The translations under genes were made by a program, and so were the position numbers. Positions 1 to 64,000 of a DNA stretch of 64,000 bases are shown here, one piece after another. The DNA is from a virus. Position 1 is the first letter of the stretch; every line of letters begins with the position of its first letter. The notes under the pieces are model-generated. The model saw only the letters and a program-made list of their open reading frames with translations. It had not been told where the DNA came from and made no database searches. The stretch is taken from positions 159,880-223,879 of the IMG/VR virus record IMGVR_UViG_3300035698_007246; one strand, given 5' to 3'.

Positions 1-27
1 AAGCCCCTGTCCCCATCATTATACTTA

Positions 28-35
28 TATTTATA
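28..35 (-). promoter_or_regulatory. T4-type late promoter, reading off the left edge
   Basis: The minus strand carries an exact TATAAATA, the -10 element recognised by T4 gp55-type late sigma. It would serve a gene to the left of the window. It is one short match in AT-rich DNA, so it is only suggestive. Confidence 0.4.
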
Positions 36-40
36 TATTC

Positions 41-589
41 TTATTTAGATTTTACTATTAACTCAGGATGTTCAATATTTTCCAATAAAAATTTACAAAA
101 CTCACGAATAATATATAATTTATGATTACTTCGTTGTTTTATAATATTAAAAATATTTTTATAATTAAGTTTCCATATTCTGGTTTGAAGAAATCCTTCA
201 GGTAATTTTCTTTTCAATCTCTCAAATTCACCAGAATTAATAATCGAATTCAATTCTTTTAAATACCCGTCACTGATATCACCATATTCAAAATTATTTT
301 TTGTAAGTGGTCCTTTCATAATAGTATGATTTGTACTTTCGGATTGTTTTGATGTCAATCTATATGTATCAAAATCTTGCCACACATAACGTGGAACATT
401 AACTTCAACCCACACATCAACACTTTCTAAAAATTTATTATGCCCATAATCAAAGAAGGCTAATTTTTTAGCAACTTTTGGCATTTTCTCTTCTGGTTGA
501 TTTTTATTAAGAGATATACCTTTCAATGCTGGTTTGTATCCAGCCTCTTCCAAAATATCAAAATAGACACCATTTTCAAATTTTTTCAT
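41..589 (-). CDS. ThyX-like protein with a degenerate active-site motif
   Basis: 182 residues; ATG after CGGAGTTTATA. The middle resembles flavin-dependent thymidylate synthases (ThyX), which methylate dUMP using FAD and folate: a Trp-Gln before a TYR-X7-S segment aligns with the ThyX signature RHR-X7-S, and a Ser-Glu-Ser-Thr stretch follows. The first Arg and the His of RHR are replaced by Thr and Tyr, and the protein is shorter than usual for ThyX, so catalysis is doubtful. It is the last gene seen in the leftward early block that also holds nrdJ, which fits a nucleotide-metabolism role or an adapted fold. The family call is by motif only. Confidence 0.5.
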   Translation of the reverse strand: MKKFENGVYFDILEEAGYKPALKGISLNKNQPEEKMPKVAKKLAFFDYGHNKFLESVDVWVEVNVPRYVWQDFDTYRLTSKQSESTNHTIMKGPLTKNNFEYGDISDGYLKELNSIINSGEFERLKRKLPEGFLQTRIWKLNYKNIFNIIKQRSNHKLYIIREFCKFLLENIEHPELIVKSK

Positions 590-605
590 TATAAACTCCG
601 TTTAA

Positions 606-893
606 TTATTTTATTTTTGTTCTTTTATCACTTGCTTCATGTTTTATATACCCGTTTGGGAATTCCGGCTTCTCAAGAACTTCGGCATCAATTCCCAAAT
701 TTTTAGGATTATCTTTATCTGGAAATGGCTTACTCATTGCCACAAATACACCATTCCCATTCTTATCAACAACAGGAGTCATATCAGATGGCTCGAATAA
801 ACAAAACACATCCCCCACTACCAACTCACTAAAAGGAATAGTTCTCCATTGTTTACCCATCAATTTCACTTTAACAATTCTTTTATCATTCAT
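606..893 (-). CDS. Hypothetical protein, 95 aa
   Basis: Small soluble protein with no membrane segment or signal peptide. A beta-rich N-terminal half (KVKLMGKQWRTIPFSELVVG) reads like a small barrel or Hint-like regulatory fold: the phrase about residues 18-30 (IPFSELVVGDVFCLF) is typical of phage proteins that describe a setting or threshold, but no function follows from it. It lies between the ThyX-like gene and the protease paralog, spaced by 16 and 2 bases, so it is very likely in the same transcript. I do not recognise the family. Confidence 0.6.
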   Translation of the reverse strand: MNDKRIVKVKLMGKQWRTIPFSELVVGDVFCLFEPSDMTPVVDKNGNGVFVAMSKPFPDKDNPKNLGIDAEVLEKPEFPNGYIKHEASDKRTKIK

Positions 894-895
894 AA

Positions 896-1360
896 TTATT
901 CCATTGGTAAAATGTCAATAGAAGTTAATTGATAATCTGTAATAATATTACCATCTGATATAGTACCAACACCACGACACCCAAATTTAATATCGACACC
1001 AGAATTTATTAATGTGTCAACTAATCTCCCTTTTGGTGTATCTATTAATCTCCCATCACAAACAATTTGTTTTCCATTATTCCTAATGGCAGTAATTTTA
1101 TGCGAAACATTTCCAAGATTAATATTTTGGTCTCTACCATCCAATTCACCAAGACATCCCCCACAACTAATTTTTTTTCGACACATATCAATAATAGTAT
1201 CAATGGCTGATTGTGAATATATCCTTCCATTGGCACTGGGTTTACCAATTTCAATGATAACTTCATTTTTAAAAACTTTAAGTTTGTATTCAGGAGAAAC
1301 CGTCTCAATCCTAAATTCAAACACAGATTTGATTTTATTCCAAATATTCTTCATAATCAT
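896..1360 (-). CDS. Degenerate paralog of the T4 gp21-type prohead protease
   Basis: About 154 residues. It matches the prohead protease encoded at 47108-47782 along its core: NGR before the first helix, GELD, VSHKITAI, a TPKG/K-L-I-GGV-type segment and RGVG. T4 gp21 is an S80 serine protease that matures the head, with His in GEL(N/D)HP and Ser before RG(L/V)G. Here the His position is Gly (GELDGRD) and the Ser position is Gly, followed by Cys (FGCRGVG). The protein stops just where the true protease continues into its PSAPSAY segment. It sits among replication and nucleotide genes, not head genes. It is probably catalytically dead and may be a binding or regulatory relative. The start is ambiguous: ATG at 1369 or 1360; the GGAAG is better spaced for 1360. 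Confidence 0.65.
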   Translation of the reverse strand: MIMKNIWNKIKSVFEFRIETVSPEYKLKVFKNEVIIEIGKPSANGRIYSQSAIDTIIDMCRKKISCGGCLGELDGRDQNINLGNVSHKITAIRNNGKQIVCDGRLIDTPKGRLVDTLINSGVDIKFGCRGVGTISDGNIITDYQLTSIDILPME

Positions 1361-2015
1361 AAACTTCATCTTCCAATTTTTTATTTTTAAACTGTTCCAT
1401 TACATCTTCGGCTTTAACTGGCTTTACATTTGTTTTAGTTGGTTCACGGTCAGCTTTTTCTTTTTCAAGCAATAATTTATTCTCATCATATTCATCTGAA
1501 GTCATACCAAGTGCAAGAGCAAGCGATGAACCTTTATGGTCATCACTCAGTTTATCTAAAAATTCATCAATGACTTCATCCGCATTTTTATCAATAACAC
1601 CATCATCACCAGGAACACAAATTTCGGGTTTTACTTTGCCTTTGGTATCGGTTGATTGTAATTGTTGGAAGAATTTATCAAATATTTTGCCTTCTTTACA
1701 TTCTTGTAGTTTTTCTTTCAATGCTCTATTGACAAGTTCATTAAAAGTTATATCATGTTCATGTGCTATTGTAGCAAGATAACTGAATTCATGGTCACTT
1801 AATCCAAGTTCAATCTTTTCAGTACAATTTTCAGAATCATAATCATTTTCGATTCCAACATGGTCATCAAAATTTACAGGATATCCACATGCTTGAAGAA
1901 ATGATTTAAACATTTCACACAAGTCATCCATTGTTGCGTCATTATTTTCTGTTGATATCTGAACATCACTTTCAAATACAACACCATCATTTGCAGTCTT
2001 TACAAATTTAAACAT
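1335..2015 (-). CDS. Hypothetical protein with an Arc-like ribbon-helix-helix segment
   Basis: 226 residues from the ATG at 2015, chosen because GGAGGAAAGAAA lies directly upstream; a longer reading to 2048 lacks such a site. Residues of about 80-105 (LSDHEFSYLATIAHEHDITF then NELVNRALKEKL) fit the strand-helix-helix pattern of ribbon-helix-helix DNA-binding proteins, a segment common in T4-like phage proteins of unknown role. The rest is acidic and Lys/Glu-rich with predicted helices near the C-terminus (residues 185-226). The last 26 bases overlap the next gene. A regulatory or DNA-binding role is inference only. Confidence 0.6.
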   Translation of the reverse strand: MFKFVKTANDGVVFESDVQISTENNDATMDDLCEMFKSFLQACGYPVNFDDHVGIENDYDSENCTEKIELGLSDHEFSYLATIAHEHDITFNELVNRALKEKLQECKEGKIFDKFFQQLQSTDTKGKVKPEICVPGDDGVIDKNADEVIDEFLDKLSDDHKGSSLALALGMTSDEYDENKLLLEKEKADREPTKTNVKPVKAEDVMEQFKNKKLEDEVYDYEEYLE

Positions 2016-2283
2016 TTTCTTTCCTCCACGCGTCATTATTATAATCATTTATTTCACTCATGGTCTCTTCAACCATAAAAATTTCTATTTTATAAACATG
2101 TCCATCTGTTGCATATGATTTTTTGATTTCGGTCACTTTACATGTATCATATGGCAAAGAAGGATGAGAAATATTCTCACCTTCTTTTGGTATAACTGGA
2201 AATGAAAAATCAATCATCATATTATCTATTTTTGGTTCTGGTGATTCTTGGTTATATTCTTCAATCAGACATACACAATTCAT
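2008..2283 (-). CDS. Hypothetical protein, 91 aa
   Basis: Starts at an ATG that touches the stop codon of nrdJ (TAATATG), so it is probably translated by ribosomes finishing nrdJ. An upstream extension to 2355 would overlap the end of nrdJ in another frame and is not chosen. The sequence is beta-rich (IDFSFPVIPKEGENI, TCKVTEIKKSY, YKIEIFMVEE), resembling small phage proteins with a repeated-strand fold. It overlaps the start of the next gene by 8 bases. The family is not recognised. Confidence 0.6.
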   Translation of the reverse strand: MNCVCLIEEYNQESPEPKIDNMMIDFSFPVIPKEGENISHPSLPYDTCKVTEIKKSYATDGHVYKIEIFMVEETMSEINDYNNDAWRKENV

Positions 2284-2284
2284 A

Positions 2285-5200
2285 TTAAGCCCCACATCCA
2301 GAATATCCACAATCATTACAAACAAAACATCCACTTTGCATAGCAATACTATCACTTTTACATGTAGGACATATCATTCCGACTATTGTTGTACCATTAT
2401 CAATTGTTTCAGATACAAATTTTCTAATTGCAGTTAATAATGTTGATACATTGTCGCCTTCAATACCTTGTAATGAAACAAGAATATCTTGTCGTGCTAT
2501 GTTATGTCTCAAACAAAGACTAACCATTCTACCCAATCTATTTGCATTAGTATCACCAAGGCATTTGTCCCAGGTGTCTTCTACAATCTTAACACTAATT
2601 CCACAGTCAATAGCAAGCACACATAAACTTTTACAAGCCTTAGTACATGCTCTTGTATCATTTTTAGAATTTGTGTTAATCCACAGTGCCATTGGATACT
2701 TCATATCAACATCATCAGGGAAGTAACTGAAATTAATGTAGAATTTCATCCCTTCACGTTTAATCGTCCTTGTAGGGCCGTTAATGAAGGTCTCAGGGAG
2801 TTTTACGCCCTTCTTTATGATAGTTTTTTCCTCTTCAGCACTTTCAATCTTAGAAAGAACGGATTCCATAGAACCTGTACGGTATGTTGTTACACCAATG
2901 AGTCCTTTTTTCCATGCTTCAAAATATAATTCTTTAAATTTTTCAAATGAATATTTATTTGGTAAATTTATTGTTTTCGAAACAGACTGATTACAGTAAT
3001 ATTGAACTACTTCTTGAATGTTAAGATGGTCTTCAATTTCCAAATCATCTGTTGTGACCAAGAAATCAGCTTTCTTATGTTCTGGATAATTTTCAAGAAT
3101 CCAAGCATAACCATAATCACAAAGCGTATACATTTCACACAAACCTCTATTATGCGGTTCGTAGTAATATTTTGTTCCTTCATAGTATCCCTCCCAGTAA
3201 GTAAAATCCTTTTTCTTTTTTTCTTTAAGGATTGTTTTTACATTATCGGAATTCATGCCTTCAGGAAAAGCACATATCACTTTTCTCTCAGATTTCAAAT
3301 CAAACACAGGTTCAATTCCATTTGATACATTATCACACACCACAGATGAATTACCTAATGGTGGATTGGTTGTGGTTTTAGCATTTCTGAGACCATATTG
3401 TTTAATTAATTCTTTTGTTTCATCTGTTAATCTATCAGATTTGAAATAAGGTGTCTGACTAAATAAATCATAATTGTATAATGGGAATGACCCTTTTTCT
3501 TTAGCCAATAATGCACTTGATTGCATTGTAATGTTTTCCTTAAGTTGTTTAATTTTTTTAGTAAACGTAACAGCTTCTTGTGAGTTATATTTAATACCCA
3601 ACATAACCAATGTAGAACCTAATCCATTAATACCCATACCAAACTGTCTTAGATTTTCTACAGCCCATGCATATGATGGTAATGGCAATTCAGTCAAATC
3701 ACACACATTATCTAACATTCTTGAGTATGTAACGATGTCTTTTTTATACAATTCCAAATTAAAGTATGGAACATCATTACGGATTTCTACATACATTGTC
3801 AAATTAAGTGAACCTAATAGACACACAGTAGACATTATTGGATTACCTGGTATCTCACCACATCCTCGACTCACATACCCTTCGGTATTCCAATCATCAG
3901 CAGTTGGTTCATGCAAATCATAAACATCACCAAATCCAAGAAATTCAATTTCTTTTATTTTAGTTTTCCACTTATTTCCTGTTAATGATGTAGTTTTGAT
4001 AATTTGTTTTAATTTTTCATTTTTTTCATCATGACTAAGTTTATGTACAAATTTATAAAAATTTAAAATTGAATCATTATCAATAACACCTTCAAAGATA
4101 TCATGCCGCCTCACAACATCACGTCCATATATTTTTGCTGTCTCACCTTTTTTACCACACAAATATTTCTTATAATCACACCCTGCGGTAAGCATTATAT
4201 GTTTTACCAATAAATGTAATTTTTCTGATATATTTTTAAATCTAACTTGTGGATATCGAGAAGTTAAATTCACATTCCCATCAGATGAAATTAACCCATC
4301 TATCAATCCAGATAAAAAATCATCATTAAAGTTTAACAATTTCATAACATCAAAATTGGATTTATCATTAGCATCAATACCGAAAACATCAAATAATAGT
4401 TTAATCTTCCCTTCGGTATTTATAGCATAATATCTCTCACAATTTCCATCAGATTTATCGATTCTATAATCAAAACCAAACCTGTTATACAATTCAATTA
4501 TATAATCATTATTTTCATTTGAATCTGTTGATATATTAAAGTTTTTATAATTAGAAAAACATCCATCTCCAAAATATAATCCAAATAACATTCCAACATC
4601 TCTGATGTCGAATAGTTGCTCGCCATTTATAGCATCAACAGATATTACGCCATTATCCACACATGATGGATTATACTTAATCATATCATAAGGTTGTTTT
4701 CTTACGTTATCACCAACATTTAAATATTTTAAACGTGTGTTATTGTCCCACCGTTTTCTATTTTCTGATGTTCCATTTTGAGTATGAAAAATATGACCTT
4801 CAGTTACACCCTGATAAAACCCATCTGTGAAATGAACTCTATAAATTGGCTGATTTTCATGAACTTCTATATTATCAACACTACCATGCCCTAACGTTGT
4901 TTGAATTTCTTCACCGACTTTTACATCTTCAACTCGTTTTAGTCCGTGTTTAGTAGCTACTAATGTTCCTTTTACAACACAAGGATTTGTAGCATTACAT
5001 TCACCCAAATAGAGAATTGGGTTGTTTTTATTCATGTTATCAACGAATACTATACCCGGTTCAGAGCGATTGTATGTAGATTTCATAATAAGGTCGTAAA
5101 GTTTCTTAGCTTTCACACGTTTTACTACTTTACCATTCCATATTAAGTCCCACATAGCATTATCAGCAACAGCATTCATGAAATCATCACTCACTGCAAC

Positions 5201-5956
5201 ACTCATGTTGAATTTAGTTAGCTTACCAGACTCTTGTTTTGCTCTAATGAACTCTTCAATGTCAGGGTGCCATACAGAAAGACATCCCATCATAGCACCT
5301 TTACGTATATCTTTATCACATTCACCAAAATATTCTTTAAGCTCTTCAACAGAAGCATAGTTTTTTAATGAATCAAGGTATCCATCATTGTCACCTTTAA
5401 CAATACAGTCAGAAACCTTGTCCCAAATCTCCATATAAGAGATAACTCCGGGGTGTCTAACACCAGTTCCTTTGATTAAACTACCACGAGGTCGTATAAA
5501 GTCAAAGTTTATTCCATACCCACCCTCGGAAGCAAGAGTTTTTGCTTGTTCCATGATAGATAAGAAGATGTTTACGAGTTCATCTGGTGTATCAGGTGTA
5601 GTGATTATTATTTCATTCTTGAAATGTTCATTCTGTCTTATGTATTTTATAATGGCATTACTAACAGGACCATTAATAAAACAGTTCATTAGTGTAGCAT
5701 TGTAATAATCAGTTCCTATATTGGTTGTAATTCTACCACCCGGTGAACATTTAATACCTAATGGATTCCCCATACTATCAAAACGTATCATTGTTTCAAG
5801 AAAAATGGGATACCAATATTCAGAATCTACTTCATTATTAGCAAGTGCCCTTGCTATTCTTTCAAATGTCCCAAGGGGGGTCTCACCATCATACTGATAT
5901 TTTCCCTTCCAATTATTATATGCAATTTTCGTTTTGAAAAAGTTTTCATCACGCAT
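2285..5956 (-). CDS. nrdJ: Class II (B12-dependent) ribonucleotide reductase with intein
   Basis: 1223 residues as encoded, about 850 after removal of the intein (residues 326-698). It reduces ribonucleotides to deoxyribonucleotides using adenosylcobalamin, without a NrdB partner. Supporting motifs are the N-terminal ATP-grasp-free NrdJ start, the NPCGE active-site loop (thiyl-radical Cys flanked by Asn and Glu) rebuilt across the intein, a TTNPP(L)GNS segment, and a C-terminal zinc ribbon with CPTC, CFVC and CGYSGC (about residues 1194-1221) typical of NrdJ. ATG at 5956 is preceded by AAAGGAGAATGATGA. No nrdB lies beside it. The gene heads the leftward nucleotide block. Activity depends on splicing, which is in question because of the unusual intein end. 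Confidence 0.92.
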   Translation of the reverse strand: MRDENFFKTKIAYNNWKGKYQYDGETPLGTFERIARALANNEVDSEYWYPIFLETMIRFDSMGNPLGIKCSPGGRITTNIGTDYYNATLMNCFINGPVSNAIIKYIRQNEHFKNEIIITTPDTPDELVNIFLSIMEQAKTLASEGGYGINFDFIRPRGSLIKGTGVRHPGVISYMEIWDKVSDCIVKGDNDGYLDSLKNYASVEELKEYFGECDKDIRKGAMMGCLSVWHPDIEEFIRAKQESGKLTKFNMSVAVSDDFMNAVADNAMWDLIWNGKVVKRVKAKKLYDLIMKSTYNRSEPGIVFVDNMNKNNPILYLGECNATNPCVVKGTLVATKHGLKRVEDVKVGEEIQTTLGHGSVDNIEVHENQPIYRVHFTDGFYQGVTEGHIFHTQNGTSENRKRWDNNTRLKYLNVGDNVRKQPYDMIKYNPSCVDNGVISVDAINGEQLFDIRDVGMLFGLYFGDGCFSNYKNFNISTDSNENNDYIIELYNRFGFDYRIDKSDGNCERYYAINTEGKIKLLFDVFGIDANDKSNFDVMKLLNFNDDFLSGLIDGLISSDGNVNLTSRYPQVRFKNISEKLHLLVKHIMLTAGCDYKKYLCGKKGETAKIYGRDVVRRHDIFEGVIDNDSILNFYKFVHKLSHDEKNEKLKQIIKTTSLTGNKWKTKIKEIEFLGFGDVYDLHEPTADDWNTEGYVSRGCGEIPGNPIMSTVCLLGSLNLTMYVEIRNDVPYFNLELYKKDIVTYSRMLDNVCDLTELPLPSYAWAVENLRQFGMGINGLGSTLVMLGIKYNSQEAVTFTKKIKQLKENITMQSSALLAKEKGSFPLYNYDLFSQTPYFKSDRLTDETKELIKQYGLRNAKTTTNPPLGNSSVVCDNVSNGIEPVFDLKSERKVICAFPEGMNSDNVKTILKEKKKKDFTYWEGYYEGTKYYYEPHNRGLCEMYTLCDYGYAWILENYPEHKKADFLVTTDDLEIEDHLNIQEVVQYYCNQSVSKTINLPNKYSFEKFKELYFEAWKKGLIGVTTYRTGSMESVLSKIESAEEEKTIIKKGVKLPETFINGPTRTIKREGMKFYINFSYFPDDVDMKYPMALWINTNSKNDTRACTKACKSLCVLAIDCGISVKIVEDTWDKCLGDTNANRLGRMVSLCLRHNIARQDILVSLQGIEGDNVSTLLTAIRKFVSETIDNGTTIVGMICPTCKSDSIAMQSGCFVCNDCGYSGCGA
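3863..4981 (-). mobile_element. LAGLIDADG intein in nrdJ with a non-canonical C-terminus
   Basis: 373 residues inserted between NP and CGE of the NrdJ catalytic loop. Block A starts with Cys (CVVKGTLVATKHG). A TxxH-like block B is present (TEGHIFH). Two LAGLIDADG motifs (LFGLYFGDG and LSGLIDGLISSDG) indicate a homing endonuclease. Block F reads DVYDLHEPTADDW and the end reads GYVSRG before the +1 Cys. Canonical inteins end in His-Asn; here they are Arg-Gly (CGA GGA), so the Asn cyclisation step has no obvious residue. Boundaries are set by restoring the conserved NPCGE. Confidence 0.88.
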
Positions 5957-5974
5957 TCATCATTCTCCTTTAAC

Positions 5975-6433
5975 TTATTTAAAAATGTGTTTTTCTGTTA
6001 GAATTTTAAATTCATAACCATGTTTTTTACAATATCGCACGGTGGCAATCCACTTATTATTATTTTTAATCCACCTTACCATTTCATAAGTGTAACGTTC
6101 TTGCCGTTTCTTATTCTTATTCATTGGTTTTTGGGGTGGAAGAGTTTGTTTGTGTGGTTTTATTTCAATTATATATTTTGTCACCTTCCCGGTCTTGTCT
6201 CGTATATCAGCGATTACATCCGGGTAATATCTATGAAATTTATTATCAACTTCAAACAAATAAGGAATTGCTATTGATTCAGAACTCCACCGTAAAATAT
6301 TTTTATTGAAATCCGCCCAAACAAACACTCTTTTTTCATACGAACTTCTATAATATGGGTCACCTTTGCCCATATATTTTGATTTATTCACAGGGATATA
6401 AGTTCCCTGCAAATAATTTGTATTACTTTTCAT
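5975..6433 (-). CDS. 4: Head completion nuclease-like protein (T4 gp4)
   Basis: About 152 residues from the ATG at 6433, which follows GGGGATGAGG; a GTG-initiated reading reaches 6460. The N-terminal phrase QGTYIPVNKSKYMGKGDPYY and the following RSSYEKR and IPYLFEVDNKFHRYYPDV resemble T4 gp4, a protein needed to finish heads and thought to trim packaged DNA ends. RYYPD followed by IIEIKP gives the D-ExK pattern of PD-(D/E)XK nucleases. It lies between nrdJ and RNase H, away from the other head genes. The gp4 identity is from memory of the family. Confidence 0.75.
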   Translation of the reverse strand: MKSNTNYLQGTYIPVNKSKYMGKGDPYYRSSYEKRVFVWADFNKNILRWSSESIAIPYLFEVDNKFHRYYPDVIADIRDKTGKVTKYIIEIKPHKQTLPPQKPMNKNKKRQERYTYEMVRWIKNNNKWIATVRYCKKHGYEFKILTEKHIFK

Positions 6434-6474
6434 CCTCATCCCCAATAGGAGACAAAGCACTCATCACTTATAAA

Positions 6475-7554
6475 CTAAATCAATTCTTTAAAATACCTTG
6501 ACACCTGATTCCAGTTAGACATATGTTGTGTTAATTGATGTTTCATAAAAAATGACATAATTTCAGAACCATTAGTTGGTTTGAAATTTTCATCTTTATG
6601 TGTTGTATATATATTTATGATTTCATTTTTTATATCATTTGGAATCTTTTTCAAATCAATCAAGTTTATATTTCTTTTATAATTAATATGCACTTGAGCT
6701 TTATCTTTTTTGATAAAATATTCAATTTCATCCTTCGTCACCACAGGTCTATTATCTTCAGGTGGTAGACAATCTTCTCCAATAGGAAGAAGACAATACA
6801 ACAATGTGTCTTCATCAGACATCCATTCACGTCTTTTCATTTTACGTGTAATTTTGTATTTAAGATTATCAACAAAGTCATCAAGCCCAGTTTTTATTAT
6901 TTTTTCAGCAGTCATTTTACCAACACCATATCTAACACCAGTAATAAAATCAGAGTGATCTCCTGTTAAAATCTTCATCTCTAATTCAATTGCAGGATTC
7001 ATACATTCAACAATTTCTCTTGATTTTGGGTCATATTGATGAACATTAGGATTTACCAACAATTGACGCATATCACCATCATTAGAAACAATTGTAATAT
7101 CATCAGTTTTGAAAATTTCATTAGCACACACACCTATAATATCATCACCTTCTGTATGAGGTGCTTTGATAACATATATATTTGTAAATGTTTTTTTAAT
7201 ATCATTAATAAACTCATCAAATATTCTAAAAAAGAGTTCCCAATCTATCGGCAATTTACTTTTTGCCTTTGCAGACTTTCTGTGAGCTTTATAATTGGGA
7301 TATATGTTATATCTCCAACTACCCTTCTCATCAAAAGCGAGAACCACGGTATCAGGATTAAATTTTGCAATCACATTAAATATATCATTTAAAAATGCAT
7401 GTTTCCATAGTGCAAATGTTGTTATATCATCAGGGTTACGGTAGATGTCAGAATATAAACATCTATACGCTATGTTGTGACCATCCACGATTAAAACTTT
7501 TTTCAAACTATTTTCAGAAGTCTTATCACCAAAAAGTTCACTTAATTTACACAT
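6475..7554 (-). CDS. rnh: 5'-3' exonuclease / RNase H of the FEN family
   Basis: 359 residues; RBS AAAAGGAATAGT before ATG. T4 RNase H removes RNA primers and adjacent DNA from Okazaki fragments. The FEN fold is visible: VDGHN near residue 24, AFDEKGSWR about 90, EGDDIIG about 150, SNDGDM about 175, then a helix-hairpin-helix region (ILTGDHSDFITGVRYGVGKM). All expected acidic metal ligands are present. It is larger than T4 RNase H (305 aa) by a C-terminal tail. It is followed closely by gp4 and preceded, 1 base away, by the resolvase, in a replication transcript. Confidence 0.88.
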   Translation of the reverse strand: MCKLSELFGDKTSENSLKKVLIVDGHNIAYRCLYSDIYRNPDDITTFALWKHAFLNDIFNVIAKFNPDTVVLAFDEKGSWRYNIYPNYKAHRKSAKAKSKLPIDWELFFRIFDEFINDIKKTFTNIYVIKAPHTEGDDIIGVCANEIFKTDDITIVSNDGDMRQLLVNPNVHQYDPKSREIVECMNPAIELEMKILTGDHSDFITGVRYGVGKMTAEKIIKTGLDDFVDNLKYKITRKMKRREWMSDEDTLLYCLLPIGEDCLPPEDNRPVVTKDEIEYFIKKDKAQVHINYKRNINLIDLKKIPNDIKNEIINIYTTHKDENFKPTNGSEIMSFFMKHQLTQHMSNWNQVSRYFKELI

Positions 7555-7555
7555 A

Positions 7556-8209
7556 CTATTCCTTTTCTAAAAATGGTCTAACTAAAATATTCTCTGGATA
7601 CGCTTTTGTTACACGATTGAAAATTTGAATCACTTCAGGACCTAAATCCCTAAGTATCAATATACCATTACGTAATTTCAACTCCATTTGTAACAATTTC
7701 ATTCCAAAATATGCGTCAACAATATCCTCGCTCGGTGTTTTGTATGGTGGTAAATGAGAGATGTCTGGTCGAAACTTTTCTTCAACATAAGCGTCACCCA
7801 TTTGAGTTTTATCGGCATTGCCTTTACCAGTAGCAAATAATTTAATAACAGTCGGCTCATAAATTCTAAGAGGAATACGTTTGTTATAGACACCTATTTT
7901 AGTACATCCAGTTGATTCAGCAATATCAAATACTTTACCTTTACCAGCCATCGCATATCCTTCAATAGCACAATAATCAACATCACCAATAAACTCAAGG
8001 ATATTATCTCTCATCCATTGAGCTTTGGCTAAATCATCAGCAAATGAATTCTTCTTATGGTACAGTAAAACATTTTCATCAGAATTATTAACTTTTTTCA
8101 CGCTTGTGAATCCACGATATTTTATTTCAATAGCATGAAAATCATTATCCAATGTAGCTTTTATAACACCGGGTGCATTTTTTGAGTAATCTATTGCAGC
8201 AATATTCAT
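7556..8209 (-). CDS. RuvC-like Holliday junction resolvase
   Basis: 217 residues; its ATG overlaps the TGA of primase (ATGA). It would cut branched recombination intermediates so that DNA can be packaged, taking the place of T4 gp49 (endonuclease VII), which is not seen here. RuvC/RNase H-fold acidic residues are in order: D7 in AIDYS, E83 in CAIEGYAM, and D162/D165 in SEDIVDAYF; YEPTVIKLFATGKGNADK fits the RuvC substrate-binding stretch. The C-terminal 45 residues are extra to RuvC. Confidence 0.78.
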   Translation of the reverse strand: MNIAAIDYSKNAPGVIKATLDNDFHAIEIKYRGFTSVKKVNNSDENVLLYHKKNSFADDLAKAQWMRDNILEFIGDVDYCAIEGYAMAGKGKVFDIAESTGCTKIGVYNKRIPLRIYEPTVIKLFATGKGNADKTQMGDAYVEEKFRPDISHLPPYKTPSEDIVDAYFGMKLLQMELKLRNGILILRDLGPEVIQIFNRVTKAYPENILVRPFLEKE

Positions 8210-9240
8210 TTCTTTTTATTTCCAGTTACAAAAAATATTCTATGATGTATATTATTAGTAAAAAACGGTTCAATCAATTCCCATGTTAAAAATCTAATAC
8301 CAATTTGATTGAATTTTATAAAATCATTGACATCTTTAACATCTTTAACACATGGATATTTTGTTAAAAACATTTTCCAATTAAAAATATACTGTCCACC
8401 CAATAACAATTGTAGAGATTTCATCTTCCCTGATTTGTCATTATCAAACAAGTACCTTTTGTATTTAAATTTATTTAACAAGTCTGTTTTATCTTTGAGA
8501 CCCGTTATAGCAACACTGTTTTCTGTAAATATAGAATCAATCGGACCTTCAATAATAGGAACAGGTAAATCTATATCAACATTATAATAATTGTAGATAC
8601 AATTTAATTCTTTACCAACACGAGATAAATATTTACATTTGCTTTTAGGCTTAAGGTCACGACCTTGGTAGTAATATATCGAATTCATGTTATTGAAGAA
8701 CGGAATTATAATCCTGTTTCGATAAAATCCTTTTTCACAATAATACCATCTTGAATATTCTTCTTCAGGTATTAAACGACCTGCACAATATTGTAACAAT
8801 TTAGGATAATTTGTCAATGGTCTAAAATGACTAACTTCTTTTTTCTCATCAAAATCAATCTCATCAACAATTTTAAACTTAATTTTAGATGATTTAAATT
8901 TATAGTTGTCAATTATGACTTCTTTCTTTTTAGAATTTGTCATTTTCAATCTTGCATAATCCCTCAGAACATCTTCATATTCCAAAGGGAAGAAATCTTT
9001 TAACCAATATTCAGCAGGATAATTCCCATGACAATCACCATTAAAACAATAATAATGCCATGATTCACCGTTTGTGTATATATGTCCACGTTTGTTGAAT
9101 TTTTTTGAACCATCCCCACACACATTACATCGAAAATTATATTCAACGCCATTGTATGTCACATTTTCAAAATAAGCATTCAGAACGTTTTTGATGGCAA
9201 GCTCTAATAGGAGCTGTTTGTCTAAGTCAATTGACATCAT
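8206..9240 (-). CDS. 61: DNA primase (T4 gp61 type)
   Basis: 344 residues, matching T4 gp61 (342). It makes short RNA primers for lagging-strand synthesis with the gp41 helicase. An N-terminal zinc ribbon uses C38, C41, C65 and C70 (CNVCG ... YYCFNGDC). A toprim-like segment follows, with EGPIDSIF (about residue 222) and FDNDKSGK (about 259). The gene ends in TGA overlapping the resolvase start, evidence that TGA is a normal stop in this phage. The next gene upstream is gp32. Confidence 0.88.
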   Translation of the reverse strand: MMSIDLDKQLLLELAIKNVLNAYFENVTYNGVEYNFRCNVCGDGSKKFNKRGHIYTNGESWHYYCFNGDCHGNYPAEYWLKDFFPLEYEDVLRDYARLKMTNSKKKEVIIDNYKFKSSKIKFKIVDEIDFDEKKEVSHFRPLTNYPKLLQYCAGRLIPEEEYSRWYYCEKGFYRNRIIIPFFNNMNSIYYYQGRDLKPKSKCKYLSRVGKELNCIYNYYNVDIDLPVPIIEGPIDSIFTENSVAITGLKDKTDLLNKFKYKRYLFDNDKSGKMKSLQLLLGGQYIFNWKMFLTKYPCVKDVKDVNDFIKFNQIGIRFLTWELIEPFFTNNIHHRIFFVTGNKKK

Positions 9241-9288
9241 ATACCTACAAACAAGGAAAAGGAGTGCTCCCCTTCCTTTATTAAATAT

Positions 9289-10176
9289 TTATTTTATATC
9301 CATTTTGTCGAAAAAATCTTCATCTTCTTTTGATGTGTAAACTTTTTCTTCGTTAAACTTTTCACCAGATGATTTTGCCTCTTCAACAGGAGCAACTGCT
9401 TGCCCAACGTTAGGAGTTTGAGCTGCTACTTGTTGTTCAACAGTTTGAGTTGACTGAACAGTAGTAACATTCTTTTCACCCATAACTGCTGCAAATCTTT
9501 TTTGAAGTTCTGCATAAGTTTTAATTTTTGTTGGGTCAATAAATGGTGCCAATGGAAACATATCTTCCAAATCTTTCTCAATATCACACAAAGAACTTAA
9601 TTGTGTAACAGCGTCAGAAAAGTATGAACCAGTATAATCAGGCATATAATGTTTTCCCTTTTTCTCACGTTTAACAACGTAATAGAAATTCATTCCTTTT
9701 TCTGGATGAAATGGGAATTTTTGACGATTAATAACTTCCATTATTTTATCATACACTTGTTTTGGATATCTCAACAAAAATACTTTACCATTGTTAGATG
9801 GAGTTACATCATCTTCAATAATAAGAACATTTGAATAATAATATGTTTTCTTCAACGTATTACGGTCTCTAACGAGCTGTTCATCCTCATCCCACAATCT
9901 ACCATTGTCTTCACAAACAGGACAATCATTACCTAATGTTTTTGGGCAATTATTGATAAACTGACCACCAGGTCCTTTGAACCAGTGAGTATGTGTTTTT
10001 ACATAAGGAATATCGACATCACCTTCAACAGCAGGTAAAAATCTCATTGTAGTTCTTGCACTTCCACCATTTTCACATGGTGATACATAAATACGTTCGT
10101 CTTTCTTAAAAGAACCTTTTTCTTGTTCTTTCATTTTCTTTGATTGGGCCGAAAAATTTGTTTTAAATTTAGGCAT
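9289..10176 (-). CDS. 32: Single-stranded DNA-binding protein (T4 gp32)
   Basis: 295 residues from the ATG at 10176, which sits 9 bases after GGAGG; an ATG at 10185 touches the GGAGG and is less likely. It coats ssDNA and organises helicase loading, replication and recombination. The zinc-binding pattern H64, C77, C85, C88 (THTHWF ... NNCPKTLGNDCPVC) is nearly at the T4 positions. A Gln/Ala/Val-rich linker (residues 235-265) leads to an acidic tail ending EDEDFFDKMDIK, the part that recruits other replication proteins in T4. Confidence 0.92.
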   Translation of the reverse strand: MPKFKTNFSAQSKKMKEQEKGSFKKDERIYVSPCENGGSARTTMRFLPAVEGDVDIPYVKTHTHWFKGPGGQFINNCPKTLGNDCPVCEDNGRLWDEDEQLVRDRNTLKKTYYYSNVLIIEDDVTPSNNGKVFLLRYPKQVYDKIMEVINRQKFPFHPEKGMNFYYVVKREKKGKHYMPDYTGSYFSDAVTQLSSLCDIEKDLEDMFPLAPFIDPTKIKTYAELQKRFAAVMGEKNVTTVQSTQTVEQQVAAQTPNVGQAVAPVEEAKSSGEKFNEEKVYTSKEDEDFFDKMDIK

Positions 10177-10192
10177 TTTCAACATCCTCCAA

Positions 10193-10924
10193 TTACTTAA
10201 AAATAATATTTTTATGATTTTTTTTAATTATTTCGCATAATCTCCAAAACTGGAGATAATCGACTGTAACTAAGTTAATATTTTCTGGCTTTCGAGTCAA
10301 GAGTTTTTTAGAAAAATATAAATAAAAATTTGGATGTATGTATTTTTTCTTAATTAAATTAAAAACAATGCTTTCACCGTCTGAATTAATCTTAAAAAAA
10401 TCTCTAATTTTCAAATCTAATTTTTGATTAATATTAAGAATAAATTGTTTATCCAATTCTAATTGTTTTTCAGAATATAATTTTAAGATTTTTTTGATTG
10501 ATGTGCGATTTAATTTGGAGATGTCAACGAGGTAATCCTCTTCAAATAATGCTTCGTGTATATAACATAAAATAAGTTGGGAATGGTCATAAAAACCATT
10601 CTCTATTTCATTATATATACGACTGACTGCACTCTTGAAAGCCGAACGACTCCTATTCAAACCAAATACATGAATCTTCTTATAAATCTTTTCAAGGTCA
10701 AAAAATTCTGAACTAATTTTTTCTAATTGTTCGTTTCTTGTTTTTATTTTTCCAGTGAGAGCTTTCCGTTCTTTCCTTATTCGTGGAGTGCTCATCTTCT
10801 CTATATATTTATACAAATTCTTCTCAAAATCAGTCTTTTCTCGACCAATTTTTTTCATACCATATATATTTTTTTCTAAATTTCTAATGATAGAATATAT
10901 TAAAAGAGAAGAGTTTTTTAACAC
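10193..10924 (-). CDS. 59: Helicase loader candidate (T4 gp59 type)
   Basis: 243 residues starting with GTG (GTGTTAA overlaps the upstream stop), with GGAGAAAATATT before it. It is directly upstream of gp32, where T4 has gene 59, whose product loads gp41 helicase onto gp32-coated forks. The C-terminal half resembles gp59: YLVDISKLNR, a DFFKINSDGESIVFNL helix, KKYIHPNFYLYFSKK and a basic end. The N-terminal half (residues 20-100) is very basic and helical, suiting DNA binding. Identity rests on synteny and weak similarity. Confidence 0.58.
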   Translation of the reverse strand: MLKNSSLLIYSIIRNLEKNIYGMKKIGREKTDFEKNLYKYIEKMSTPRIRKERKALTGKIKTRNEQLEKISSEFFDLEKIYKKIHVFGLNRSRSAFKSAVSRIYNEIENGFYDHSQLILCYIHEALFEEDYLVDISKLNRTSIKKILKLYSEKQLELDKQFILNINQKLDLKIRDFFKINSDGESIVFNLIKKKYIHPNFYLYFSKKLLTRKPENINLVTVDYLQFWRLCEIIKKNHKNIIFK

Positions 10925-11301
10925 AATATTTTCTCCAAAATAGTTGTTTCGATTTCAATATTATATTTTTCTGCTAATTCATTTTTGATAATCCATCTGT
11001 TGTCGTTATCAAGAAAATAAAGTACCTTTTTTATGCGGGTAAATTCTTCAAGGAAGAGAACAATATCACTTATCAAAATACCATGTGATTTTTTAATACG
11101 TCTTAATACAATATTCACAGTATTCTGCATTTCTGTTGTGTAAAGTTCCCCTTCAAAAATATTCTTCAACACATCATAGGGTAATTCATATGATTCTAAC
11201 AATTTGAAAAAGTCAGTCTTTTCAATATCATTAATCAAATTATCTTCCGACTTGGAATTATCAACAATTTCTTTTGTAACAGCGTCCATTTTGTCTGACA
11301 T
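10918..11301 (-). CDS. Hypothetical protein at the position of T4 gp33 (late transcription co-activator)
   Basis: 127 residues from the ATG at 11301, behind AAGGATAAAATA; the longer reading starts with TTG at 11325. In T4 the order is 33-59-32, and here the same slot is filled between gp41 and the gp59-like gene. The protein is mostly helical and its C-terminal WIIKNELAEKYNIEIETTIL faintly resembles the gp33 core, but I cannot see the hydrophobic clamp-binding tail (LDFLL) of T4 gp33. A late sigma gp55 is present, so a gp33 partner is expected somewhere. The assignment is positional. Confidence 0.4.
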   Translation of the reverse strand: MSDKMDAVTKEIVDNSKSEDNLINDIEKTDFFKLLESYELPYDVLKNIFEGELYTTEMQNTVNIVLRRIKKSHGILISDIVLFLEEFTRIKKVLYFLDNDNRWIIKNELAEKYNIEIETTILEKILC

Positions 11302-11311
11302 TATTTTATCC

Positions 11312-12718
11312 TTATTCCCATTCAATTACAGTTTGTTCTTGAGCGTCAACATCATTATCAACAATATTGTTCACCATCGAAATGGCGTCAGAAGCAGTTT
11401 GGTTCAATTCTTTTTGTGTTGGAGGTAATTTACCACCAAATTGTAATTGAACAAGTGCGTCTTTATCATCAAAAACTCTCATTTTTTCATAATTAACATT
11501 AACAGTTATACTTTTTTTATTTTGTCCTTGTCTGTTTTTTAATATTGACCAAACAAATTTCCCTGCTGTTCTCATCTCTTCTGATTGAGTAATAGCAACA
11601 ACAACATCAGCGGTCTGAACAAATCCTAATGAGTCACCAGTATTTGTTAAGTCAATCTCTGCTGCTCCAAACCCATCTCTGTTAGTTTGAATAGCCGATA
11701 CAATAGGAACATTGAAATCAGTTGCAACACCACGAACTTCTTGAGTAACTTTACCCATTTCGCTGTATGTGTTATCTGACTTTGTTCTATGAACACTATT
11801 CATATTTCCAATTTGGTCAAGATATATAATATCAGGAACAAATTTCTTTTTCATCTCTAATTCTTTTAACAAACTCCGTACATCATTAGCATTGATACCT
11901 TTTGCCGGGTATTCTTTTATGATTAATTTATTTGGAAGACTTTCTTTCAATTTACTAATCTTCATTTTAAACATATCTTCGGAAATAACTTTTAAATCAT
12001 CCATAGGCATGTCAAAAAGATTTGCTAACATTCTTTCAGCAGTATTATTTTCAGATAACTCACAAGAAATGTATAATACATTCTTATTTGCCAATACATT
12101 ACCAACCGCCAACGATGACATCACTAATGATTTTCCCATATTTGTTTCAGCCATAAACAGCAACAGCGTTTTGGCAAAACACCCACCACCAATTTGTTTA
12201 TTCAATTGTTCGATGTTAGTTGGAACAATATGTTTGTTTTCATGGAAATATTCAAACATTCTGTCACCAGATTCAAACAAATTCAATCCAACATCATTAT
12301 CAAATGAAAACGCAACGGCTTCCCTTAGTTGGTCAGGCGTTTTATTTATTTTGTCTTCATCATCCCCATCAATCATCACCATTGTGTCACAACAAACATT
12401 CGAAATCATTTTTTTCTTGATAAACGATTCAAGATTATCAAATAAAAATTCATCATCATATTTATCAGAGTCTAAATTCATCACGGTATCTTTTAAATGT
12501 TCCCGTGGTTCCATTTCCAATTGTAATAACGATTCATGTGCTTTAGGAAAAGTATCATACTTCTCCATAAACTTCTGCATATGCATTACAATTTTTCTGT
12601 TTTCATCTCTATCAAAAAACCTAACATCAAGGAAAGGTACTATCCTTTCCCTGACATTGGTCTTTGTATAGAGAAACTTTATCATTAAATCTTCATAAAA
12701 AAGATGATTTTCAGACAC
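11312..12718 (-). CDS. 41: Replicative DNA helicase (T4 gp41, DnaB family)
   Basis: 468 residues; GTG start after GGAGAAAGT. A hexameric helicase that unwinds DNA at the fork and partners gp61 primase. It has an N-terminal helical domain, a Walker A ETNMGKS at 191-197, a CELSENNTAERM H1a-type motif, Walker B with PDIIYLDQIGNM, and SAIQTNRDGFG and RQGQ motifs typical of the RecA-like DnaB core. Length is close to T4 gp41 (475). It ends 10 bases before the next gene of the replication run. Confidence 0.92.
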   Translation of the reverse strand: MSENHLFYEDLMIKFLYTKTNVRERIVPFLDVRFFDRDENRKIVMHMQKFMEKYDTFPKAHESLLQLEMEPREHLKDTVMNLDSDKYDDEFLFDNLESFIKKKMISNVCCDTMVMIDGDDEDKINKTPDQLREAVAFSFDNDVGLNLFESGDRMFEYFHENKHIVPTNIEQLNKQIGGGCFAKTLLLFMAETNMGKSLVMSSLAVGNVLANKNVLYISCELSENNTAERMLANLFDMPMDDLKVISEDMFKMKISKLKESLPNKLIIKEYPAKGINANDVRSLLKELEMKKKFVPDIIYLDQIGNMNSVHRTKSDNTYSEMGKVTQEVRGVATDFNVPIVSAIQTNRDGFGAAEIDLTNTGDSLGFVQTADVVVAITQSEEMRTAGKFVWSILKNRQGQNKKSITVNVNYEKMRVFDDKDALVQLQFGGKLPPTQKELNQTASDAISMVNNIVDNDVDAQEQTVIEWE

Positions 12719-12727
12719 ACTTTCTCC

Positions 12728-13807
12728 TTACATCATTATTGCGTCAAGGTCTTCTTGTTCCTTTAAGATATCAGTTGATACATCAAAAGTATATTCATTT
12801 TCGAAAAACTTTTTAATGTCTGTCTCAAGGAATACGGGTTTCCAAAACGCTGAGTTATAAATCTCAGATTCTTTAACGAACTTATCACCTTCAATATGTG
12901 CTCGTCTATAACCTTTACTCTTTCCAGCCATACCTTCAACAATATAACCACCAGCGATTGCGTCTGCCAAAATACCATAGTAAGGGTCAAGTCCACCACT
13001 GTGTTTTATTCTAAACTTCAGTTTCTTCATTTCCTTACAATATCTTGACTTATGAGTACGAGCAGTTATAATATGTCCAGCAATCTCATCATTTTCTTTG
13101 TCTTTAGCTCTTGTCATACCAAGCAATACACAATCACAGTTAAACATAATCTTACGTCCACCCGGAATAGATAATGCGTCACCAAATCCACCAATGTTAT
13201 CATAAACATGGTTTACGATGAACCAAGTACCTCGTGTACTAAGAATAATGTTTGCCAATTTATTCTTTTTCTTGGCTTCTGTCATATCCAATACATCTTT
13301 ACCCTTTAATCCATCACCAATAGTTTTTGAGGTAATCAACGTACCCCATGAATCCATAACAACAAAAGTGTTCTTCCTTTCTTCTTTTGTCATAGGTTCA
13401 AAAATATTCAAGATGAAAGTTATTAAGTCTTCAATTCCACTTTCTTGGAAAACATATAACTTATTCGGGCTTGTATCAATTCCTAAAGAATCAGCCATAG
13501 TCTCACTAAAAGCACGTTCAGTGTCAATTATCATTACCTGCATACCTTTCTTTTGAGCATTTTTAATAGCAGACATTGCTATAAAAGTTTTACCCAACAT
13601 ACTCGGTGCAGACATCATTGACATTTTACCAATCGGGATACCACCATCAACTCTACCACTAAGCAGAAGGTTGATAGCCATCACATTTGTTGAAATGAAA
13701 TCTGGAATAGTATCTTCATTTTTAATATCAAGATAACACACCTCCATCATTTCTTTAATCTTTTTGTCCTTCTTAGCCAATTCTAAGATACTTTTTCTTG
13801 TTGCCAT
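12728..13807 (-). CDS. uvsX: RecA-like recombinase UvsX
   Basis: 359 residues; GGAGAAAAAAACA precedes ATG. It forms filaments on ssDNA and performs strand exchange, which starts recombination-dependent replication. Walker A SAPSMLGKT at about 66-74, the segment VMIIDTERAF, and Walker B TFVVMDSWG are as in T4 UvsX (391 aa); the acidic C-terminus is kept (QEDLDAIMM). It lies between gp41 and DNA polymerase. Its mediator UvsY is encoded at 25430. Confidence 0.92.
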   Translation of the reverse strand: MATRKSILELAKKDKKIKEMMEVCYLDIKNEDTIPDFISTNVMAINLLLSGRVDGGIPIGKMSMMSAPSMLGKTFIAMSAIKNAQKKGMQVMIIDTERAFSETMADSLGIDTSPNKLYVFQESGIEDLITFILNIFEPMTKEERKNTFVVMDSWGTLITSKTIGDGLKGKDVLDMTEAKKKNKLANIILSTRGTWFIVNHVYDNIGGFGDALSIPGGRKIMFNCDCVLLGMTRAKDKENDEIAGHIITARTHKSRYCKEMKKLKFRIKHSGGLDPYYGILADAIAGGYIVEGMAGKSKGYRRAHIEGDKFVKESEIYNSAFWKPVFLETDIKKFFENEYTFDVSTDILKEQEDLDAIMM

Positions 13808-13819
13808 TGTTTTTTTCTC

Positions 13820-16465
13820 CTACGAAAAATCAATAAAATCACTGGCACATGTAGTATCCACTTCAACCTCTCCCCAATCAATAACATCATAAAAACGTTG
13901 CAGAACTTCTTTGAACTGTTTTTGCCATTGAGCCTCATAATCAATTTGGAAAATATCATTGAATTCTTTGGGATATTTCCCAATATATCCAATAACTAAT
14001 GCACCAATTTCATTATTCGGATTAACATAAACTAATTTAATGTCGGTTCCGTCTCCAACTGTCTCTAATTCCAAATCATACTTTCCAACCAAATAGTTAT
14101 AATTCACCGAAGCCTTCACATGTTGAGGGCAATGTGGTGGAAAAACTATTTGTTCTTCAGCAATAAACTTACCAATGTTGAATTCATATTTCGAGAAACT
14201 CTTCACTGATACATTCTTAGAGATGTCTTCTACCCCAGCTTCATAAAAATCATCATAAATCCCACCTAATTGATTTGTTATTTTAGTACGGTCTTTATTG
14301 ACCATAATATCAACCATTAAGGTTTCGAGATGAATCTTACAAAAAGTTGGTGTTGTGGTTTTAACTGTTTCAATACCCGTGATTGATAGTTTGGGTTTAT
14401 CAGTATACAATGTACCGTCTTTATATGCAATTTGTCCTTCATCATCAATAACTAAATCAGCATACTTTTTCTTAGCTAATGTTAGCTTTTTAATAATTAT
14501 TTTTTCACGTTTAAAATTAATCATCTGCTTAATACCAAAAGTGTCAGCATAATTATTTAGAATCTTACTAAAAAATGGTTTGAAAAATCTCTTATCCAAA
14601 TCATTAGCAAATTGTCTAAATTCTTCATTATTATTAAACGTAATTCCCATGTTCTTTATGACTTCATTCAAACAGATGTAATTTGAATCAGTATCGACAA
14701 GAACAACAACATCTTCCTTCACAGGTTCTATAATCTTACCTTTAAGTTCTGGATAATAATTTTTTGCCACCATATGCCACACACTCTTCATATAATTGTT
14801 AATCATGTCAGATAAGAACTTAATAAGATGCCTACCACCAATAGTGATTGCCATAGCATTGTGTATATTATAAAACGCAAAATGTGGATTACCCAACACA
14901 CCATACATCGAGTTGATAAGAATTTTCATAACCAACTGTTGACTATCATAATAAGCAGAAGAAAACCCCTCTTCTTTTATCTCATTCATCATTGATTGTA
15001 CAAAATCAAGAGGAAGAGAAATGTTTTCAGAAATTTCATCTACAGTATTACTATTCTCCATACCATAAGCAACTTTAGACTTCTGTTTATTATATTTTCT
15101 TTTATTAAATATTTCTTCAACTATTTCAGGTAAGATACCTTTCTTGTCTTGACGGTAGTAAATACCAGAAACTTCGAAATGTCCATTTGGTGTATCACAC
15201 TCGTAAAATATAGACGCTGGTGTTTTAATCAATCCAGTTATATCAGACGGATTAAACACTAAAGTTTCTGGTGAAATATTGTATTGCATTATAATCATTG
15301 GATATTCAGATTCAACATCAAACGACATAAGATATTCAAATAACCCAGGCATTGCATACACATACGCTCCCGGATACAACTCTTTATGAGTTCCAAGAGG
15401 GTCTGGAAACATAATATTCTTTCGATGTAAATACCGAACAAAATATCCTGTAACCAATGCAATTGTTGAATATATTCTATCAAACGGTATTAATGCCTGA
15501 TAACAAAAATTTATAATTAAAGGAATAAATTTCTTTTTATCTTCAATATTTTTTGTTGAATCAACATCTTGAACATTATATTCAACATATCTATTCCAGT
15601 TTGTTTTATAAACGTGATTAATCTGTCCACCAAGGTCTAACTTACCTTCCCCAGTTTCTATTGTCGCAATGGTGCCTAATTTATAATTTACTCGTTTCTT
15701 ATAAGTAAATTTACGATAAGACTCAACACCATCAAGAATAGATATCCCACAAATATCATAAACATTCTTTGAATTACCAAACTTATCTTTTATTGTTCTT
15801 GGTTTATATTCATTAATAGGAGACATTGAAATTTCAATTTCATGTTTATAACATCTATTAATAATATAAGGCATATCAAACAATTTGATATTCCATCCAG
15901 TAACAATATCAACACGTCTTTTTCTGAAATCAAGAATGAATTTTTCCAACATTCTTTTTTCATCCGGTATATAATGATACTCCTTCACATTTTCACTATT
16001 ACCAGTGTACTCTTTTGTACCATATGTAATCATTTCACCAGTTTTCGAATAATAAACCGAAATACAGTTGATTTCATACGGCACAATTTCCGCAATATTT
16101 GAAGGGAATGTTTTCCCCGACTTTAATTCAATATCGAGAGTCGCTATTTGAAAATCATCAATGGTCACAGACAATTTTTTATTTCCATAACGCTTTTGTA
16201 AAAACTTTAAGTCTTCACCGAGTGACGCTTCACATGATTTCGTATTCGACATAGACAAAAAATCTTTCATTGCCTTTCTCGTTTTAGAAACCTGAAGTCT
16301 CACTGGGTTACCCCAAATGTCTTTTTTGTCAGACTCACCTGTGGTATCTGGCACATAGTACTCAATATCGGGTTTTGTTTTGATTGTTTTAGTCTTACCA
16401 TCCACAGTTTCCCAAAGATGAATAGTATTACTATAATTATCATAATATATTCTACGAAACCCCAT
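13820..16465 (-). CDS. 43: Family B DNA polymerase (T4 gp43)
   Basis: 881 residues (T4: 898); ATG after GGAGAAACA. The proofreading exonuclease has D111/E113 (LDIELKSG), TGWNIKLFDMPYI and YNVQDVDST. The polymerase has motif A DVESEYPMIIMQYNISPETL, motif B NSMYGVLGNPHFAFYN and motif C VLVDTDSNYI. The gene is intact, with no intein. It is the main replicase, working with clamp and loader genes that are outside this window. A start with MGFRRIYYDN matches the family start. Confidence 0.95.
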   Translation of the reverse strand: MGFRRIYYDNYSNTIHLWETVDGKTKTIKTKPDIEYYVPDTTGESDKKDIWGNPVRLQVSKTRKAMKDFLSMSNTKSCEASLGEDLKFLQKRYGNKKLSVTIDDFQIATLDIELKSGKTFPSNIAEIVPYEINCISVYYSKTGEMITYGTKEYTGNSENVKEYHYIPDEKRMLEKFILDFRKRRVDIVTGWNIKLFDMPYIINRCYKHEIEISMSPINEYKPRTIKDKFGNSKNVYDICGISILDGVESYRKFTYKKRVNYKLGTIATIETGEGKLDLGGQINHVYKTNWNRYVEYNVQDVDSTKNIEDKKKFIPLIINFCYQALIPFDRIYSTIALVTGYFVRYLHRKNIMFPDPLGTHKELYPGAYVYAMPGLFEYLMSFDVESEYPMIIMQYNISPETLVFNPSDITGLIKTPASIFYECDTPNGHFEVSGIYYRQDKKGILPEIVEEIFNKRKYNKQKSKVAYGMENSNTVDEISENISLPLDFVQSMMNEIKEEGFSSAYYDSQQLVMKILINSMYGVLGNPHFAFYNIHNAMAITIGGRHLIKFLSDMINNYMKSVWHMVAKNYYPELKGKIIEPVKEDVVVLVDTDSNYICLNEVIKNMGITFNNNEEFRQFANDLDKRFFKPFFSKILNNYADTFGIKQMINFKREKIIIKKLTLAKKKYADLVIDDEGQIAYKDGTLYTDKPKLSITGIETVKTTTPTFCKIHLETLMVDIMVNKDRTKITNQLGGIYDDFYEAGVEDISKNVSVKSFSKYEFNIGKFIAEEQIVFPPHCPQHVKASVNYNYLVGKYDLELETVGDGTDIKLVYVNPNNEIGALVIGYIGKYPKEFNDIFQIDYEAQWQKQFKEVLQRFYDVIDWGEVEVDTTCASDFIDFS

Positions 16466-16485
16466 TGTTTCTCCTAAAATGTTTC

Positions 16486-17379
16486 TTAATCTTTTCTTAT
16501 TGTTTCATAATTCGAATGCAAATATTCTTCCAGAGTATCCATTTTTCTTGTGAATTCGTCCATAGTTTTTACAAACAAACCAGCACTCTTAGGGTGTCCA
16601 CCACCCCATCCAAAATCTTCAAGTATTTGACCTATGTCAATAGAATCATTAGATGTTCTGAGAGAACATCGACCTTTTGTTGGGCTTTTTATCACCACCA
16701 AATCATATCCAACCTCCTTTATCAAGTTATCAGCAACTTCATTAATAAACTTATCTTCATAAATAACACATGCATTTATCGTGTCTAAATTATAGACATC
16801 CATGTCTTCATATGTTTTTAAAAAGTCTAAATGTAATTCTTCAAGGAATTTTGTCTCTTCAGGTGTGAATTGTGTTCGACCATCAATAAATGCTTCTCTA
16901 AATTCGGTCGGTCGGTAATGATAAAACATCAAATCATTCATCATCTTACTTTCAGGGTGTTCCAATATCCACATATCATAATCATTGATATATGTCACCA
17001 ATTTGTCAAGATGGGGGAGTTTGATATTATATAGTTTTTCAACATAAAATTTTACGAGGGATGTAGCACACACACCTTTATCAGACACAACAAATCTATT
17101 CTTTTTTGGATTATTGAATTCTGATGGATGATGGTCAATCAAAATTATCTTTTCACTTATATCAAGATATCTTTTTTCCGTTGGATGTATATCAGTCATT
17201 ATAACATAATCGTATTCGTCAAAATTAATTTCCTCCATTCTTTTATCCAAATTATAGAAAGAGGCAAATATATAGGTGATATTTTTAAAAACATTACCCA
17301 ATACAATACTACACCCACACCCATCAAGGTCAACATGTGTGACGTTTAAAATCTTCGAATCCAACGGTATTTTTATCAT
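16486..17379 (-). CDS. DHH/DHHA1 phosphoesterase
   Basis: About 297 residues from the ATG at 17379, which has GGAG 9 bases upstream; an ATG at 17394 lies against the palindrome and has no RBS. DHH proteins hydrolyse phosphodiester bonds, for example short oligonucleotides (NrnA type). Visible motifs are VDLDGCG, MTDIHP, DHHPS near residue 88, and the C-terminal DHHA1 signature GWGGGHPKSAG. A role in clearing nanoRNA or recycling nucleotides is plausible for its replication neighbourhood but the substrate is unknown. Confidence 0.8.
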   Translation of the reverse strand: MIKIPLDSKILNVTHVDLDGCGCSIVLGNVFKNITYIFASFYNLDKRMEEINFDEYDYVIMTDIHPTEKRYLDISEKIILIDHHPSEFNNPKKNRFVVSDKGVCATSLVKFYVEKLYNIKLPHLDKLVTYINDYDMWILEHPESKMMNDLMFYHYRPTEFREAFIDGRTQFTPEETKFLEELHLDFLKTYEDMDVYNLDTINACVIYEDKFINEVADNLIKEVGYDLVVIKSPTKGRCSLRTSNDSIDIGQILEDFGWGGGHPKSAGLFVKTMDEFTRKMDTLEEYLHSNYETIRKD

Positions 17380-17394
17380 TTCAACATTCTCCAT

Positions 17395-17433
17395 TTTTTA
17401 AAGTACTTGAAAATTTTTCAAGTACTTTAAAAA
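17395..17433. repeat. Near-perfect palindrome containing AAAGTACTTGAAAA
   Basis: AAAGTACTTGAAAA at 17400-17413 faces TTTTTCAAGTACTTT at 17414-17428, and the dyad continues into T and A runs. It lies between the glycosyltransferase and the phosphoesterase start, and could act as a bidirectional terminator or an operator. The same AAGTACTTG core recurs in the 24.8-25.4 kb duplication. Confidence 0.7.
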
Positions 17434-17499
17434 GTTCACATTCTGTAAATTCATTTATCCCAATATGATAAATTCTGGTTAGGTTGTCAATAGTTTTGT

Positions 17500-18708
17500 T
17501 TATAAAATCTTCATCAACATATCAACATAACCCGGAGATTCAGTGTACCAATGTGATTTAACCATTTGATGATACTGAGCTTCACGTATTTTATTAAACT
17601 CATCAGGTTCACACAATTTATCAAATAGTTTATCAATTTCAGGCAATGTGATATTATCTGGAGTTTTAATTTTACACACATCATACGGTGATTGTTCACC
17701 ATTTGTGAAATATGTTCCAATCCCAACTGCACCAACTGCACAATACTCTTGATACTTGATACATGATTTTGAATAATTAAAAAAGTTAGGAACCAACGGT
17801 GAAATTCCAAAATGAGGATTCACATTAATAACAGCCAAATGATATTGATAAGAATTCAACCAAGGAATTACAGTAATTTTATCCTTAATCGGTCGAAAGA
17901 AAAATGGTAATCCGCCCATTTGATAAAAATCAATTTTACCTTTCCTCACATTTTCAATAACCCAACCCTTCCATGCATTGTCCATATCCCCAGCAAGTTC
18001 TTTTTGGTCGTGCCAATGTGTCGGGGACGCTGACCATAGAACTCTCGGTTTCTCAATACGTTCAGTTATAGGTGGTTTTTTGGCACTTCCCCAAAAAGCC
18101 TGAGACACAGTATTATGCACAACACGTATTTTATCCTTATCAATCCCCTTGGAGACTATATAGTCCCCTAAAAACTTCGTAGAGACACAAACGATGTCCA
18201 TCATCTTCATTATCTCTATGGACGCTCTCTGGACTTCTGGTGAGATTGTATTCTTTCCAAAGTTATATTCTGGGATTTCTTCACCCTCAGCTGAACCATC
18301 CCATATAAAATCGTCAACATCGTAGATAAGTTTAAATTTATGTTTTTTTTGAAGCTCTTTATATTGAGCAACCATTGGTATTTGCTGAGGTGCCATAGTT
18401 CTTTGAAACCATATAGAACGTGTTTTTTGTAATATATGTTGGTCATATATAAACATTCCTGGTGGACATATAAATGCATTAAATCTTCCTGATTTTCCAA
18501 ATACTGAATTTAAATAATTCATAGGAAAAGCGGTCCTAATATAGCCACATCCCGTGTCATCCGATTTGTAAGCTAATACGATATTTTTTTGAACCCTCGA
18601 TATTGCTGTATTTTTTTGACTAATGTTATTAAAACCAACATTCGGTTTATTAATCATTTCTTCAAATTTTTCTTTATCCGATGTTGGCAAAGTGCTAATA
18701 TTACTCAT
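17500..18708 (-). CDS. Glycosyltransferase, GT-B (family 1/4-like)
   Basis: 402 residues; GGAGAATTGA before ATG. The N-terminal Rossmann half includes NIVLAYKSDDTGCGYIR and KLIYDVDDFIWDG; the C-terminal half has IRVVHNTV, PRVLWSASPTHWHDQ, ITVIPWLNSYQY, FGISPLVPNFFNYSKSCIKY and an EYCAVGAVGIGT segment, the pattern of the nucleotide-sugar site in GT-B enzymes. It could glycosylate phage proteins, DNA or host surface sugar. The nearby fcl gene suggests GDP-fucose as donor, which is inference. Confidence 0.72.
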   Translation of the reverse strand: MSNISTLPTSDKEKFEEMINKPNVGFNNISQKNTAISRVQKNIVLAYKSDDTGCGYIRTAFPMNYLNSVFGKSGRFNAFICPPGMFIYDQHILQKTRSIWFQRTMAPQQIPMVAQYKELQKKHKFKLIYDVDDFIWDGSAEGEEIPEYNFGKNTISPEVQRASIEIMKMMDIVCVSTKFLGDYIVSKGIDKDKIRVVHNTVSQAFWGSAKKPPITERIEKPRVLWSASPTHWHDQKELAGDMDNAWKGWVIENVRKGKIDFYQMGGLPFFFRPIKDKITVIPWLNSYQYHLAVINVNPHFGISPLVPNFFNYSKSCIKYQEYCAVGAVGIGTYFTNGEQSPYDVCKIKTPDNITLPEIDKLFDKLCEPDEFNKIREAQYHQMVKSHWYTESPGYVDMLMKIL

Positions 18709-18718
18709 TCAATTCTCC

Positions 18719-19363
18719 TTATTTCAATTTTCTTGTGATTTTCCAACCTTTATATAACCTATTATATATTATTGACGCATACACACTACTCGGTTTTAAA
18801 TTATATTGTTTACTAAATATTTGATAACTATCAATATTATCAAATATAATACCATCTGGATTTACAAACATATAAATATATTTAGAATTTGGATTGTTTT
18901 TACCTTTTATTTTAAATCCTTTTCCATACTTAGGATTTTTAATACCTTTTGATAATCCATTCTTTTTTCTAACATCACTCAATTTTTTCTTTTGTTTTTC
19001 TGACCAGTTATTGCCATAATTAGGATTCTTTTCACCTTTAATATTTTCTGAACGTGTTTTTCGTCTTTCATCTACCCAAACACCACGCTTCCCTTTAAAT
19101 CCCCCACCAGAACGTATATTATATCCAATAGATTTATCAGTAGCACTTAATTCAGCAATCCAGAATATTTCTTTTTCACAGACATCACCTGAAGTACAAC
19201 ATTCAAGAACTTTCCTAACAAAATTCTCTTTATCATATTTAGCAATCGAACGTTTTAGAATTTTTCCAGAACCCAAATATCCATCATTTGCCGAAGAACA
19301 ATGTTGTCCAACATAAATCTTATTATTAATTAAATTTGTAGTTTTGTAAATTATGTAACACAT
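18719..19363 (-). CDS. GIY-YIG homing endonuclease (Seg-like) with NUMOD3 repeats
   Basis: 214 residues. The GIY-YIG nuclease is at residues 2-90: YIIYKTTNLINNKIYVGQH, then EIFWIAEL and GYNIRSGGG. It is followed by NUMOD3 DNA-binding repeats (GEKNPNYGNNWSEKQKKKLS, NPKYG, NPNS) and a C-terminal helix-turn-helix-like NUMOD segment (DSYQIFSKQYNLKPSSVYAS). It is free-standing, between the glycosyltransferase and small genes. It has its own late promoter and structured leader, and its RBS region (AATTGGGGG) can be covered by a leader loop. Confidence 0.88.
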   Translation of the reverse strand: MCYIIYKTTNLINNKIYVGQHCSSANDGYLGSGKILKRSIAKYDKENFVRKVLECCTSGDVCEKEIFWIAELSATDKSIGYNIRSGGGFKGKRGVWVDERRKTRSENIKGEKNPNYGNNWSEKQKKKLSDVRKKNGLSKGIKNPKYGKGFKIKGKNNPNSKYIYMFVNPDGIIFDNIDSYQIFSKQYNLKPSSVYASIIYNRLYKGWKITRKLK

Positions 19364-19465
19364 ATAGAAGTAACCCCCAATTAAGTTTTAAAAATGAGAG
19401 ATGATGGAATAATCTTTGAATTGGCAAAGAAACAGTTTCGAATTCTGCTGTCTTCCATTCACCCT
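19364..19465 (-). promoter_or_regulatory. Structured 5' leader of the GIY-YIG gene (diverged copy)
   Basis: Predicted RNA start at 19465. Outer stem: ATGGAA at 19458-19453 with TTCCAT at 19409-19404. Right after the first strand comes GACAG, and ATTA precedes the second, as in the leaders at 36.2, 46.6 and 60.4 kb. An inner hairpin CTTTG/CAAAG at 19429-19414 has loop CCAATT, complementary to AATTGG at 19382-19377, the 5' edge of the G-rich ribosome binding site. Structure is inferred by eye. Confidence 0.5.
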
Positions 19466-19470
19466 ATATG

Positions 19471-19478
19471 TATTTATA
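19471..19478 (-). promoter_or_regulatory. T4-type late promoter
   Basis: Exact TATAAATA on the minus strand; the expected start, 6 bases further, is 19465, just before the first stem of the leader. It serves the GIY-YIG gene inside an otherwise early operon. Confidence 0.6.
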
Positions 19479-19491
19479 CAAATTCCAATTT

Positions 19492-19725
19492 TTATTTTCC
19501 ATACTTTTCAAACCAATCAATATCTTCTTTTCGTGGTTCATATAATTTATTAGTAATCTCCAAACCCTCTTCTAAATTTGCATACACAGTCCACGCAGTA
19601 AGAAAAGTTTCCATACACATTCCAACTTCATCACATAATATTTTGGCAAAATCTTGTGCCTTTTTAGGAAGTTCAGATATTTTTATAAACATCATTTCTT
19701 GACCTCTTTCAAATGCAGTTTTCAT
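19492..19725 (-). CDS. Hypothetical protein, 77 aa
   Basis: ATG immediately after the TGA of the upstream gene (GGTGATATG), with GGGGGG as RBS. Mostly helical: ISELPKKAQDFAKILCDEVG then FLTAWTVYANLEEGLEI. There is no transmembrane segment. It is the last of four tiny genes between fcl and the GIY-YIG gene. It has no recognised family. Confidence 0.55.
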   Translation of the reverse strand: MKTAFERGQEMMFIKISELPKKAQDFAKILCDEVGMCMETFLTAWTVYANLEEGLEITNKLYEPRKEDIDWFEKYGK

Positions 19726-19726
19726 A

Positions 19727-19912
19727 TCACCCCCCTTTTACATTTTCTTCACTCTCTTCTATTGTTTCTTGATAATCACTGTAAGCATTAGAAATATGTC
19801 TAACCCATCTTTCAGCATCACCATAATTTCTTTTACAATAATCAATATGCAAACATTCGCAACAATAAAGAAGTGCGTTCAATTTCTTTTTTATTTTTTC
19901 ATCACCAGTCAT
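19727..19912 (-). CDS. Hypothetical protein, 61 aa
   Basis: ATG at 19912 after TTTGGAGAATAAA, overlapping the upstream TGA (ATGA); a TTG 12 bases earlier is less likely. Ends in TGA. Contains CCECLHIDYC, a short Cys cluster that might hold a metal, and an acidic tail (EETIEESEENVKGG). Function unknown. Confidence 0.5.
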   Translation of the reverse strand: MTGDEKIKKKLNALLYCCECLHIDYCKRNYGDAERWVRHISNAYSDYQETIEESEENVKGG

Positions 19913-20265
19913 TTTATTCTCCAAATATTTAGCAATTGTTTATATTTAGGTACTCTATTTTTCAGAGGATTTTTGTTATTTTTTGGATAGGATATTGAAC
20001 TTCCATCTATATATATTGATTCACCAACACCGCAGTTATGGCAAGCGTTTTCAAAATTTCTTAATTTATAAAAACACTCACTACAATTGCGATTCTGTAG
20101 TGTTATTTCACAAGTCTTACATTCTGCATGATTATATAAATTATGCACAATTGCACATTGTTTTAAGTCATATAATGTACAATTGTCACCATCTGCAAGA
20201 TGTGCATTATCTATTAATGTTTTAACTATTGCAAGTTTTAAGTTATTTTCATTTTCTGTATTCAT
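19909..20265 (-). CDS. Cysteine-rich hypothetical protein, 118 aa
   Basis: Residues of about 45-80 carry eight cysteines in pairs (AECKTCEI, NRNCSECFYKL, ACHNCG), a likely zinc-binding region; the N-terminal half is helical. Ends in TGA within the next start (ATGA). In an operon of tiny genes, so perhaps an early host-takeover or regulatory protein, which is a guess from position and size. Confidence 0.5.
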   Translation of the reverse strand: MNTENENNLKLAIVKTLIDNAHLADGDNCTLYDLKQCAIVHNLYNHAECKTCEITLQNRNCSECFYKLRNFENACHNCGVGESIYIDGSSISYPKNNKNPLKNRVPKYKQLLNIWRIK

Positions 20266-20283
20266 CGTTCAAATCCCCAAAAT

Positions 20284-20592
20284 TTAATTTGTATTATCCA
20301 CAATACAATGTTTTAAAGACATCAAAAAAATGTCACCAATGTCTAACTCCTCATGTATTAATAATTTAATATATTTAAATTGACACTCACTATCCATTAT
20401 TGACACAATACCATTTTCAATTTTTGCAATACATATTATTGATTGTATAAAACATTCAAGTCCGAAATTTTTAAAATCATTTTTAATATTATTAATTTTG
20501 TTATAAATAGAAATTGCACTATCGACTGAATCTGTTTTAATAACTTGACAATTTTTATATTTTAAATCACTAATTAAATATTTATTATCCAT
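20284..20592 (-). CDS. Hypothetical protein, 102 aa
   Basis: Begins 2 bases after fcl in transcription order reversed, that is, just downstream of fcl on the minus strand is the next gene boundary; ATG follows GGAAAATGTAAA. It is a soluble alpha/beta protein with the segments CQVIKTDSVDSAISIYNKIN and FIQSIICIAKIENGIVSI. No motif or family is recognised. Confidence 0.5.
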   Translation of the reverse strand: MDNKYLISDLKYKNCQVIKTDSVDSAISIYNKINNIKNDFKNFGLECFIQSIICIAKIENGIVSIMDSECQFKYIKLLIHEELDIGDIFLMSLKHCIVDNTN

Positions 20593-20593
20593 T

Positions 20594-21532
20594 TTACATT
20601 TTCCTTACACGACCGGCTTTAAAGTGTTCGTATGTTTTTTTAATTCCATCACACAATTCAGTTCTATATTTCCACCCAACCGATTTCAATTTAGAAACAT
20701 CAAGTAATTTACGTGGTGTACCATCAGGTTTTGATGTATCAAACACCAATTCACCATCATACCCAACAACATCTTTAATCATGAGAGCAACATCTTTTAT
20801 CGAAATATCAATCCCAGTTCCTATATTTATAATTTCAGATTCATCATAATTATTCATCAGATAAACACATGCATCTGCAAGGTCATCAGCATATAAGAAT
20901 TCTCTTTTTGGTGAACCACTACCCCATATTTCAACACGTTTTGCCCCAGATTCCTTAGCCTCATGAAATTTTCTTATCAGTGCAGGTAGGACATGGGAAT
21001 TTTCCAAATCATAATTATCATTTTCCCCATATAAATTTGTTGGCATTACAGAAATAAAATTAGTACCAAATTGTTTGTTATATGATTGACACATTTTAAT
21101 ACCTGCAAGTTTAGACATTGCATATGCGTCATTAGTTGGTTCCAATGGTCCAGTCATAAATTGGTCTTCATTGATTGGTTGTTTTGACAGTTTAGGGTAA
21201 ATGCAAGATGAACCAAGATATAGTAATTTTTTCACACCATATTCATGAGAAGCATTAATAACATTACATCCAATTTGTAAATTCTTAAAAATGAATTCCC
21301 CAGGATGATTTCTATTATCAATTATACCACCAACACGAGCCGCTGCTAAAAATACATACTCTGGTCTATTATCATCAAAAAACCTATACGTGTCATGCTG
21401 TAAAATCAAATTCATCTTTTCACGTACACTCCAAAGTAAATTGTTATACCCTTGTCTTTTCAGTTCTCGAACTATTGCAGACCCAACAAGACCATTATGT
21501 CCAGCAATATAAATCAAACTATCTTTTTTCAT
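20594..21532 (-). CDS. fcl: GDP-L-fucose synthase (auxiliary metabolic gene)
   Basis: 312 residues, the normal length. It converts GDP-4-keto-6-deoxymannose to GDP-L-fucose in two NADPH-dependent steps. The Rossmann motif GHNGLVGS is at 11-18; the catalytic Ser-Tyr-Lys set is S108/S109 (LGSSCIYP), Y137 and K141 (YAMSK), as in short-chain dehydrogenases. [16 protein letters not shown] and the NIGTG segment match the family. No gmd (the preceding pathway step) is in the window, so the substrate may come from the host. A glycosyltransferase lies 1.9 kb downstream in the same direction. Confidence 0.9.
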
Positions 21533-21549
21533 TTGTTCAATACCTTGTG

Positions 21550-22605
21550 TTAATTGTTATTATTAGCTTTATCATAAAGCCTAACAAGAATGTTATATAT
21601 TTCTTCTTTATCGTGTTCACTTAAACCCAATGCCTCAACATATCCCTTGATTAAATCAGGAATAGATGATATATTGATTTTTTGATTTTTTATATCAAGT
21701 TCTGACTCAAGTTCAGTTGTGTCAATATAAAATGGTGTAATTTTGATGGGATTATACTTTTCAATATCCTCGATATATTTTGTGTATTCCTCTGGGGAAT
21801 ATGTTTCATGGTCATACATTATATTTACATCAATTTTATTATTCTCAATCATTTCTTGTGAGAAATCATCTGGATAATTCAATGCAACAAATTTTGTTGA
21901 TACATTATTTGAAAAAAACTTATGTTTGTGTGAACGGAGATTATAAATTAAAAACCCACGTTCCTCATCAATATCAGCACGTGTTAGTTGATATGGTGTT
22001 CCAACATAGATAAATTTAGAATCACCTATATCACGAACGCTACGTGTGTGGAAATGACCAGAAAATATAGTTTTGAACTTATTTATGAATAAATCTGGAT
22101 TAATTCCATTTTTACTGGAAATGTATTTATTAAGACCAAACCCCGCAATATCAAAATGACCCATCAACACTTTTGCATTTTTACCATCAAGTATACCTGC
22201 AATTTCAGAATCATCAACAACCCAAGGTATCATTAATATTTTATCACCACAAACTAATTCCGGTTTTTCGATAAGATTGACATTTTCAAATTTCCTTAGA
22301 AATTTTAATGAATGCACTTCTGTTGTTGAGTTATAATATATATCATGATTACCAACCAACACATACACAGTGAAATCTTTTAATATCACATCAAATAAAT
22401 CATACACAGCATTTTGAATACGAGTATTCACACTGGTTCGAGAATCAAAAACATCACCTAACATAAATATCTTATCAATTTCATTTTTCTTTAAAAATGG
22501 AACTAACACTTCATTAAAAAATTTAAAACTACTTTCCAATAATTGTTCGGAATTATTTTCAAACCCAAAATGAGTATCTGTCAATAAACAAATATTATTA
22601 TTCAT
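21550..22605 (-). CDS. 47: Recombination nuclease subunit gp47 (SbcD/Mre11 type)
   Basis: 351 residues (T4: 339). Metallophosphoesterase with [37 protein letters not shown] and SGHFHTR, the complete metal-ligand set. With gp46 it resects ends to make 3' ssDNA for UvsX and degrades host DNA. ATG lies 2 bases after the stop of gene 55. The order 46-55-47 packs these in one transcript, similar to T4's cluster. Confidence 0.92.
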
Positions 22606-22607
22606 TT

Positions 22608-22967
22608 TTACATTACACCTTCATCAAAATTCTCAATAAACGATAAACTAATAAATGTATCATTAATCCTCTTTTGTTTATTGAAATATCGATTAAATGC
22701 GTTGTACGTAGTGCGTGTATAATACCCAAACGGATTTTTTGATTTATTTTCATCAAACAATGTGATGTATCGACACATATCAAGAGTCGCTTCACTCACC
22801 ATTTCATCTTTTCTGTCTTGTGTGTAATTTATAAAACTGGGTTTGTTTAATATATTTTCAGCAATGAGGATAAATATTTTCCCAAGTTTATTGTATACTT
22901 TTCTGTCTTTAGATTTTTTATATTCTATTATTAAATTTAAAAATTCCTTATTGTTAACATAGTTCAT
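22608..22967 (-). CDS. 55: Late sigma factor gp55, short form
   Basis: 119 residues against 185 in T4. The start MNYVNNKEF and the following LIAENIL, NYTQDRKDEM, FDENKSKNPFGYYTRTTYNAF match T4 gp55, the sigma that directs host RNA polymerase to TATAAATA promoters. The T4 C-terminal region is largely missing, but the end SLSFIENFDEG resembles the T4 sliding-clamp-binding tail (SLDFLYE). So this is a reduced factor that may keep both promoter recognition and clamp contact. Many late promoters in the window agree with the call. ATG 11 bases after gp46. Confidence 0.85.
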   Translation of the reverse strand: MNYVNNKEFLNLIIEYKKSKDRKVYNKLGKIFILIAENILNKPSFINYTQDRKDEMVSEATLDMCRYITLFDENKSKNPFGYYTRTTYNAFNRYFNKQKRINDTFISLSFIENFDEGVM

Positions 22968-22977
22968 CCTTGCTCCG

Positions 22978-24744
22978 TTATTCTTTTAAGTGATTAATAG
23001 TCGAAAACCCATTTCCGTTTTTAGAAACTTCTAATAAAGTTTCAAATTGTGAAAAATATTCTTTTTTAAGACGATGTGAAATTATATATATTGCGAGGTG
23101 ATTTGTGTCGGTTATCATCTTTTTCATACTTTCGATAAGTTTTGCTAATCCAATTTCATCTATTGAACTGTCAAGTAATTCATCAATTGCTAATAAATTA
23201 CAATTCCAATTTGCTAATGATTTACGAATAGCAATAAAAGAGAGAAGAATGGACATATCTATCCGTTTCTTCTCCCCTTCAGAGAAACAATAATAGGAAA
23301 CATTTTCGGTTGTACTACCAAGTACTTTTATATTTTCGTTCATGAATTTGTCAAAACTAATAGTCACAGACAATTCAAATAACTTCAGATGTTCATTGAT
23401 GTTATAATTCAATATCGGAATCATCTCTTCAAAAACAAATGATTTTATACCTGTGTCTGAAAGAGCACTAACAACCAATTTACGATATCTCATATCGTCC
23501 TTCAATTGATTATTTTCCTGTACTTCACAACTATGTGTGTTTACTTTTTTTTCCAACTCATCTTTTTCATGAGAAATATCAAAATCAAATTGTCTATTCT
23601 GAATTAATTCTTTTCGATGTTCAAATTCACATATCATGTCTTGTAAATCAACTGCCTTACTACGAAGAGATGACAATTGATTCTTTTTAATCAAAATCTT
23701 ATGAACAGTTTTTTCAATTTCTTCGATATCTTCATGTATACGTTTAACCTTTTCATCCAAGACAACAACAACAACGTCATGATTCATTTTTACAGAAGTT
23801 AAACTATGAATCTGGCTATTTTTATAATCATCAGAAATCTTATGATTACAAGTCGGACATGTGTCGTGAGATGATATGAATTCAATAGTATCATTAGTGT
23901 TTCGAACACCTACTTTATGTTCTGCAATTTCTGCATTTGTTTCATCAAGTTTTTTGTGTAATTCATTTCGATTATCTTCAATTTGTATTTCTGTTTGTTT
24001 TGATAATATTTGTCCATTTTCTTTGATGTCAACTAATTTGTTTTTAATAACATTAATTTGATTATCAACATCAGCAATCTCGATACGTTTATCATATTCA
24101 AAACGATTTTCAGTATGTTCCAATTGTTTTATTCTTGCACCATCCAAATCAATAGACTGTTTGAGCATTAACAAAGATTTATCCGAAATTTCTATTTTCG
24201 GTTTCAATTCTTTAATTTCATCTTTGACAATCTTAGACATACCAGAAAATATATCAATTGAAAAAATCTGTTCAATAATCTCACGTTTTTTTGGTGTACC
24301 TAATTTTAGAAATGGTTCATTGTGATTTATTGACAATGATATAATCTGTTTGAATGTTTTATAATTAATCCCTAAAATTTTATCAATCTCATCTTGAACA
24401 AGACCTTTTGTTGATAATAATTTTATAGCAATACCATTCTTTTTGATTTCTAATAGTTTAGGTTTCAAACCACGTGTAATCGAATATGTGTTTTCGTTGA
24501 TAGTTATTATAAACGTAACTTCAAGATTCTTTTTATTTCTACGGTTAATGAGGTCATCAATTTTTATTTTACGATAAGGTTGTCCAAAAAGACAAAACGA
24601 TAGCGTATCAAGCAATGCTGATGATTTTCCTGCACCGTTATTTCCCGTGATAAGGTTCAATCCCTCGTTAAACGAGATTTTGACTTTTTTATTACCAAAT
24701 GAGAGGATGTTCCTAAACTCTCCACCCTCAAAATTTAAATTCAT
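22978..24744 (-). CDS. 46: Recombination nuclease subunit gp46 (SbcC/Rad50 type)
   Basis: 588 residues from ATG at 24744 after GGAGAGTTGAAATAT. SMC-like ATPase: Walker A GNNGAGKSS at 34-42, long coiled coils (about 170-270 and 315-400) around a zinc-hook CPTCNH at about 300, ABC signature YYCFSEGEKKR, and Walker B LLAIDELLDSS. Forms a complex with gp47. It is the first gene of the leftward block, behind a sigma70-like promoter at 24774-24801. Confidence 0.92.
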   Translation of the reverse strand: MNLNFEGGEFRNILSFGNKKVKISFNEGLNLITGNNGAGKSSALLDTLSFCLFGQPYRKIKIDDLINRRNKKNLEVTFIITINENTYSITRGLKPKLLEIKKNGIAIKLLSTKGLVQDEIDKILGINYKTFKQIISLSINHNEPFLKLGTPKKREIIEQIFSIDIFSGMSKIVKDEIKELKPKIEISDKSLLMLKQSIDLDGARIKQLEHTENRFEYDKRIEIADVDNQINVIKNKLVDIKENGQILSKQTEIQIEDNRNELHKKLDETNAEIAEHKVGVRNTNDTIEFISSHDTCPTCNHKISDDYKNSQIHSLTSVKMNHDVVVVVLDEKVKRIHEDIEEIEKTVHKILIKKNQLSSLRSKAVDLQDMICEFEHRKELIQNRQFDFDISHEKDELEKKVNTHSCEVQENNQLKDDMRYRKLVVSALSDTGIKSFVFEEMIPILNYNINEHLKLFELSVTISFDKFMNENIKVLGSTTENVSYYCFSEGEKKRIDMSILLSFIAIRKSLANWNCNLLAIDELLDSSIDEIGLAKLIESMKKMITDTNHLAIYIISHRLKKEYFSQFETLLEVSKNGNGFSTINHLKE

Positions 24745-24773
24745 ATATTTCAACTCTCCTATTCGTTAGTAAT

Positions 24774-24801
24774 AATATAATAAATTTTAAACAAAAGTCA
24801 A
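24774..24801 (-). promoter_or_regulatory. Sigma70-like early promoter for the leftward block
   Basis: On the minus strand, TTGACT (24801-24796), 16 bases, then TATATT (24779-24774), with an overlapping TATTAT at 18 bases. It lies about 30 bases before the gp46 ATG and faces the whole replication cluster. Host-type early promoter by form. Confidence 0.6.
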
Positions 24802-24877
24802 TAGTTTTTTTATAATAATATTTACAAATAATTATTAAAGTACTTGATAAAGTTTAAATATGTTCTTAAATATATTT

Positions 24878-24918
24878 GGACCAGGACCAATTTTAATTTA
24901 GGACCTGGTCCTTTTTTT
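24878..24918 (+). terminator. Rho-independent-like hairpin, copy 1
   Basis: GGACCAGGACC at 24878-24888, 12-base loop, GGACCTGGTCC at 24901-24911 (one mismatch), then seven T. It works only in the plus direction, although no plus-strand gene lies upstream in the window. Confidence 0.6.
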
Positions 24919-25100
24919 AAAAGGTCCAAGGACCAATATAGTTAATTAATTAAATAATATATAATATATTTCACTTTATTTTTTATCAAGTACTTGAAAA
25001 AGTTTCAAACACCTAAAGTCGTTTCACTCACACGGGATTGCTAAAGCAATCCCATGTCTCGTTCCACGAAGTTGACGCTAACATAGGTTTTTGTAACAAG

Positions 25101-25108
25101 TATAAATA
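25101..25108 (+). promoter_or_regulatory. T4-type late promoter at the end of repeat copy 1
   Basis: Exact TATAAATA. Its expected start, 25114, lies in copy 2, so an RNA from here would meet the copy 2 terminator and end near 25197, about 84 bases long. Confidence 0.45.
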
Positions 25109-25113
25109 ATTAT

Positions 25114-25197
25114 TAAAGTACTTGATAAAGTTTAAATATGTTCTTAAATATATTTGGACCAGGACCAATTTTAATTTAGGACCTGGTCCTTTTTTTT
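25114..25197 (+). ncRNA. Predicted short RNA between late promoter and terminator
   Basis: A prediction from two signals only: TATAAATA at 25101-25108 and the hairpin plus T8 at 25156-25197. The duplication places copy 1's promoter just before copy 2's terminator. No reading frame of use is inside. It might be an origin primer or a by-product. Confidence 0.25.
25156..25197 (+). terminator. Rho-independent-like hairpin, copy 2
   Basis: Same hairpin as copy 1, at 25156-25189, followed by eight T. Confidence 0.6.
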
Positions 25198-25379
25198 AAA
25201 AGGTCCAAGGACCAATATAGTTAATTAATTAAATAATATATAATATATTTCACTTTATTTTTTATCAAGTACTTGAAAAAGTTTCAAACACCTAAAGTCG
25301 TTTCACTCACACGAGATTGCTAAAGCAATCCCATGTATCGTTCCACGAAGCTGACGCTAACATAGGTTTTTGTAACAAG

Positions 25380-25387
25380 TATAAATA
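25380..25387 (+). promoter_or_regulatory. T4-type late promoter of uvsY-uvsW
   Basis: Exact TATAAATA 42 bases before the uvsY ATG, at the end of repeat copy 2; expected start 25393. Confidence 0.55.
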
Positions 25388-25429
25388 ATTACACAAAGTA
25401 TTATAAAAACATTTTGAACGGAGTTGTTT

Positions 25430-25840
25430 ATGAAAAATGAACTATTTTTAGAAATTAGAAAACAAATTGATGAAGAATTAAAGATTACACCTGAAACTGT
25501 TAGAGAAAAAACTCTCAAATCACCTATGTTGTCATCAAGATATCACAATGTATTGATAAGTGAAAAACGTGTGTTAAATGGATTGGAAAGTAAAAAAAAT
25601 AAAATATTTGGAAAATTATATCAACATTACCGATATAGAAGTGAATTTGCTATATCAACAAAACTTGAAGCTGAAACTTTTATATTTTCGGATGATAAAT
25701 ATCTTGCTATAGAAGCACAATGTAAAGAACAAAAAATTATTGTAAATTATTTTGAAGAGCATATTAAAATTTTTAATAAACTTGGATTTGCATATAACAC
25801 ATATTTGGGATTTTTAAAATTAACTCAAGGTGGAGAGTAA
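25430..25840 (+). CDS. uvsY: Recombination mediator UvsY
   Basis: 136 residues from ATG at 25430 after GGAGTTGTTT (T4: 137). UvsY helps UvsX replace gp32 on ssDNA. The pattern of basic helical segments (SRYHNVLISEKRVLNGLESK, YQHYRYRSEFAI, FNKLGFAYNTYLGFLKLTQG) follows T4 UvsY, and it is joined to uvsW (TAATG overlap), as these genes are neighbours in T4. Primary similarity is modest; synteny is strong. Confidence 0.75.
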   Translation: MKNELFLEIRKQIDEELKITPETVREKTLKSPMLSSRYHNVLISEKRVLNGLESKKNKIFGKLYQHYRYRSEFAISTKLEAETFIFSDDKYLAIEAQCKEQKIIVNYFEEHIKIFNKLGFAYNTYLGFLKLTQGGE

Positions 25841-28452
25841 TGGACGATATTATTTCTATTGAAAAATATAATAATACTTATTTTAAAATACATTGTAACG
25901 AAGAGCAGACGTATGAATTGTATTCTTATTTTGAATGTTTGAGTACTGGTTATCAATTTGATGATAAATTCAGAGCAGGTCATTGGAATGGAAAGATTTC
26001 ATTTTTTAATAAAAAAGCTGGTAACTTGTTACCAATTGGATTGTTAAATAAACTTGTTGCATTTGCAAAAGAATTCCATTATCAATTAAAACTTGATTTC
26101 GATATAGAAGATTTTTATAATGATATTGAAGAGTCTCACATGAAAGAGTTTTATAACATCATATTCAACAATGTAGACCTATTCCCAAGGGATTATCAAC
26201 ACGAGTGTATATATACTGCCCTAAAGCGTAAAAGAGGCGTTATAGAGTCTGCTACGGGTTGTCATGAAAAGGGAACTAAAATATTATTAAACAGTGGTGA
26301 ATTTAAAAATGTTGAAGATATTGTTGTTGGTGATATTTTAATGGGTGTTGATGAAAAACGAACGGTTTTAAAAATTATTTCTGGTAATGAAAAAATGTTT
26401 AAAATAATTCCAAAAAAAGGTAATTCTTTTGTTGTTAATGAAAATCATATTTTACATTTAAAATTTACAAATGGACGATATAAAAAAAAATTAAAAAAGG
26501 ATTTTATTAATATTTCTGTTTCTGATTATTTAAAACAAAATAATCAATTTAAACATGAAACGAAACTTGTGTTTAACAATAAAGAACTCGTTTTTGATAA
26601 TGATTATAAAAATTCAACTAAGTTGTCACCATATTTTGTTGGGTTATATTTAGGTGATGGACATGTTCATAGATGTGGTATAACAACTATGGATAATGAA
26701 ATTATTGGAATTATAAATGAGGTTGCTAATTTATTTAATAGTGATATAACAATAAATAAAAAATTTGTATATTCTAAGGCAAAATCTTATTTTTTTACTG
26801 GATTTGGTGGCAAACAACATCCAATTATTGAAGAATTTAGAAAATTGGGTTTAAATTTTGGTGTTTCTAAAAAATTTAAAAAATGTTCATGTGGAACCAA
26901 ATTTATACCAGATGAATTTAAATATGGTTCTATTGATGAACGGTATAATATAATTGCAGGACTTATTGATAGTGACGGATATTTGGGCAAGTCATATTAT
27001 GATTTCTGTGTAAAATCTAAACAATTATGTGACGATTTTGTTTTTATATGTCGAAGTTTAGGATTTTATGTTTCATGTAAACAAAAAATTGTTAATGGTT
27101 GTGTGTATTATAGATGTTGTGTTCAAGGTGATATTGGAAAAATACCATGTAAAATTAAAAGAAAGCAATTTAAAAATGAATTAAATAGAAATAAAAGTGT
27201 GTTTGTTCATGGTTTTGATATTGAATGTGTTGGTGAAGATGATTTTTATGGTTTTTCGTTAGATGGTGACAAATTGTATTTTACTGATGATTTTTGTATT
27301 CATCATAATTCTGGGAAGTCATTGGTTATTTATTCGTTAATCCGGTTTATTATGAGTTGTGTTAAACGAAAAATATTATTGGTTGTTCCAAATGTTAGTT
27401 TAACCATGCAAATGTTTAATGATTTTTCAAAAGATTATGGTTGGGAAGGTGTTTCATCATTTGTTAGTGTGTTGCACCATAAAAGTAAACGATATGACCC
27501 AGAGAAACCAATATTGATTTCAACATGGCAATCTATTTACAAAAATGCACCAGAATTCTTTTCTCAATTTGACGCTGTTATTGTTGATGAAGTGCATTCA
27601 GCAAAATCAATTTCAATACAAACCATATTAAAACATTCAGTTAATGCTGAATATCGTATTGGTTTAACAGGGACATTACCTGAAGATGAAATTGATTTAA
27701 ATAATATTTTTGGATTTATTGGACCCAAATTGATTTCTGTCAAAAGTGAAGACTTGATTGATAAAGGTTTCTTATCAAAAATCATTATTGCTAATTTACT
27801 TTTACAATACCCAAAAGATATTATTGATGAGAATAAAAAACGGATAAAACATAAAATAAGTGGAGATACCGCACCGTACAAAGATGAATATGATTTTATC
27901 ATAAATTACCCAGAACGAAATAAAGTGTTTGATTATATAATAAAAAATATAAATACTTCTGATAATGTTTTGATTTTATGTGAGCGTATTGACCATTTAA
28001 AGTTAATTTCTGAGCATATCAATGGTTTGTGTGGTTCTTTTGGTCGGAAAATGTTTATGATACATGGGAGTGTTGACGCAAATAAGCGAGAAGAGATAAG
28101 GCAGTTTACGGAAAAAAATAATGGTGTTGTTATTGTAGCTACATATGGAACGATGTCTACAGGTGTTAATATTAAAAAATTACATCATATAATTGCAGCA
28201 AGTTCTTATAAATCTAAGATTAAAGTTCTCCAATCCATCGGTAGAGGAATGAGATTACATGATTCTAAAAATAAAATGGTTTGGTGGGATATAGTTGACG
28301 ATATGCGTTGGGAAAAACGAAAACGTAAAGACCAAAAAGATAAATACGAATATAACTATATGTTCAAACAGTTTCTCACAAGGTTAAGATATTATAATGA
28401 GCAGAATTTTAATTATTTGAATAAAACGATAAACTTAACAGAAATACAATAA
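25840..28452 (+). CDS. uvsW: UvsW helicase interrupted by an intein
   Basis: 870 residues, about 520 after splicing (T4 UvsW: 503). SF2 helicase that remodels branched DNA and unwinds R-loops, controlling the switch from origin to recombination-dependent replication. The N-terminal DNA-binding part is 1-115, including DYQHECIYTALKRKRGVIES; Walker A SATG-SGKS is rebuilt across the intein (residues 141-490); DEVH is in VIVDEVHSAKS; GLTGTLP is motif III; C-terminal motifs include YGTMSTGVNIK and LQSIGRGMR. Ends 10 bases before the next gene. Confidence 0.92.
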   Translation: MDDIISIEKYNNTYFKIHCNEEQTYELYSYFECLSTGYQFDDKFRAGHWNGKISFFNKKAGNLLPIGLLNKLVAFAKEFHYQLKLDFDIEDFYNDIEESHMKEFYNIIFNNVDLFPRDYQHECIYTALKRKRGVIESATGCHEKGTKILLNSGEFKNVEDIVVGDILMGVDEKRTVLKIISGNEKMFKIIPKKGNSFVVNENHILHLKFTNGRYKKKLKKDFINISVSDYLKQNNQFKHETKLVFNNKELVFDNDYKNSTKLSPYFVGLYLGDGHVHRCGITTMDNEIIGIINEVANLFNSDITINKKFVYSKAKSYFFTGFGGKQHPIIEEFRKLGLNFGVSKKFKKCSCGTKFIPDEFKYGSIDERYNIIAGLIDSDGYLGKSYYDFCVKSKQLCDDFVFICRSLGFYVSCKQKIVNGCVYYRCCVQGDIGKIPCKIKRKQFKNELNRNKSVFVHGFDIECVGEDDFYGFSLDGDKLYFTDDFCIHHNSGKSLVIYSLIRFIMSCVKRKILLVVPNVSLTMQMFNDFSKDYGWEGVSSFVSVLHHKSKRYDPEKPILISTWQSIYKNAPEFFSQFDAVIVDEVHSAKSISIQTILKHSVNAEYRIGLTGTLPEDEIDLNNIFGFIGPKLISVKSEDLIDKGFLSKIIIANLLLQYPKDIIDENKKRIKHKISGDTAPYKDEYDFIINYPERNKVFDYIIKNINTSDNVLILCERIDHLKLISEHINGLCGSFGRKMFMIHGSVDANKREEIRQFTEKNNGVVIVATYGTMSTGVNIKKLHHIIAASSYKSKIKVLQSIGRGMRLHDSKNKMVWWDIVDDMRWEKRKRKDQKDKYEYNYMFKQFLTRLRYYNEQNFNYLNKTINLTEIQ
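26260..27309 (+). mobile_element. LAGLIDADG intein in the uvsW P-loop
   Basis: 350 residues between SATG and SGKS of Walker A. Starts with Cys (CHEKGTKILL), has block B NENHILH, LAGLIDADG motifs VGLYLGDGH and IAGLIDSDGYLG, block F DDFYGFSLDGDKLY and a canonical end FCIHHN before Ser+1. All splicing residues are present, so it should be active; removal gives a perfect P-loop. Confidence 0.93.
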
Positions 28453-28462
28453 GGGGTTTCTT

Positions 28463-28894
28463 ATGAGTAAACATAAAAATTATTTGGCTGAATATTCTTC
28501 AATTTGGGGTAAATCAGAGGAAGATGAAAAGACAGAAAAAATAGACGGATATGAATCTGAAGTTTATGACGATATGGAAAAAGTGGAAGATGAAATTACA
28601 GAAAATAATGATTTGTATGAGGTGTTTAGTGCAATTAATAAAGTGTTAGAAAATCCACTATACACATCAATCCAAACAATAACACCATCTATGGATGTAA
28701 ATAATGAATCACTTCATATTTATGCGGTCACTAAAGACAGTTGTCCTGAAAATGAAGGTATATTGCAACAATATGTTAAAGATTTACAGGCTGCGACTGA
28801 AAGCAAATTGAAGTTTAAAGCTCAAATTGATGAAGAGGAGTTGGATGGACTTAAAAAATTTCAAATGAGATTGATAGTAACACGTAAAAAATAA
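28463..28894 (+). CDS. Hypothetical protein, 143 aa
   Basis: Starts after AAGGGGTTTCTT. The first 60 residues are acidic and likely disordered; the rest is alpha/beta (LYTSIQTITPSMDVNNESLH, LQQYVKDLQAATESKLKFKA, KFQMRLIVTRK). It is the first gene after uvsW in a run of structural-looking genes. No family recognised. Confidence 0.6.
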   Translation: MSKHKNYLAEYSSIWGKSEEDEKTEKIDGYESEVYDDMEKVEDEITENNDLYEVFSAINKVLENPLYTSIQTITPSMDVNNESLHIYAVTKDSCPENEGILQQYVKDLQAATESKLKFKAQIDEEELDGLKKFQMRLIVTRKK

Positions 28895-28904
28895 GGGGAA
28901 TATA

Positions 28905-29228
28905 ATGGAAACAAGTGATAAGATTAAAGAAATCTTAAAAACTATGGCTACATTTAATGTGGAAGAGGATTTATTTGATGATGAAGCAAGACAGGAGCTT
29001 ATTAATTATTTCTCTGAAATTGTGAATACTGAAGATGATATTGGTAAGGCTTTCTTAGGGGAAGTGATAAAACGTATGAATGACATTTTAGTTGATATGA
29101 GTATCGTAGAGGCTGAACCAACTGGTGACGACGAGTTACCCGCTGTTGAAGAACCTGTTGACGATACTAATGAAGGATATTTGTTTAAATTGGACGTTGC
29201 GGAACGTGCGAATGACTTTTTAATGTAA
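28905..29228 (+). CDS. Hypothetical acidic protein, 107 aa
   Basis: RBS AAGGGGAATATA. Two helices in the first 65 residues (KIKEILKTMATFNVEED, GKAFLGEVIKRMNDILVDM), then an acidic Pro/Glu/Asp linker and a short C-terminal helix (LFKLDVAERANDFL). Possibly a virion assembly factor by position. Unknown family. Confidence 0.55.
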   Translation: METSDKIKEILKTMATFNVEEDLFDDEARQELINYFSEIVNTEDDIGKAFLGEVIKRMNDILVDMSIVEAEPTGDDELPAVEEPVDDTNEGYLFKLDVAERANDFLM

Positions 29229-29238
29229 GGAGGATATC

Positions 29239-30249
29239 GTGGGTGGATTCTTAAATTACCTTAATAAAATGGAAACTGATTTTAATTCTGATTCTGTTGA
29301 AAAAAAAGAAAAATATATAGAGCAAATTGATGTGGATGAATATTATGTTGAAGAGGAAGAACAACAAGGTATTGCTGAATCTGAATCATATGAAGATGTT
29401 TCTATATACAAAAAAAGAATGGTAAATGAATTATTTAATATGGGATTAAATAAAAATAAAATAAATGATGTAATACAAAATGTTTTTAATGAAGGATACA
29501 ATGAACGTGATGTTATGGTTGAATATACAGAGCCGCAAAGACATGTGCAACAACCACAACGCCAGTTAACGTTCAAAGAACGTATGCAGCGGATGAAACA
29601 CACTCAAAGACAACAACCCCACCAAGCACCTCCTATGAGGATGTCTGATAAGGCAAGTGATATTTTGGCAGGTGTTCCAACTGATGACCCATATTTTGCA
29701 CCAAGTGAAATGGGTGGATATAGTGGTGGTGGACAACAATACCCACCGCAACAACAAATGCATCCACCACAACAACAGCAACAATATTATGGTCAACAAC
29801 AACCTATGCCGAATTATAATAGACCGATGAGACCTCAGCAACAAATGCCACAAGGTCCACCTCCGGCACCTGCAATGCCTATGTCAACTATTAATGATTC
29901 TAATGTTGGTTCTGTTGCGGTTGCTCCTCAACAACCTATGTTAGCAATGCCTGAAGGATTTGAAAATTATAAGAGTGGGAGTTCTGAAGTGCCTATTGAA
30001 GCTCAAGTTAAAATAGCTACTGGGATAATAGTAGAACCAGTTGGTGGTTCTATTGTAACAAAACAAGCAAGACAAGGTGAAATTAAACAAGGTGAAGTAC
30101 ATACTGTGAATTTCCAACTTCCGACACAACAAGGAGTAGCAGAAAATAATTTAAATGCTATATTGGAAAAACCAACTGGACCGCCTCCGGTGGCACCAAT
30201 GATGGGTGCACTGGGTGGTGCAGCAGACCATGCTTCACAATTATTATAA
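29239..30249 (+). CDS. Pro/Gln-rich probable virion protein, 336 aa
   Basis: Starts with GTG after AAGGAGGATATC. Residues 1-65 are acidic; 68-100 form a small helical domain (MVNELFNMGLNKNKINDVIQ); 105-235 are a low-complexity Gln/Pro/Met-rich region with runs such as QQYPPQQQMHPPQQQQQYY; the C-terminal 100 residues are ordered (IEAQVKIATGIIVEPVGGSI) and end in a Gly/Ala tail. Such disordered Gln/Pro tracts occur in capsid decoration and internal proteins, but the role here is unknown. It begins the plus-strand late block. Confidence 0.6.
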   Translation: MGGFLNYLNKMETDFNSDSVEKKEKYIEQIDVDEYYVEEEEQQGIAESESYEDVSIYKKRMVNELFNMGLNKNKINDVIQNVFNEGYNERDVMVEYTEPQRHVQQPQRQLTFKERMQRMKHTQRQQPHQAPPMRMSDKASDILAGVPTDDPYFAPSEMGGYSGGGQQYPPQQQMHPPQQQQQYYGQQQPMPNYNRPMRPQQQMPQGPPPAPAMPMSTINDSNVGSVAVAPQQPMLAMPEGFENYKSGSSEVPIEAQVKIATGIIVEPVGGSIVTKQARQGEIKQGEVHTVNFQLPTQQGVAENNLNAILEKPTGPPPVAPMMGALGGAADHASQLL

Positions 30250-30258
30250 GGAGAAAAA

Positions 30259-30726
30259 ATGGCTACAAGTTATGTTTTTGACCATGTTAAAATGATGGTC
30301 GCAAAGGGACAAATTATATTTTATAATATACCGGATGGTGGATTTAAATTGGCATTAGTCACATCTGCTGCATTTGATAATTTCAGTGCAGGAGCATTCA
30401 GTGATTATGAATACTGGAATGATGTATCTGCTGCTGAAATCAATGTCACTGGTAGTGGATATTCGAGTAAAGGGTATACTGGCCCAGAATCATTAGTAAA
30501 TAATGGTACATCTGAGGAAGAGGTTAATGGCTTTACACAAGTAAAAGTGTCGGCAACTGATATGTCATATCCAATATCCACGATTGATGCTGATGGTGCG
30601 GTTGTTTTTAAAAATGACTCTACATGTACGTTAATAACTGCTATACATTTTGGTGAAAAGAAATCATCAAATAATGGCTCTTTTATTATTGATTTGTCAA
30701 CAGAAGGTTGGATTCGAATCCACTAA
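30259..30726 (+). CDS. Probable virion structural protein, 155 aa (copy 1 of a pair)
   Basis: Begins after AAGGAGAAAAA. Beta-rich; the central pattern FKLALVTSAAFDN, YWNDVSAAEI, GSGYSSKGYTG resembles a small phage structural domain whose short form follows in the next gene (KAILCNGSYVE, YADVSANEI, GNGYVTGG). The two adjacent genes thus look like duplicates. Expected on the virion surface or tail tip; the exact part is unknown. Confidence 0.6.
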   Translation: MATSYVFDHVKMMVAKGQIIFYNIPDGGFKLALVTSAAFDNFSAGAFSDYEYWNDVSAAEINVTGSGYSSKGYTGPESLVNNGTSEEEVNGFTQVKVSATDMSYPISTIDADGAVVFKNDSTCTLITAIHFGEKKSSNNGSFIIDLSTEGWIRIH

Positions 30727-30737
30727 GGGGGGAATAA

Positions 30738-31181
30738 ATGGCTGATATAATACCTCACTATTTTTTAACACAACTATCTACTAAAAAGATAGATTTTAAT
30801 ACAGATGGGTTTAAAGCTATTTTGTGTAATGGTTCATATGTTGAAGCTACATTACGTGATATACAAACTTATGCTGATGTGAGTGCTAATGAAATAACAT
30901 CTGGTAATGGATATGTTACAGGTGGGATTGATGTTTCTGGAACAAGTGCCACAACTGACGACGCTAATAACAGAACATTATTTAAATGTGATGATTTGGT
31001 ATTCACTGCAACTGGTGGTGAAATTGGACCAACTCGATATTGTGTGATGTATGACTCTGATGGTGAAGATACTACTGTGTATGTTTTTGATTTTGGGGAA
31101 GATAAAACTGTATGTGATGGGGCTACTCTAAGAATAGTAGTCGATGCAACTGCTTTCATGAAGGCATATCAAAAGGTGTAA
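30738..31181 (+). CDS. Probable virion structural protein, 147 aa (copy 2 of a pair)
   Basis: Begins after AGGGGGGAATAA. Shares layout with the previous gene: FNTDGFKAILCNGSYVEA, DVSANEITSGNGYVTGGIDV, a DDLVFTATGGEIGPTRYCVM segment and a final Asp-rich strand set (VYVFDFGEDKTVCDGATLRI). No catalytic motif; a structural, phage-surface protein by analogy. Confidence 0.6.
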   Translation: MADIIPHYFLTQLSTKKIDFNTDGFKAILCNGSYVEATLRDIQTYADVSANEITSGNGYVTGGIDVSGTSATTDDANNRTLFKCDDLVFTATGGEIGPTRYCVMYDSDGEDTTVYVFDFGEDKTVCDGATLRIVVDATAFMKAYQKV

Positions 31182-31186
31182 ATTAA

Positions 31187-31759
31187 ATGGCATTAGTAAA
31201 TCTATCACCAACCACCAGAGTTTGGCTGGATATTGAAAATAATACAGTTAATCAAAAAAGTGATAATACTGGACAAATTGGTCAGTATCTTAGAGGTGCG
31301 TCCAATTTCTATACAGATGAGACAATTTTACAATTTGATTTAACGAGTTTGGTTGGTGCTACGGTTACTGATGTTGATTTGGATTTCACAATATCAAGCG
31401 AAAACTGGCCTGGGTCGATAAATGGATATTTGTACGACCAAAACAAAACCGTTCCCGGTTCATGGAGTACTGTACCACGATTTGATGATTTTGCACAGAT
31501 AGCATGGTCAACAGAATTAGATAATGTTAGTATGGGTGGAACTGGAACATATACGTTTAATAGTGCGAGTTTAGACAGTTTAGTGCAGGATTGGATTGAT
31601 GATAGTGACGATAACTGGGGTGTTATTATTGGTGCTAATCCTTCATATTTTGGATATTATGGTACATTAAGTACAGCAACATTAAAAGTTACATATACTG
31701 CTGCTGTTACAGCAAAACCAGTAAACGCTTTACATCATTATAAAATGAGAAGACGATAA
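31187..31759 (+). CDS. DNRLRE-like beta-sandwich protein, 190 aa
   Basis: The sequence FYTDETILQFDLTSLVGATV, VTDVDLDFTIS, WSTVPRFDDF, DSLVQDWIDDSDDNWGVIIG and ATLKVTYT follows the order of strands in DNRLRE/disaggregatase-related carbohydrate-binding-type domains of secreted and phage-tail proteins. RBS is weak (GTGTAAATTAA), only 5 bases after the previous gene, so translation is probably coupled. It may bind sugar on the cell surface; a fiber accessory by context. Confidence 0.6.
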   Translation: MALVNLSPTTRVWLDIENNTVNQKSDNTGQIGQYLRGASNFYTDETILQFDLTSLVGATVTDVDLDFTISSENWPGSINGYLYDQNKTVPGSWSTVPRFDDFAQIAWSTELDNVSMGGTGTYTFNSASLDSLVQDWIDDSDDNWGVIIGANPSYFGYYGTLSTATLKVTYTAAVTAKPVNALHHYKMRRR

Positions 31760-31773
31760 AATGGAGAACATAA

Positions 31774-34700
31774 ATGAATATATTAAAATATAATACATCG
31801 GCTACTGTAAAAATGGGGCCATTTGTTAGTTCGGCTGATGGGTATACAGAACAAACAAGTTTAACATTGAGTCAAGCCGATTTTCGTTTGTCTAAAAATG
31901 GTGGAAATATGGCTCAAAAGAATGATACCGGTTCTGGAACTCATGATGAGGTTGGTTGGTATGATGTTGATTTAAATACAACAGATACTAATGGACTCGG
32001 TAGATTAGATATTGCTGTATCAGAAGCTGGTTCATTACCTGTGTGGGCAACATTCATGGTGATGTCAGAACAGGAATATGATTCGTTTTTTGGTAGTGGT
32101 GTATTAGCAACATCCGCAACAAATTTAAGTGAAGTGGATGTAGGAATTGTTGAAGCAAATTTGACTGAAATAGATAGTATAAGTCTTTCAGGGCATGACG
32201 CTGTGTTGAGATTAAATCAATTGAGTTTAAAATCATCGACAGTTATACCATTTAGAGCCGAATCATTGGGACCCAATGACGCTATGTATGCAAAAGGATA
32301 TGGTAAAGGTAGTGGTTTTAATATACATGGTGGTGTTACTGCTCCTGCACTGAATTTATATGGTGGTACAAATGGACTTAAAATAGAATCATTGGGGGTT
32401 AACACTGGTTTGTTAATAAACAGTCCAGATGTAGGTGTAGAAGTAATTGGTGATAAAGGTGGAATATATGTGAAAGCAGTATCCAACGGTCATGCATTAG
32501 GATTATCAGGACATCCGGGAACTGGACATGGGATTGACGCTTATGGTAACGCAGGTATTTATGCAAGAGGTGTTGCTGGTCTTGGTTATGGTATGGTGTT
32601 ATCTGGTATAGGTGCTGGACAAGCTGGATTATTAACAAATGGTGCTGTTGGTATGGTTGCTTCTGCAACTAATTTAGATGAAGTTAGTGTGAGTGTTGAT
32701 ATTTCAACTCTTGCCACATCAGCGGTATTAGATACAGTAGGAAGTAATGTCCAAGGAATTCATGATGTGTTGCCTGGTGGCGGTCAAGATATGGTAGGAA
32801 ACTTAGAATTGAATGCGGTATGGCAACATGTTGATGATGTTTATATAGATATGGCTACATCAGCGGTATTAGATACAGTAGGAAGTAATGTTTTATTGAT
32901 TCCAATAGATAATAATGGAATTACAGTGAGTGCAAACAATTTAAGTGAAGTTGATATCAATGGACAAACAACATCAGCAAACAATCTAAGTGAAGTTGAT
33001 GTTTCAGGTCAAGTAACATCAGCAAACAATTTAAGTGAAGTTGATGTTTCAGGTCAATCGGTATCAGCAAACAATCTAAGTGAAGTTGATGTTTCAGGAC
33101 AAACAGTATTTGCTTCTGCTACAAATTTAAGTGAAGTTGATATCAATGGACAAACAACATCAGCAAACAATCTAAGTGAAGTTGATGTTTCAGGACAAAC
33201 AGTATTTGCTTCTGCTACAAATTTAAGTGAAGTTGATGTTTCAGGTCAATCGGTATCAGCTACGAATTTAAGTGAAGTTGACATAAATGGTCAAGTAACA
33301 TCAGCAAGTAATTTAAGTGAAATAGATTTAAGTATATTGGCAACATCTGCTGCTATACAAGTTGTTGATAATAATATAGATACAATAGTTGGAGTATTAC
33401 CTGCTGGTGGAGATATTATAGCAGGACAAAATGACATTGACGCTATTCTTGTTAATACAAGATTTAAAGCAACTGTGCCATCTCAAGCTATCGTTCCAGA
33501 AACTGGATATTATCCATATGAACTTATTGCTCATTTATACAATAGTTCTGGTTCAATGGAAGACCCTGACCTTGATAAAATGTATATTCAAATCAAAGCT
33601 GTGTCTGGTGCAGAATATAAAAATGAATTATATGATGATGTTGGAACAACGACACATGCAACTTCGGGTATAAATTCTAATTTCCAACCAGAATATTATG
33701 AGATGACGAAAGTCAATACTGGATATTATCACATATTTTATAAATTATCAGCCAATGAAGATAGCAATCAATGGGTTGCAACATTTGGATATGAAGAGAA
33801 TGGTGAAATTTTATATCATTCAAGAACTACAATTATTCTTACACAAACAGCGGGTGTAACAACATTGGCTGATAATATAACAAATAAAGATATTATTAGA
33901 GAATCGATGGGTCGTGTTGATGGGGCTGAGGCTTCTATTGATACTAAATTGAATAATATATATGGTGATATGGGCACATCTGCAAGACAAGTCACAATCA
34001 ATACAAATGTTGTGGCAAACGGACTTAATATCGGTTTAATACCAACTGATAATAATGGTATTAGTGTTAGTGCGAATAACTTAGATGAAATTGATTTTAC
34101 AGGACTATCTGTATCGGCAAATAACTTAGATGAGGTTGACATAAATGGTCAAACAGTTTTTGCTTCAGCTACAAATTTAAGTGAAGTTGATGTTTCAGGT
34201 CAATCTGTATCAGCAAATAACTTAGATGAAATTGATTTTACAGGACTATCTGTATCAGCAAGTAATTTAAGTGAAGTTGATGTTTCAGGTCAATCTGTAT
34301 CGGCAAATAACTTAGATGAAATTGGTTTAACAGGATTAACTGTTTCAGCAAGTAATTTGAGTGAAGTTGATATTAACGGGCAAACAACATCAGCAAGTAA
34401 TTTAAGTGAAGTTGATGTTTCAGGTCAAACAGTATTTGCTTCTGCTACGAATTTATCAGAAGTTGATATTAACGGACAAACAACATCAGCAAATAACTTA
34501 GATGAAATTGGTTTAACAGGATTAACTGTTTCAGCAAGTAATTTAAGTGAAGTTGATGTTTCAGGACAATCTGTTTCAGCAAGTAACCTTAGTGAACTTA
34601 ATGTTTCTGCTGATTGTTATACAGCATTAACTGGATATGGGGTTCATACGTCTGCATATGCCGATGTGATTAGAGACCAATTATTGGTTGAAATTAATGA

Positions 34701-34899
34701 TGTTGCTAATGAAGTAATGTTATCTGCTACTATTGATGGAAGTAAAAATTTGACTCAAGTGATGTCTGACTTATTAGCAGAGGCAATTGGTAAGATTGTA
34801 TTCACAAGTGCGAGTGATTTGTTTACATATTATAGACAAGACAATATCACATCTGCTTTTGCGTTGAGTGGAACTAATGACTTAAGAACAAGAATATAG
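31774..34899 (+). CDS. Large repetitive fiber or adhesin protein, 1041 aa
   Basis: RBS GGAGAACATAA. An N-terminal domain (residues 1-110: VKMGPFVSSADGYTEQTSLT, ADFRLSKNGGNMAQ) recurs at the front of tail or baseplate adhesins. A Gly-rich part (about 165-290) follows, then two arrays of 13-17-residue repeats of the type SANNLSEVDVSGQ, with 9 units at about 32926-33345 and 12 units at 34063-34600. Between them is a beta-sandwich (YPYELIAHLYNSSG). The protein looks trimeric and elongated. Repeat DNA is nearly identical between units, which permits length change by recombination. Host-contact role is inferred. Confidence 0.7.
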   Translation: MNILKYNTSATVKMGPFVSSADGYTEQTSLTLSQADFRLSKNGGNMAQKNDTGSGTHDEVGWYDVDLNTTDTNGLGRLDIAVSEAGSLPVWATFMVMSEQEYDSFFGSGVLATSATNLSEVDVGIVEANLTEIDSISLSGHDAVLRLNQLSLKSSTVIPFRAESLGPNDAMYAKGYGKGSGFNIHGGVTAPALNLYGGTNGLKIESLGVNTGLLINSPDVGVEVIGDKGGIYVKAVSNGHALGLSGHPGTGHGIDAYGNAGIYARGVAGLGYGMVLSGIGAGQAGLLTNGAVGMVASATNLDEVSVSVDISTLATSAVLDTVGSNVQGIHDVLPGGGQDMVGNLELNAVWQHVDDVYIDMATSAVLDTVGSNVLLIPIDNNGITVSANNLSEVDINGQTTSANNLSEVDVSGQVTSANNLSEVDVSGQSVSANNLSEVDVSGQTVFASATNLSEVDINGQTTSANNLSEVDVSGQTVFASATNLSEVDVSGQSVSATNLSEVDINGQVTSASNLSEIDLSILATSAAIQVVDNNIDTIVGVLPAGGDIIAGQNDIDAILVNTRFKATVPSQAIVPETGYYPYELIAHLYNSSGSMEDPDLDKMYIQIKAVSGAEYKNELYDDVGTTTHATSGINSNFQPEYYEMTKVNTGYYHIFYKLSANEDSNQWVATFGYEENGEILYHSRTTIILTQTAGVTTLADNITNKDIIRESMGRVDGAEASIDTKLNNIYGDMGTSARQVTINTNVVANGLNIGLIPTDNNGISVSANNLDEIDFTGLSVSANNLDEVDINGQTVFASATNLSEVDVSGQSVSANNLDEIDFTGLSVSASNLSEVDVSGQSVSANNLDEIGLTGLTVSASNLSEVDINGQTTSASNLSEVDVSGQTVFASATNLSEVDINGQTTSANNLDEIGLTGLTVSASNLSEVDVSGQSVSASNLSELNVSADCYTALTGYGVHTSAYADVIRDQLLVEINDVANEVMLSATIDGSKNLTQVMSDLLAEAIGKIVFTSASDLFTYYRQDNITSAFALSGTNDLRTRI
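32926..33345 (+). repeat. Repeat array 1 (9 units) inside the 1041-aa protein
   Basis: In-frame units of 39-51 bp coding NNLSEVDINGQ or ATNLSEVDVSGQ-type peptides, some extended by VFAS. Adjacent units share long identical stretches. Confidence 0.85.
34063..34600 (+). repeat. Repeat array 2 (12 units) inside the 1041-aa protein
   Basis: As array 1, but including variants NNLDEIDFTGLSV and NNLDEIGLTGLTV. Several units are exact DNA copies of each other. Confidence 0.85.
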
Positions 34900-34913
34900 A
34901 ATAGGGTGGTCTA

Positions 34914-35834
34914 ATGGGAATAATGAAGGGTGATTCACTCGGTGTATTTACTGGTGGTTGGTTTGATAAAATCACAGGGAAATTCAGAAGTGCATTAGAC
35001 GTATTTACTGATGGGTGGTTCGAACAATGTCCAAGTGACATTAGTATTAGTGCCATCCCTCAAGATTTTATATTTGAACCAAGTTTAACTGAAATACGAG
35101 TTGAATTTGAAGTTTTTAGTTTACAATCTGAGTGGGTTATTGAAAAATCTTTTATTAATATCGAGATTGAAACATCTTTTGATTATGAAGATTATTCAGC
35201 TTTGCCTAATCAGTGGTTTACAAAATGTAGTACCAATTATGATAAAGAAAGAGAACTTATGCAAGTACTACAAATGGAAGTTTATAATACTTATGGAGTC
35301 CCATGTTATTATTACAAAATGAAATACGATATTAGTGCAAGTGATAAAATCTGGGGTGAAAATAATTCTCGAACATTTTCTGAATATTGGAGTGATGTTC
35401 AAGTCTATTATAAATTACCTCGTGAAAATAAACAATGGAATAAATTTGGAATAGAGGGTCTTAATAATTTCAGTATGTATTTGTCAAAGGCACATTTTGA
35501 TTATATTACATCTGGAGAATGGATTCCAAAACAAGGTGATTTAATTCAAGCAGAATTTAATTCAAATTTATATGAAATTGTTGAGGTTAAAGAAGAATCT
35601 GGGATGTACTTCCTTGATAAACGATACACATGGGAATTAATCGTGAAACCATTTAAAGATGAATTTGTTGCTATGACTGGGGATGTTAGTGCTTCCCCAT
35701 TATCAGCTTTTGCTAATAAACCAACAGACATTTTTGATATCACAAATCCTATTGATGTTGAAAAAGAAAAATATATTTATAAGCCACCAGCTTCCGAGAA
35801 AGGTAGTAATGACCCTTTTGGGCAGTGGGGTTAA
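34914..35834 (+). CDS. gp14-like neck protein, long paralog
   Basis: 306 residues; RBS AGGGTGGTCTA. Residues of about 120-300 match the gp14-like gene at 37191: the leading TNYDKERELMQVLQMEVYNT, YGVPCYYYKMKYD, QVYYKLPRENKQWNKFGI, FSMYLSKAHF, PKQGDLI, YEIVEVKEE, YTWELIVKPFKDE and a shared tail IYKPPASEKGS-DPF. In T4, gp14 sits in the neck between head and tail. The first 115 residues are extra, with two FTxGWF motifs (VFTGGWFDK, VFTDGWFEQ). This copy may have a different site in the neck or fiber attachment. Confidence 0.7.
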   Translation: MGIMKGDSLGVFTGGWFDKITGKFRSALDVFTDGWFEQCPSDISISAIPQDFIFEPSLTEIRVEFEVFSLQSEWVIEKSFINIEIETSFDYEDYSALPNQWFTKCSTNYDKERELMQVLQMEVYNTYGVPCYYYKMKYDISASDKIWGENNSRTFSEYWSDVQVYYKLPRENKQWNKFGIEGLNNFSMYLSKAHFDYITSGEWIPKQGDLIQAEFNSNLYEIVEVKEESGMYFLDKRYTWELIVKPFKDEFVAMTGDVSASPLSAFANKPTDIFDITNPIDVEKEKYIYKPPASEKGSNDPFGQWG

Positions 35835-35847
35835 AAAGGAGTTTGAT

Positions 35848-36171
35848 ATGAAATTTAACAAGATGATAAAAAGAGTAATTCGTTTTTGTAAAAGAAATGA
35901 GGAAGAAACACATCCACATGATTCTTTTATAACTATCCGATTCCATTATGAATGGAACCATGATAAGAAATGTCATAAGTTTAGTGGTGTGTATTTTTTT
36001 ATGATGTCACCATTTGAACGAGTGGGGGAATATGTAATAGGTAATTTTGAAACAAGAAAAGGTGAAGGTGCATATCGTAGGTCTTGGCATTTTAGATATA
36101 GTCAAGGAAGAAAATATTTTATTAGATGGTCTAATAAAGGATTTTTGGCATATGATAATGAACAATTATAA
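35848..36171 (+). CDS. Hypothetical basic protein, 107 aa
   Basis: ATG at 35848 after AAAAAGGAGTTTGAT; a longer reading upstream overlaps the gp14-like gene and is not chosen. Basic and aromatic (KFNKMIKRVIRFCKRNEEET, ITIRFHYEWNHDKKCHKF, YRRSWHFRYSQGRKYFIRW), probably a beta barrel. It stops 1 base before a late promoter for the endonuclease gene. Family unknown. Confidence 0.5.
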   Translation: MKFNKMIKRVIRFCKRNEEETHPHDSFITIRFHYEWNHDKKCHKFSGVYFFMMSPFERVGEYVIGNFETRKGEGAYRRSWHFRYSQGRKYFIRWSNKGFLAYDNEQL

Positions 36172-36179
36172 TATAAATA
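36172..36179 (+). promoter_or_regulatory. T4-type late promoter of the 36.3-kb endonuclease
   Basis: Exact TATAAATA; T4 spacing puts the start at 36185, the first base of the leader's outer stem. Confidence 0.6.
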
Positions 36180-36184
36180 AATAT

Positions 36185-36274
36185 GAGAAGGACATCGGAG
36201 TCATGACCGTTTCCTGAAACTTATACAAGTAAGGATTACTTCTCATTCATTTTAACTCGTATAAGGAGAAAATT
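36185..36274 (+). promoter_or_regulatory. Structured 5' leader, copy A, pairing with the RBS
   Basis: Outer stem GAGAAG (36185-36190) with CTTCTC (36239-36244). CGGAGTCATGACCG can form an inner hairpin; a TTTCCTGAAAC segment and AGTAAGGATTAC follow. CTTATAC (36220-36226) is exactly complementary to GTATAAG (36259-36265), which overlaps the GGAG of the endonuclease gene. Copies B and C keep this pairing with different bases. Confidence 0.6.
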
Positions 36275-37198
36275 ATGGGTAAAAGATTAACAAAAGAAGA
36301 ATTTGTTGAAAAAGCAAGAAAAGTTCACGGTGATTTATACGATTATAGTTTAGTTGAGTATAAAAGTGCTCATGGAAAAGTGAAAATTATATGTCAAGAA
36401 CATGGTGAATTTGAACAAAATTTTAATAATCATGTTTATAATGGTAAAGGATGTCCTAAATGTAATGGTGGGGTTCGATTAACAACAGAAGAATTCATTG
36501 AAAGAGCAATAAAAGTTCATGGTGAATTGTATGATTATAATTTGGTTGAATATGTGTCGAATAATAAAAAAGTTATAATAATTTGTAAAGTTCATGGTGA
36601 ATTTGAACAAACTCCTAATAGTCATTTAAATGGAAGTGGGTGTTCTAAATGTGCAAATATGTATAATAGAATTAATAAATCAGACACAATTGATATGTTT
36701 ATAAAAAAAGCAGAAAAAATACATGGATTGATATATGGATATTCAAAATGTGTATATGTTAATGCATATATAAAAGTCAAAATTTTATGTAAAAAATGTG
36801 ATATTTTCTTTCATCAAACTCCAAATGACCATCTAATGGGAAGTGGATGTTCTAAATGCAAATCATCAAAAGGTGAATTGAAAATTGAAAAATATTTAAA
36901 AGAAAATAATATAAAATTCATAAATCAAAAGACATTCAGGGAATGTAAGGCCGTAAAACGTTATTTGCCTTTTGATTTTTATTTGCCGGAGTATAATATT
37001 CTTGTTGAATATGATGGTATGCAACATTTTAAACCAATAAAATATTTTGGTGGTGTTGAAGCATTTCAAAAAAGACAAAAATATGACAAATTCAAAACTG
37101 ATTATTGTTTAAAGAATAATATTAAATTAATCAGAATCCCATATACGGAATTTAAAAATGTGGAAATTGTTTTACACGAGGAGTTAAAAAATGTCTAA
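36275..37198 (+). CDS. Homing-type endonuclease: three zinc-finger-like repeats plus Vsr/PD-(D/E)XK-like nuclease
   Basis: 307 residues. Residues 1-200 hold three repeats of a DUF723-like module, each with EFVEKARKVHGDLYDYSLVE-type start and CQEHGEF...CPKC, a DNA-binding zinc unit (CPKC, CSKC, CSKC). Residues 205-307 form a nuclease domain: KRYLPFDFYLPEYNILVEYD, GMQHFKP, and LKNNIKLIRIPYTE, like Vsr-type homing endonucleases. It sits between two gp14-like genes; its 3' end carries the RBS of the second (GAGGAGTTAAAAA) and overlaps it by 8 bases. Late promoter and leader lie upstream. Confidence 0.85.
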   Translation: MGKRLTKEEFVEKARKVHGDLYDYSLVEYKSAHGKVKIICQEHGEFEQNFNNHVYNGKGCPKCNGGVRLTTEEFIERAIKVHGELYDYNLVEYVSNNKKVIIICKVHGEFEQTPNSHLNGSGCSKCANMYNRINKSDTIDMFIKKAEKIHGLIYGYSKCVYVNAYIKVKILCKKCDIFFHQTPNDHLMGSGCSKCKSSKGELKIEKYLKENNIKFINQKTFRECKAVKRYLPFDFYLPEYNILVEYDGMQHFKPIKYFGGVEAFQKRQKYDKFKTDYCLKNNIKLIRIPYTEFKNVEIVLHEELKNV

Positions 37199-37841
37199 TT
37201 TTGAACATTTTAATAGAGGAAAAAATCCATATTTTGATTTTAGAAATGGTTATGAGAGTGATAAAAATATGTTGTCTAAATTGTTGACAAATGCGATAAA
37301 CATGCACGGAGTTTGTATGCAGTATTTCCAAACTTCCTATGATGTCATATATGACCCCATTTTTGGGGAGGATGGAAATCGTAGGTTCATACGGAAATTT
37401 GATTTGATGTGCCAATTTCAATTACCCCGTGAAGATAAAATGTGGACCAGTTTTGGCATAAGTAATCTTGACAATTTCTCGATGTTCTGTTCAAAGCGAC
37501 ATTTCGCTGCAGCGTCTGGCCCAACTAAGATTATACCAAAGATTGGAGATATCATTATGTCAAGGTATGCACCAAATATATATGAAATAACTGAAGTTGT
37601 TGAAGATGTTTCTATGTTTTTACAATCAAAGCAACACATGTGGGAATTTGTAGTCAAAGTTTACAAAGATGAAGGAATTGAATTGCCTGATAGTATGTCA
37701 GGGACATCACTTTCAGCATATACAAACAAAGCTGAGGACATTTTTGACATCACCAATGACATAGATGTTGAGAAAGAAGATATTATTTATAAGCCACCAG
37801 CGTCTGAGCAAGGTTCAGATGATCCGTTTTCAAATTGGTAA
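37191..37841 (+). CDS. 14: Neck protein gp14
   Basis: 216 residues (T4: 256). MHGVCMQYFQTSYDVIYDPI, FGEDGNRRF, LPREDKMWTSFGIS, IPKIGDII and YEITEV match the T4 gp14 pattern (VECYYVPREYV, IFGEDL, GDLIYFP). It joins with gp13 to seal the filled head and receive the tail. Starts inside the endonuclease gene, so translation is coupled. The neighbour 34914 is a longer paralog. Confidence 0.82.
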   Translation: MSNFEHFNRGKNPYFDFRNGYESDKNMLSKLLTNAINMHGVCMQYFQTSYDVIYDPIFGEDGNRRFIRKFDLMCQFQLPREDKMWTSFGISNLDNFSMFCSKRHFAAASGPTKIIPKIGDIIMSRYAPNIYEITEVVEDVSMFLQSKQHMWEFVVKVYKDEGIELPDSMSGTSLSAYTNKAEDIFDITNDIDVEKEDIIYKPPASEQGSDDPFSNW

Positions 37842-37853
37842 AAACATAAATAA

Positions 37854-37861
37854 TATAAATA
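37854..37861 (+). promoter_or_regulatory. T4-type late promoter
   Basis: Exact TATAAATA, 49 bases before the next ATG. Confidence 0.55.
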
Positions 37862-37909
37862 CTTTATAATTACGTTTTTTTGCACATTCATTTTGGTAGG
37901 AATTTTAAA

Positions 37910-40900
37910 ATGAAAGATAACAAATATGATAAGTTTATAGAACAAAAAAGATTTGAAAATGATTTAAAAGACATTTTTGAAAATGTTTCTAAAAATATAA
38001 AAGAAGAAAAGTTGTTGACTGAAGCAACAAAGAAAAAAGCTATAAAAAATGTAGTTGTTAAGAAACCTGTGCTTAAAAAGGAACCTAAACAATATGTTCC
38101 TCCTAAACCACAGAACAATGCGATGTTTATTGCTGCGGAAAAGTTTATTCCTAACAATTTCCAGAAAAAAGATATTGGTGTTGATATTAATGCATTGGCT
38201 GCTACTTTAAAAGCAGACCCTAATTTTATGGCACGTATTCAACCACGACCATCTTTTGGGAATATGGGTAGCGGGTTAGGTCATAAAGAAGCTCAACAAT
38301 TGATTGACGCTTCAATTGCTTTAATACCGTCATCATCATCAGTAAGTGCTGTTAATGTTCCTTTTGATAATACATCAACAACATTATCAGGAACAGATTT
38401 ACAAAATACAACAGAAGAATTGGACGATAAAATAGTTTATTTATCTGCTAATCCTTCTAACACATTCGATGAAATTCAATTGGATATAAATTACACATCG
38501 GCTGGAAATCCTGCTTGGCAAGAAGGATTGGTGTTTTATGATGTTGGAAATAAATGTCCAGCTTATTATGGAGACAAAAGTGATGTAACTACTCAGATTG
38601 GTCAAGAAGGTCAGGTTCGGGTAATAAACAAAACGGGTGTTGCTATACCAAATGGTTCTCCTGTGGAAATAACAAGTGCAAGTGATGGTTTACCAATGGT
38701 AGAAAATGCTGTATCTAAAATAGGTACAACACATATCATTGGGATTGCAACACATGATATAGCCGATGATGATACGGGATTGGCTACTATGTTTGGTACT
38801 GTCAGTGATGTTGATTTATCATCGTTTACTGTAGAAGATTCATTATATTTATCAACAAGTGCTGGTGTTTATGTTAATACACCACTAGCAAGTCCATATT
38901 CAACAGTTGAAATAGGGCATGTTGTGGATAATAGTGTTAGTGGTAAGTTGTTAGTTAGTATTCAACATAAATCATTAACAGTTGATAATATTAATCAAGT
39001 ATATGTTAGCATCAGTGGAACAGATAGTGTTGACGTTGATGGAACAGAAATTAAACCATATAAATCAATAAAATTTGCATTGAATCAAATTACAGATAAT
39101 GATAATACACATAGATATATTGTTTTGTTGAGTCCTGGTACATACAATGAAGATAATCCGATACAATTAAAAAGTTTCGTTGATATTAAAGCCATCGGGC
39201 ACAAACAGGTGACTACTGTAGTTGCTAACAATGACGATACTTTATTTCTTGGAGCACACAAAACCAATGTGGAAAGTGTTGGTATGAAGGGATATGTAGA
39301 TAAATTTGTTGTGGATATGTCAGTTTCTGGAAATATGAAAATTGAGGGAATTGGTGTACAAGATTCCAATGGTATATATATTAATGATGATAATGCTATA
39401 GTTAAAATAAATAATATCACATTCTCAACAAACACAGGAACGGTTGATAAAGGATTTGATATACATAGTGGTAATATTATAATTAGACAAACCGATGTAT
39501 TTGATGAGTCTGATGTAAATACTTTATTTAACATTAATGGCATAAATTCTATTGTGACAATAAAGGATGTTGTGTCTTTTTCACCAAATTTACACACAGG
39601 GTTTGATATCAGTACATCTGCACGATGTGTTATAAATGATATTAATATAATAGCACCCACACATGGTGTTGTAGTTAATGATGGTGCTAATATTCGTCTG
39701 AACAGTTCGTCGTTTTTTAATTGTGTTGATTCTGGGTTAATAAACACATCTGGAGCACCAGTGAAAGTTGGTTTACAAGGTATAACATTTGATGACAATA
39801 CTAACTATGACGTATATTCTGATGTATCAGGTTCACTCTTTTTTGGTAATGGATTTATTGAATTATCAAAAGTGTATGCTGGTACTGGTGTGAAGATGTA
39901 TGGTATGAGTATTGACCTATTCGCTGGTGATGAAGGCGTAAATATATTGGGTGAATTACATGTTGGTACTCCAGAAGGGCCAGCAGAATCAGTGTTTGGT
40001 GAAGGTGATTCGTACACAAGGGGAATGTTAGTGTATACTTATAATGCTGCAACATCTGCGTATACTGATGTGTCGTCTGAAGCAGGTACAAGTACAGGTT
40101 CAACGTTTGCTTTCCCTGGGAATGCTGTTGATAATGCTATTTATATTGGTTCAACATTAAAAAATCAAGGTAATTATGTTCCCCATTATGGATATAAAAA
40201 TACTATTGTTAGTGCTCATGACGGAACTGGATATATAATTGCGGAAATTTGGGATGGTTCTAATTGGATAGAAATTAATAATATGACAACTGAAGGGAAC
40301 GCTCCATATTATCCTGAATCTGATAAAATGCTTGCACATCATGGTAGTCATCATGTAAGATATAATGCATATATAACAACTGCAACATGGATTCCAAATG
40401 ATGATGTTGGGTATGGTGAAAATATATACTGGTCAAGACTTAGAATTTCATCTTCAACAGATATTGCACCTATTTTAGAACAAATAAAAATTCATTCAAA
40501 CAGAATGGAAATTAATGCTGATGGGTGGCCAGAATATTTTGGTAAAGCTCGTCCTGTAGGAACATTACCATGGGATTCTGGTTTGTTAGAAGCTGCTGCT
40601 GCCTCTCCAGGTAATCAGGACATTTATTTATCTGATACATTAGATATAGGTAGAGTCGAAAATAAATTTGCTAATGGTGCTACTGATAGAATGGGATTTT
40701 TAAGTCCATTACCACTGGATTGTGATACGTCAACACCAATTAAGATATCATGGTCTGTTAGGTCAGATGATAATACTGGTGGTAATATAGATTGGGTAGT
40801 TAGGTCTGGATTTTCTTCACCAGGAGGACCAATATATGGTGATGATGCAACAGCACCAACATCAGCAACAACTCAAATAGATAATGTGTTTACTTCTGCT

Positions 40901-41101
40901 GCACCAACGGCACAAAATACAGAAAAATGGTATGACGCTGAAATTGATGTTAGTAACATGGTTTCAAGAAGAGAAGATGGACATCCAGATACATTATTTG
41001 TGACGATTCAAAGAACTGCTGGTGATTCGCATGGTGGTGATGTTGCATTAATTGCTATTGACGCAAAATATCTTAAATGGTGTGACGGTGGGCATATTTA
41101 A
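37910..41101 (+). CDS. Large beta-helix virion protein, 1063 aa
   Basis: ATG at 37910 after TAGGAATTTTAAA; an upstream in-frame ATG at 37880 lacks an RBS. Residues 1-90 are basic and helical, a typical virion-anchoring start. Residues 190-365 form small beta domains (TGVAIPNGSPVEITSASDGL; IGIATHDIADDDT). Residues 370-640 are a pectate-lyase-like right-handed beta-helix (GTEIKPYKSIKFALNQITDN, YIVLLSPGTYNEDNPI, GIYINDDNAIVKINNITF). The C-terminus has jelly-roll-like parts. After gp14 in T4 comes wac (whiskers) nearby, but no fibritin motif is seen; a fiber, spike or neck appendage is likely. Confidence 0.65.
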   Translation: MKDNKYDKFIEQKRFENDLKDIFENVSKNIKEEKLLTEATKKKAIKNVVVKKPVLKKEPKQYVPPKPQNNAMFIAAEKFIPNNFQKKDIGVDINALAATLKADPNFMARIQPRPSFGNMGSGLGHKEAQQLIDASIALIPSSSSVSAVNVPFDNTSTTLSGTDLQNTTEELDDKIVYLSANPSNTFDEIQLDINYTSAGNPAWQEGLVFYDVGNKCPAYYGDKSDVTTQIGQEGQVRVINKTGVAIPNGSPVEITSASDGLPMVENAVSKIGTTHIIGIATHDIADDDTGLATMFGTVSDVDLSSFTVEDSLYLSTSAGVYVNTPLASPYSTVEIGHVVDNSVSGKLLVSIQHKSLTVDNINQVYVSISGTDSVDVDGTEIKPYKSIKFALNQITDNDNTHRYIVLLSPGTYNEDNPIQLKSFVDIKAIGHKQVTTVVANNDDTLFLGAHKTNVESVGMKGYVDKFVVDMSVSGNMKIEGIGVQDSNGIYINDDNAIVKINNITFSTNTGTVDKGFDIHSGNIIIRQTDVFDESDVNTLFNINGINSIVTIKDVVSFSPNLHTGFDISTSARCVINDINIIAPTHGVVVNDGANIRLNSSSFFNCVDSGLINTSGAPVKVGLQGITFDDNTNYDVYSDVSGSLFFGNGFIELSKVYAGTGVKMYGMSIDLFAGDEGVNILGELHVGTPEGPAESVFGEGDSYTRGMLVYTYNAATSAYTDVSSEAGTSTGSTFAFPGNAVDNAIYIGSTLKNQGNYVPHYGYKNTIVSAHDGTGYIIAEIWDGSNWIEINNMTTEGNAPYYPESDKMLAHHGSHHVRYNAYITTATWIPNDDVGYGENIYWSRLRISSSTDIAPILEQIKIHSNRMEINADGWPEYFGKARPVGTLPWDSGLLEAAAASPGNQDIYLSDTLDIGRVENKFANGATDRMGFLSPLPLDCDTSTPIKISWSVRSDDNTGGNIDWVVRSGFSSPGGPIYGDDATAPTSATTQIDNVFTSAAPTAQNTEKWYDAEIDVSNMVSRREDGHPDTLFVTIQRTAGDSHGGDVALIAIDAKYLKWCDGGHI

Positions 41102-41404
41102 ATGAAATGTATACAATGTGGTAATTGCTGTACTAATAAACAAACAGACCATATTCCTCTTGATAAATCAGATATAAAGAGGTGGTGAGAAGACGCACCC
41201 CATTTATTAACAATTGATATGTTGCATGAATGGAGTATGTTTGGAGTCACTGGTAAATATAATGAAAAGGGAATGTGTCCATTTCTTTTATATTATGATG
41301 GTAATTTTTTTTGTAAAATACACGATTTAAAACCAAAAGTCTGCCGGGAATTTGTTCCAGGGGCAGAACATTCTATTGCATATTGTGGATGTAATGCTAA
41401 ATAG
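41101..41404 (+). pseudogene. Broken YkgJ-type CxxCxxCC zinc-binding protein
   Basis: Starting at ATG 41101 (TAATG overlap with the upstream stop), the frame codes MKCIQCGNCC, the CxxCxxCC mark of the YkgJ family, then ...KRW and a TGA at 41188-41190. The same frame reads on with EDAPHLL, CPFLL, FFCKIHDLKPKVCREF and CGCNAK, the rest of that family, and ends in TAG at 41404. So one TGA splits an otherwise intact gene. An ATG at 41219 could restart the C-terminal half. Confidence 0.72.
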
Positions 41405-41412
41405 TATAAATA
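41405..41412 (+). promoter_or_regulatory. T4-type late promoter
   Basis: Exact TATAAATA next to the stop of the broken gene; serves the gene at 41429. Confidence 0.5.
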
Positions 41413-41428
41413 CATATAAGGAGACAAA

Positions 41429-41854
41429 ATGAAACATATTGAATATATAAATAAACTTATATCAGAAAATGATGAGACAGCAGACTTAGCTATTGATGGT
41501 GGTGGTCTTGCTGACGAAAAAGGGTTTACTGAAAAAGACGCTGATGAGAAAGAACTCGACATGGGAATAGATGTTGAATTGGAACATACTTCAGATGAAG
41601 ATATGGCGAAAAAAATCACCCTTGACCATTTATCAGAGATTCCTGATTATTACACTCGCCTTGCTAAAATGGAAGAGGAAGCATTTGCTGAATTGGAAGA
41701 ACCTGAAGCATTGGAAGAGCGTAAAAAGAAACGTAAGAAAAAGCGTAAGTCAAGAAAAAGAAATCTATACAGAGGATTCATTGGTGGTTATGGTTGGGGT
41801 GGAACATCTGATGGTGACGGAGGAGATTCCGGTGGTGATGGTGGAGGTGAATAA
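41429..41854 (+). CDS. DUF5661-like protein
   Basis: 141 residues; RBS AAGGAGACAAA. Residues 45-90 (MGIDVELEHTSDEDMAKKIT, LDHLSEIPDYYTRLAKMEEE) match a small phage domain annotated DUF5661, of unknown role. A very basic stretch (EERKKKRKKKRKSRKR) then a Gly/Asp-rich tail follow. The end overlaps the next start (TAATG). Confidence 0.7.
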   Translation: MKHIEYINKLISENDETADLAIDGGGLADEKGFTEKDADEKELDMGIDVELEHTSDEDMAKKITLDHLSEIPDYYTRLAKMEEEAFAELEEPEALEERKKKRKKKRKSRKRNLYRGFIGGYGWGGTSDGDGGDSGGDGGGE

Positions 41855-42534
41855 TGTCAGTATTTGAAGAATTAAATAAATTATTTCAAAAAACAAATGA
41901 TGAAATTGTCAAAGAAAAGAAAAAGAAAATGAAAATGTTACCGGGATGGCATGGATTAGATACTCCTCATGCTGGTAGTGCAGGTATTAGTGAAAGTGAA
42001 AATATGAATGAATTAAAAGATTTTTATGAAAAAAGAACTGAAAGACATATTGGATTAGTTAATAAATATTCTGATTTGATAAAAGAAAAGTTTAATGAAT
42101 TTTCTAATATTGAATTTGATGACCATGACGCAAGTAAATATAAAGAGCCAGAATATACTCCTTATTTACATATAACATGGAAATACAAATGTCAAAATGA
42201 TGGTAGCCCAGAATATCAACCACCAGAAGGCATGGAAGATAAAATGAAAAATGCAAGCAATTATCATATAACACATAATCGACATCACCCAGAATATTGG
42301 GTTGATGGTGATATCAATAATATTGAAGACCCATTTGATGTAACAGAAATGAGTAACGTTGCAATAGCTGAAATGGTTGCTGATTGGTGTGCAATGAGTG
42401 AAGAAATTGGAAAAAATACACCGAGAGAATGGGCGGATGATAATATTGGAAAAAAATGGAAATTTGATGAAATTCAAAAGGAATTGATTTATAAATTGAT
42501 AAATAATATTTGGGATGTGAAAAAGGAGAAATAA
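41854..42534 (+). CDS. DUF5662-like protein
   Basis: 226 residues. The centre has histidine clusters DDHDASKY, YLHITWK and HITHNRHHPEYW, plus DWCAMSEE near the C-terminus, the pattern of DUF5662, a phage family with HD-hydrolase-like metal sites. Substrate not known. It lies directly after the DUF5661 gene; the two families often co-occur in phages, from memory. GGAGGTGAATA is its RBS. Confidence 0.72.
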   Translation: MSVFEELNKLFQKTNDEIVKEKKKKMKMLPGWHGLDTPHAGSAGISESENMNELKDFYEKRTERHIGLVNKYSDLIKEKFNEFSNIEFDDHDASKYKEPEYTPYLHITWKYKCQNDGSPEYQPPEGMEDKMKNASNYHITHNRHHPEYWVDGDINNIEDPFDVTEMSNVAIAEMVADWCAMSEEIGKNTPREWADDNIGKKWKFDEIQKELIYKLINNIWDVKKEK

Positions 42535-42632
42535 TGAAATTTTATTTTAAGACTATTGATAGTGCAGATAGTGTGAAGGTTGATATTAAATTTGAATTAA
42601 CACATGGTGATATTAAATTTAAAGGAAAATAA
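42534..42632 (+). CDS. Hypothetical mini-protein, 32 aa
   Basis: ATG overlaps the upstream stop (TAATG) behind AAGGAGAAA. MKFYFKTIDSADSVKVDIKF then ELTHGDIKFKGK: all beta-like, charged. RBS quality and codon use match neighbours; no homology known. Confidence 0.4.
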   Translation: MKFYFKTIDSADSVKVDIKFELTHGDIKFKGK

Positions 42633-42660
42633 ATTTAGATAAATAATAGAGAGATTATTG

Positions 42661-42960
42661 ATGTATAAATGTGAATCACCAATATGTAATGGATATGAAA
42701 CAAAATATAGAAATCAAATTAATTTTCATCATATAGTACCACGGGAATTGAAAGGTCCTAATAAGAATAATAATTTAATTTGTGTTTGTCCAAATTGTCA
42801 TTCTCGGATTTTTATTAATGAATCAACAAATGGTATTCATGCTATAAAGACAAAAAATAGTATAATTATAAATGGTTGGTTACAATCCACGGCTGGTAAA
42901 GTATTAGAATATATAGATAAAAATGGTGATACACAATATCATGGAGTAAAAAATGGATAA
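42661..42960 (+). CDS. HNH endonuclease, small free-standing
   Basis: 99 residues from ATG at 42661. HNH core: INFHHIVPREL, GPNKNNNLICVCPNC, HSRIF, with HH and the Asn-His pair in place, and two CxxC pairs (CESPIC, CVCPNC) that bind zinc. A GATAAATA is 23 bases upstream, a weak late promoter. Probably a homing endonuclease between structural genes. Overlaps the next gene by 8 bases. Confidence 0.8.
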   Translation: MYKCESPICNGYETKYRNQINFHHIVPRELKGPNKNNNLICVCPNCHSRIFINESTNGIHAIKTKNSIIINGWLQSTAGKVLEYIDKNGDTQYHGVKNG

Positions 42961-43360
42961 AATATATGAAACATTTTTAGATGAACTCGATTCTATTCTT
43001 AGTAGAGGATTAGAGAAGTCTAAGGATACAATAAATGTAAAAGATGTTGAAAAACGTCAAGATAAAAATCGTGATGGTATTGATGTAAAAGATACAAAAT
43101 CTAATTACAATGATGGTAAGGCTGTACTTGACCAAAATTTCGTTAGTAAATTGATGACATATATTGATAGTCTTTTTCCGAATGATACGAAATTGGATAG
43201 CAGTATATCATATGAATTACGTAAAGTGATTAATGTTGGTGATGGAAAAGAATTGAAAAAGGTTAGAACTAAAGTCCGTGATTTAGTAAATAAAGAAAAA
43301 ATGAAAATGATTGATAAATTAATTACACGATTATCTAAAGTATTGGTGGAGCCTAAGTAA
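42953..43360 (+). CDS. Hypothetical protein, 135 aa
   Basis: Starts inside the HNH gene's end. Charged and helical with a basic C-terminus (KKVRTKVRDLVNKEKMKMID). The order 42953-43360-43774-43989-44328 runs without gaps to the portal gene, so it may belong to the head assembly operon. No family recognised. Confidence 0.55.
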   Translation: MDKIYETFLDELDSILSRGLEKSKDTINVKDVEKRQDKNRDGIDVKDTKSNYNDGKAVLDQNFVSKLMTYIDSLFPNDTKLDSSISYELRKVINVGDGKELKKVRTKVRDLVNKEKMKMIDKLITRLSKVLVEPK

Positions 43361-43785
43361 TGCAACGTGAAAATATTGATAATATCATTTCATATATTTT
43401 AATAAAAAAATTAGTAACACCGATTGTTCGGTCAAAATCATACAAGATGGGGTTAGTGAATAGTGCTGGGCGTGTTGTTCGAAACCCCGAATCAGAAGAA
43501 GAGAGACATTCATTGACAGTGTTGGACAGATTGATATTTAAATTGAAACGTTTGCTTGGAAGTAAATTAATTAATTTAAATAGTTTTTTATATTTGTCAA
43601 CATTGAGAAATGATTTTTATAATAAAATTGTTGTTAAAGGTAGTATCGACCAAAGAGCTGAAATAGTTAGGATTAAAAGAGACATCCAACGTCTTTCTGA
43701 AAAGTATGATATGGATGACAAACAACTTATGGATACTCTTATTGTCGAGACAATACAAAATAAGGGAGATGGCGATGTCTTATAA
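43360..43785 (+). CDS. Hypothetical protein, 141 aa
   Basis: ATG overlaps the upstream stop (TAATG). Basic and helical (LIFKLKRLLGSKLINLNSFL, IVRIKRDIQRLSEKYDMDDK), with a C-terminal MDTLIVETIQNKG. The segment KSYKMGLVNSAGRVVRNPES resembles a motif in phage proteins next to portal genes. Function unknown. Confidence 0.55.
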   Translation: MQRENIDNIISYILIKKLVTPIVRSKSYKMGLVNSAGRVVRNPESEEERHSLTVLDRLIFKLKRLLGSKLINLNSFLYLSTLRNDFYNKIVVKGSIDQRAEIVRIKRDIQRLSEKYDMDDKQLMDTLIVETIQNKGDGDVL

Positions 43786-43987
43786 GAAATATCTTGATGA
43801 ATTTAAGTTTAATACAAAAGAACAACTTGATACATTTAAAGAAACAGTTGTTAATTCAAAAGAATTTGTGGGTGTGTTTTTGGACTTAACAGAAGGTAAA
43901 GAATATGAACGAAAGAATAGTCTTTTTGATTCTTTAATGACATCAATTGAACATGCATATGAAAATACTTTAAAGCTGGGGGAATAA
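43774..43987 (+). CDS. Hypothetical protein, 70 aa
   Basis: Real start is the ATG at 43774 behind AGGGAGATGGCG; the frame before it overlaps the previous gene. Helical: SYKKYLDEFKFNTKEQLDTF, FKETVVNSKEFVGVFLDLTE, SLMTSIEHAYENTLKL. Unknown. Confidence 0.5.
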
Positions 43988-43988
43988 T

Positions 43989-44318
43989 ATGGCTGATATG
44001 GGACAAATGAAAATGAAGGTTGATAAATATAGAACAGATATTGAAAAAATAGATGAACAAATTGATAAACATCACATGGCTATCAATAAACTGAGAGAAG
44101 ATAAAGAAAAACTTCAAAAGCAAGTTGATGATATAACTGGAGTCCAAAATGAAGAATCGGACGCGGGAATAACAACAACAACCGCCGGGAATGTTTCTAA
44201 GTTGGGTGGTAAAGGTAATTATGCACCTAAGATTGGAATGATTATGAAAAGAAAGAAAAAGAAAAAGAAAAATGAAAATGCAGCAATTGATTATCTGGAT
44301 ACATTACTTGAAGAGTAG
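43989..44318 (+). CDS. Coiled-coil protein before portal, 109 aa
   Basis: RBS GGGGGAATAAT. Residues 10-50 are a clear coiled coil (EKIDEQIDKHHMAINKLRED). Residues 60-85 are Gly/Thr-rich and 85-95 a run of Lys (KRKKKKKK). Position fits a small assembly or scaffold factor just ahead of the portal gene, but it is not identifiable. Confidence 0.55.
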   Translation: MADMGQMKMKVDKYRTDIEKIDEQIDKHHMAINKLREDKEKLQKQVDDITGVQNEESDAGITTTTAGNVSKLGGKGNYAPKIGMIMKRKKKKKKNENAAIDYLDTLLEE

Positions 44319-44327
44319 GAGTTTATA

Positions 44328-46148
44328 ATGGGTGTTGGGGATTATTTTAATTTTAATAAATATGCTAAGTTCTTTAAAGTCGGTAGAATGTCTGAAGACC
44401 TTAAGCAAAGAGAGACATTGATTAATAGTCAGGGATATTCTCAAGAACAACTTGATATGGGTATGACGGGTGATTCCGCTCATGCTGATAACATTTATAA
44501 TGGGATGACTACAATCAACGTTCAGTTTGACCAATATTTTAATAATAAAGCTCAACGTATTGCAACATATCGAGAGATGTCAAGATTTCCTGAAATCTCA
44601 GATGCTATTGATATTATATGTGATGACGCAATGAGTGAATCATCAAAAGGTAATATGGTTGAACTTGATATTAAAGAAGAGTTACCGACACATATTGAAG
44701 ATGAAATTAGAAAGCAGTGGGATTATTTACTGGGGGATGTGTTTAATTTCAATAATTTGGCGTGGGATTTTTTCAGACGTTGGCTTGTAGAAGGTGAATT
44801 ATACACTGAGTTGATTTTGAACAATGAAGGTGATGATATTTATGGGTTTAAAATTTTACCTGCACACACGATGGTTCCTGTTTATGCAGATACTCATGTT
44901 GATGGGTATGTTCAATCATTGAAACCAATTATGTTGGATGGTTCTCAAAATTATGGGGTTCCTGCTACAGATGATGAAAATGTATATTTCGATAAAGACC
45001 AAATCGTATATATCAACTATGGCGAGTTTGGTAGAAATAAGTATGATGTTATAGGGTTCTTAGAAGCCTCTGTAAGAACGTATAATCAATTAAAGAATTT
45101 AGAGGACGCTGTGGTAATATATCGTATCGTTCGTGCTCCTGAGAGACGTATATGGAATATTGGTACAGGTAGAATGCCTAAAGTTAAAGCTGATGAATTT
45201 GTGCAAGGTGTTATGCAACGTTATCGTAAGAGAATTAAATATGATTCTTCGACAGGTGCGATGGATTCATCTCAAAATGTATTTGCTATGGTTGAGGATT
45301 TTTGGTTTTCAAAAAGTGATGATAATGATGGCACAACAGTAACACAATTAGAATCAGGTCAAAATCTTGGTGAAATGCAAGATGTTGAATATTTCCTTAA
45401 GAAACTTTACAAAACTCTTAAACTTCCTTCTTCTCGTTGGGGAGATGTTGAAGGCACTCATATGTATTCTACTGGTAAATCTGGTGAAATTACTCGTGAA
45501 GAAATTAAGTTTAGTCGTTTCGTGGAAAGACTTCAAAAGAAATTTAAACCATTGTTAATGGAATCGTTTATCACGTTGTTAAGAATTCGTAACGTTGTTG
45601 ATGATGTTTATATTGATGAAAATCTATATAATGTAATTTTCACTGAAAGTAATATCTTTAAAGAATATAAAGAATTAGAATTATTGGAAACACGATTTGG
45701 ATTACTTGGTGCTATTGAAGCATATATTTACAAACCAGAAGAGAATGAAAATGGGTATTTTTCAAAAGAATTTGTTCTCCGTAATTGGTTTATGATGTCT
45801 GATGAAGAGTATGATAAAAATAAAGAATTATTAGAAAGTGAAAAAGCTGCTGCTACACAAGCACAAGCTGCTGTGGGTGCTGCTGAAGGAGACGAATCCC
45901 CTGAAGGATTTGGTACTGGGGGTGGAGATACTGGTGGTGGGTTTGGTGGAGAAGATACTGGTGAAGAGGAAGGTTTTGGTGATGAAGAGGGTAAGGAATT
46001 CCAAGCTGACCCAGAATCACCAGGTGAAGAGCTTGAACCAGAAGCACCTGCTGAAAGTATAAAGAATATGAATAATTCAATACTTAGCGAATTTGTTAAG
46101 ATTGATAGAGAAATGAAAAATAAAAAACGTAAATTGTTAGGAGAATAA
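44328..46148 (+). CDS. 20: Portal protein (T4 gp20)
   Basis: 606 residues (T4: 524). The portal forms the twelve-fold ring at the head's special corner through which DNA passes. Matches include YREMSRFPEISDAIDIICDD, FRRWLVEGELYTELILN, APERRIWNIGTGRMPKVKAD, YDSSTGAMDSSQNVFAMVED, LESGQNLGEMQDVEYFLKKL and SSRW. The C-terminal 90 residues are a Gly/Glu-rich tail not in T4. Confidence 0.93.
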   Translation: MGVGDYFNFNKYAKFFKVGRMSEDLKQRETLINSQGYSQEQLDMGMTGDSAHADNIYNGMTTINVQFDQYFNNKAQRIATYREMSRFPEISDAIDIICDDAMSESSKGNMVELDIKEELPTHIEDEIRKQWDYLLGDVFNFNNLAWDFFRRWLVEGELYTELILNNEGDDIYGFKILPAHTMVPVYADTHVDGYVQSLKPIMLDGSQNYGVPATDDENVYFDKDQIVYINYGEFGRNKYDVIGFLEASVRTYNQLKNLEDAVVIYRIVRAPERRIWNIGTGRMPKVKADEFVQGVMQRYRKRIKYDSSTGAMDSSQNVFAMVEDFWFSKSDDNDGTTVTQLESGQNLGEMQDVEYFLKKLYKTLKLPSSRWGDVEGTHMYSTGKSGEITREEIKFSRFVERLQKKFKPLLMESFITLLRIRNVVDDVYIDENLYNVIFTESNIFKEYKELELLETRFGLLGAIEAYIYKPEENENGYFSKEFVLRNWFMMSDEEYDKNKELLESEKAAATQAQAAVGAAEGDESPEGFGTGGGDTGGGFGGEDTGEEEGFGDEEGKEFQADPESPGEELEPEAPAESIKNMNNSILSEFVKIDREMKNKKRKLLGE

Positions 46149-46150
46149 TA

Positions 46151-46336
46151 ATGAATGTATCAGCAACACTAAATGGTGAAAGTGTCAATATAGTAAGTGT
46201 TGACGCTCAAGGAAATATCGCAAATGTGACATATGTTGATAGTGCTAATGAATTGAGAGTAACAAAAATTGTATGGAGTATGGGTGGTGGTGGTGAATCT
46301 ACACTATACATAGCGTCTGGTGCAACGATAGTTTAA
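46151..46336 (+). CDS. Hypothetical protein, 61 aa
   Basis: Starts 2 bases after the portal stop. A single beta domain (VNIVSVDAQGNIANVTYVDS then TKIVWSMGGGGESTLYIAS). Unknown; perhaps a small decoration protein by position. Confidence 0.5.
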   Translation: MNVSATLNGESVNIVSVDAQGNIANVTYVDSANELRVTKIVWSMGGGGESTLYIASGATIV

Positions 46337-46390
46337 GTGTTTGATTTAACGATAATTATAATTATTCTTTTTATAACTAAAAAGAAATTG

Positions 46391-46398
46391 TATAAATA
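46391..46398 (+). promoter_or_regulatory. T4-type late promoter
   Basis: Exact TATAAATA, 32 bases before the next ATG; an AT-rich hairpin (TTCTTTTTA/TAAAAAGAA, 46365-46386) lies just upstream. Confidence 0.55.
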
Positions 46399-46429
46399 AT
46401 AATATAGGGAAATTTATTAAGGAGAAAAA

Positions 46430-46618
46430 ATGCCAAAATCAATTATGAAAACGGTTTTAGATAGTGATTGGGCAGGTCTTAAAAAGAATATTGAAACTAA
46501 GACTGCAATAAAGATTAAATCACGTATCGAAGAGAAGAAGGCACAAGTTCTTGCTAATTTGAATGGTGTTACACCAGAACAAATGGCTGAAGTTCTTGCT
46601 ATTGCAAAAGACAAATAA
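46430..46618 (+). CDS. Prohead core protein candidate (T4 gp67-like)
   Basis: 62 residues after AAGGAGAAAAA. In T4 the order is 20-67-68-21-22-23; this small gene fills the 67 slot, before gp21. The short helical sequence with WAGLKKNIETKTAIKIKSRI, EEKKAQVLANLNG resembles the cleavable core-protein type. Assignment is by size, position and charge. Confidence 0.5.
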   Translation: MPKSIMKTVLDSDWAGLKKNIETKTAIKIKSRIEEKKAQVLANLNGVTPEQMAEVLAIAKDK

Positions 46619-46623
46619 TATAT

Positions 46624-46710
46624 GAGAGGGACAGAGATTAATTACCTTTTCCTGAAACCTTTATGAGTAAGGATTACCTCTTAATTAAAAATCTATAAAG
46701 GAGATTGATA
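46624..46710 (+). promoter_or_regulatory. Structured 5' leader, copy B, pairing with the RBS
   Basis: Outer stem GAGAGG (46624-46629) with CCTCTT (46677-46682). CCTTTAT (46658-46664) pairs exactly with ATAAAGG (46695-46701) at the RBS. Shares TTTCCTGAAAC and AGTAAGGATTAC with copies A and C. The promoter before it is degenerate (no exact TATAAATA), as the downstream endonuclease is also decayed. Confidence 0.55.
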
Positions 46711-47103
46711 ATGGAAAGTAAATTTTATACATATGTGTATCTTGACATGAGAAAATCAAGAAAATATAAATATGGACAAATTGCTAATAGAAGTGGTGAG
46801 AATAATTCAAATTTTGGAAATAATTGGTCAGAAAAACAAAAAGAAAAAGCGTCTAAACTTCATAAAGGTAAGTGGATAGGTGATAAAAATCCAAGTAAAA
46901 TAAATCCTAAATGTGGTATGATAAATGGTATATCACAATATAAATATTATTTGTATGATAATGATGTTCTTATTGACGAAGGTTATAGTTTAACATTAAT
47001 GAGTAGAGAGAATAATTTGAATTATAATATGTTAAGAAAAATTTCAAAAAATGGAAATAAATATTTAAAACGATATATAATTAAAAGAGAAAAATGGAGA
47101 TAA
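46711..47103 (+). CDS. Shrunken GIY-YIG endonuclease remnant
   Basis: 130 residues from the ATG at 46711. The start FYTYVYLDMRKSRKYKYG equals the beginning of the full GIY-YIG gene at 60478 (FYVYVYLDPRKPGKYKYG), but the second motif FYVGKG, the Arg-containing helix and most of the nuclease are missing. NUMOD3 (GENNSNFGNNWSEKQKEKAS) and a C-terminal NUMOD-type segment follow directly. It probably cannot cut DNA but may still bind it. Inserted between the 67-like gene and prohead protease. Confidence 0.72.
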   Translation: MESKFYTYVYLDMRKSRKYKYGQIANRSGENNSNFGNNWSEKQKEKASKLHKGKWIGDKNPSKINPKCGMINGISQYKYYLYDNDVLIDEGYSLTLMSRENNLNYNMLRKISKNGNKYLKRYIIKREKWR

Positions 47104-47107
47104 TATA

Positions 47108-47782
47108 ATGGCGAAATTATTAACAGAATATATTGTTGATATTGATATCTTAAAAGAAGATGTTGAGATTGATGGTGAAAAGAAAAAAGAGTATTATTTA
47201 AAAGGCCCTTTTCTTGAGGCTGATGTGTTGAATCTAAATGGTAGAAAATATATGATTGATACTATTACTCGTGAAGTTAAAAAATTTAATGAAACAAAGA
47301 TTAGTAAAAATCGTTCAGTGGGTGAATTAGACCACCCACCAGACCCAACTGTAAATTTGGATAGAGTTTCACATATTATAACTGAGTTAAAGATGGTTGA
47401 TAATGTTGGGTATGGGATTGCAAAAATTCTTGATACACCAATGGGAAAAATTATAAAAAAACTTATTGATGGTGGAGTTTCTCTTGGGATGTCAACACGG
47501 GGAGTTGGGTCACTTGATGGTGAATTTGTAAAAGACGATTATTCATTAATTACCATCGATGCTGTTTGTCAACCATCAGCACCATCAGCTTATGTCGAAG
47601 GTGTTCTTGAAAACAAAGAATATATTATAGGTGAAAATGGTGAAATTGTCGAAAAGGCTATAGAAATTTTACAAAAAAGAGTGGATACAAAATCTAATAA
47701 ATATGACCGTAAAGATGTGTCAAAACTCACTTTACAATATATGTTGGAATTTATTGATACAATAAAAGCTAAGACAATTTAA
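47108..47782 (+). CDS. 21: Prohead protease (T4 gp21)
   Basis: 224 residues (T4: 212); RBS GGAGATAATATA. Active protease of the S80 family that cleaves scaffold and capsid in the prohead. Conserved LEADVLNLNGRKYM, VGELDHPPDPTVNLDRVSHI, MSTRGVGSL with the catalytic His of GELDHP and Ser of MSTRG, and IDAVCQPSAPSAYVEG. The degenerate copy at 896-1360 lacks these residues. Confidence 0.92.
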   Translation: MAKLLTEYIVDIDILKEDVEIDGEKKKEYYLKGPFLEADVLNLNGRKYMIDTITREVKKFNETKISKNRSVGELDHPPDPTVNLDRVSHIITELKMVDNVGYGIAKILDTPMGKIIKKLIDGGVSLGMSTRGVGSLDGEFVKDDYSLITIDAVCQPSAPSAYVEGVLENKEYIIGENGEIVEKAIEILQKRVDTKSNKYDRKDVSKLTLQYMLEFIDTIKAKTI

Positions 47783-47811
47783 AAAAAATTATGAATTTTA
47801 TGTGTACCAAT

Positions 47812-47819
47812 TATAAATA
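47812..47819 (+). promoter_or_regulatory. T4-type late promoter
   Basis: Exact TATAAATA before the scaffold gene. Confidence 0.55.
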
Positions 47820-47850
47820 CTTATGTGGATAATTATTAGGAGGAAAAATA

Positions 47851-48705
47851 ATGTCAAAGAAAATAACTCAAAAAATCAAGGAAATGCTTACACCTGAAGA
47901 CCTTAAGGTTTTTGAAAGTGTAATTGAAAATATGATTAAGGGTCGTGTAACAAAGAAAGTTACTGAGCAAGTGGCATTGCGTGAAACTGCAATGAAAAAA
48001 GAATTTGCTAAACTTTCTGAAGAGTTCTGCGTTAAAGAAGTAGCAGACCGCTTAGAAAACGAAAAAGCAAAATTGATTGAAGGATACGACAAAAAACTTG
48101 TTAATCTGGAAACTAAAATTGTATCACGTCTTGATTCATTTCTTGAAAGTACTATTAATGAACAAATTTCAGATGAAATGCTTGAAAAAGTAGCAATCAA
48201 TGAAACTTTGCTTCCACTTGTTAATACTTTAAGAGAAGCATTTGCTAAACATTATGTTGAAATAGATTCAACAGGCGAAAAAACAATTAAAGACTTAAAA
48301 GAAAAAACTGACAAGAAAGAAAAAGAATTATCAGAATCAATTGCTCAGAATATGGACTATGAAGAAAAATTGGAAAAAGCTGGTATACTCTTGATGATTT
48401 CTGAAAAAACAAATGGGTTGACAGAATCTGAAAAGAAACATGTCGTTTCAACATTTGTAGGCAGAAAATTCGAAGAAGTAGATGAAAAGATTGATGACTT
48501 CATTACAGTGCTTAAAGAAGGTGCAAAAAAGACTACTAAGAAAAAAAAGAAACTTACTGAATCAGTTAAAAAGAAAACTGGACGTGTAATTTCTGAAAAT
48601 GATGGTGTCCAACCTATTAAGAAAACTGTTGTAAAACAAAGTGTTATCAATGAAGAAAAGAAAGAACAGTCAATGGCTGATATAGCCAATGAATACATTT
48701 TTTAA
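47851..48705 (+). CDS. 22: Prohead scaffold core protein (T4 gp22)
   Basis: 284 residues (T4: 269); RBS TAGGAGGAAAAATA. Almost all helical and rich in Lys/Glu (EFCVKEVADRLENEKAKLIE), with the gp22-like stretch NETLLPLVNTLREAFAKHYV and a VISENDG segment near the end. Between gp21 and gp23 as in T4. It is degraded by gp21 during maturation. Confidence 0.85.
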   Translation: MSKKITQKIKEMLTPEDLKVFESVIENMIKGRVTKKVTEQVALRETAMKKEFAKLSEEFCVKEVADRLENEKAKLIEGYDKKLVNLETKIVSRLDSFLESTINEQISDEMLEKVAINETLLPLVNTLREAFAKHYVEIDSTGEKTIKDLKEKTDKKEKELSESIAQNMDYEEKLEKAGILLMISEKTNGLTESEKKHVVSTFVGRKFEEVDEKIDDFITVLKEGAKKTTKKKKKLTESVKKKTGRVISENDGVQPIKKTVVKQSVINEEKKEQSMADIANEYIF

Positions 48706-48712
48706 GAAAATA

Positions 48713-48720
48713 CATAAATA
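48713..48720 (+). promoter_or_regulatory. Late-promoter-like site of the major capsid gene
   Basis: CATAAATA, one mismatch from TATAAATA, 55 bases before the capsid gene's ATG. Confidence 0.4.
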
Positions 48721-48775
48721 CTAATAAGAATATAAAAAAAGAAATCGAATCTTTTAATTATATGGAGGATATTAA

Positions 48776-50092
48776 ATGAAAACACGTAGGGAACTAATAA
48801 AAAGATGGTCTGAATGCTCAGGACCAATGAGCATTAGCAACGTAAGTGACCCTTATGTGAGAGAGAACTTAGCGGTTCTTTTGAACAATCAAGAATCTAA
48901 AGATATGAACGGAAATCAAATCTTTATGGAAGCCAATGATGGTACTATTAATACTACTAATCTTGACGCTTCAAATATTAACTGGAGATTCCGTCCTGTT
49001 GCATTGGCATTGATGAGAAGAACTTTCCCTGACTTGTTTGCTAACAAGACTGTGGGAGTACAAGCTATGAATACACCTGTTGGTCTTTCATACGCTCTTC
49101 GTTTCACATATGATAAAACAGGAACTGGACAAGAAGCAGCTTGGGATGCCCCTGACTACCACGGTGGTTATACAGGTTCTCCTGGTACTTCAGCAGCATT
49201 AGCACAAATCTTCGGAAGTGGTGCTCTTTCTGCACAAAATGCAGGTATCTATGATACATCTGGAACAGGTCTCGCAACAAGTGCTGGTGAAGCTCTTCAA
49301 ATTTTTGAAGGATGTATGCCGGGTGCGTGTTCAGGTCAACCAGAATGGAAACAATTAGGTCTTCGTATTGATAGAACAGCAATCGAAGCAGAATCAAGAA
49401 AAATTGCAACAAGTTTTTCACTTGAAGCAGCTCAAGACATCAAAGCGATGCATGGAGTTGAAATTGAGAGGGAAATGGTTAATGTATTGCAGTACGAAAT
49501 TACTGCTGAACTTGACAGACAACTTCTATACAGAATGAAACTTGCTTCTGTAAACGTGGCTAATGGTGGTGCTTCAATCACATCTATTAACTGTGCTACA
49601 GGTGGAGACATTGATGGTAGATGGTCTGGTGAAAAATACATGAATATCGTTGCTTCTATTATTCATCAAGCAAATGTAATCGCAACTTCAACAAGACGTG
49701 GACCTGGAAATTTCGTAATTGTGTCTCCTGCAATCGCTTCTTGCTTACAAGCTGCTGGTCACCAATTTGTTCAGTATGATAGTAAAGTAAATCCAACAAC
49801 AGTTCTTGCTTCAATCGGTAGACTTAACGGTTCTATTGAAGTATACAGAGACCAATATGCTCGTGCAGATTATGCACTTGTAGGTTACAAAGGTCCTGGA
49901 GTTTCTGACGCTGGTATAATCTTTAGTCCATATATTATGGGTCTTCAGAATAGAGCCATCTCACCGGACGACTTTAGTCCAAGAATTGGAGTTATGTCAA
50001 GATATGCTATTACAGATAGTTTACTTGGTAGTGGAAGATATTATAGACTTTTGAGTTTCTACAATGTTAATCAAATTATTGCTGGTGCGTAA
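48776..50092 (+). CDS. 23: Major capsid protein (T4 gp23)
   Basis: 438 residues (T4: 521); RBS ATGGAGGATATTAA. HK97-fold capsid subunit. Conserved NWRFRPVALALMRRTFPDLF, ANKTVGVQAMNTPVGLSYAL, MKLASVNVANGG, VIVSPAIASCLQAAGHQF and SRYAITDSLLGSGRYYRLLS. Codons here are the most GC-rich of the window at many third positions (for example CTT, GCT, ACC), fitting high expression. A strong terminator follows. Confidence 0.95.
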   Translation: MKTRRELIKRWSECSGPMSISNVSDPYVRENLAVLLNNQESKDMNGNQIFMEANDGTINTTNLDASNINWRFRPVALALMRRTFPDLFANKTVGVQAMNTPVGLSYALRFTYDKTGTGQEAAWDAPDYHGGYTGSPGTSAALAQIFGSGALSAQNAGIYDTSGTGLATSAGEALQIFEGCMPGACSGQPEWKQLGLRIDRTAIEAESRKIATSFSLEAAQDIKAMHGVEIEREMVNVLQYEITAELDRQLLYRMKLASVNVANGGASITSINCATGGDIDGRWSGEKYMNIVASIIHQANVIATSTRRGPGNFVIVSPAIASCLQAAGHQFVQYDSKVNPTTVLASIGRLNGSIEVYRDQYARADYALVGYKGPGVSDAGIIFSPYIMGLQNRAISPDDFSPRIGVMSRYAITDSLLGSGRYYRLLSFYNVNQIIAGA

Positions 50093-50139
50093 TTAGTTTA
50101 CAAAGTAGTTAGCAAGATATAAACGCTATGGAAATATAA

Positions 50140-50172
50140 GGGTGGGTGAATTTATTCACCTGCCCTTTTTTT
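50140..50172 (+). terminator. Rho-independent terminator after the major capsid gene
   Basis: GGGTGGGTGAA (50140-50150), loop TTTA, TTCACCTGCCC (50155-50165) forms an 11-pair stem with two wobbles, followed by seven T. Confidence 0.92.
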
Positions 50173-50180
50173 GTTTAAGG

Positions 50181-50188
50181 TATAAATA
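50181..50188 (+). promoter_or_regulatory. T4-type late promoter
   Basis: Exact TATAAATA just after the terminator; serves the gp13-gp16 genes. Confidence 0.6.
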
Positions 50189-50229
50189 TAAATGAAAGTA
50201 AGTTTAATTTTTAGTTTGGAGGTTTGAAT

Positions 50230-50532
50230 ATGTTAGTTGCTAACATAATTGGTTATGATTTTTCTTTTAAATACAATGGCGAAAAAGGCAAAGGGGTTAT
50301 AAAAATTCCATTTGACCAAAAACCATATATTATACCAGATGATATTGATTTAACACAGTTTAAAGAATTGAAAGAAGTTGTTGTCGTTGATACTTCTGGA
50401 AAAATAAAAAAAGAACCAACACCTGTTGATGAACAGAATGTTGAAAAAAAGGAAACCGAAAAACCGTTGAAAGGTGTGAAGATAAAGAAAAGAAAACGTA
50501 AAGTTTCTACAAAAAAGAAAAAGGTGAAATAA
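50230..50532 (+). CDS. Hypothetical protein, 100 aa
   Basis: ATG at 50230 after GGAGGTTTGAAT. N-terminal beta part (NIIGYDFSFKYNGEKGKGVI) and a very basic C-terminus (KKRKRKVSTKKKKVK), which would bind nucleic acid or the head. First gene of the post-capsid operon. Unknown. Confidence 0.55.
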   Translation: MLVANIIGYDFSFKYNGEKGKGVIKIPFDQKPYIIPDDIDLTQFKELKEVVVVDTSGKIKKEPTPVDEQNVEKKETEKPLKGVKIKKRKRKVSTKKKKVK

Positions 50533-51297
50533 ATGGCACGTATTACAACGAAACAAGGACTTAAAGAATATATCTTATTACGATTAGGTCATCCTGTAAT
50601 TCAGGTCGAAATTGATTCAACTGAAGGTGGACAATTAGATAAAATAATTGAGGAGACTGTTCAAGATTATCAAGAACTACATGGAATGGAAGGTAGTTTT
50701 TTGTATCACACAAGTTTTCTTGTCTCGGCAGGTGTTGCTGAATATAATTTATCTGGACATGATATTGAAGCTGTATTTGATATGGATTTGGGTCTTGGAC
50801 TTTATGGTATAAATGTTCTGTTTAGCCCAGAACACATTTTGTTGTATGATGAATGGGTACGTAAAGGTAATTATCCGGGAGGTCCTGGGTCGAGAGGCAC
50901 AAGCAATACTGGATTGGTGTTATCTGAATACCAAACTTCCATGCAATATTTGAAACAGATTGATGTTATGTTTGGAAAAGGCTATACTGGTCAGTGGCTT
51001 AACGGACCAGAAATATTAAGGATTCTCCCCCCACCAAAACAATGTGGTATTGGTATGTTGGCTGTATATAAACGTACCGCTGCTGAATATCTGTATAACA
51101 ATAGATTGGTGAAAAAGCTGTGCATTGCACGGGCAAAGATACAATGGGGAATCCATTTAACCAAATATGGTGTTACTTTACCAGATGGAATCACCATTAA
51201 TGGTCAGGATATGATGACTCAGGGTCTTGACGCTGAAGAAAAATGGTATGACGAGATTCGGAAAGAATCGCCTCCTAATGCGTTTTTTGTGGGGTAA
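50533..51297 (+). CDS. 13: Neck protein gp13
   Basis: 254 residues (T4: 309). ITTKQGLKEYILLRLGHPVI, IIEETVQDYQELHGME, QSMQYLKQIDVM-like segment, YLYNNRLVKKLCIARAKIQW and GLDAEEKWYDEIRKESPPNA follow T4 gp13, which closes the head together with gp14. It starts one base after the upstream stop. The remaining neck genes (gp14) are 13 kb away, so T4 order is partly rearranged. Confidence 0.82.
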   Translation: MARITTKQGLKEYILLRLGHPVIQVEIDSTEGGQLDKIIEETVQDYQELHGMEGSFLYHTSFLVSAGVAEYNLSGHDIEAVFDMDLGLGLYGINVLFSPEHILLYDEWVRKGNYPGGPGSRGTSNTGLVLSEYQTSMQYLKQIDVMFGKGYTGQWLNGPEILRILPPPKQCGIGMLAVYKRTAAEYLYNNRLVKKLCIARAKIQWGIHLTKYGVTLPDGITINGQDMMTQGLDAEEKWYDEIRKESPPNAFFVG

Positions 51298-51301
51298 TGG
51301 A

Positions 51302-51673
51302 ATGATTTTAAATGAATTGCAAGATATGCTCTTGCGTGAAAATGATGATTACAATTATTTTGATTTTGGATTTGAAGTTGACTTAGATAATATTGATGTT
51401 GACAATTCCGAGTATCTTCAATTTTCAGAAATGTTGTCTGGAAATATAGATGGGGAACTTGGTGAGTTAGTAAATTTAGAAAGTGTTGTGTATGATACTA
51501 TACTTTCTGTCACAGGTCAACTTAAATTACCGAATGAGATAACGTTTGAATCATATAAGAAAACTGTTGGGGAAATTGCATTATATATCTATAATCACGC
51601 AATGATTGATATTTTAAATGCGTCAATTTCTGACATACATGTGAATTTTTTAGACGACACAGATAAATTTTAA
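51302..51673 (+). CDS. Hypothetical acidic protein, 123 aa
   Basis: ATG at 51302, 4 bases after gp13. Strongly acidic first half (NYFDFGFEVDLDNIDVDNSE), helical second half (EITFESYKKTVGEIALYIYN). Unknown family; in the neck/tail operon. Confidence 0.5.
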   Translation: MILNELQDMLLRENDDYNYFDFGFEVDLDNIDVDNSEYLQFSEMLSGNIDGELGELVNLESVVYDTILSVTGQLKLPNEITFESYKKTVGEIALYIYNHAMIDILNASISDIHVNFLDDTDKF

Positions 51674-51689
51674 CAAGGGAGATTTTTAA

Positions 51690-51974
51690 ATGGAATTCGA
51701 ACAATTTCTTAAAGAGAAAGAAGAAGAAGTTCTTGGACAAGAACAAGAGGACATGAATGCTAAAGTTGTGGCTATCTTCATGGAAGGTGAGCCTGTTACT
51801 GTTGATACAATAACAGCAAAGGCTGAAGAATTTGAAATGGAAAAAGAAGAGCTTGAAAATGAAGTATATAAAGTTCTTTATGATACATTAAATGTTGCAG
51901 ATGAAGAAGAAGTTGAAGGTGAAGGTGGGGAAGAGGTCCAACCTGTAATGGATTATAAAGAAGAACCTGTATAA
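51690..51974 (+). CDS. Hypothetical acidic protein, 94 aa
   Basis: RBS AAGGGAGATTTTTAA. Helical with repeated Glu (EFEMEKEELENEVYKVLYDT) and an acidic tail. TITAKAEEFEMEKEELENEV could be a small winged or helical domain. Unknown. Confidence 0.5.
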   Translation: MEFEQFLKEKEEEVLGQEQEDMNAKVVAIFMEGEPVTVDTITAKAEEFEMEKEELENEVYKVLYDTLNVADEEEVEGEGGEEVQPVMDYKEEPV

Positions 51975-51989
51975 ATCGGGAGGACACTA

Positions 51990-52478
51990 ATGAAAATTTT
52001 TGAAAGAAGTATTATTGATGAAATTGATGGAATGATTAATGAAAGTTATCTTTTTGAAAGATATACATTCCAACCAGTGAGCGAATATAATGCAGATACA
52101 AATGTTTCATTTGATGTTTTTAATGGTGATGAGAGAATTGCTTCTGTCAGAATTGTAAAGACTGATGGTGAACCATTAGACGCTGTAAATGACACATATG
52201 ATTATGATGATGTCTATGCTGACGTTTCATTAGAACTTGCTGGAAAAGAAGATGAATATGACGTTGAATCCGTAAAGAAATGGGTTCTCGGAAAATTGTC
52301 AACAATGGGGTTTGATAAAAACCCAGCGAAAATTGATGACGAAGAATATGACGTTTCTAAGTATAAAGAAGAAATCGAAGATGAATCACCTGATAGAGAA
52401 TTTGATGACGTTAGAAGTGATGTCGAAGATACCGATGATGGAGAAGGATTTTCTTTAAGTGACTTAGAAGAAGAATAA
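51990..52478 (+). CDS. Hypothetical acidic protein, 162 aa
   Basis: RBS CGGGAGGACACTA. Starts with a short helix (KIFERSIIDEIDGMINESY) like N-termini of several head proteins here; then a beta domain (VSFDVFNGDERIASVRIVKT, YADVSLELAGKEDEYDV) and an Asp/Glu tail. Not recognised. Confidence 0.5.
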   Translation: MKIFERSIIDEIDGMINESYLFERYTFQPVSEYNADTNVSFDVFNGDERIASVRIVKTDGEPLDAVNDTYDYDDVYADVSLELAGKEDEYDVESVKKWVLGKLSTMGFDKNPAKIDDEEYDVSKYKEEIEDESPDREFDDVRSDVEDTDDGEGFSLSDLEEE

Positions 52479-52491
52479 AGGATAATTTTTA

Positions 52492-53400
52492 ATGATTACG
52501 TATTACTATCCACGTACATTAAGAAGTATAAGTGTTGCCATACTAAATATGTTTAATGATATGAAAGTCATTAGGTATGATAAGTATGGCAACCCGTTAT
52601 ACGAGAGACATGTACCTATAACATGGGGACCGGTTGAGAAATATCATCTTGACAGAATAGAAAACCATTACGTTGATAGTGATGGTGTTCAACATAACGA
52701 GAAGTATTATTTACAAATACCAAGAATGGCTCTTGTATTAAATGGTATTGCATATGATAGCAGTCGAGCTATTGGTGTGAATCAATGGCGTGGTTGGTTT
52801 AAAGAGTCGTTGAATGTCTCGGATTCAGAAATTGATGATATGGTATCCGATGGGGCTATGTCTATAACAGATTATCAACCAACACCATATAATTATAATT
52901 TCACATTACATATAAAAACTGATTCTACAGATTACCTTGCTCAAATACTTGAGAATATTCTCCCATATTTTAATCCAAAATTACATTTACGGGTTAAAGA
53001 GTTTTCATTTTTAAATATCGAAAGGGATTTGCCTGTTTCTATTGATGGTGTGAATCCAGAATTTGTTGATGATATGGATGAAAATGAGACAAAATTTGTC
53101 AATGCAACAATCAATTTGACGATTGAGGGTTGGTCTTATAGAAAATTTTTATATTCAAAAGTAATTAAATATATCAACAGAAAATATTATTTACAAGATA
53201 CAGGTAAATTTTTAGAGGGATTTAGTGTTAGTGGTGTCAAGACATCAGGTGCAACATCTGAGACCCCAGGAACACCTATCATATTGAGTGCTGTGCCACC
53301 TTTAGATAGTTATTATGTTAGTGGGTATTTTTATGACCCTAACAAAGAGTTTAATTGGTTCCAAACATATCATGATACAAGTGGGTTTGGGATATTTTAA
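52492..53400 (+). CDS. 15: Tail completion / sheath stabilizer protein gp15
   Basis: 302 residues (T4: 272). T4-like start (YYPRTLRSISVAILNMFNDM), then VPITWGPVEKYHLDRIEN, LQIPRMALVLNGIAYDSSRA, YQPTPYNYNFTLHIKT, LAQILENILPYFNPKLHLRV and a C-terminal linker. gp15 caps the tail and locks the sheath, joining gp13/gp14. Next gene is gp16. Confidence 0.82.
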   Translation: MITYYYPRTLRSISVAILNMFNDMKVIRYDKYGNPLYERHVPITWGPVEKYHLDRIENHYVDSDGVQHNEKYYLQIPRMALVLNGIAYDSSRAIGVNQWRGWFKESLNVSDSEIDDMVSDGAMSITDYQPTPYNYNFTLHIKTDSTDYLAQILENILPYFNPKLHLRVKEFSFLNIERDLPVSIDGVNPEFVDDMDENETKFVNATINLTIEGWSYRKFLYSKVIKYINRKYYLQDTGKFLEGFSVSGVKTSGATSETPGTPIILSAVPPLDSYYVSGYFYDPNKEFNWFQTYHDTSGFGIF

Positions 53401-53409
53401 GGAGATATT

Positions 53410-53976
53410 ATGGCTTTGAGTGGAGCACCTATGGATGGTGTATTTGATGGATTGGATGAAGAGTTCAACACCGAATATGATGAAAATATAATTGTTCCTG
53501 AAGATGATGATATGGAAGAAAAGAATCTTCCTGTTGTTGCTAAAAGTAAAGCAGTACAAGTATCTGACGATGTTGTTATTGTTGGAACAGAATATGTATC
53601 TGATGAGATTAAAAGTCTAATTGATTCAAGTAAAAGTGTATTGGGTAGATTGGATTCTACTATTAAAATTGGAGGAGCACCACGATTGTTTGAGGTGTAT
53701 TCCCAATTAACAAATTCGATAACTGCCCAGATAAAAGAATTTAGACACATGCATGAAGCAGTTGCGAAAATTAAATTGGAAGAAAAAAAGAAGAATATTA
53801 ATAAAATAGAAACTGGTGATAATATAACATTTACGTCTGAACAAGTGCTTGATTTGATTATAAAAGAAAAAAATAGAAGTGAAATTGAGACAATTGACGC
53901 TGATTTTGTTGTAGATGATACTGAAATCTTAGATAAACATGATGATGAGGATGACGATAATGTCTGTGTTGTGTAA
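53410..53976 (+). CDS. 16: Terminase small subunit (T4 gp16)
   Basis: 188 residues (T4: 164). Central helices (SKSVLGRLDSTIKIGGAPRL, FEVYSQLTNSITAQIKEFRH, MHEAVAKIKLEEKKKN) match the gp16 oligomer core with its conserved PR(L/H) FEV segment; ends are acidic. It recognises DNA and stimulates gp17. Overlaps the next gene by 17 bases; terL follows as in T4 order 15-16-17. Confidence 0.82.
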   Translation: MALSGAPMDGVFDGLDEEFNTEYDENIIVPEDDDMEEKNLPVVAKSKAVQVSDDVVIVGTEYVSDEIKSLIDSSKSVLGRLDSTIKIGGAPRLFEVYSQLTNSITAQIKEFRHMHEAVAKIKLEEKKKNINKIETGDNITFTSEQVLDLIIKEKNRSEIETIDADFVVDDTEILDKHDDEDDDNVCVV

Positions 53977-54403
53977 ACTTAAATATTTAATAGAGACTGA
54001 TGTCCCTGAAGAACATATTTTTATTAATGTGAGAAATATTGATGATGAAAATGAATCTTTTGTTACTGGTATTGAAAAATTAGAAAATGAAATTGATGAA
54101 TTAGAAATAGATGTCGAAAAACAAGACAACAGATTTGATTATGAGAAGGTCGTAGCTGGCTCAGAAGACATTGAAGTTGATGAAGACTACCATAGGATAC
54201 CTTTTGATGTTAAAGTGGCTAATTTGGGAGATATGGACATCTCTGAATTTGTTAAAGAATACATTGGTGGTAATTTATCAAATAAACAACTATCGTATGG
54301 TGAAGAGGGTGAAATTCAGTTTGAATTGATACCTGTCATGACAATGGTTAAAAAAATTAATGACAACCATGCACGATTTGAAATTGAATGGAATGTTGTA
54401 TAA
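53960..54403 (+). CDS. Hypothetical protein between gp16 and terL, 147 aa
   Basis: ATG at 53960, inside the gp16 end, with GAGG 10 bases upstream; nearby ATGs at 53939-53951 are alternatives. Acidic coiled region (IEKLENEIDELEIDVEKQDN) and a C-terminal beta part (IPFDVKVANLGDMDISEFVK, GEIQFELIPVMTMVKK). Not present in T4 at this place. Function unknown, likely packaging or tail. Confidence 0.5.
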   Translation: MSVLCKLKYLIETDVPEEHIFINVRNIDDENESFVTGIEKLENEIDELEIDVEKQDNRFDYEKVVAGSEDIEVDEDYHRIPFDVKVANLGDMDISEFVKEYIGGNLSNKQLSYGEEGEIQFELIPVMTMVKKINDNHARFEIEWNVV

Positions 54404-54420
54404 AATTAAGTAGGTAATTT

Positions 54421-54807
54421 ATGTTTCAAGGTAATGTAGGATTGCGAGCTGAAGGTGAGCTGGTAACATATACAAAAGAAATAATTAATGAATATATTAG
54501 ATGTAAAGAAGATATAATCTATTTTGCAGAAAAATATTTTTACATAACAACAATCGATGATGGTAAAATAAAAATACCATTGTGGGATTTTCAGAAAAAA
54601 GTTTTAAAGGCGTTTATAACACCGCCTAAAAACAGAAGGCATATAATAATGATGATGCCACGCCAGCAGGGTAAGTGTTTTTTAGATACAACTATAGTGA
54701 AATTGAGAAACAAAAAGACTAAAGAAATCAAAGAGTTACCAATAAAAGAATTTTTTGATATGATTATAGAAAATTATAAAAAGACACATAATGATAAAAA
54801 TGCCTAA
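54421..54807 (+). CDS. terL: Terminase large subunit, N-terminal half, fused to a split-intein N fragment
   Basis: 128 residues. 1-85 are the start of a gp17-type ATPase: YTKEIINEYIRCKEDIIYFA, LWDFQKKVLKAFITPP, MMMPRQQGK, the first part of Walker A. C86 (CFLDTTIVKLRNKKTKEIKE) begins an intein block A; 43 intein residues follow, then a stop. The rest of the ATPase is at 57132-58403. Trans-splicing would join GK to TT and restore PRQQGKTT. Alone it cannot package DNA. Confidence 0.88.
   Translation: MFQGNVGLRAEGELVTYTKEIINEYIRCKEDIIYFAEKYFYITTIDDGKIKIPLWDFQKKVLKAFITPPKNRRHIIMMMPRQQGKCFLDTTIVKLRNKKTKEIKELPIKEFFDMIIENYKKTHNDKNA
54676..54804 (+). mobile_element. Split-intein N fragment (43 aa)
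   Basis: Starts with the nucleophile Cys of block A and ends at a stop after 43 residues. It is much shorter than the roughly 90-120 residues of ordinary split inteins, so the break is upstream of block B, as in the atypically split TerL inteins reported from metagenomes. Confidence 0.85.
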
Positions 54808-54834
54808 ATAACTAAGGATGTGTTTTGGAAAATG

Positions 54835-54858
54835 TATAAATACTTCTAACTATAAATA
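54835..54858 (+). promoter_or_regulatory. Two late promoters before the terL-interrupting genes
   Basis: Exact TATAAATA at 54835-54842 and 54851-54858, 43 and 27 bases before the endonuclease ATG. They would let genes after the break be expressed independently of the first half. Confidence 0.55.
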
Positions 54859-54884
54859 TAATTTAAAAATTTGGAGTATTAAAA

Positions 54885-56084
54885 ATGATAGAAGTTTATG
54901 TTTGTGAAATGTGTAAGATGGAATTTACAGTTAAAAGAGGTTTGAAAAATCACAACAAAAGATTCCACCCTGAATTGTTTGCATACAAATGTGAAATGTG
55001 TGGAGAATTAGCTGAAGATTTAAAAGGTTTATTGATTCATGTGACTAAGAAACACAAAAATGCTGAAGAATATTTTAATAAATATTTATCAGGTAAAGAA
55101 AAATGTAGATATGAACATTGTAATGAGGCTTTAGAATACAATAATAGGTTTAGTGGGTATTATTGTTGTCAGTCACATTATGAAGCACAAAAGAAAATTA
55201 ATAATGGTATTAAATTGAATTTTATATGTCAAATTTGTGGTTCTGGGTTCGAAGATGTTGGTGGATTACAGCAACATTTAACAAAGATACATAAATTTGA
55301 TGTTATTAAAAATAAAGAATATTATGATAAATATTTAAAAATAGAAAATGAAGGATGTTGTTTATATTGTGGTAAAGAATTAAATTTAGTTAAAAATAGA
55401 TTTACTGAAGGTTATATGAAGTTCTGTTATAATACAGAATGTAATGTCCGTTGGTATAATGAAAATGATAATAGAATTGATAAAATGTCAAATTCATTAA
55501 AACAGACACATCATGATAACCCAGAAATTTCTCCATTAAAAAAAGAATATTGGATGAGTAAAGGTTATTCTGAAACACAAGCAATTGAAAAAGTTTCAGA
55601 AAGACAAACAACATTCAGTAAAGAAATTTGTATTGAAAAATATGGTGAAGATGATGGTATTAAAAAATGGCAAGATAGACAAGAAAAATGGCTTGATTCT
55701 ATGCCAAGAATGAATTTTTCTAAAATAAGTCAAGAATTATTTTGGGGGATTTATAAACATATTAAAGATAGATATAAGAATGTGTATTTTGCGAGTTTTG
55801 TTGGTGGTGATAGAGATGATAGTAAAAATAGAGAATATCGCATAAAAACAAATAGGTCATATAGATTATTAGATTTTTATATTGAGGATGTCAATAAATG
55901 TATAGAGTTTGATGGAACATATTGGCACGGTGAAATAGGTAGAGGCAACAGAACTCGTGATGAAGATAGGACAATTGAAATTTTGGAGGTTAATCCAGAT
56001 ATGAAAATATTTAGAGTAAAAGAAGATGATTACAATAAAGATAAAGAAAAAGTAGTACAAGAATGTATTGAATTTTTAAATTAA
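54885..56084 (+). CDS. Zinc-finger plus Vsr-like homing endonuclease between terL halves
   Basis: 399 residues; RBS TTGGAGTATTAAAA. N-terminal 185 residues have several C2H2/CxxC fingers (CEMCKMEFTVKRGLKNHNKR, CEMCGELAEDLKGLLIHVTK, CQICGSGFEDVGGLQQHLTK, CCLYCGKEL). Residues 275-399 form a nuclease domain with LLDFYIEDVNKCIEFDGTYW, HGE, an EDxHD/Vsr-like pattern, and KIFRVKEDDY. This type of free-standing endonuclease between halves of a split-intein gene is known from fractured genes. It would cut intein-free terL. Confidence 0.82.
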   Translation: MIEVYVCEMCKMEFTVKRGLKNHNKRFHPELFAYKCEMCGELAEDLKGLLIHVTKKHKNAEEYFNKYLSGKEKCRYEHCNEALEYNNRFSGYYCCQSHYEAQKKINNGIKLNFICQICGSGFEDVGGLQQHLTKIHKFDVIKNKEYYDKYLKIENEGCCLYCGKELNLVKNRFTEGYMKFCYNTECNVRWYNENDNRIDKMSNSLKQTHHDNPEISPLKKEYWMSKGYSETQAIEKVSERQTTFSKEICIEKYGEDDGIKKWQDRQEKWLDSMPRMNFSKISQELFWGIYKHIKDRYKNVYFASFVGGDRDDSKNREYRIKTNRSYRLLDFYIEDVNKCIEFDGTYWHGEIGRGNRTRDEDRTIEILEVNPDMKIFRVKEDDYNKDKEKVVQECIEFLN

Positions 56085-56096
56085 TGGGAGTTAGAT

Positions 56097-56780
56097 ATGA
56101 ATAATATTGAAGAAATCTTGAATTGCGTCGATGATGTTGGATATTTTGCTAATAATTATATTCAGCATATAAATATTGATGTTGGTTGGAAACAATTTTC
56201 ATCGTATAAATTTCAAGACATACTGTTGAATTATATGCATAGTATTCCATATAAGAAAGATGTTTTAGTTGGGTTGTTACCAAGACAAATGGGAAAAACA
56301 CTTTTAGAAATTATTTATCTTATTTATTATGTAACTTTTAATAATCATAAAAATATAATATTTTGTGGATATAAAGGTATAGTATTAGACCGGATAATTA
56401 CTAATTTTTTAAAATCATATGAAAAATTGCCAGAATTTTTAAAAAAAGATATTGTGAAAGATGACAAACATAATATTAATATTGGTAATAATAAAATATC
56501 GTTTGTTGTTGCTAATTATGTGTTTGATGACGATTGTGAAGATGAAAAAATAGATTTAGGAATTTTTGATGAATGTTTTTTAAATAATGGTATTAGTAAA
56601 TTTGAAAAGATTATTATACTATCAACAAAAAATATAAAAAAAGAAAGTTTTGGTGACAATTGTTATATGGTTAAAATAAATTGGTGGGAACACCCATATC
56701 ATGATATTGAATGGAAAAATTCATCTGTACAAAATTTAACTGAAACAGTATTTGGTAGTGAATATGATAATCGTGGATAA
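56097..56780 (+). CDS. Stand-alone paralog of the terminase ATPase domain
   Basis: 227 residues; RBS GGGAGTTAGAT. Parallel to TerL over the whole ATPase region: EEILNCVDDVGYFANNYI, FQDILLNYMHSIPYKKDVLV, a complete, intein-free Walker A (LLPRQMGKTLLE), YLIYYVTFNNHKNIIF, LGIFDEC as Walker B, IIILSTKN as motif III, and WWEHPYHDIEWKNSSV equal to TerL's SWKEHPKRDQEWKDEI. The nuclease domain is absent and the stretch between Walker A and B is shortened. ATP-binding residues are all kept, so it may be active. Role unknown: spare copy, regulator or cargo. Confidence 0.78.
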   Translation: MNNIEEILNCVDDVGYFANNYIQHINIDVGWKQFSSYKFQDILLNYMHSIPYKKDVLVGLLPRQMGKTLLEIIYLIYYVTFNNHKNIIFCGYKGIVLDRIITNFLKSYEKLPEFLKKDIVKDDKHNINIGNNKISFVVANYVFDDDCEDEKIDLGIFDECFLNNGISKFEKIIILSTKNIKKESFGDNCYMVKINWWEHPYHDIEWKNSSVQNLTETVFGSEYDNRG

Positions 56781-56786
56781 ATAACT

Positions 56787-57131
56787 ATGGGAAAGATAAT
56801 AGAGTCATATGGTGTAGATGATTGGGAAGTATTGACTGATGATGGTTGGGTAGACATCCAACAAATACATAAAACAATTAAATATGATGTGTGGAAAGTA
56901 AAAACAAAAAATCATTTTTTAAAATGTGCTGATGAACATATTGTAATTGATAAAGATTATAATGAGGTTTATGTTAAAGATTTAAAACGTGGTGATAGAA
57001 TAATAACTGAATCTGGTGCAGAAAAGGTTATATCTGTTAAAAAATTAAAATGCAATTCCGAGAATATGTATGATATGTCGATTGATTCTGATACTCACAC
57101 ATATTTTACAAATGGTATATTATCACACAAC
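56787..57131 (+). mobile_element. Split-intein C fragment (115 aa)
   Basis: Contains block B (CADEHIVIDK), block F (ENMYDMSIDSDTHTYFTNG) and the canonical end ILSHN before Thr+1. No endonuclease domain. Together with the N fragment it makes a 158-residue mini-intein at PRQQGK/TT. Confidence 0.9.
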
Positions 57132-58403
57132 ACAACCATTTCAACGGTATATCTCTTGCATTACATGTTGTTTAATAAAGATAAAAATGTTGCTATACTT
57201 GCTAATAAAAAAGACACTGCTTTAGAAATTATGCAACGTGTGAAAATGGCATTTGGATTGTTGCCATTGTGGTTACAACAAGGAATCAAAGAAGGTGGAT
57301 GGAACAAATCATCTATCAGATTTGAAAACGGAATGGTGATGAAGGCTTCGACAACATCATCTGATTCTATTTCCGGGGATGTTGTCTCACTTCTATATAT
57401 GGATGAGTTTGCTAAAGTAAAACCTCATATTGCTGAAGAGTTTATTACTGCGACTTACCCTGTTATTACATCGGGTAAGACATCTAAAATTATCATGGTG
57501 TCAACACCCCTTGGAATGAATCATTTTTATGAATTTTGGACTAATGCAGTAAGAGGTCCAGAACGTGATGGGAATAACTTTTATCCAATCAAAGTTAGTT
57601 GGAAAGAACATCCCAAACGTGACCAAGAATGGAAAGATGAAATACTTAGAGATATCGGACCTACCAGATTTAACCAAGAATTTGGGTGTAAATTCTTAGG
57701 TTCAAGTGATACATTGATTGATGGGGATGTTCTTGAAAATATTGCATATAAACCATCTGTTGCCACAAAATGGGGTGGATTATTTACAATATTTGAAAAA
57801 CCTGTTGAAAAAGCGTTGTATGTTCTTGGGGTTGACTCAGCTAAAGGGACTGGAAGAGATAGTTCTGTTATTCAAGTACTTAGAATTATTGATGAATTTT
57901 CTATTGAACAGGTTGCGATATACCGATATAACAATATTGATACTCATAAATTTTCTCAGGTTTGTATTGGCATAAGTAAATATTATAACAATGCGTATAT
58001 GATGATTGAAAACAATGGTGAAGGTGGAGAAGTAGCTAACATCATTTGGTATGAGTATGAAGAGGAATGTGTTTTAAATTGTGATAAAAAAGGACTTGGA
58101 ATTAGGTCAACTAAGAAAAGTAAGTTATCAGCTAATTTACATTTAAAAAGATATCTTGAAAATGGTTGGTTACGATTAAATGACAAAGAGACAGTTGTTG
58201 AGCTGTCAAAATATATAGAAGTGACACCTAATGTGTTTAGAGGTGAAACTCGTACAACACATGATGACTGTGTAACCTCTTTATTATGGGGCTTATATTT
58301 TTTATTGACACCATTTTTTGATGGTAAAGATGTGGGTGTTAAGAACATAGACAGTAAGTATGATTTAGGGGATGATGACGCTCCTTTGGTATTTTTTTCA
58401 TAA
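56787..58403 (+). CDS. terL: Split-intein C fragment fused to the terminase large subunit C-terminal half
   Basis: 538 residues: 1-115 intein C fragment, 116-538 TerL. After TT comes ISTVYLLHYMLFNKDKNVAI, LLYMDEFAKVKPHIAEEF (Walker B), IIMVSTPLGMNHFYEFWTNA (motif III), then an RNase H-fold nuclease with YVLGVDSAKGTGRDSSVI, MIENNGEGGE and THDDCVTSLLWGLYF supplying the acidic residues. Spliced protein would be about 508 residues (T4 gp17: 610). No good RBS before ATG (GGATAAATAACT), which is odd for a gene that must match its partner. Confidence 0.9.
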   Translation: MGKIIESYGVDDWEVLTDDGWVDIQQIHKTIKYDVWKVKTKNHFLKCADEHIVIDKDYNEVYVKDLKRGDRIITESGAEKVISVKKLKCNSENMYDMSIDSDTHTYFTNGILSHNTTISTVYLLHYMLFNKDKNVAILANKKDTALEIMQRVKMAFGLLPLWLQQGIKEGGWNKSSIRFENGMVMKASTTSSDSISGDVVSLLYMDEFAKVKPHIAEEFITATYPVITSGKTSKIIMVSTPLGMNHFYEFWTNAVRGPERDGNNFYPIKVSWKEHPKRDQEWKDEILRDIGPTRFNQEFGCKFLGSSDTLIDGDVLENIAYKPSVATKWGGLFTIFEKPVEKALYVLGVDSAKGTGRDSSVIQVLRIIDEFSIEQVAIYRYNNIDTHKFSQVCIGISKYYNNAYMMIENNGEGGEVANIIWYEYEEECVLNCDKKGLGIRSTKKSKLSANLHLKRYLENGWLRLNDKETVVELSKYIEVTPNVFRGETRTTHDDCVTSLLWGLYFLLTPFFDGKDVGVKNIDSKYDLGDDDAPLVFFS

Positions 58404-58428
58404 ATATGTTTAGGTCAATGAAAAAATG

Positions 58429-58448
58429 TATAAATAATTATATAAATA
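58429..58448 (+). promoter_or_regulatory. Paired late promoters of the tail sheath gene
   Basis: Exact TATAAATA at 58429-58436 and 58441-58448, 34-53 bases before the gp18 ATG. Confidence 0.6.
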
Positions 58449-58481
58449 GAAAATAGATATTAAATTTGGGAGGTAATTAAT

Positions 58482-60374
58482 ATGCCAAGAGTATTTAACA
58501 CTCCGGGTGTGTATAGACGAGAAATAGACTTAAGTGAAATACTTATAGCTACCGGCATTTCAAATGGTGCCATCGTTGTACGTTCATCGCAAGGACAAAT
58601 AAGAAGACCTGTATTGGTTTCAAATGATAAGGAATATGTAGAACAATTCGGTCAACCTGTGTTCACATCAGGAAGCGGATTATCTGGTATTGATAAACTC
58701 ATTCCTGAATATGGATACGGTTCTTATGGAGCATTAGAATTTTTAAAAGAATCAACGAATCTTTACGTTGTGAGAGCGTTTGATAGTGGTGATGTGTATG
58801 CAGCAATGGGAGTTGGTGTTACTTTATCTGCTGATGATACTGATATTAGTGGAGGTATTGACCCATTAACGGCCACACCAGATGTTTTTGATACACGGGA
58901 TAACATCTCAAGTATTAATGAAATCGGTGATAGTATGACTGGGGCATTATTTGCGTCATTCATAAGTCCGGGTGAAGCAGGTAATGAATTTGCTTATAAT
59001 ATTGAAACATTACATCCAGACGCTGATTGGATATATCGTTATGATGAATATCCAACAGATAGTTCTGCAACAACAAATGGTCCGGGTTCAATTTGGACAT
59101 CAGGAACAAGTGCTGATATTGCAACACATTTTCCAATTGCAAGTAAAGTTTTTAAAATTAAACTTTATAAACGACCAGTTGATAAAATTTGGAATGATTT
59201 GTATTCAAATTCAGCAGACGCTGAAAATAAAAGATTAAGATTACAAGAAGTCGAATCATATTATTGCACATTGGGTCCTCAATTGGACGCTGATGGAAAA
59301 TCATTATATGTTGAAGATGTTGTAAATGGCAATTCACAATCCATTTACATGCAATCAAATATAAGTTCAATATTGGCTTATTCATATACGTTCTCAGGAA
59401 CAAGTGGTTTTTCTAATCTTCCGGGTGGTGAAGATGACGCAGGTGCTTATTTTTATAACACAACAAGATTATGTCAACTATCAGGTGGTACTGTAACCCA
59501 ATCTAATGGTTTGGGTAGTGGTGATGATGAATTCTGGGCTTATTTTAATGACAGAGAAGAAATTCCTGTTCAAATATTGGTTGGAACAAGTTATAACACA
59601 ACTACAAAACAAGCTATGGGTAACCTTGCAGTTAAGAGACTTGACTGTATTGGAACTGTACAAGCAGGAGAACTTGATGATATAACATATCAAAGAATTA
59701 TTGAATCAGAAAGATATGGGTATGTGTCTCCGTCATATATTGCTATTTATGGTGGTTATTCAAAAATTTATGATAATAATAATGACAAGTTTGTATATTT
59801 ACCGAATAGTATTTATGGTGCGTCATTGTACCCACGTATAGATAATATTTCAGACCCTTGGTATGCTCCGGCAGGTATTGACAGAGCAACACTATCTGTG
59901 TTTGACCAACGTAAGATATACAGTGCAGAACATATAGGAAAACTATATGATAAGAACATCAATATGGTGAGATTCATTAGAGGTTCAGGATTCGTAATGT
60001 GGGGTCAAAAAACTGCACAATTAAAGAAATCTGCCCTTGATAGAATACAAGTAAGAAGATCTTTATTGTTTATTGAAAATAATATTGAGATAGCATTGCT
60101 TCCATTTGTTTTTGAAAATAATACAGTACAAACTCGTTTACGTGTTTGGTCATTGATTGATGAATTTCTTGCAGGTGTATTTGCAGCAGGTGGTCTTACT
60201 AAGTATGAAGTTGTTTGTGATGAAACAAACAATCCATTATCTGTAATTGACGCAAATCAATTAAACGTGGATATATATACACAGCCGGTACGCACATCCG
60301 AATTTATACAGTTTACTACGGTCGTAACTCGTACAGGTATCAGCTTCAGTGACTTGAGACTTAAATACGCGTAA
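58482..60374 (+). CDS. 18: Tail sheath protein (T4 gp18)
   Basis: 630 residues (T4: 659); RBS TGGGAGGTAATTAAT. The contractile sheath. Typical start PGVYRREIDLSEILIATGIS, ILVSNDKEYVEQFGQP-like segment, EYGYGSYGALEFLKESTNLY, VVRAFDSGDV; C-terminal VRFIRGSGFVMWGQKT, RIQVRRSLLFIENNIEIALL, FEFVNN-like and TTVVTRTGISFSDLRLKYA. An endonuclease gene now separates it from gp19. Confidence 0.92.
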   Translation: MPRVFNTPGVYRREIDLSEILIATGISNGAIVVRSSQGQIRRPVLVSNDKEYVEQFGQPVFTSGSGLSGIDKLIPEYGYGSYGALEFLKESTNLYVVRAFDSGDVYAAMGVGVTLSADDTDISGGIDPLTATPDVFDTRDNISSINEIGDSMTGALFASFISPGEAGNEFAYNIETLHPDADWIYRYDEYPTDSSATTNGPGSIWTSGTSADIATHFPIASKVFKIKLYKRPVDKIWNDLYSNSADAENKRLRLQEVESYYCTLGPQLDADGKSLYVEDVVNGNSQSIYMQSNISSILAYSYTFSGTSGFSNLPGGEDDAGAYFYNTTRLCQLSGGTVTQSNGLGSGDDEFWAYFNDREEIPVQILVGTSYNTTTKQAMGNLAVKRLDCIGTVQAGELDDITYQRIIESERYGYVSPSYIAIYGGYSKIYDNNNDKFVYLPNSIYGASLYPRIDNISDPWYAPAGIDRATLSVFDQRKIYSAEHIGKLYDKNINMVRFIRGSGFVMWGQKTAQLKKSALDRIQVRRSLLFIENNIEIALLPFVFENNTVQTRLRVWSLIDEFLAGVFAAGGLTKYEVVCDETNNPLSVIDANQLNVDIYTQPVRTSEFIQFTTVVTRTGISFSDLRLKYA

Positions 60375-60376
60375 TA

Positions 60377-60384
60377 TATAAATA
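60377..60384 (+). promoter_or_regulatory. T4-type late promoter of the 60.5-kb endonuclease
   Basis: Exact TATAAATA; expected start 60390 is the first base of the leader's outer stem. Confidence 0.6.
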
Positions 60385-60389
60385 ATAAA

Positions 60390-60477
60390 GAGAGGGACAG
60401 TGGGTAGCTCCTATTTCCTGAAACCTTTACGAGTAAGGATTACCTCTCAATTTTAAAAATCAGTAAAGGAGATTATA
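60390..60477 (+). promoter_or_regulatory. Structured 5' leader, copy C, pairing with the RBS
   Basis: Outer stem GAGAGG (60390-60395) with CCTCTC (60443-60448). CCTTTAC (60424-60430) pairs exactly with GTAAAGG (60463-60469) of the RBS. TTTCCTGAAAC and AGTAAGGATTAC are shared with A and B. Confidence 0.6.
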
Positions 60478-61269
60478 ATGAAAGATGAAAAAAGATTTTA
60501 TGTTTATGTGTATCTTGACCCAAGAAAACCGGGAAAATATAAATATGGTGAATATGAATTTGAATATGAACCATTTTATGTTGGTAAGGGATGTGGGAAA
60601 AGATGGAGATATCATTTAAATGAAGCTAAAAATAGAAATGAAAATAATTATAAGTTAAATAAAATTAGAAAAATTATTAATGATTGTGGGATTGAACCAA
60701 TAATTATTAAATATAAAGAAAATTTAGATGAAAATGTATCATTAAATCTTGAAGTTGATATGGTTGATAAAATTGGAAGAATTATAAATAATAATGAAGG
60801 ACCTCTTGTGAATATAACCGATGGTGGTGAAAAATTTTCAGGATTGAAAAATGATTTGAATGGACGGTGGAAGGATGTTGATAAAAATTTGATATTTGGT
60901 TTGTATGAAAATGGAAAAAGTATTGAAGAGATTGCATTGATAACTAAAACAACTATACCATTAATTCGTAGACGAATTATATATTGGGAATTGCCAATAC
61001 GTAAAGATATTAATATTGGAAGAAAAAAATCTATTAAATGCAAAGAAAAAATATCAAAATCTAAAATTGGGTTATATGGTGAGTTAAATGCGAATCATAA
61101 ATATGTTTATACATTTGTTTCGCCAGATAATCATAAATATAAATTTAAAGATATAAATAAATTTTGTAAAGAATATAATCTTAATTATGGAAGTATAAGA
61201 AAATCTTTTAAAAGAAATTCTGAATATTATAAAGATTGGAAAATAGAAAGAAGATTAATTTTAAAATAG
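60478..61269 (+). CDS. GIY-YIG homing endonuclease
   Basis: 263 residues. Nuclease domain 5-110: FYVYVYLDPRKPGKYKYGEY, FYVGKGCGKRWRYHLNEAKN (GIY-YIG with catalytic Arg in GKRWRYH), LEVDMVDKIGRI with Glu, LVNITDGG. A middle helix-turn-helix (LYENGKSIEEIALITKTTIP) and a C-terminal NUMOD-type HTH (DINKFCKEYNLNYGSIRKSF) would bind DNA. Inserted between gp18 and gp19, 103 bases after gp18. Confidence 0.88.
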   Translation: MKDEKRFYVYVYLDPRKPGKYKYGEYEFEYEPFYVGKGCGKRWRYHLNEAKNRNENNYKLNKIRKIINDCGIEPIIIKYKENLDENVSLNLEVDMVDKIGRIINNNEGPLVNITDGGEKFSGLKNDLNGRWKDVDKNLIFGLYENGKSIEEIALITKTTIPLIRRRIIYWELPIRKDINIGRKKSIKCKEKISKSKIGLYGELNANHKYVYTFVSPDNHKYKFKDINKFCKEYNLNYGSIRKSFKRNSEYYKDWKIERRLILK

Positions 61270-61278
61270 GAGGAAATT

Positions 61279-61863
61279 ATGCCGGGTAATTCAGATAACT
61301 TCACTATAGAAGGTCGTATGAAAAGTCAAGCTGACATTCAGAGAAATTGGATGTGGCAACTACTTATACCAGGAATTATTACTGTTGCTCCAACTACTGC
61401 ATTATTGGACATGGAAGATTTACTTGTCCGTTGTAGAAGTATGAGTATACCACCACGTTCAAACCAAGTAACGCAATCTGACTTTATGGGGATGAAGCAA
61501 TTCTTTCCGGGTAAGCCTGATGTTGGTGGTACTGTGAATGCAACGTTTGAGGAAACTGAAGATATGGCTGTAAGGCGTATTTTCTGGGAATGGGAACAAA
61601 ACATATTTAATGTTAATCCGTTGAGTCCATTGACTGCTGGTAAGTCAAGAAGACCATTTAAACGTGCATTAACAAAAGATATTTATTTGATGTTTTTTGG
61701 ATATAATGGCGAACCTCTTGCTAAATCAATAAGATTTCATAACGCATTTGTGCAAAGTGTTGCAGATGTTGCGGTTGATTATGGTGCAGGTGCTGCGGTT
61801 CAATATACAGTAACATTTCAATATGATTTCTGGACATTGTTCCCTGATACAACACAACCTTAA
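61279..61863 (+). CDS. 19: Tail tube protein (T4 gp19)
   Basis: 194 residues (T4: 163); RBS ATAGGAGGAAATT. Forms the inner tube. MEDLLVRCRSMSIPPRSNQV, SDFMGMKQFFPGKPDVGGTV, EETEDMAVRRIFWEWEQNIF, LYFGYNGEPL-like and a QYTVTFQYDFWTL end match gp19. Confidence 0.88.
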   Translation: MPGNSDNFTIEGRMKSQADIQRNWMWQLLIPGIITVAPTTALLDMEDLLVRCRSMSIPPRSNQVTQSDFMGMKQFFPGKPDVGGTVNATFEETEDMAVRRIFWEWEQNIFNVNPLSPLTAGKSRRPFKRALTKDIYLMFFGYNGEPLAKSIRFHNAFVQSVADVAVDYGAGAAVQYTVTFQYDFWTLFPDTTQP

Positions 61864-61878
61864 TCAAGAGAGATAGTT

Positions 61879-62463
61879 ATGGCACAAGTTCCAATCGGTA
61901 AAGGCGGGATGGGTTTTTTCAGCTTACCAATGCTGGATTTTTATTTTCGTAAATCCGTTTTACCTAAGTGGAAATTTTTGGTTGAATTTGTACCAAACGT
62001 CAAACAGAAAGATTTAAATGTGTTACATTATTTAAATAAAATGAGATATCATCATATTGTTGACGTCTCATTACCTTTCTACAAGTGGACTACTGAAGAG
62101 ACGATGTATGGTCCAATAGCTAAAAAATTCCCAAAAGTGGACCATCATGGGTTCACAGTTAAGTTAACTATGGAAGATGACAAGTCTGCTCAAGTATTAG
62201 CATTAATACATGCATTACAGAGAACAATTGTAAGGGAAAACGGATATTATAAACGTTTACCTGAAGTCATAGTTGGTGATATAATCATTCATTTATATAA
62301 TCATTTTGGTACTGAGGTGTGTTATTGGATTGCAAATAATACATATTTTCTTGGTGCAGATGACATCACATTAAGTTACAAAGATACTGACGCTATGTCA
62401 TATGGCGTTACGTTTGGATGTGACACAATACGTTTTAGAAAAAATACAATTACAGTTATATAA
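61879..62463 (+). CDS. Second tail-tube-like protein
   Basis: 194 residues; RBS AAGAGAGATAGTT. Same fold pattern as gp19: KWKFLVEFVPNVKQKDLNVL, YHHIVDVSLPFYKWTTEETM, FPKVDHHGFTVKLTMEDDKS, IIIHLYNHFGTEVCYWIANN, ITLSYKDTDAMSYGVTFGCD. It may be a tube paralog such as a tube initiator or baseplate-side tube ring (T4 gp54/gp48 have the fold). Two such genes in a row are usual in marine T4-like phages, from memory. Confidence 0.7.
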   Translation: MAQVPIGKGGMGFFSLPMLDFYFRKSVLPKWKFLVEFVPNVKQKDLNVLHYLNKMRYHHIVDVSLPFYKWTTEETMYGPIAKKFPKVDHHGFTVKLTMEDDKSAQVLALIHALQRTIVRENGYYKRLPEVIVGDIIIHLYNHFGTEVCYWIANNTYFLGADDITLSYKDTDAMSYGVTFGCDTIRFRKNTITVI

Positions 62464-62486
62464 TCAAATATATATATTCGACATTG

Positions 62487-62494
62487 TATAAATA
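62487..62494 (+). promoter_or_regulatory. T4-type late promoter of the baseplate-hub genes
   Basis: Exact TATAAATA, 38 bases before the next ATG. Confidence 0.55.
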
Positions 62495-62531
62495 ATAATG
62501 ATGTTGAATTTATTTTATAAGGAGTTAATAT

Positions 62532-63470
62532 ATGGATATGAAACCTGTAGGCTCAGAACAGAGTCTTGGTAGTATTATTGACGCACAACAAACTATGGGT
62601 GCAGACGAAAAAAAAGTTTTGGATATGATGACCAAAATGCAAAAGCAAGCCGAAACTGAAGCGAATAACCCAGAATATAATTCTGGAGTGAATTCACCAA
62701 AAACTGTTTACAAAGATTCAAAACCAGATAATGCAAATTATTGGGATTTGACAAATGAACTTCCATCAAAAGGTATATTGTATCCTGATGGTGTTCTTAT
62801 TGAAGCAAGATCATTAAAGGTTATTGAAGTCAAGAAATTAGCTTCAATCACTGGGGAAAATGCTGATTATGTTATAAATGACATAGTTAGACGTTGTGTT
62901 CGTGTTCAAGGTCTCGCAGGAACGGAAGAATTATTTCTTGCGGATAAGATTTATTTGGTTCTTTGGATGAGAGCCGTGACATATAGAGATAGCAGTTATA
63001 CTGTTGGCTTTACATGTCCTAAATGTGAAGCGAAATCAAATTATCATTTTGCAGTTAAGAATTTGGAAATTAATTATTTAAAAGATGATTATGACCCAAA
63101 TACAAAAATGGTGTTAGAAAATGGTGGATATATTCGTTTACGTCATCTTAAAATTAAAGATGAAAGTGCTATTGAAAGATTTTTAAATGTAAACAAAAAA
63201 GTTTTAGGAGAAATTGATATTGAATTGTTAGCATTGGCGTGTATGATAATTGATATTGATGGTGATACAGGAAAACAACTTATTGAAAAATATAACTTTG
63301 TTTTAGATTTGACACCAAGAGATTTATCTCAAATAACAACATATGTTGAAAATCATACCATTGGTATTGAAGAAAACATGACTGTTGATTGTGATAAGTG
63401 TGGAGGTAATGTCCCGCTGGGGATTACGTTTCGTAGCAACTTCTTTCTTCCCAAGTATACCGCTCGATAG
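62532..63470 (+). CDS. 26: Baseplate hub assembly protein (T4 gp26-like)
   Basis: 312 residues; RBS AAGGAGTTAATAT. YWDLTNELPSKGILYPDGVL, ARSLKVIEVKKLASITGENA, LADKIYLVLWMRAVTYRDSS, and two zinc CxxC pairs (FTCPKCEAKS, VDCDKCGGNV) match the T4 gp26/base plate family. It helps build the hub below the tail tube. The N-terminal 65 residues are extra. Confidence 0.7.
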   Translation: MDMKPVGSEQSLGSIIDAQQTMGADEKKVLDMMTKMQKQAETEANNPEYNSGVNSPKTVYKDSKPDNANYWDLTNELPSKGILYPDGVLIEARSLKVIEVKKLASITGENADYVINDIVRRCVRVQGLAGTEELFLADKIYLVLWMRAVTYRDSSYTVGFTCPKCEAKSNYHFAVKNLEINYLKDDYDPNTKMVLENGGYIRLRHLKIKDESAIERFLNVNKKVLGEIDIELLALACMIIDIDGDTGKQLIEKYNFVLDLTPRDLSQITTYVENHTIGIEENMTVDCDKCGGNVPLGITFRSNFFLPKYTAR

Positions 63471-63492
63471 TATATGGGAAATAGAATTCCAA

Positions 63493-63687
63493 ATGAATCT
63501 TAATTTTCAATCATTTGCGATTTATAATCATTTGGAATATTTCGAACTAATCTGGCACTATGAAAGATTAGTCGAATATCGAAAACAGGAGAATAATAGC
63601 GAGGGTAATAATGGTGGGAGGATGTCTCTAAACAATCTTGGTTCAAATATGTTTCAAAATATGCAAGGAGATATGAATGCCGGATAA
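63493..63687 (+). CDS. Small baseplate-region protein, 64 aa
   Basis: ATG at 63493; an upstream stretch in this frame overlaps the gp26-like gene and is not taken. MNLNFQSFAIYNHLEYFELI then WHYERLVEYRKQENN and a Gly/Asn-rich tail. It occupies the place of T4 gp51 (hub assembly factor), but similarity is not evident. Its end overlaps the next start. Confidence 0.5.
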   Translation: MNLNFQSFAIYNHLEYFELIWHYERLVEYRKQENNSEGNNGGRMSLNNLGSNMFQNMQGDMNAG

Positions 63688-64000
63688 TAAACCAAGAGAG
63701 AATAAATTTTTACAACAAAATCAGGCTGCTCAATTCGTAAAGAGCAGTTCTGATATGTTGTCTCAAAATATTGGTAAGTTTTTTGCCAATACTGCAAAAG
63801 CATACGTATACAATACGGATGTTCAAATTGATAGTGGTCAGACATTAAAACGAATTGATAGGTCGTTGACGACTATAAGCGATACATTACTCATACAAAA
63901 CAAAATGTTGGAAAAAAGTAATGCTGAAGCTCTGCGTCTACAAATGCAAACACAAAAGTTTATATCTAATAAAAGCGTCACAACAACACAAAAAAGAAAA
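63677..64000 (+). CDS. Partial tail/baseplate gene running off the window
   Basis: Begins ATG 63677 behind AAGGAGATATGA and is open to the last base (108 codons). Sequence starts PDNKPRENKFLQQNQAAQFV, then KSSSDMLSQNIGKFFANTAK, polar and helical (LTTISDTLLIQNKMLEKSNA). Likely a baseplate-hub or tape-measure-related gene by place; identity unclear. Confidence 0.6.
   Translation, partial: MPDNKPRENKFLQQNQAAQFVKSSSDMLSQNIGKFFANTAKAYVYNTDVQIDSGQTLKRIDRSLTTISDTLLIQNKMLEKSNAEALRLQMQTQKFISNKSVTTTQKRK

Follow-up and report, generated by a model that had tools for sequence, protein, structure and literature searches.

What kind of leader do nuclease genes at scattered positions in a T4-like phage genome have in common, and how might it control them? 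The window, which is the whole stretch of DNA analysed here, comprises 64,000 nt of phage record G000 (IMG/VR IMGVR_UViG_3300035698_007246, positions 159,880-223,879), and in it a sequence-only reading had picked out leaders A, B and C together with a diverged fourth, D, in which the ribosome binding site (RBS) appeared to pair with an upstream segment that changes along with it.

Leader copies in the window and their relatives

Every motif claimed for leaders A, B, C and D could be read directly in its place, and a 34-base core pattern occurs in the window exactly three times and in none of 100 shuffles. A covariance model (R1), made from a 34-sequence alignment and run over the window with filters off, gives B 76.3, C 74.3, A 71.4 and D 46.9 bits, with the next match at 12.4; all four leaders are therefore real, and D is a true member (E 3e-10, the E-values of the model being rough). 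A further copy has its 5' end at window positions 1..18 (-) and extends beyond the left edge (G000:C1:159842-159897; 43.5 bits); the gene after it looks broken, with a 24 aa frame. The full G000 record (223,879 bases) carries eight leader copies, and a second phage, G001 (253,664 bases), carries 14 (L420-L432).

The exact-core pattern found 22 stretches in viral contigs, and looser core patterns gave further matches, chance ones among them. Six finder matches without the P2 and P3 stems described below were judged to be chance and removed before alignment A1, and L010 was added by hand. The search for further covarying homologues, which the sequence-only reading had named as its own refuting test, did find them: the collection holds 72 distinct members, nearly all on contigs of uncultivated phages. 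Counts below refer to the 70 members other than L013 (divergent) and L210 (cut off), to the 68 left without L177 and L376 (no gene call), to the 66 left without L021 and L421 (gene lost), or to hand-chosen subsets of 20 and 22 of these 66 (A3 and A4), divided by P3 type.

Among named phages the leader was present in all three of the cultured Enterocloster phage regions examined, of five listed, and was absent by the covariance model from seven named phage records with related endonuclease genes (0/7); blastn searches of 50,697 phage records with two leader sequences returned no convincing match. The exact-core scan of cellular genome contigs gave 11 stretches, none with GGACAG upstream, which by eye were judged to be chance. 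With stricter filters the model found the leader in one of 398 genomes in the phylum of G027 (the genome of L120, a Lachnospiraceae MAG), where the copy sits on a contig with phage-like genes, as read from its open reading frames, and an HNH gene; it found none in 395 genomes in the phylum of G028 (the genome of L112, a Bacteroides MAG). Rfam at gathering score has no match at the leaders in the window, in 15 loci or in a further 4, and E-value searches gave nothing convincing for copy C or four copies outside the window, in line with the earlier failure to recognise an existing RNA family. The leaders make up a widespread RNA family that these searches did not find in Rfam 15. It is likewise undescribed in the open literature covered, including term look-ups in the accessible text of PMC2988022, PMC3014915, PMC2864571, PMC7357161 and PMC4227781, a search that most subscription papers lie outside.

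Predicted three-way junction and Shine-Dalgarno gate, and a palindromic loop

The leader RNA has a constant order of elements, with an outer stem P1, the joining strand J1/2 (GACAG), hairpin P2, J2/3 (TTT), hairpin P3, J3/1 (ATTA) and the returning strand P1'. In copy A this three-way-junction domain, identified by model score and covariation, occupies 36184..36245 (+), with P1 at 36184-36190/36239-36245, GACAT at 36191-36195, P2 at 36196-36209 with TCATGA in its loop, TTT at 36210-36212, P3 and its loop L3 at 36213-36234 and ATTA at 36235-36238. The corresponding domains lie at 46623..46683 (+) in B, 60389..60449 (+) in C and 19403..19459 (-) in D. Over P1 to P3 in 34 sequences 92.9% of cells pair, compared with 66.5% with shuffled partners, a control free of drawn-structure bias (as is swapping) but one that ignores relatedness, and with 34-55% in slid versions, over which the helices have an advantage because they were drawn from the same sequences; changes on both sides occur in 12 of the 13 pairs.

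Two forms of P3 occur. That of A, B and C consists of CCT/AGG followed by GAA opposite AGTA, a part that we take to resemble the bulged-G (loop E) motif, and that of D is a plain helix (CTTTG/CAAAG) of a type in which double changes are seen at all five pairs among 22 such sequences. The TAAGGA that had been proposed as an unchanging mimic of the Shine-Dalgarno sequence (SD) is the 3' strand of P3 (CCT/AGG) and is replaced together with its partner strand in D, L241, L037, L288 and others; the constant mimic is thus one strand of a helix, and we dropped it. Throughout the family all helices vary and the junction strands GACAG, TTT and ATTA hardly do, J1/2 being GACAG in 65/70 members and J3/1 ATTA in 68/70.

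The pairing of the RBS with an upstream, co-changing segment is borne out by the whole family. L3 forms at least 6 exact bp with its own RBS strand in 63/68 members, compared with 7.9% of swapped pairings, and this pairing involves 60 different strands. Within the window CTTATAC (36220-36226) is complementary to GTATAAG (36259-36265) in A, CCTTTAT (46658-46664) to ATAAAGG (46695-46701) in B, CCTTTAC (60424-60430) to GTAAAGG (60463-60469) in C and CCAATT (19424-19419) to AATTGG (19382-19377) in D. The SD-side strand is in turn the loop, L4, of a hairpin P4, which reads CTC[GTATAAG]GAG in A (36256..36268, +), AATCT[ATAAAGG]AGATT in B (46690..46706, +), AATC[AGTAAAGGA]GATT in C (60458..60474, +) and, with two G-U pairs, ACTT[AATTGG]GGGT in D (19373..19386, -), and further afield AACC[TATCAGGA]GGTT in L016 and AGTC[AATGGAG]GACT in L300. 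In strict register P4 has at least 3 bp in 53 of 66 members (1000 permutations: mean 34.8, maximum 44), a test that supersedes an initial one in loose register (own 65/66; swapped 80%). The RBS is therefore paired in the leader RNA of these genes (63/68; P4 53/66), as it is in the T4-type endonuclease hairpins. With all helices and the kissing contact counted, 91.3% of cells pair in the 20-sequence subset (slid controls 37-55%) and 96.3% in the 22-sequence subset (39-53%), and the L3-L4 helix alone is 94.3% and 98.5% paired, respectively. Since the RBS strand is the apical loop of a covarying hairpin, the L3-RBS contact is best read as loop-loop kissing, with the SD partly within the kissing helix and partly within the P4 stem. 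The long-range pairing put forward by the sequence-only reading is thereby retained and its form revised: the H-type pseudoknot was given up for L3-L4 kissing once P4 had been found.

These compensating changes show that pairing is preserved in the predicted helices P1, P2, P3 and P4 and in the loop-loop contact of L3 with L4. RNAalifold, unaided on the 66-sequence alignment, recovered only P1; 8 sequences folded singly have weak z-scores (-0.25 to -2.94), and for A, B and C such folding does not reach the full model fold.

The usual P2 loops are TTGCAA, TTCGAA, TAGCTA, TGGCCA, TCATGA, TGATCA, TAATTA, TTATAA, GTCGAC, GTAC and variants, giving the self-complementary apical loop that a palindromic kissing-loop dimer needs. 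A 4-nt palindrome is present in 25 of 32 distinct P2 loops with stem pairs removed (shuffles 11.1), counted on distinct loop sequences, not independent lineages, and the P3 interior has no palindrome excess. The calculated binding of a P2 loop to itself averages -4.35 kcal/mol, against -0.90 between different loops and -1.65 for shuffled loops with themselves. The own copy is among the best partners for only 12 of 38 loops (in shuffled sets 5.4 on average and 11 at most), one reason being that several loops share one palindrome. Seven of 38 distinct trimmed loops are without a 4-nt palindrome, and GACG takes its place in three members (L029, L021 and one copy in L241). A GGCA loop, which is not a palindrome but might self-pair through its central GC, ends P2 in L313:1920-1971, L431:921-974 and L422:100-150. 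Similar DNA (72-79% identity) precedes copies C, L014 and L017, their endonuclease genes are related (66.7% and 74.4% identical to C as proteins, the second figure over 78 residues), and their palindromes differ (AGCT, CATG and TGCA). Within a single hairpin the middle two bases of an even-length palindrome are unable to pair with each other, so that these loops suggest contact between two molecules, and each leader RNA probably pairs through its P2 loop with another of its kind. In G001 several copies have a P2 palindrome in common, which would permit pairing between different transcripts.

Transcript starts and downstream genes

Of 44 members tested, 22 have an exact late promoter TATAAATA at most 60 bases upstream (shuffles 1.3), and it ends 0-11 bases before P1 in 21 of these 22 (22 bases before in L289). 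We take the sixth base after TATAAATA to be the usual T4 late +1. In copies A and C, where the promoter lies at 36172..36179 (+) and 60377..60384 (+), this base (36185 and 60390) is the first of the GAGARG stem strand, as had been claimed, if that presumed geometry holds. Copy B has no TATAAATA, its best upstream match having two mismatches, and L002/L012 and L005 have a perfect sigma-70 type promoter instead. From this spacing late starts should fall at or just before P1, a few of them some bases inside, and late transcripts should therefore keep most or all of the structure; the T4-type arrangement, a late start inside the structure with its loss, is not what these promoters show (21/22, on the same presumed start geometry). 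A zinc-finger gene at window 54885-56081 (+), whose product weakly matches the homing-endonuclease PHROG phrog_3339, has a late-promoter-like sequence upstream and no leader copy.

The genes behind the leader are of many kinds. Gene A (36275..37198, +) encodes a DUF4379/DUF723 nuclease-like protein of 307 aa and gene C (60478..61269, +) a GIY-YIG (LEM-3-like) endonuclease, with tail sheath and tail tube genes on either side; gene B (46711..47103, +; 130 aa, no Pfam match) is probably a decayed endonuclease gene, which corrects the endonuclease assignment made earlier for all three. Gene D (18719..19363, -) encodes a NUMOD3-containing endonuclease-like protein of 214 aa, its NUMOD3 match being just below the cut-off. 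Pfam scans of downstream proteins across the family identify GIY-YIG types (LEM-3-like, SegE-like, NUMOD3), HNH types (HNH_3 with an AP2-like stretch or NUMOD4, and HNH), the DUF723/DUF4379 and DUF7487 groups, a C2H2/ROS-MUCR protein in L126 and TnpB behind two copies in L131. Several downstream proteins have no Pfam match above cut-off, including those of L007, L139, L367, L426, L425 and B, and 'always a nuclease' is therefore not proven case by case. The gene is broken or missing after the leader in L421, L021 and L376, and L177 and L013 (weak, 17.7 bits) have no nuclease gene. The leader-like RNAs of these last two (L013:9688-9752, with a longer P2 and CCAATTGG in its loop, and L177:5911-5972) each have a late promoter and might be small RNAs or remnants.

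Some copies accompany group I introns. The IStrons at L131:3855-5597 and L131:13275-14442 have the order group I intron, leader, TnpB, RAGATH-18 RNA, the last seen at the first only, as the second runs to the contig end; their two leaders have different P3 and kissing strands and nearly identical TnpB. L371 has a group I intron, leader and DUF7487 gene, and the Enterocloster bolteae phages CB457P1, CB457P2 and CB473P3 have a group I intron, leader (45.2 bits) and I-TevI-like gene, with the P3 loop CTGCAA opposite TTGCAG within CTTT[TTGCAG]AAAG. Group I introns thus accompany the leader at two of 15 loci scanned (L131 and L371) and at all three Enterocloster loci; Rfam finds none in the window, and the leader is not always beside an intron core as an intron peripheral domain would be.

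Nor is the leader bound to one gene family, a possibility that we rejected: of the 28 viral loci that carry a relative of gene A, only the identical L015 has it, and relatives of gene D have it at two of four loci. One P2 hairpin in G001 precedes different genes (L426, L428 and L430). The leader is a module that passes from one nuclease family to another, and the view of it as portable, standing before unrelated nuclease genes, is upheld.

Possible function and comparison with known systems

We hold with good confidence that the leader acts as a portable cis-acting translational lock on selfish nuclease genes. Its RNA would fold as a three-way junction that presents L3 to kiss L4, with the 5' half of the SD in the kissing helix and the 3' half in the P4 stem, so that translation would be low by default. 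On balance, the self-complementary P2 loop would also join two transcripts of the same kind; our guess is that dimerisation would strengthen the lock, making repression rise with mRNA level, with weakening as the alternative. In late operons a start at or near the first base of P1 would leave the lock mostly or wholly on the transcript, and for copies in group I introns and IStrons a further role may be to exclude ribosomes from the intron during splicing. The earlier proposal of a translational control cassette is thus borne out as to a modular leader with a paired RBS, its effect on translation being predicted from sequence. Hairpin P2 with its palindromic loop, the near-invariant three-way junction and the occurrence in group I introns and TnpB IStrons were not part of that proposal. 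More tentatively, we suggest a self-dimerising mRNA lock in which copy-specific palindromic loops would control the kissing gate on the SD in a dose-dependent way, as a module common to the RNA-guided TnpB and to protein-guided selfish nucleases (GIY-YIG, HNH and others).

The lock reading has against it the copies with a broken or absent downstream gene, the weak unaided folding and, as regards dimerisation, the P2 loops that lack a palindrome. The near-invariant junction goes beyond what simple SD masking explains and is also counted against it. GACAG in 65/70 and ATTA in 68/70 members, among helices that vary, is the usual look of a binding core, and with the SD gate it makes up the conserved core and expression platform of a riboswitch, in which a small molecule or ion bound by the junction would stabilise the kissing and so close or free the SD, with P2 aiding folding or dimerising. 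Translational riboswitches of the preQ1 and SAM-II types share with the leader a conserved core and an SD masked by long-range pairing, but the leader has another architecture, other genes and no Rfam match. As the downstream nucleases are of many kinds and not of one pathway, no metabolite suggests itself, and no Rfam riboswitch matched where searched; we consider this explanation unlikely. A constant throttle, in which the fold permanently limits nuclease translation and responds to no signal and the palindrome packs the fold or stabilises the RNA, would suit a homing nuclease that may be needed in small amounts only, and would agree with an SD pairing that is strong and general. A plain hairpin would do for this, however, and the conserved junction and the palindromes suggest more, leaving the throttle a possible explanation that falls somewhat short of an even chance.

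Two further explanations concern parts of the leader. P2 lies just downstream of the late promoter and might act at the DNA level, as a palindromic binding site for a dimeric protein, for example the nuclease as its own repressor, in the manner of I-TevI, for which autorepression at its late promoter is known (accessible text of PMC2988022). Yet related genes at the same site have the palindromes AGCT, CATG and TGCA (C, L014 and L017), and it is self-complementarity that is kept, not sequence, which makes such a binding site very improbable. The compact conserved core, with no explained role, could also serve to process nuclease mRNAs at their 5' end, either as a self-cleaving ribozyme or as a site for an RNase. 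Against this, no Rfam ribozyme matched where searched, a late start expected at or near P1 leaves little to cut off, and the L3-L4 pairing tracks the SD; we give this idea hardly any credence.

Selfish nucleases need expression enough to spread and too little to harm, and one RNA module on unrelated nucleases, whether free-standing, intron-borne or in IStrons, points to a common, mobile regulatory solution to that need. If the palindromic loops work as they look, these would be natural phage mRNA leaders that dimerise with differing codes, and because the cultured Enterocloster phages CB457P1, CB457P2 and CB473P3 carry the leader, the lock reading is open to testing now.

Like peripheral domains of IStrons and group I introns, the L131, L371 and Enterocloster copies lie between the intron core and the TnpB or endonuclease gene, whereas the window copies have no intron; the words ribosome binding, Shine, pseudoknot and three-way do not appear in the accessible text of the IStron survey (PMC4227781). 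The leader of T4 gene 32 also controls translation through a pseudoknot-type structure, with gp32 binding 67 nt upstream (accessible text of PMC3014915), but there a protein, gp32, binds the pseudoknot and here the leader itself would pair with the SD. In retroviruses, according to the accessible text of a review (PMC7357161), the HIV-1 DIS is a six-base palindrome with flanking purines and the murine GACG loops are self-complementary kissing loops; the P2 loop likewise has a self-complementary centre, in many cases a palindrome of six bases with purines on either side, and three members have GACG. We claim no sequence kinship, and the P2 loops differ in sitting in phage mRNA leaders, where dimerisation is a prediction. 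Close parallels are also the RBS hairpins of phage endonuclease genes (I-TevI, I-TevII, I-TevIII, segB and Aeh1 mobE), which likewise mask the RBS, with late promoters involved (accessible text of PMC2988022 and PMC3014915). Those hairpins are local, and the leader is one conserved three-way junction with a putative kissing gate, serving many gene families. Moreover, the late transcript of T4 I-TevI starts inside the structure and so escapes its hairpin, being without sequence needed for the inhibitory fold (accessible text of PMC2988022), whereas the late transcripts of the leader would start at or near its first base.

What the first reader, a model, noticed from the sequence alone, without database searches (positions are those of the whole stretch)
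54421..58403. Fractured terL: atypically split intein in the P-loop with an intervening endonuclease gene
terL is two genes. The first ends 43 residues into an intein (C86 start); the second starts with a 115-residue intein remainder ending ILSHN before Thr. Joining the exteins gives PRQQGKTT, a perfect Walker A, so the only way to an active terminase seems to be protein trans-splicing. The split lies before block B, unlike ordinary split inteins but like the TerL inteins (AceL-TerL, VidaL types) known from lake metagenomes. A Vsr-like endonuclease between halves fits the fractured-gene arrangement described by Dassa and colleagues. A whole phage locus with neighbours is rare.
Basis: partly seen in the sequence, partly recalled or inferred. 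Interest (0 to 1): 0.9.

Follow-up and report, generated by a model that had tools for sequence, protein, structure and literature searches.

The report
Phage terminase rebuilt by split intein
This phage makes its essential DNA-packaging motor as two separate proteins that must be stitched together by a split intein sitting in the motor's ATP-binding loop, with a homing endonuclease gene and an unexpected second motor-like ATPase gene between the halves; the arrangement belongs to a known kind, but the extra gene and relatives with the motor in three pieces are unusual.

Summary
terL is fractured: 85 extein residues plus a 43-residue IntN (Cys1), then a 115-residue IntC (block-B His, penultimate His, Asn) plus 423 extein residues starting with Thr. 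Joining the exteins restores PRQQGKTT and a 508-aa T4 gp17-type terminase. No other complete TerL or intein was found in the 223,879-b contig; two other metagenome assemblies confirm the locus. Trans-splicing is by far the best explanation.

The site is the classic Lys|Thr P-loop insertion, homologous to contiguous inteins in Ackermannviridae TerL; Campylobacter phage F379 has the same fractured layout three residues upstream. By insertion site it is not the AceL/Cat/GOS-TerL type: those take +1 Cys, and Cat matches a different TerL site in relatives. The split position resembles AceL/GOS, not VidaL.

Huge phages carry analogous ATPase-only TerL paralogues lacking the Walker A lysine. New member of a known kind, with an unexplained cargo gene.

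The parts
53410..53976 (+). small terminase subunit gene (neighbour)
   Evidence: phrog_445 5.2e-6
54421..54675 (+). terL N-extein, residues 1-85, ending PRQQGK
   Evidence: TerL PHROG match; junction by comparison with empty-site relatives
54676..54807 (+). IntN, 43 residues from Cys1, plus stop
   Evidence: aligned to contiguous Ackermannviridae inteins and to L004, L015, L019
54835..54858 (+). two TATAAATA late-promoter-like motifs
   Evidence: 33 in window against 14.4 expected; same motif at the same place in L004; promoter use is inferred
54885..56084 (+). zinc-finger endonuclease gene (399 aa), probable homing endonuclease
   Evidence: zf-C2H2 2.3e-7, MTES_1575 0.0028, phrog_3339 homing endonuclease 9.4e-4
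56097..56780 (+). ATPase-only TerL homologue (227 aa), Walker A PRQMGKT and Walker B IFDE intact, no nuclease domain
   Evidence: phrog_5989 5.5e-22, T4 gp17 by sequence and fold
56787..57131 (+). IntC, 115 residues ending SHN
   Evidence: 319 phage records with a relative, best 50% identity; PT-HINT
57132..58403 (+). terL C-extein, residues 86-508, starting Thr, plus stop
   Evidence: T4 gp17 5e-51; Terminase_6N and 6C

Best explanation
A mobile, atypically split class 1 intein interrupts terL at the classic P-loop position (Gly-Lys | Thr). The N-half (extein 1-85 + IntN 43) and the C-half (IntC 115 + extein 86-508) are translated separately, the downstream genes probably from late promoters just after the N-half. 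IntN and IntC associate, Cys1 and Thr+1 carry the acyl shifts and Asn115 cyclises, giving a 508-aa packaging ATPase-nuclease with a restored Walker A. The zinc-finger endonuclease between the halves probably cuts intein-free terL alleles at this site and spreads the element by homing. The 227-aa ATPase-only TerL homologue is a passenger or accessory gene of foreign origin, not a recent copy of this terL. Shown by sequence: anatomy, homology, intact splicing residues, purifying selection, mosaic exchange. Inferred: splicing, cutting, promoter use, role of the ATPase-only protein.
For: Anatomy and motifs. Contiguous homologues of the same intein at GK|TT in Ackermannviridae TerL, 36-50% identical over IntC. 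Lys|Thr is described as the classic P-loop intein site in mycobacteriophage TerL (PMC5050341). Empty-site relatives. IntN and IntC under purifying selection (pN/pS 0.18-0.42), also in L015 and L019 where the endonuclease is lost. Recent exchange: window and L019 are nearly identical over the 3' part of IntN and just beyond its stop (about 54697-54825; IntN pS 0.14) while flanking exteins are at pS 0.55-0.70. No other complete TerL or intein found in the held contig; no Rfam intron in the region. Late-promoter-like motif enriched and present in the gap.
Against: No splicing or cutting experiment. The contig is linear and may be incomplete, so an intact terL outside it is not excluded. Block B reads Ala-x-x-His instead of Thr-x-x-His, although most site-A homologues compared share this. 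Two family searches of the own contig missed known pieces: PF17289 missed the nuclease domain and PF14890 missed this intein, so those negatives have little weight; the Terminase_6N search and my own TerL and intein profiles did find the known pieces and nothing else.
Confidence: 0.93

Rival explanations
1. terL is a decaying or dead gene: the halves no longer splice and another terminase, encoded outside the contig or by a co-infecting phage, packages the DNA.
For: The contig ends are open; splicing is untested; the ATPase-only gene has low-confidence loops around Walker B.
Against: All splicing residues and all TerL motifs are intact; IntN and IntC have pN/pS well below 1 across five loci; the layout recurs in many phages, cultured ones among them.
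Confidence: 0.04
2. The exteins are joined at RNA level: the insert is an intron, and the Hint similarity is incidental.
For: Phage terL genes with introns are known (ICP1, PMC10448857; IBB_35 reported with an intein and an intron).
Against: No Rfam match at E up to 0.1 in 52000-61500; both flanks encode a complete, conserved intein in frame, with its own start codon for the C-half.
Confidence: 0.02
3. On the ATPase-only gene: it is a working part of the system (motor regulator, interference with rival phages, or decoy for TerL-sensing immunity) rather than a passenger remnant.
For: Walker A and B intact; modelled fold like the gp17 ATPase; analogous ATPase-only paralogues conserved in huge phages (pN/pS 0.20-0.36), one next to a fractured terL; Foldseek also hits the TerL in an Avs3 complex weakly (E 0.13).
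Against: No diverged copy of this gene exists in the data, so selection cannot be measured; about 20 residues after Walker B are missing; the huge-phage paralogues have lost the Walker A lysine and are not a supported sister group; other site-A loci lack the gene.
Confidence: 0.35

Closest known systems
Fractured genes with split inteins (Dassa et al. 2009)
   Same: Essential phage gene in two separately encoded exteins, split intein, free-standing endonuclease gene between the halves
   Different: Here a TerL-like ATPase gene also lies between the halves. The paper was not held, so its details rest on citations and memory
Campylobacter Firehammervirus TerL (F379; an intein in TerL also reported for IBB_35, PMC3322345)
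   Same: N-half, endonuclease, C-half with the break in the Walker A; IntC about 43% identical
   Different: Break three residues upstream (PRQ|S, +1 Ser), a different endonuclease, no ATPase-only gene
Ackermannviridae TerL P-loop inteins (Kuja, VP-1, 2050H1; Magnus reported in PMC6763660)
   Same: Same site GK|TT, homologous intein, +1 Thr
   Different: Contiguous in the examples read
AceL-TerL, GOS-TerL, Cat-TerL
   Same: TerL, short IntN, split after alpha1 (S2)
   Different: +1 Cys; Cat matches the intein at QEFG|C in relatives (1.1e-8), while the window C-half has no Cat hit at E up to 1
VidaL
   Same: Atypically split, Cys-dependent; weak similarity to IntC (E 0.022)
   Different: 16-residue IntN, S1 split
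Mycobacteriophage TerL1-a P-loop inteins (PMC5050341)
   Same: Insertion between P-loop Lys and Thr
   Different: Different terminase family (terminase_1); described as inteins within TerL, not as fractured genes, in the passages read

Membership tests
Class 1 split intein | Cys/Ser at position 1, block-B His, penultimate His, C-terminal Asn, Cys/Ser/Thr at +1 | tested here: met
   C86; CADEH; SHN; Thr+1
Class 1 split intein | Two separately encoded fragments that together cover one Hint domain | tested here: met
   43 + 115 aa correspond to the two parts of contiguous Ackermannviridae homologues
Class 1 split intein | Trans-splicing activity | not testable with these tools
   needs co-expression of the two halves
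Fractured gene with split intein | Essential gene split, free-standing endonuclease-like gene between the halves | tested here: met
Fractured gene with split intein | Endonuclease of the Vsr/EDxHD-like family | tested here: inconclusive
   Pfam MTES_1575 E 0.0028 here and 2.5e-5 at best among four aligned relatives; below the curated cut-off for the window protein; Foldseek saw only zinc fingers
AceL/GOS/Cat-TerL inteins | Same insertion site, +1 Cys | tested here: not met
   Thr+1 in Walker A; Cat type matches the QEFG|C site of relatives
AceL/GOS/Cat-TerL inteins | Split at S2, after alpha1 | tested here: met
   by alignment IntN ends just after the segment KEFFDMIIENYKK, taken as alpha1; S2 is defined in PMC13014065
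VidaL | IntN of 16 residues, S1 split | tested here: not met
   IntN is 43 aa
T4 gp17-type TerL (spliced product) | Walker A, Walker B, coupling motif and RNase H-like nuclease domain | tested here: met
T4 gp17-type TerL (227-aa gene) | ATPase and nuclease domains | tested here: not met
   ATPase domain only

The most novel reading that the evidence does not exclude
Free-standing ATPase-only TerL paralogues are a functional class in large phages (motor regulators, packaging interference against rivals, or decoys for TerL-sensing immunity), and this phage carries one with intact ATPase motifs inside its fractured terL element.
Probability: 0.2. Interest if true: 0.75.

Novelty: new member of a known kind. 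Interest (0 to 1): 0.5.

Why it matters
It gives sequence for a naturally split intein at the P-loop of T4-type TerL with a Thr+1 acceptor and a 43/115 split, plus relatives at every stage of a homing cycle (empty, with endonuclease, endonuclease decayed). Relatives L019, L025 and L030 encode TerL in three genes that would need two dissimilar split inteins, a natural three-piece ligation that could be useful in protein engineering. The embedded ATPase-only TerL gene, with counterparts in huge phages that have lost the Walker A lysine, raises a testable question about packaging regulation or immune evasion.

Tried and rejected
RNA intron instead of intein: no Rfam match in 52000-61500 at E up to 0.1. 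ATPase-only gene as a recent duplicate of own terL: 26-32% identity to TerL homologues and an unplaced long branch. ATPase-only gene as a known defence protein: no PADLOC match. Close relatives of it: only the same phage in viral contigs, none in genome contigs. Nuclease fold of the endonuclease by AlphaFold/Foldseek: mean pLDDT 63.9, only zinc fingers matched. Dassa 2009 is not in the library. A first tree run failed on a thread setting and was repeated.

Full report
Observation. The window is bases 159880-223879 of a 223,879-b IMG/VR virus contig. terL lies in T4-like order: sheath stabiliser, TerS (phrog_445, 5.2e-6), an unknown 154-aa ORF, terL, tail sheath. The N-half (54421-54807) carries 85 extein residues ending PRQQGK and 43 residues starting Cys; the C-half (56787-58403) carries 115 residues ending ILSHN and 423 extein residues starting Thr. 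Joined exteins give 508 aa with a perfect Walker A and the expected ATPase and nuclease motifs. The C-half matches T4 gp17 over the extein (5e-51). Two other assemblies reproduce the locus.

Between the halves lie two genes. The first is a 399-aa protein with C2H2 zinc fingers and a C-terminal segment resembling restriction-like or homing nucleases (MTES_1575 E 0.0028, phrog_3339 9.4e-4). It keeps PRQMGKT and IFDE, lacks the nuclease domain, and has lost about 20 residues after Walker B.

Related terL loci. A scan gave 33 loci, one of them the same phage. Their TerLs use three intein sites. Site A (GK|T) is the site of this finding. Site B (MVS|C...|TP, the coupling motif) holds contiguous inteins with a long, LAGLIDADG-endonuclease-like insertion, judged by reading, not by a family search (L012, L013, L015). 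Site C (QEFG|C...|CKF) holds split inteins, with an HNH-like or another endonuclease-like gene between the halves where one is kept (L014, L025, L027). Site-C IntC of L018 matches the consensus Cat intein (PDB 6dsl, 1.1e-8), so the AceL/GOS/Cat type, which takes +1 Cys, most likely belongs at site C rather than at the site of this finding. L019, L025 and L030 have both A and C split: TerL in three genes. L018 has A, B and C, with the B intein frame interrupted.

Homing cycle. Site A is empty in L005, L006, L007, L009, L014 and L016; filled with an endonuclease gene in the window, L004 and L010; filled with a decayed or lost endonuclease in L015, L018, L019 and L025. IntC pN/pS is 0.18-0.31 and IntN 0.26-0.42, also where the endonuclease is gone, as expected if terL function depends on splicing. 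Window and L019 share nearly identical DNA over the 3' part of IntN (IntN pS 0.14) while flanking exteins are at pS 0.55-0.70, a mosaic pattern consistent with recent exchange.

Cultured relatives. 319 phage records hold an IntC relative. Kuja, VPALA, 2050H1 and VP-1 have contiguous inteins at the same GK|TT; Magnus is reported to carry a TerL intein. Campylobacter F379 has N-half, endonuclease and C-half with the break at PRQ|S. Vibrio vB_VmeM-32 has its N-half at 79947-80624 (-) and its C-half at 1102-3216 (+), plus a Walker B intein. So the arrangement is known in kind. PMC5050341 calls the Lys|Thr position the classic P-loop intein site.

Expression. TATAAATA, the T4 late promoter consensus (from memory), occurs 33 times against 14.4 expected; two copies lie between the N-half stop and the endonuclease, and L004 has TATAAATACTT at the same place. 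The downstream genes probably have their own late promoter; this is inference.

The ATPase-only gene. It is not a recent copy of the resident terL. Its GC3 (0.137) resembles the two endonuclease genes (0.11 and 0.153), not the neighbouring TerS, terL extein and sheath genes (0.19-0.24). Two comparable cases turned up: L062/L063 (a 462-kb phage record), directly downstream of a fractured terL with an endonuclease 37.6% identical to this one over 184 residues, Walker A SRQMGIS; and L064/L065/L066 (a 735-kb record and relatives), Walker A KSRQMGIT in all three, pN/pS 0.20-0.36. These lack the Walker A lysine but are conserved. With the L062 copy as query, 2,113 phage records gave 2,116 places, so second TerL-like places are rare at that sensitivity, though nearby places may have been joined. 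Whether the window copy works is open; I put more weight on a passenger.

Limits. No wet-lab evidence; contig ends are open; host unknown. No cultured phage record reaches 60% identity to the C-half. TerL fragments were joined in scripts only to describe the phage protein.

Noticed in passing
L019:3726-6717; L025:3220-6714; L030: terL encoded in three genes, with split inteins at the P-loop and at QEFG|C; a functional TerL would need two separate trans-splicing reactions.
   Followed up: partly
L018:1-4831: terL with inteins at three sites (P-loop, coupling motif, end of ATPase domain); the middle intein frame is interrupted between 1914 and 2049.
   Followed up: partly
L062:6542-7351, L064:2358-3527, L065:5001-6182, L066:5001-5714: ATPase-only TerL paralogues in huge phages with the Walker A lysine replaced by Ile, conserved between contigs.
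   Followed up: partly
L014:3214-3654, L016:5243-5734: Orphan Hint/intein-like ORFs just upstream of terL genes whose P-loop site is empty; no Cys1 start and no normal HN end.
   Followed up: no
KU160494.1 (L040, L055): Vibrio phage vB_VmeM-32 terL halves lie about 77 kb apart on opposite strands of the linear record; the C-half also carries a Walker B intein.
   Followed up: partly
L062:4564-6447 and L060:3908-6172: IntC ends SSQ (Gln) and NLN (no penultimate His), unusual C-terminal residues for splicing.
   Followed up: no
L014, L018, L025 against L027 (site C): The same site-C split intein is paired with different endonuclease types (HNH-like or restriction-like), suggesting endonuclease replacement.
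   Followed up: no
window 60478-61269: GIY-YIG endonuclease-like gene after the tail sheath gene (LEM-3_GIY-YIG 2.9e-9).
   Followed up: no
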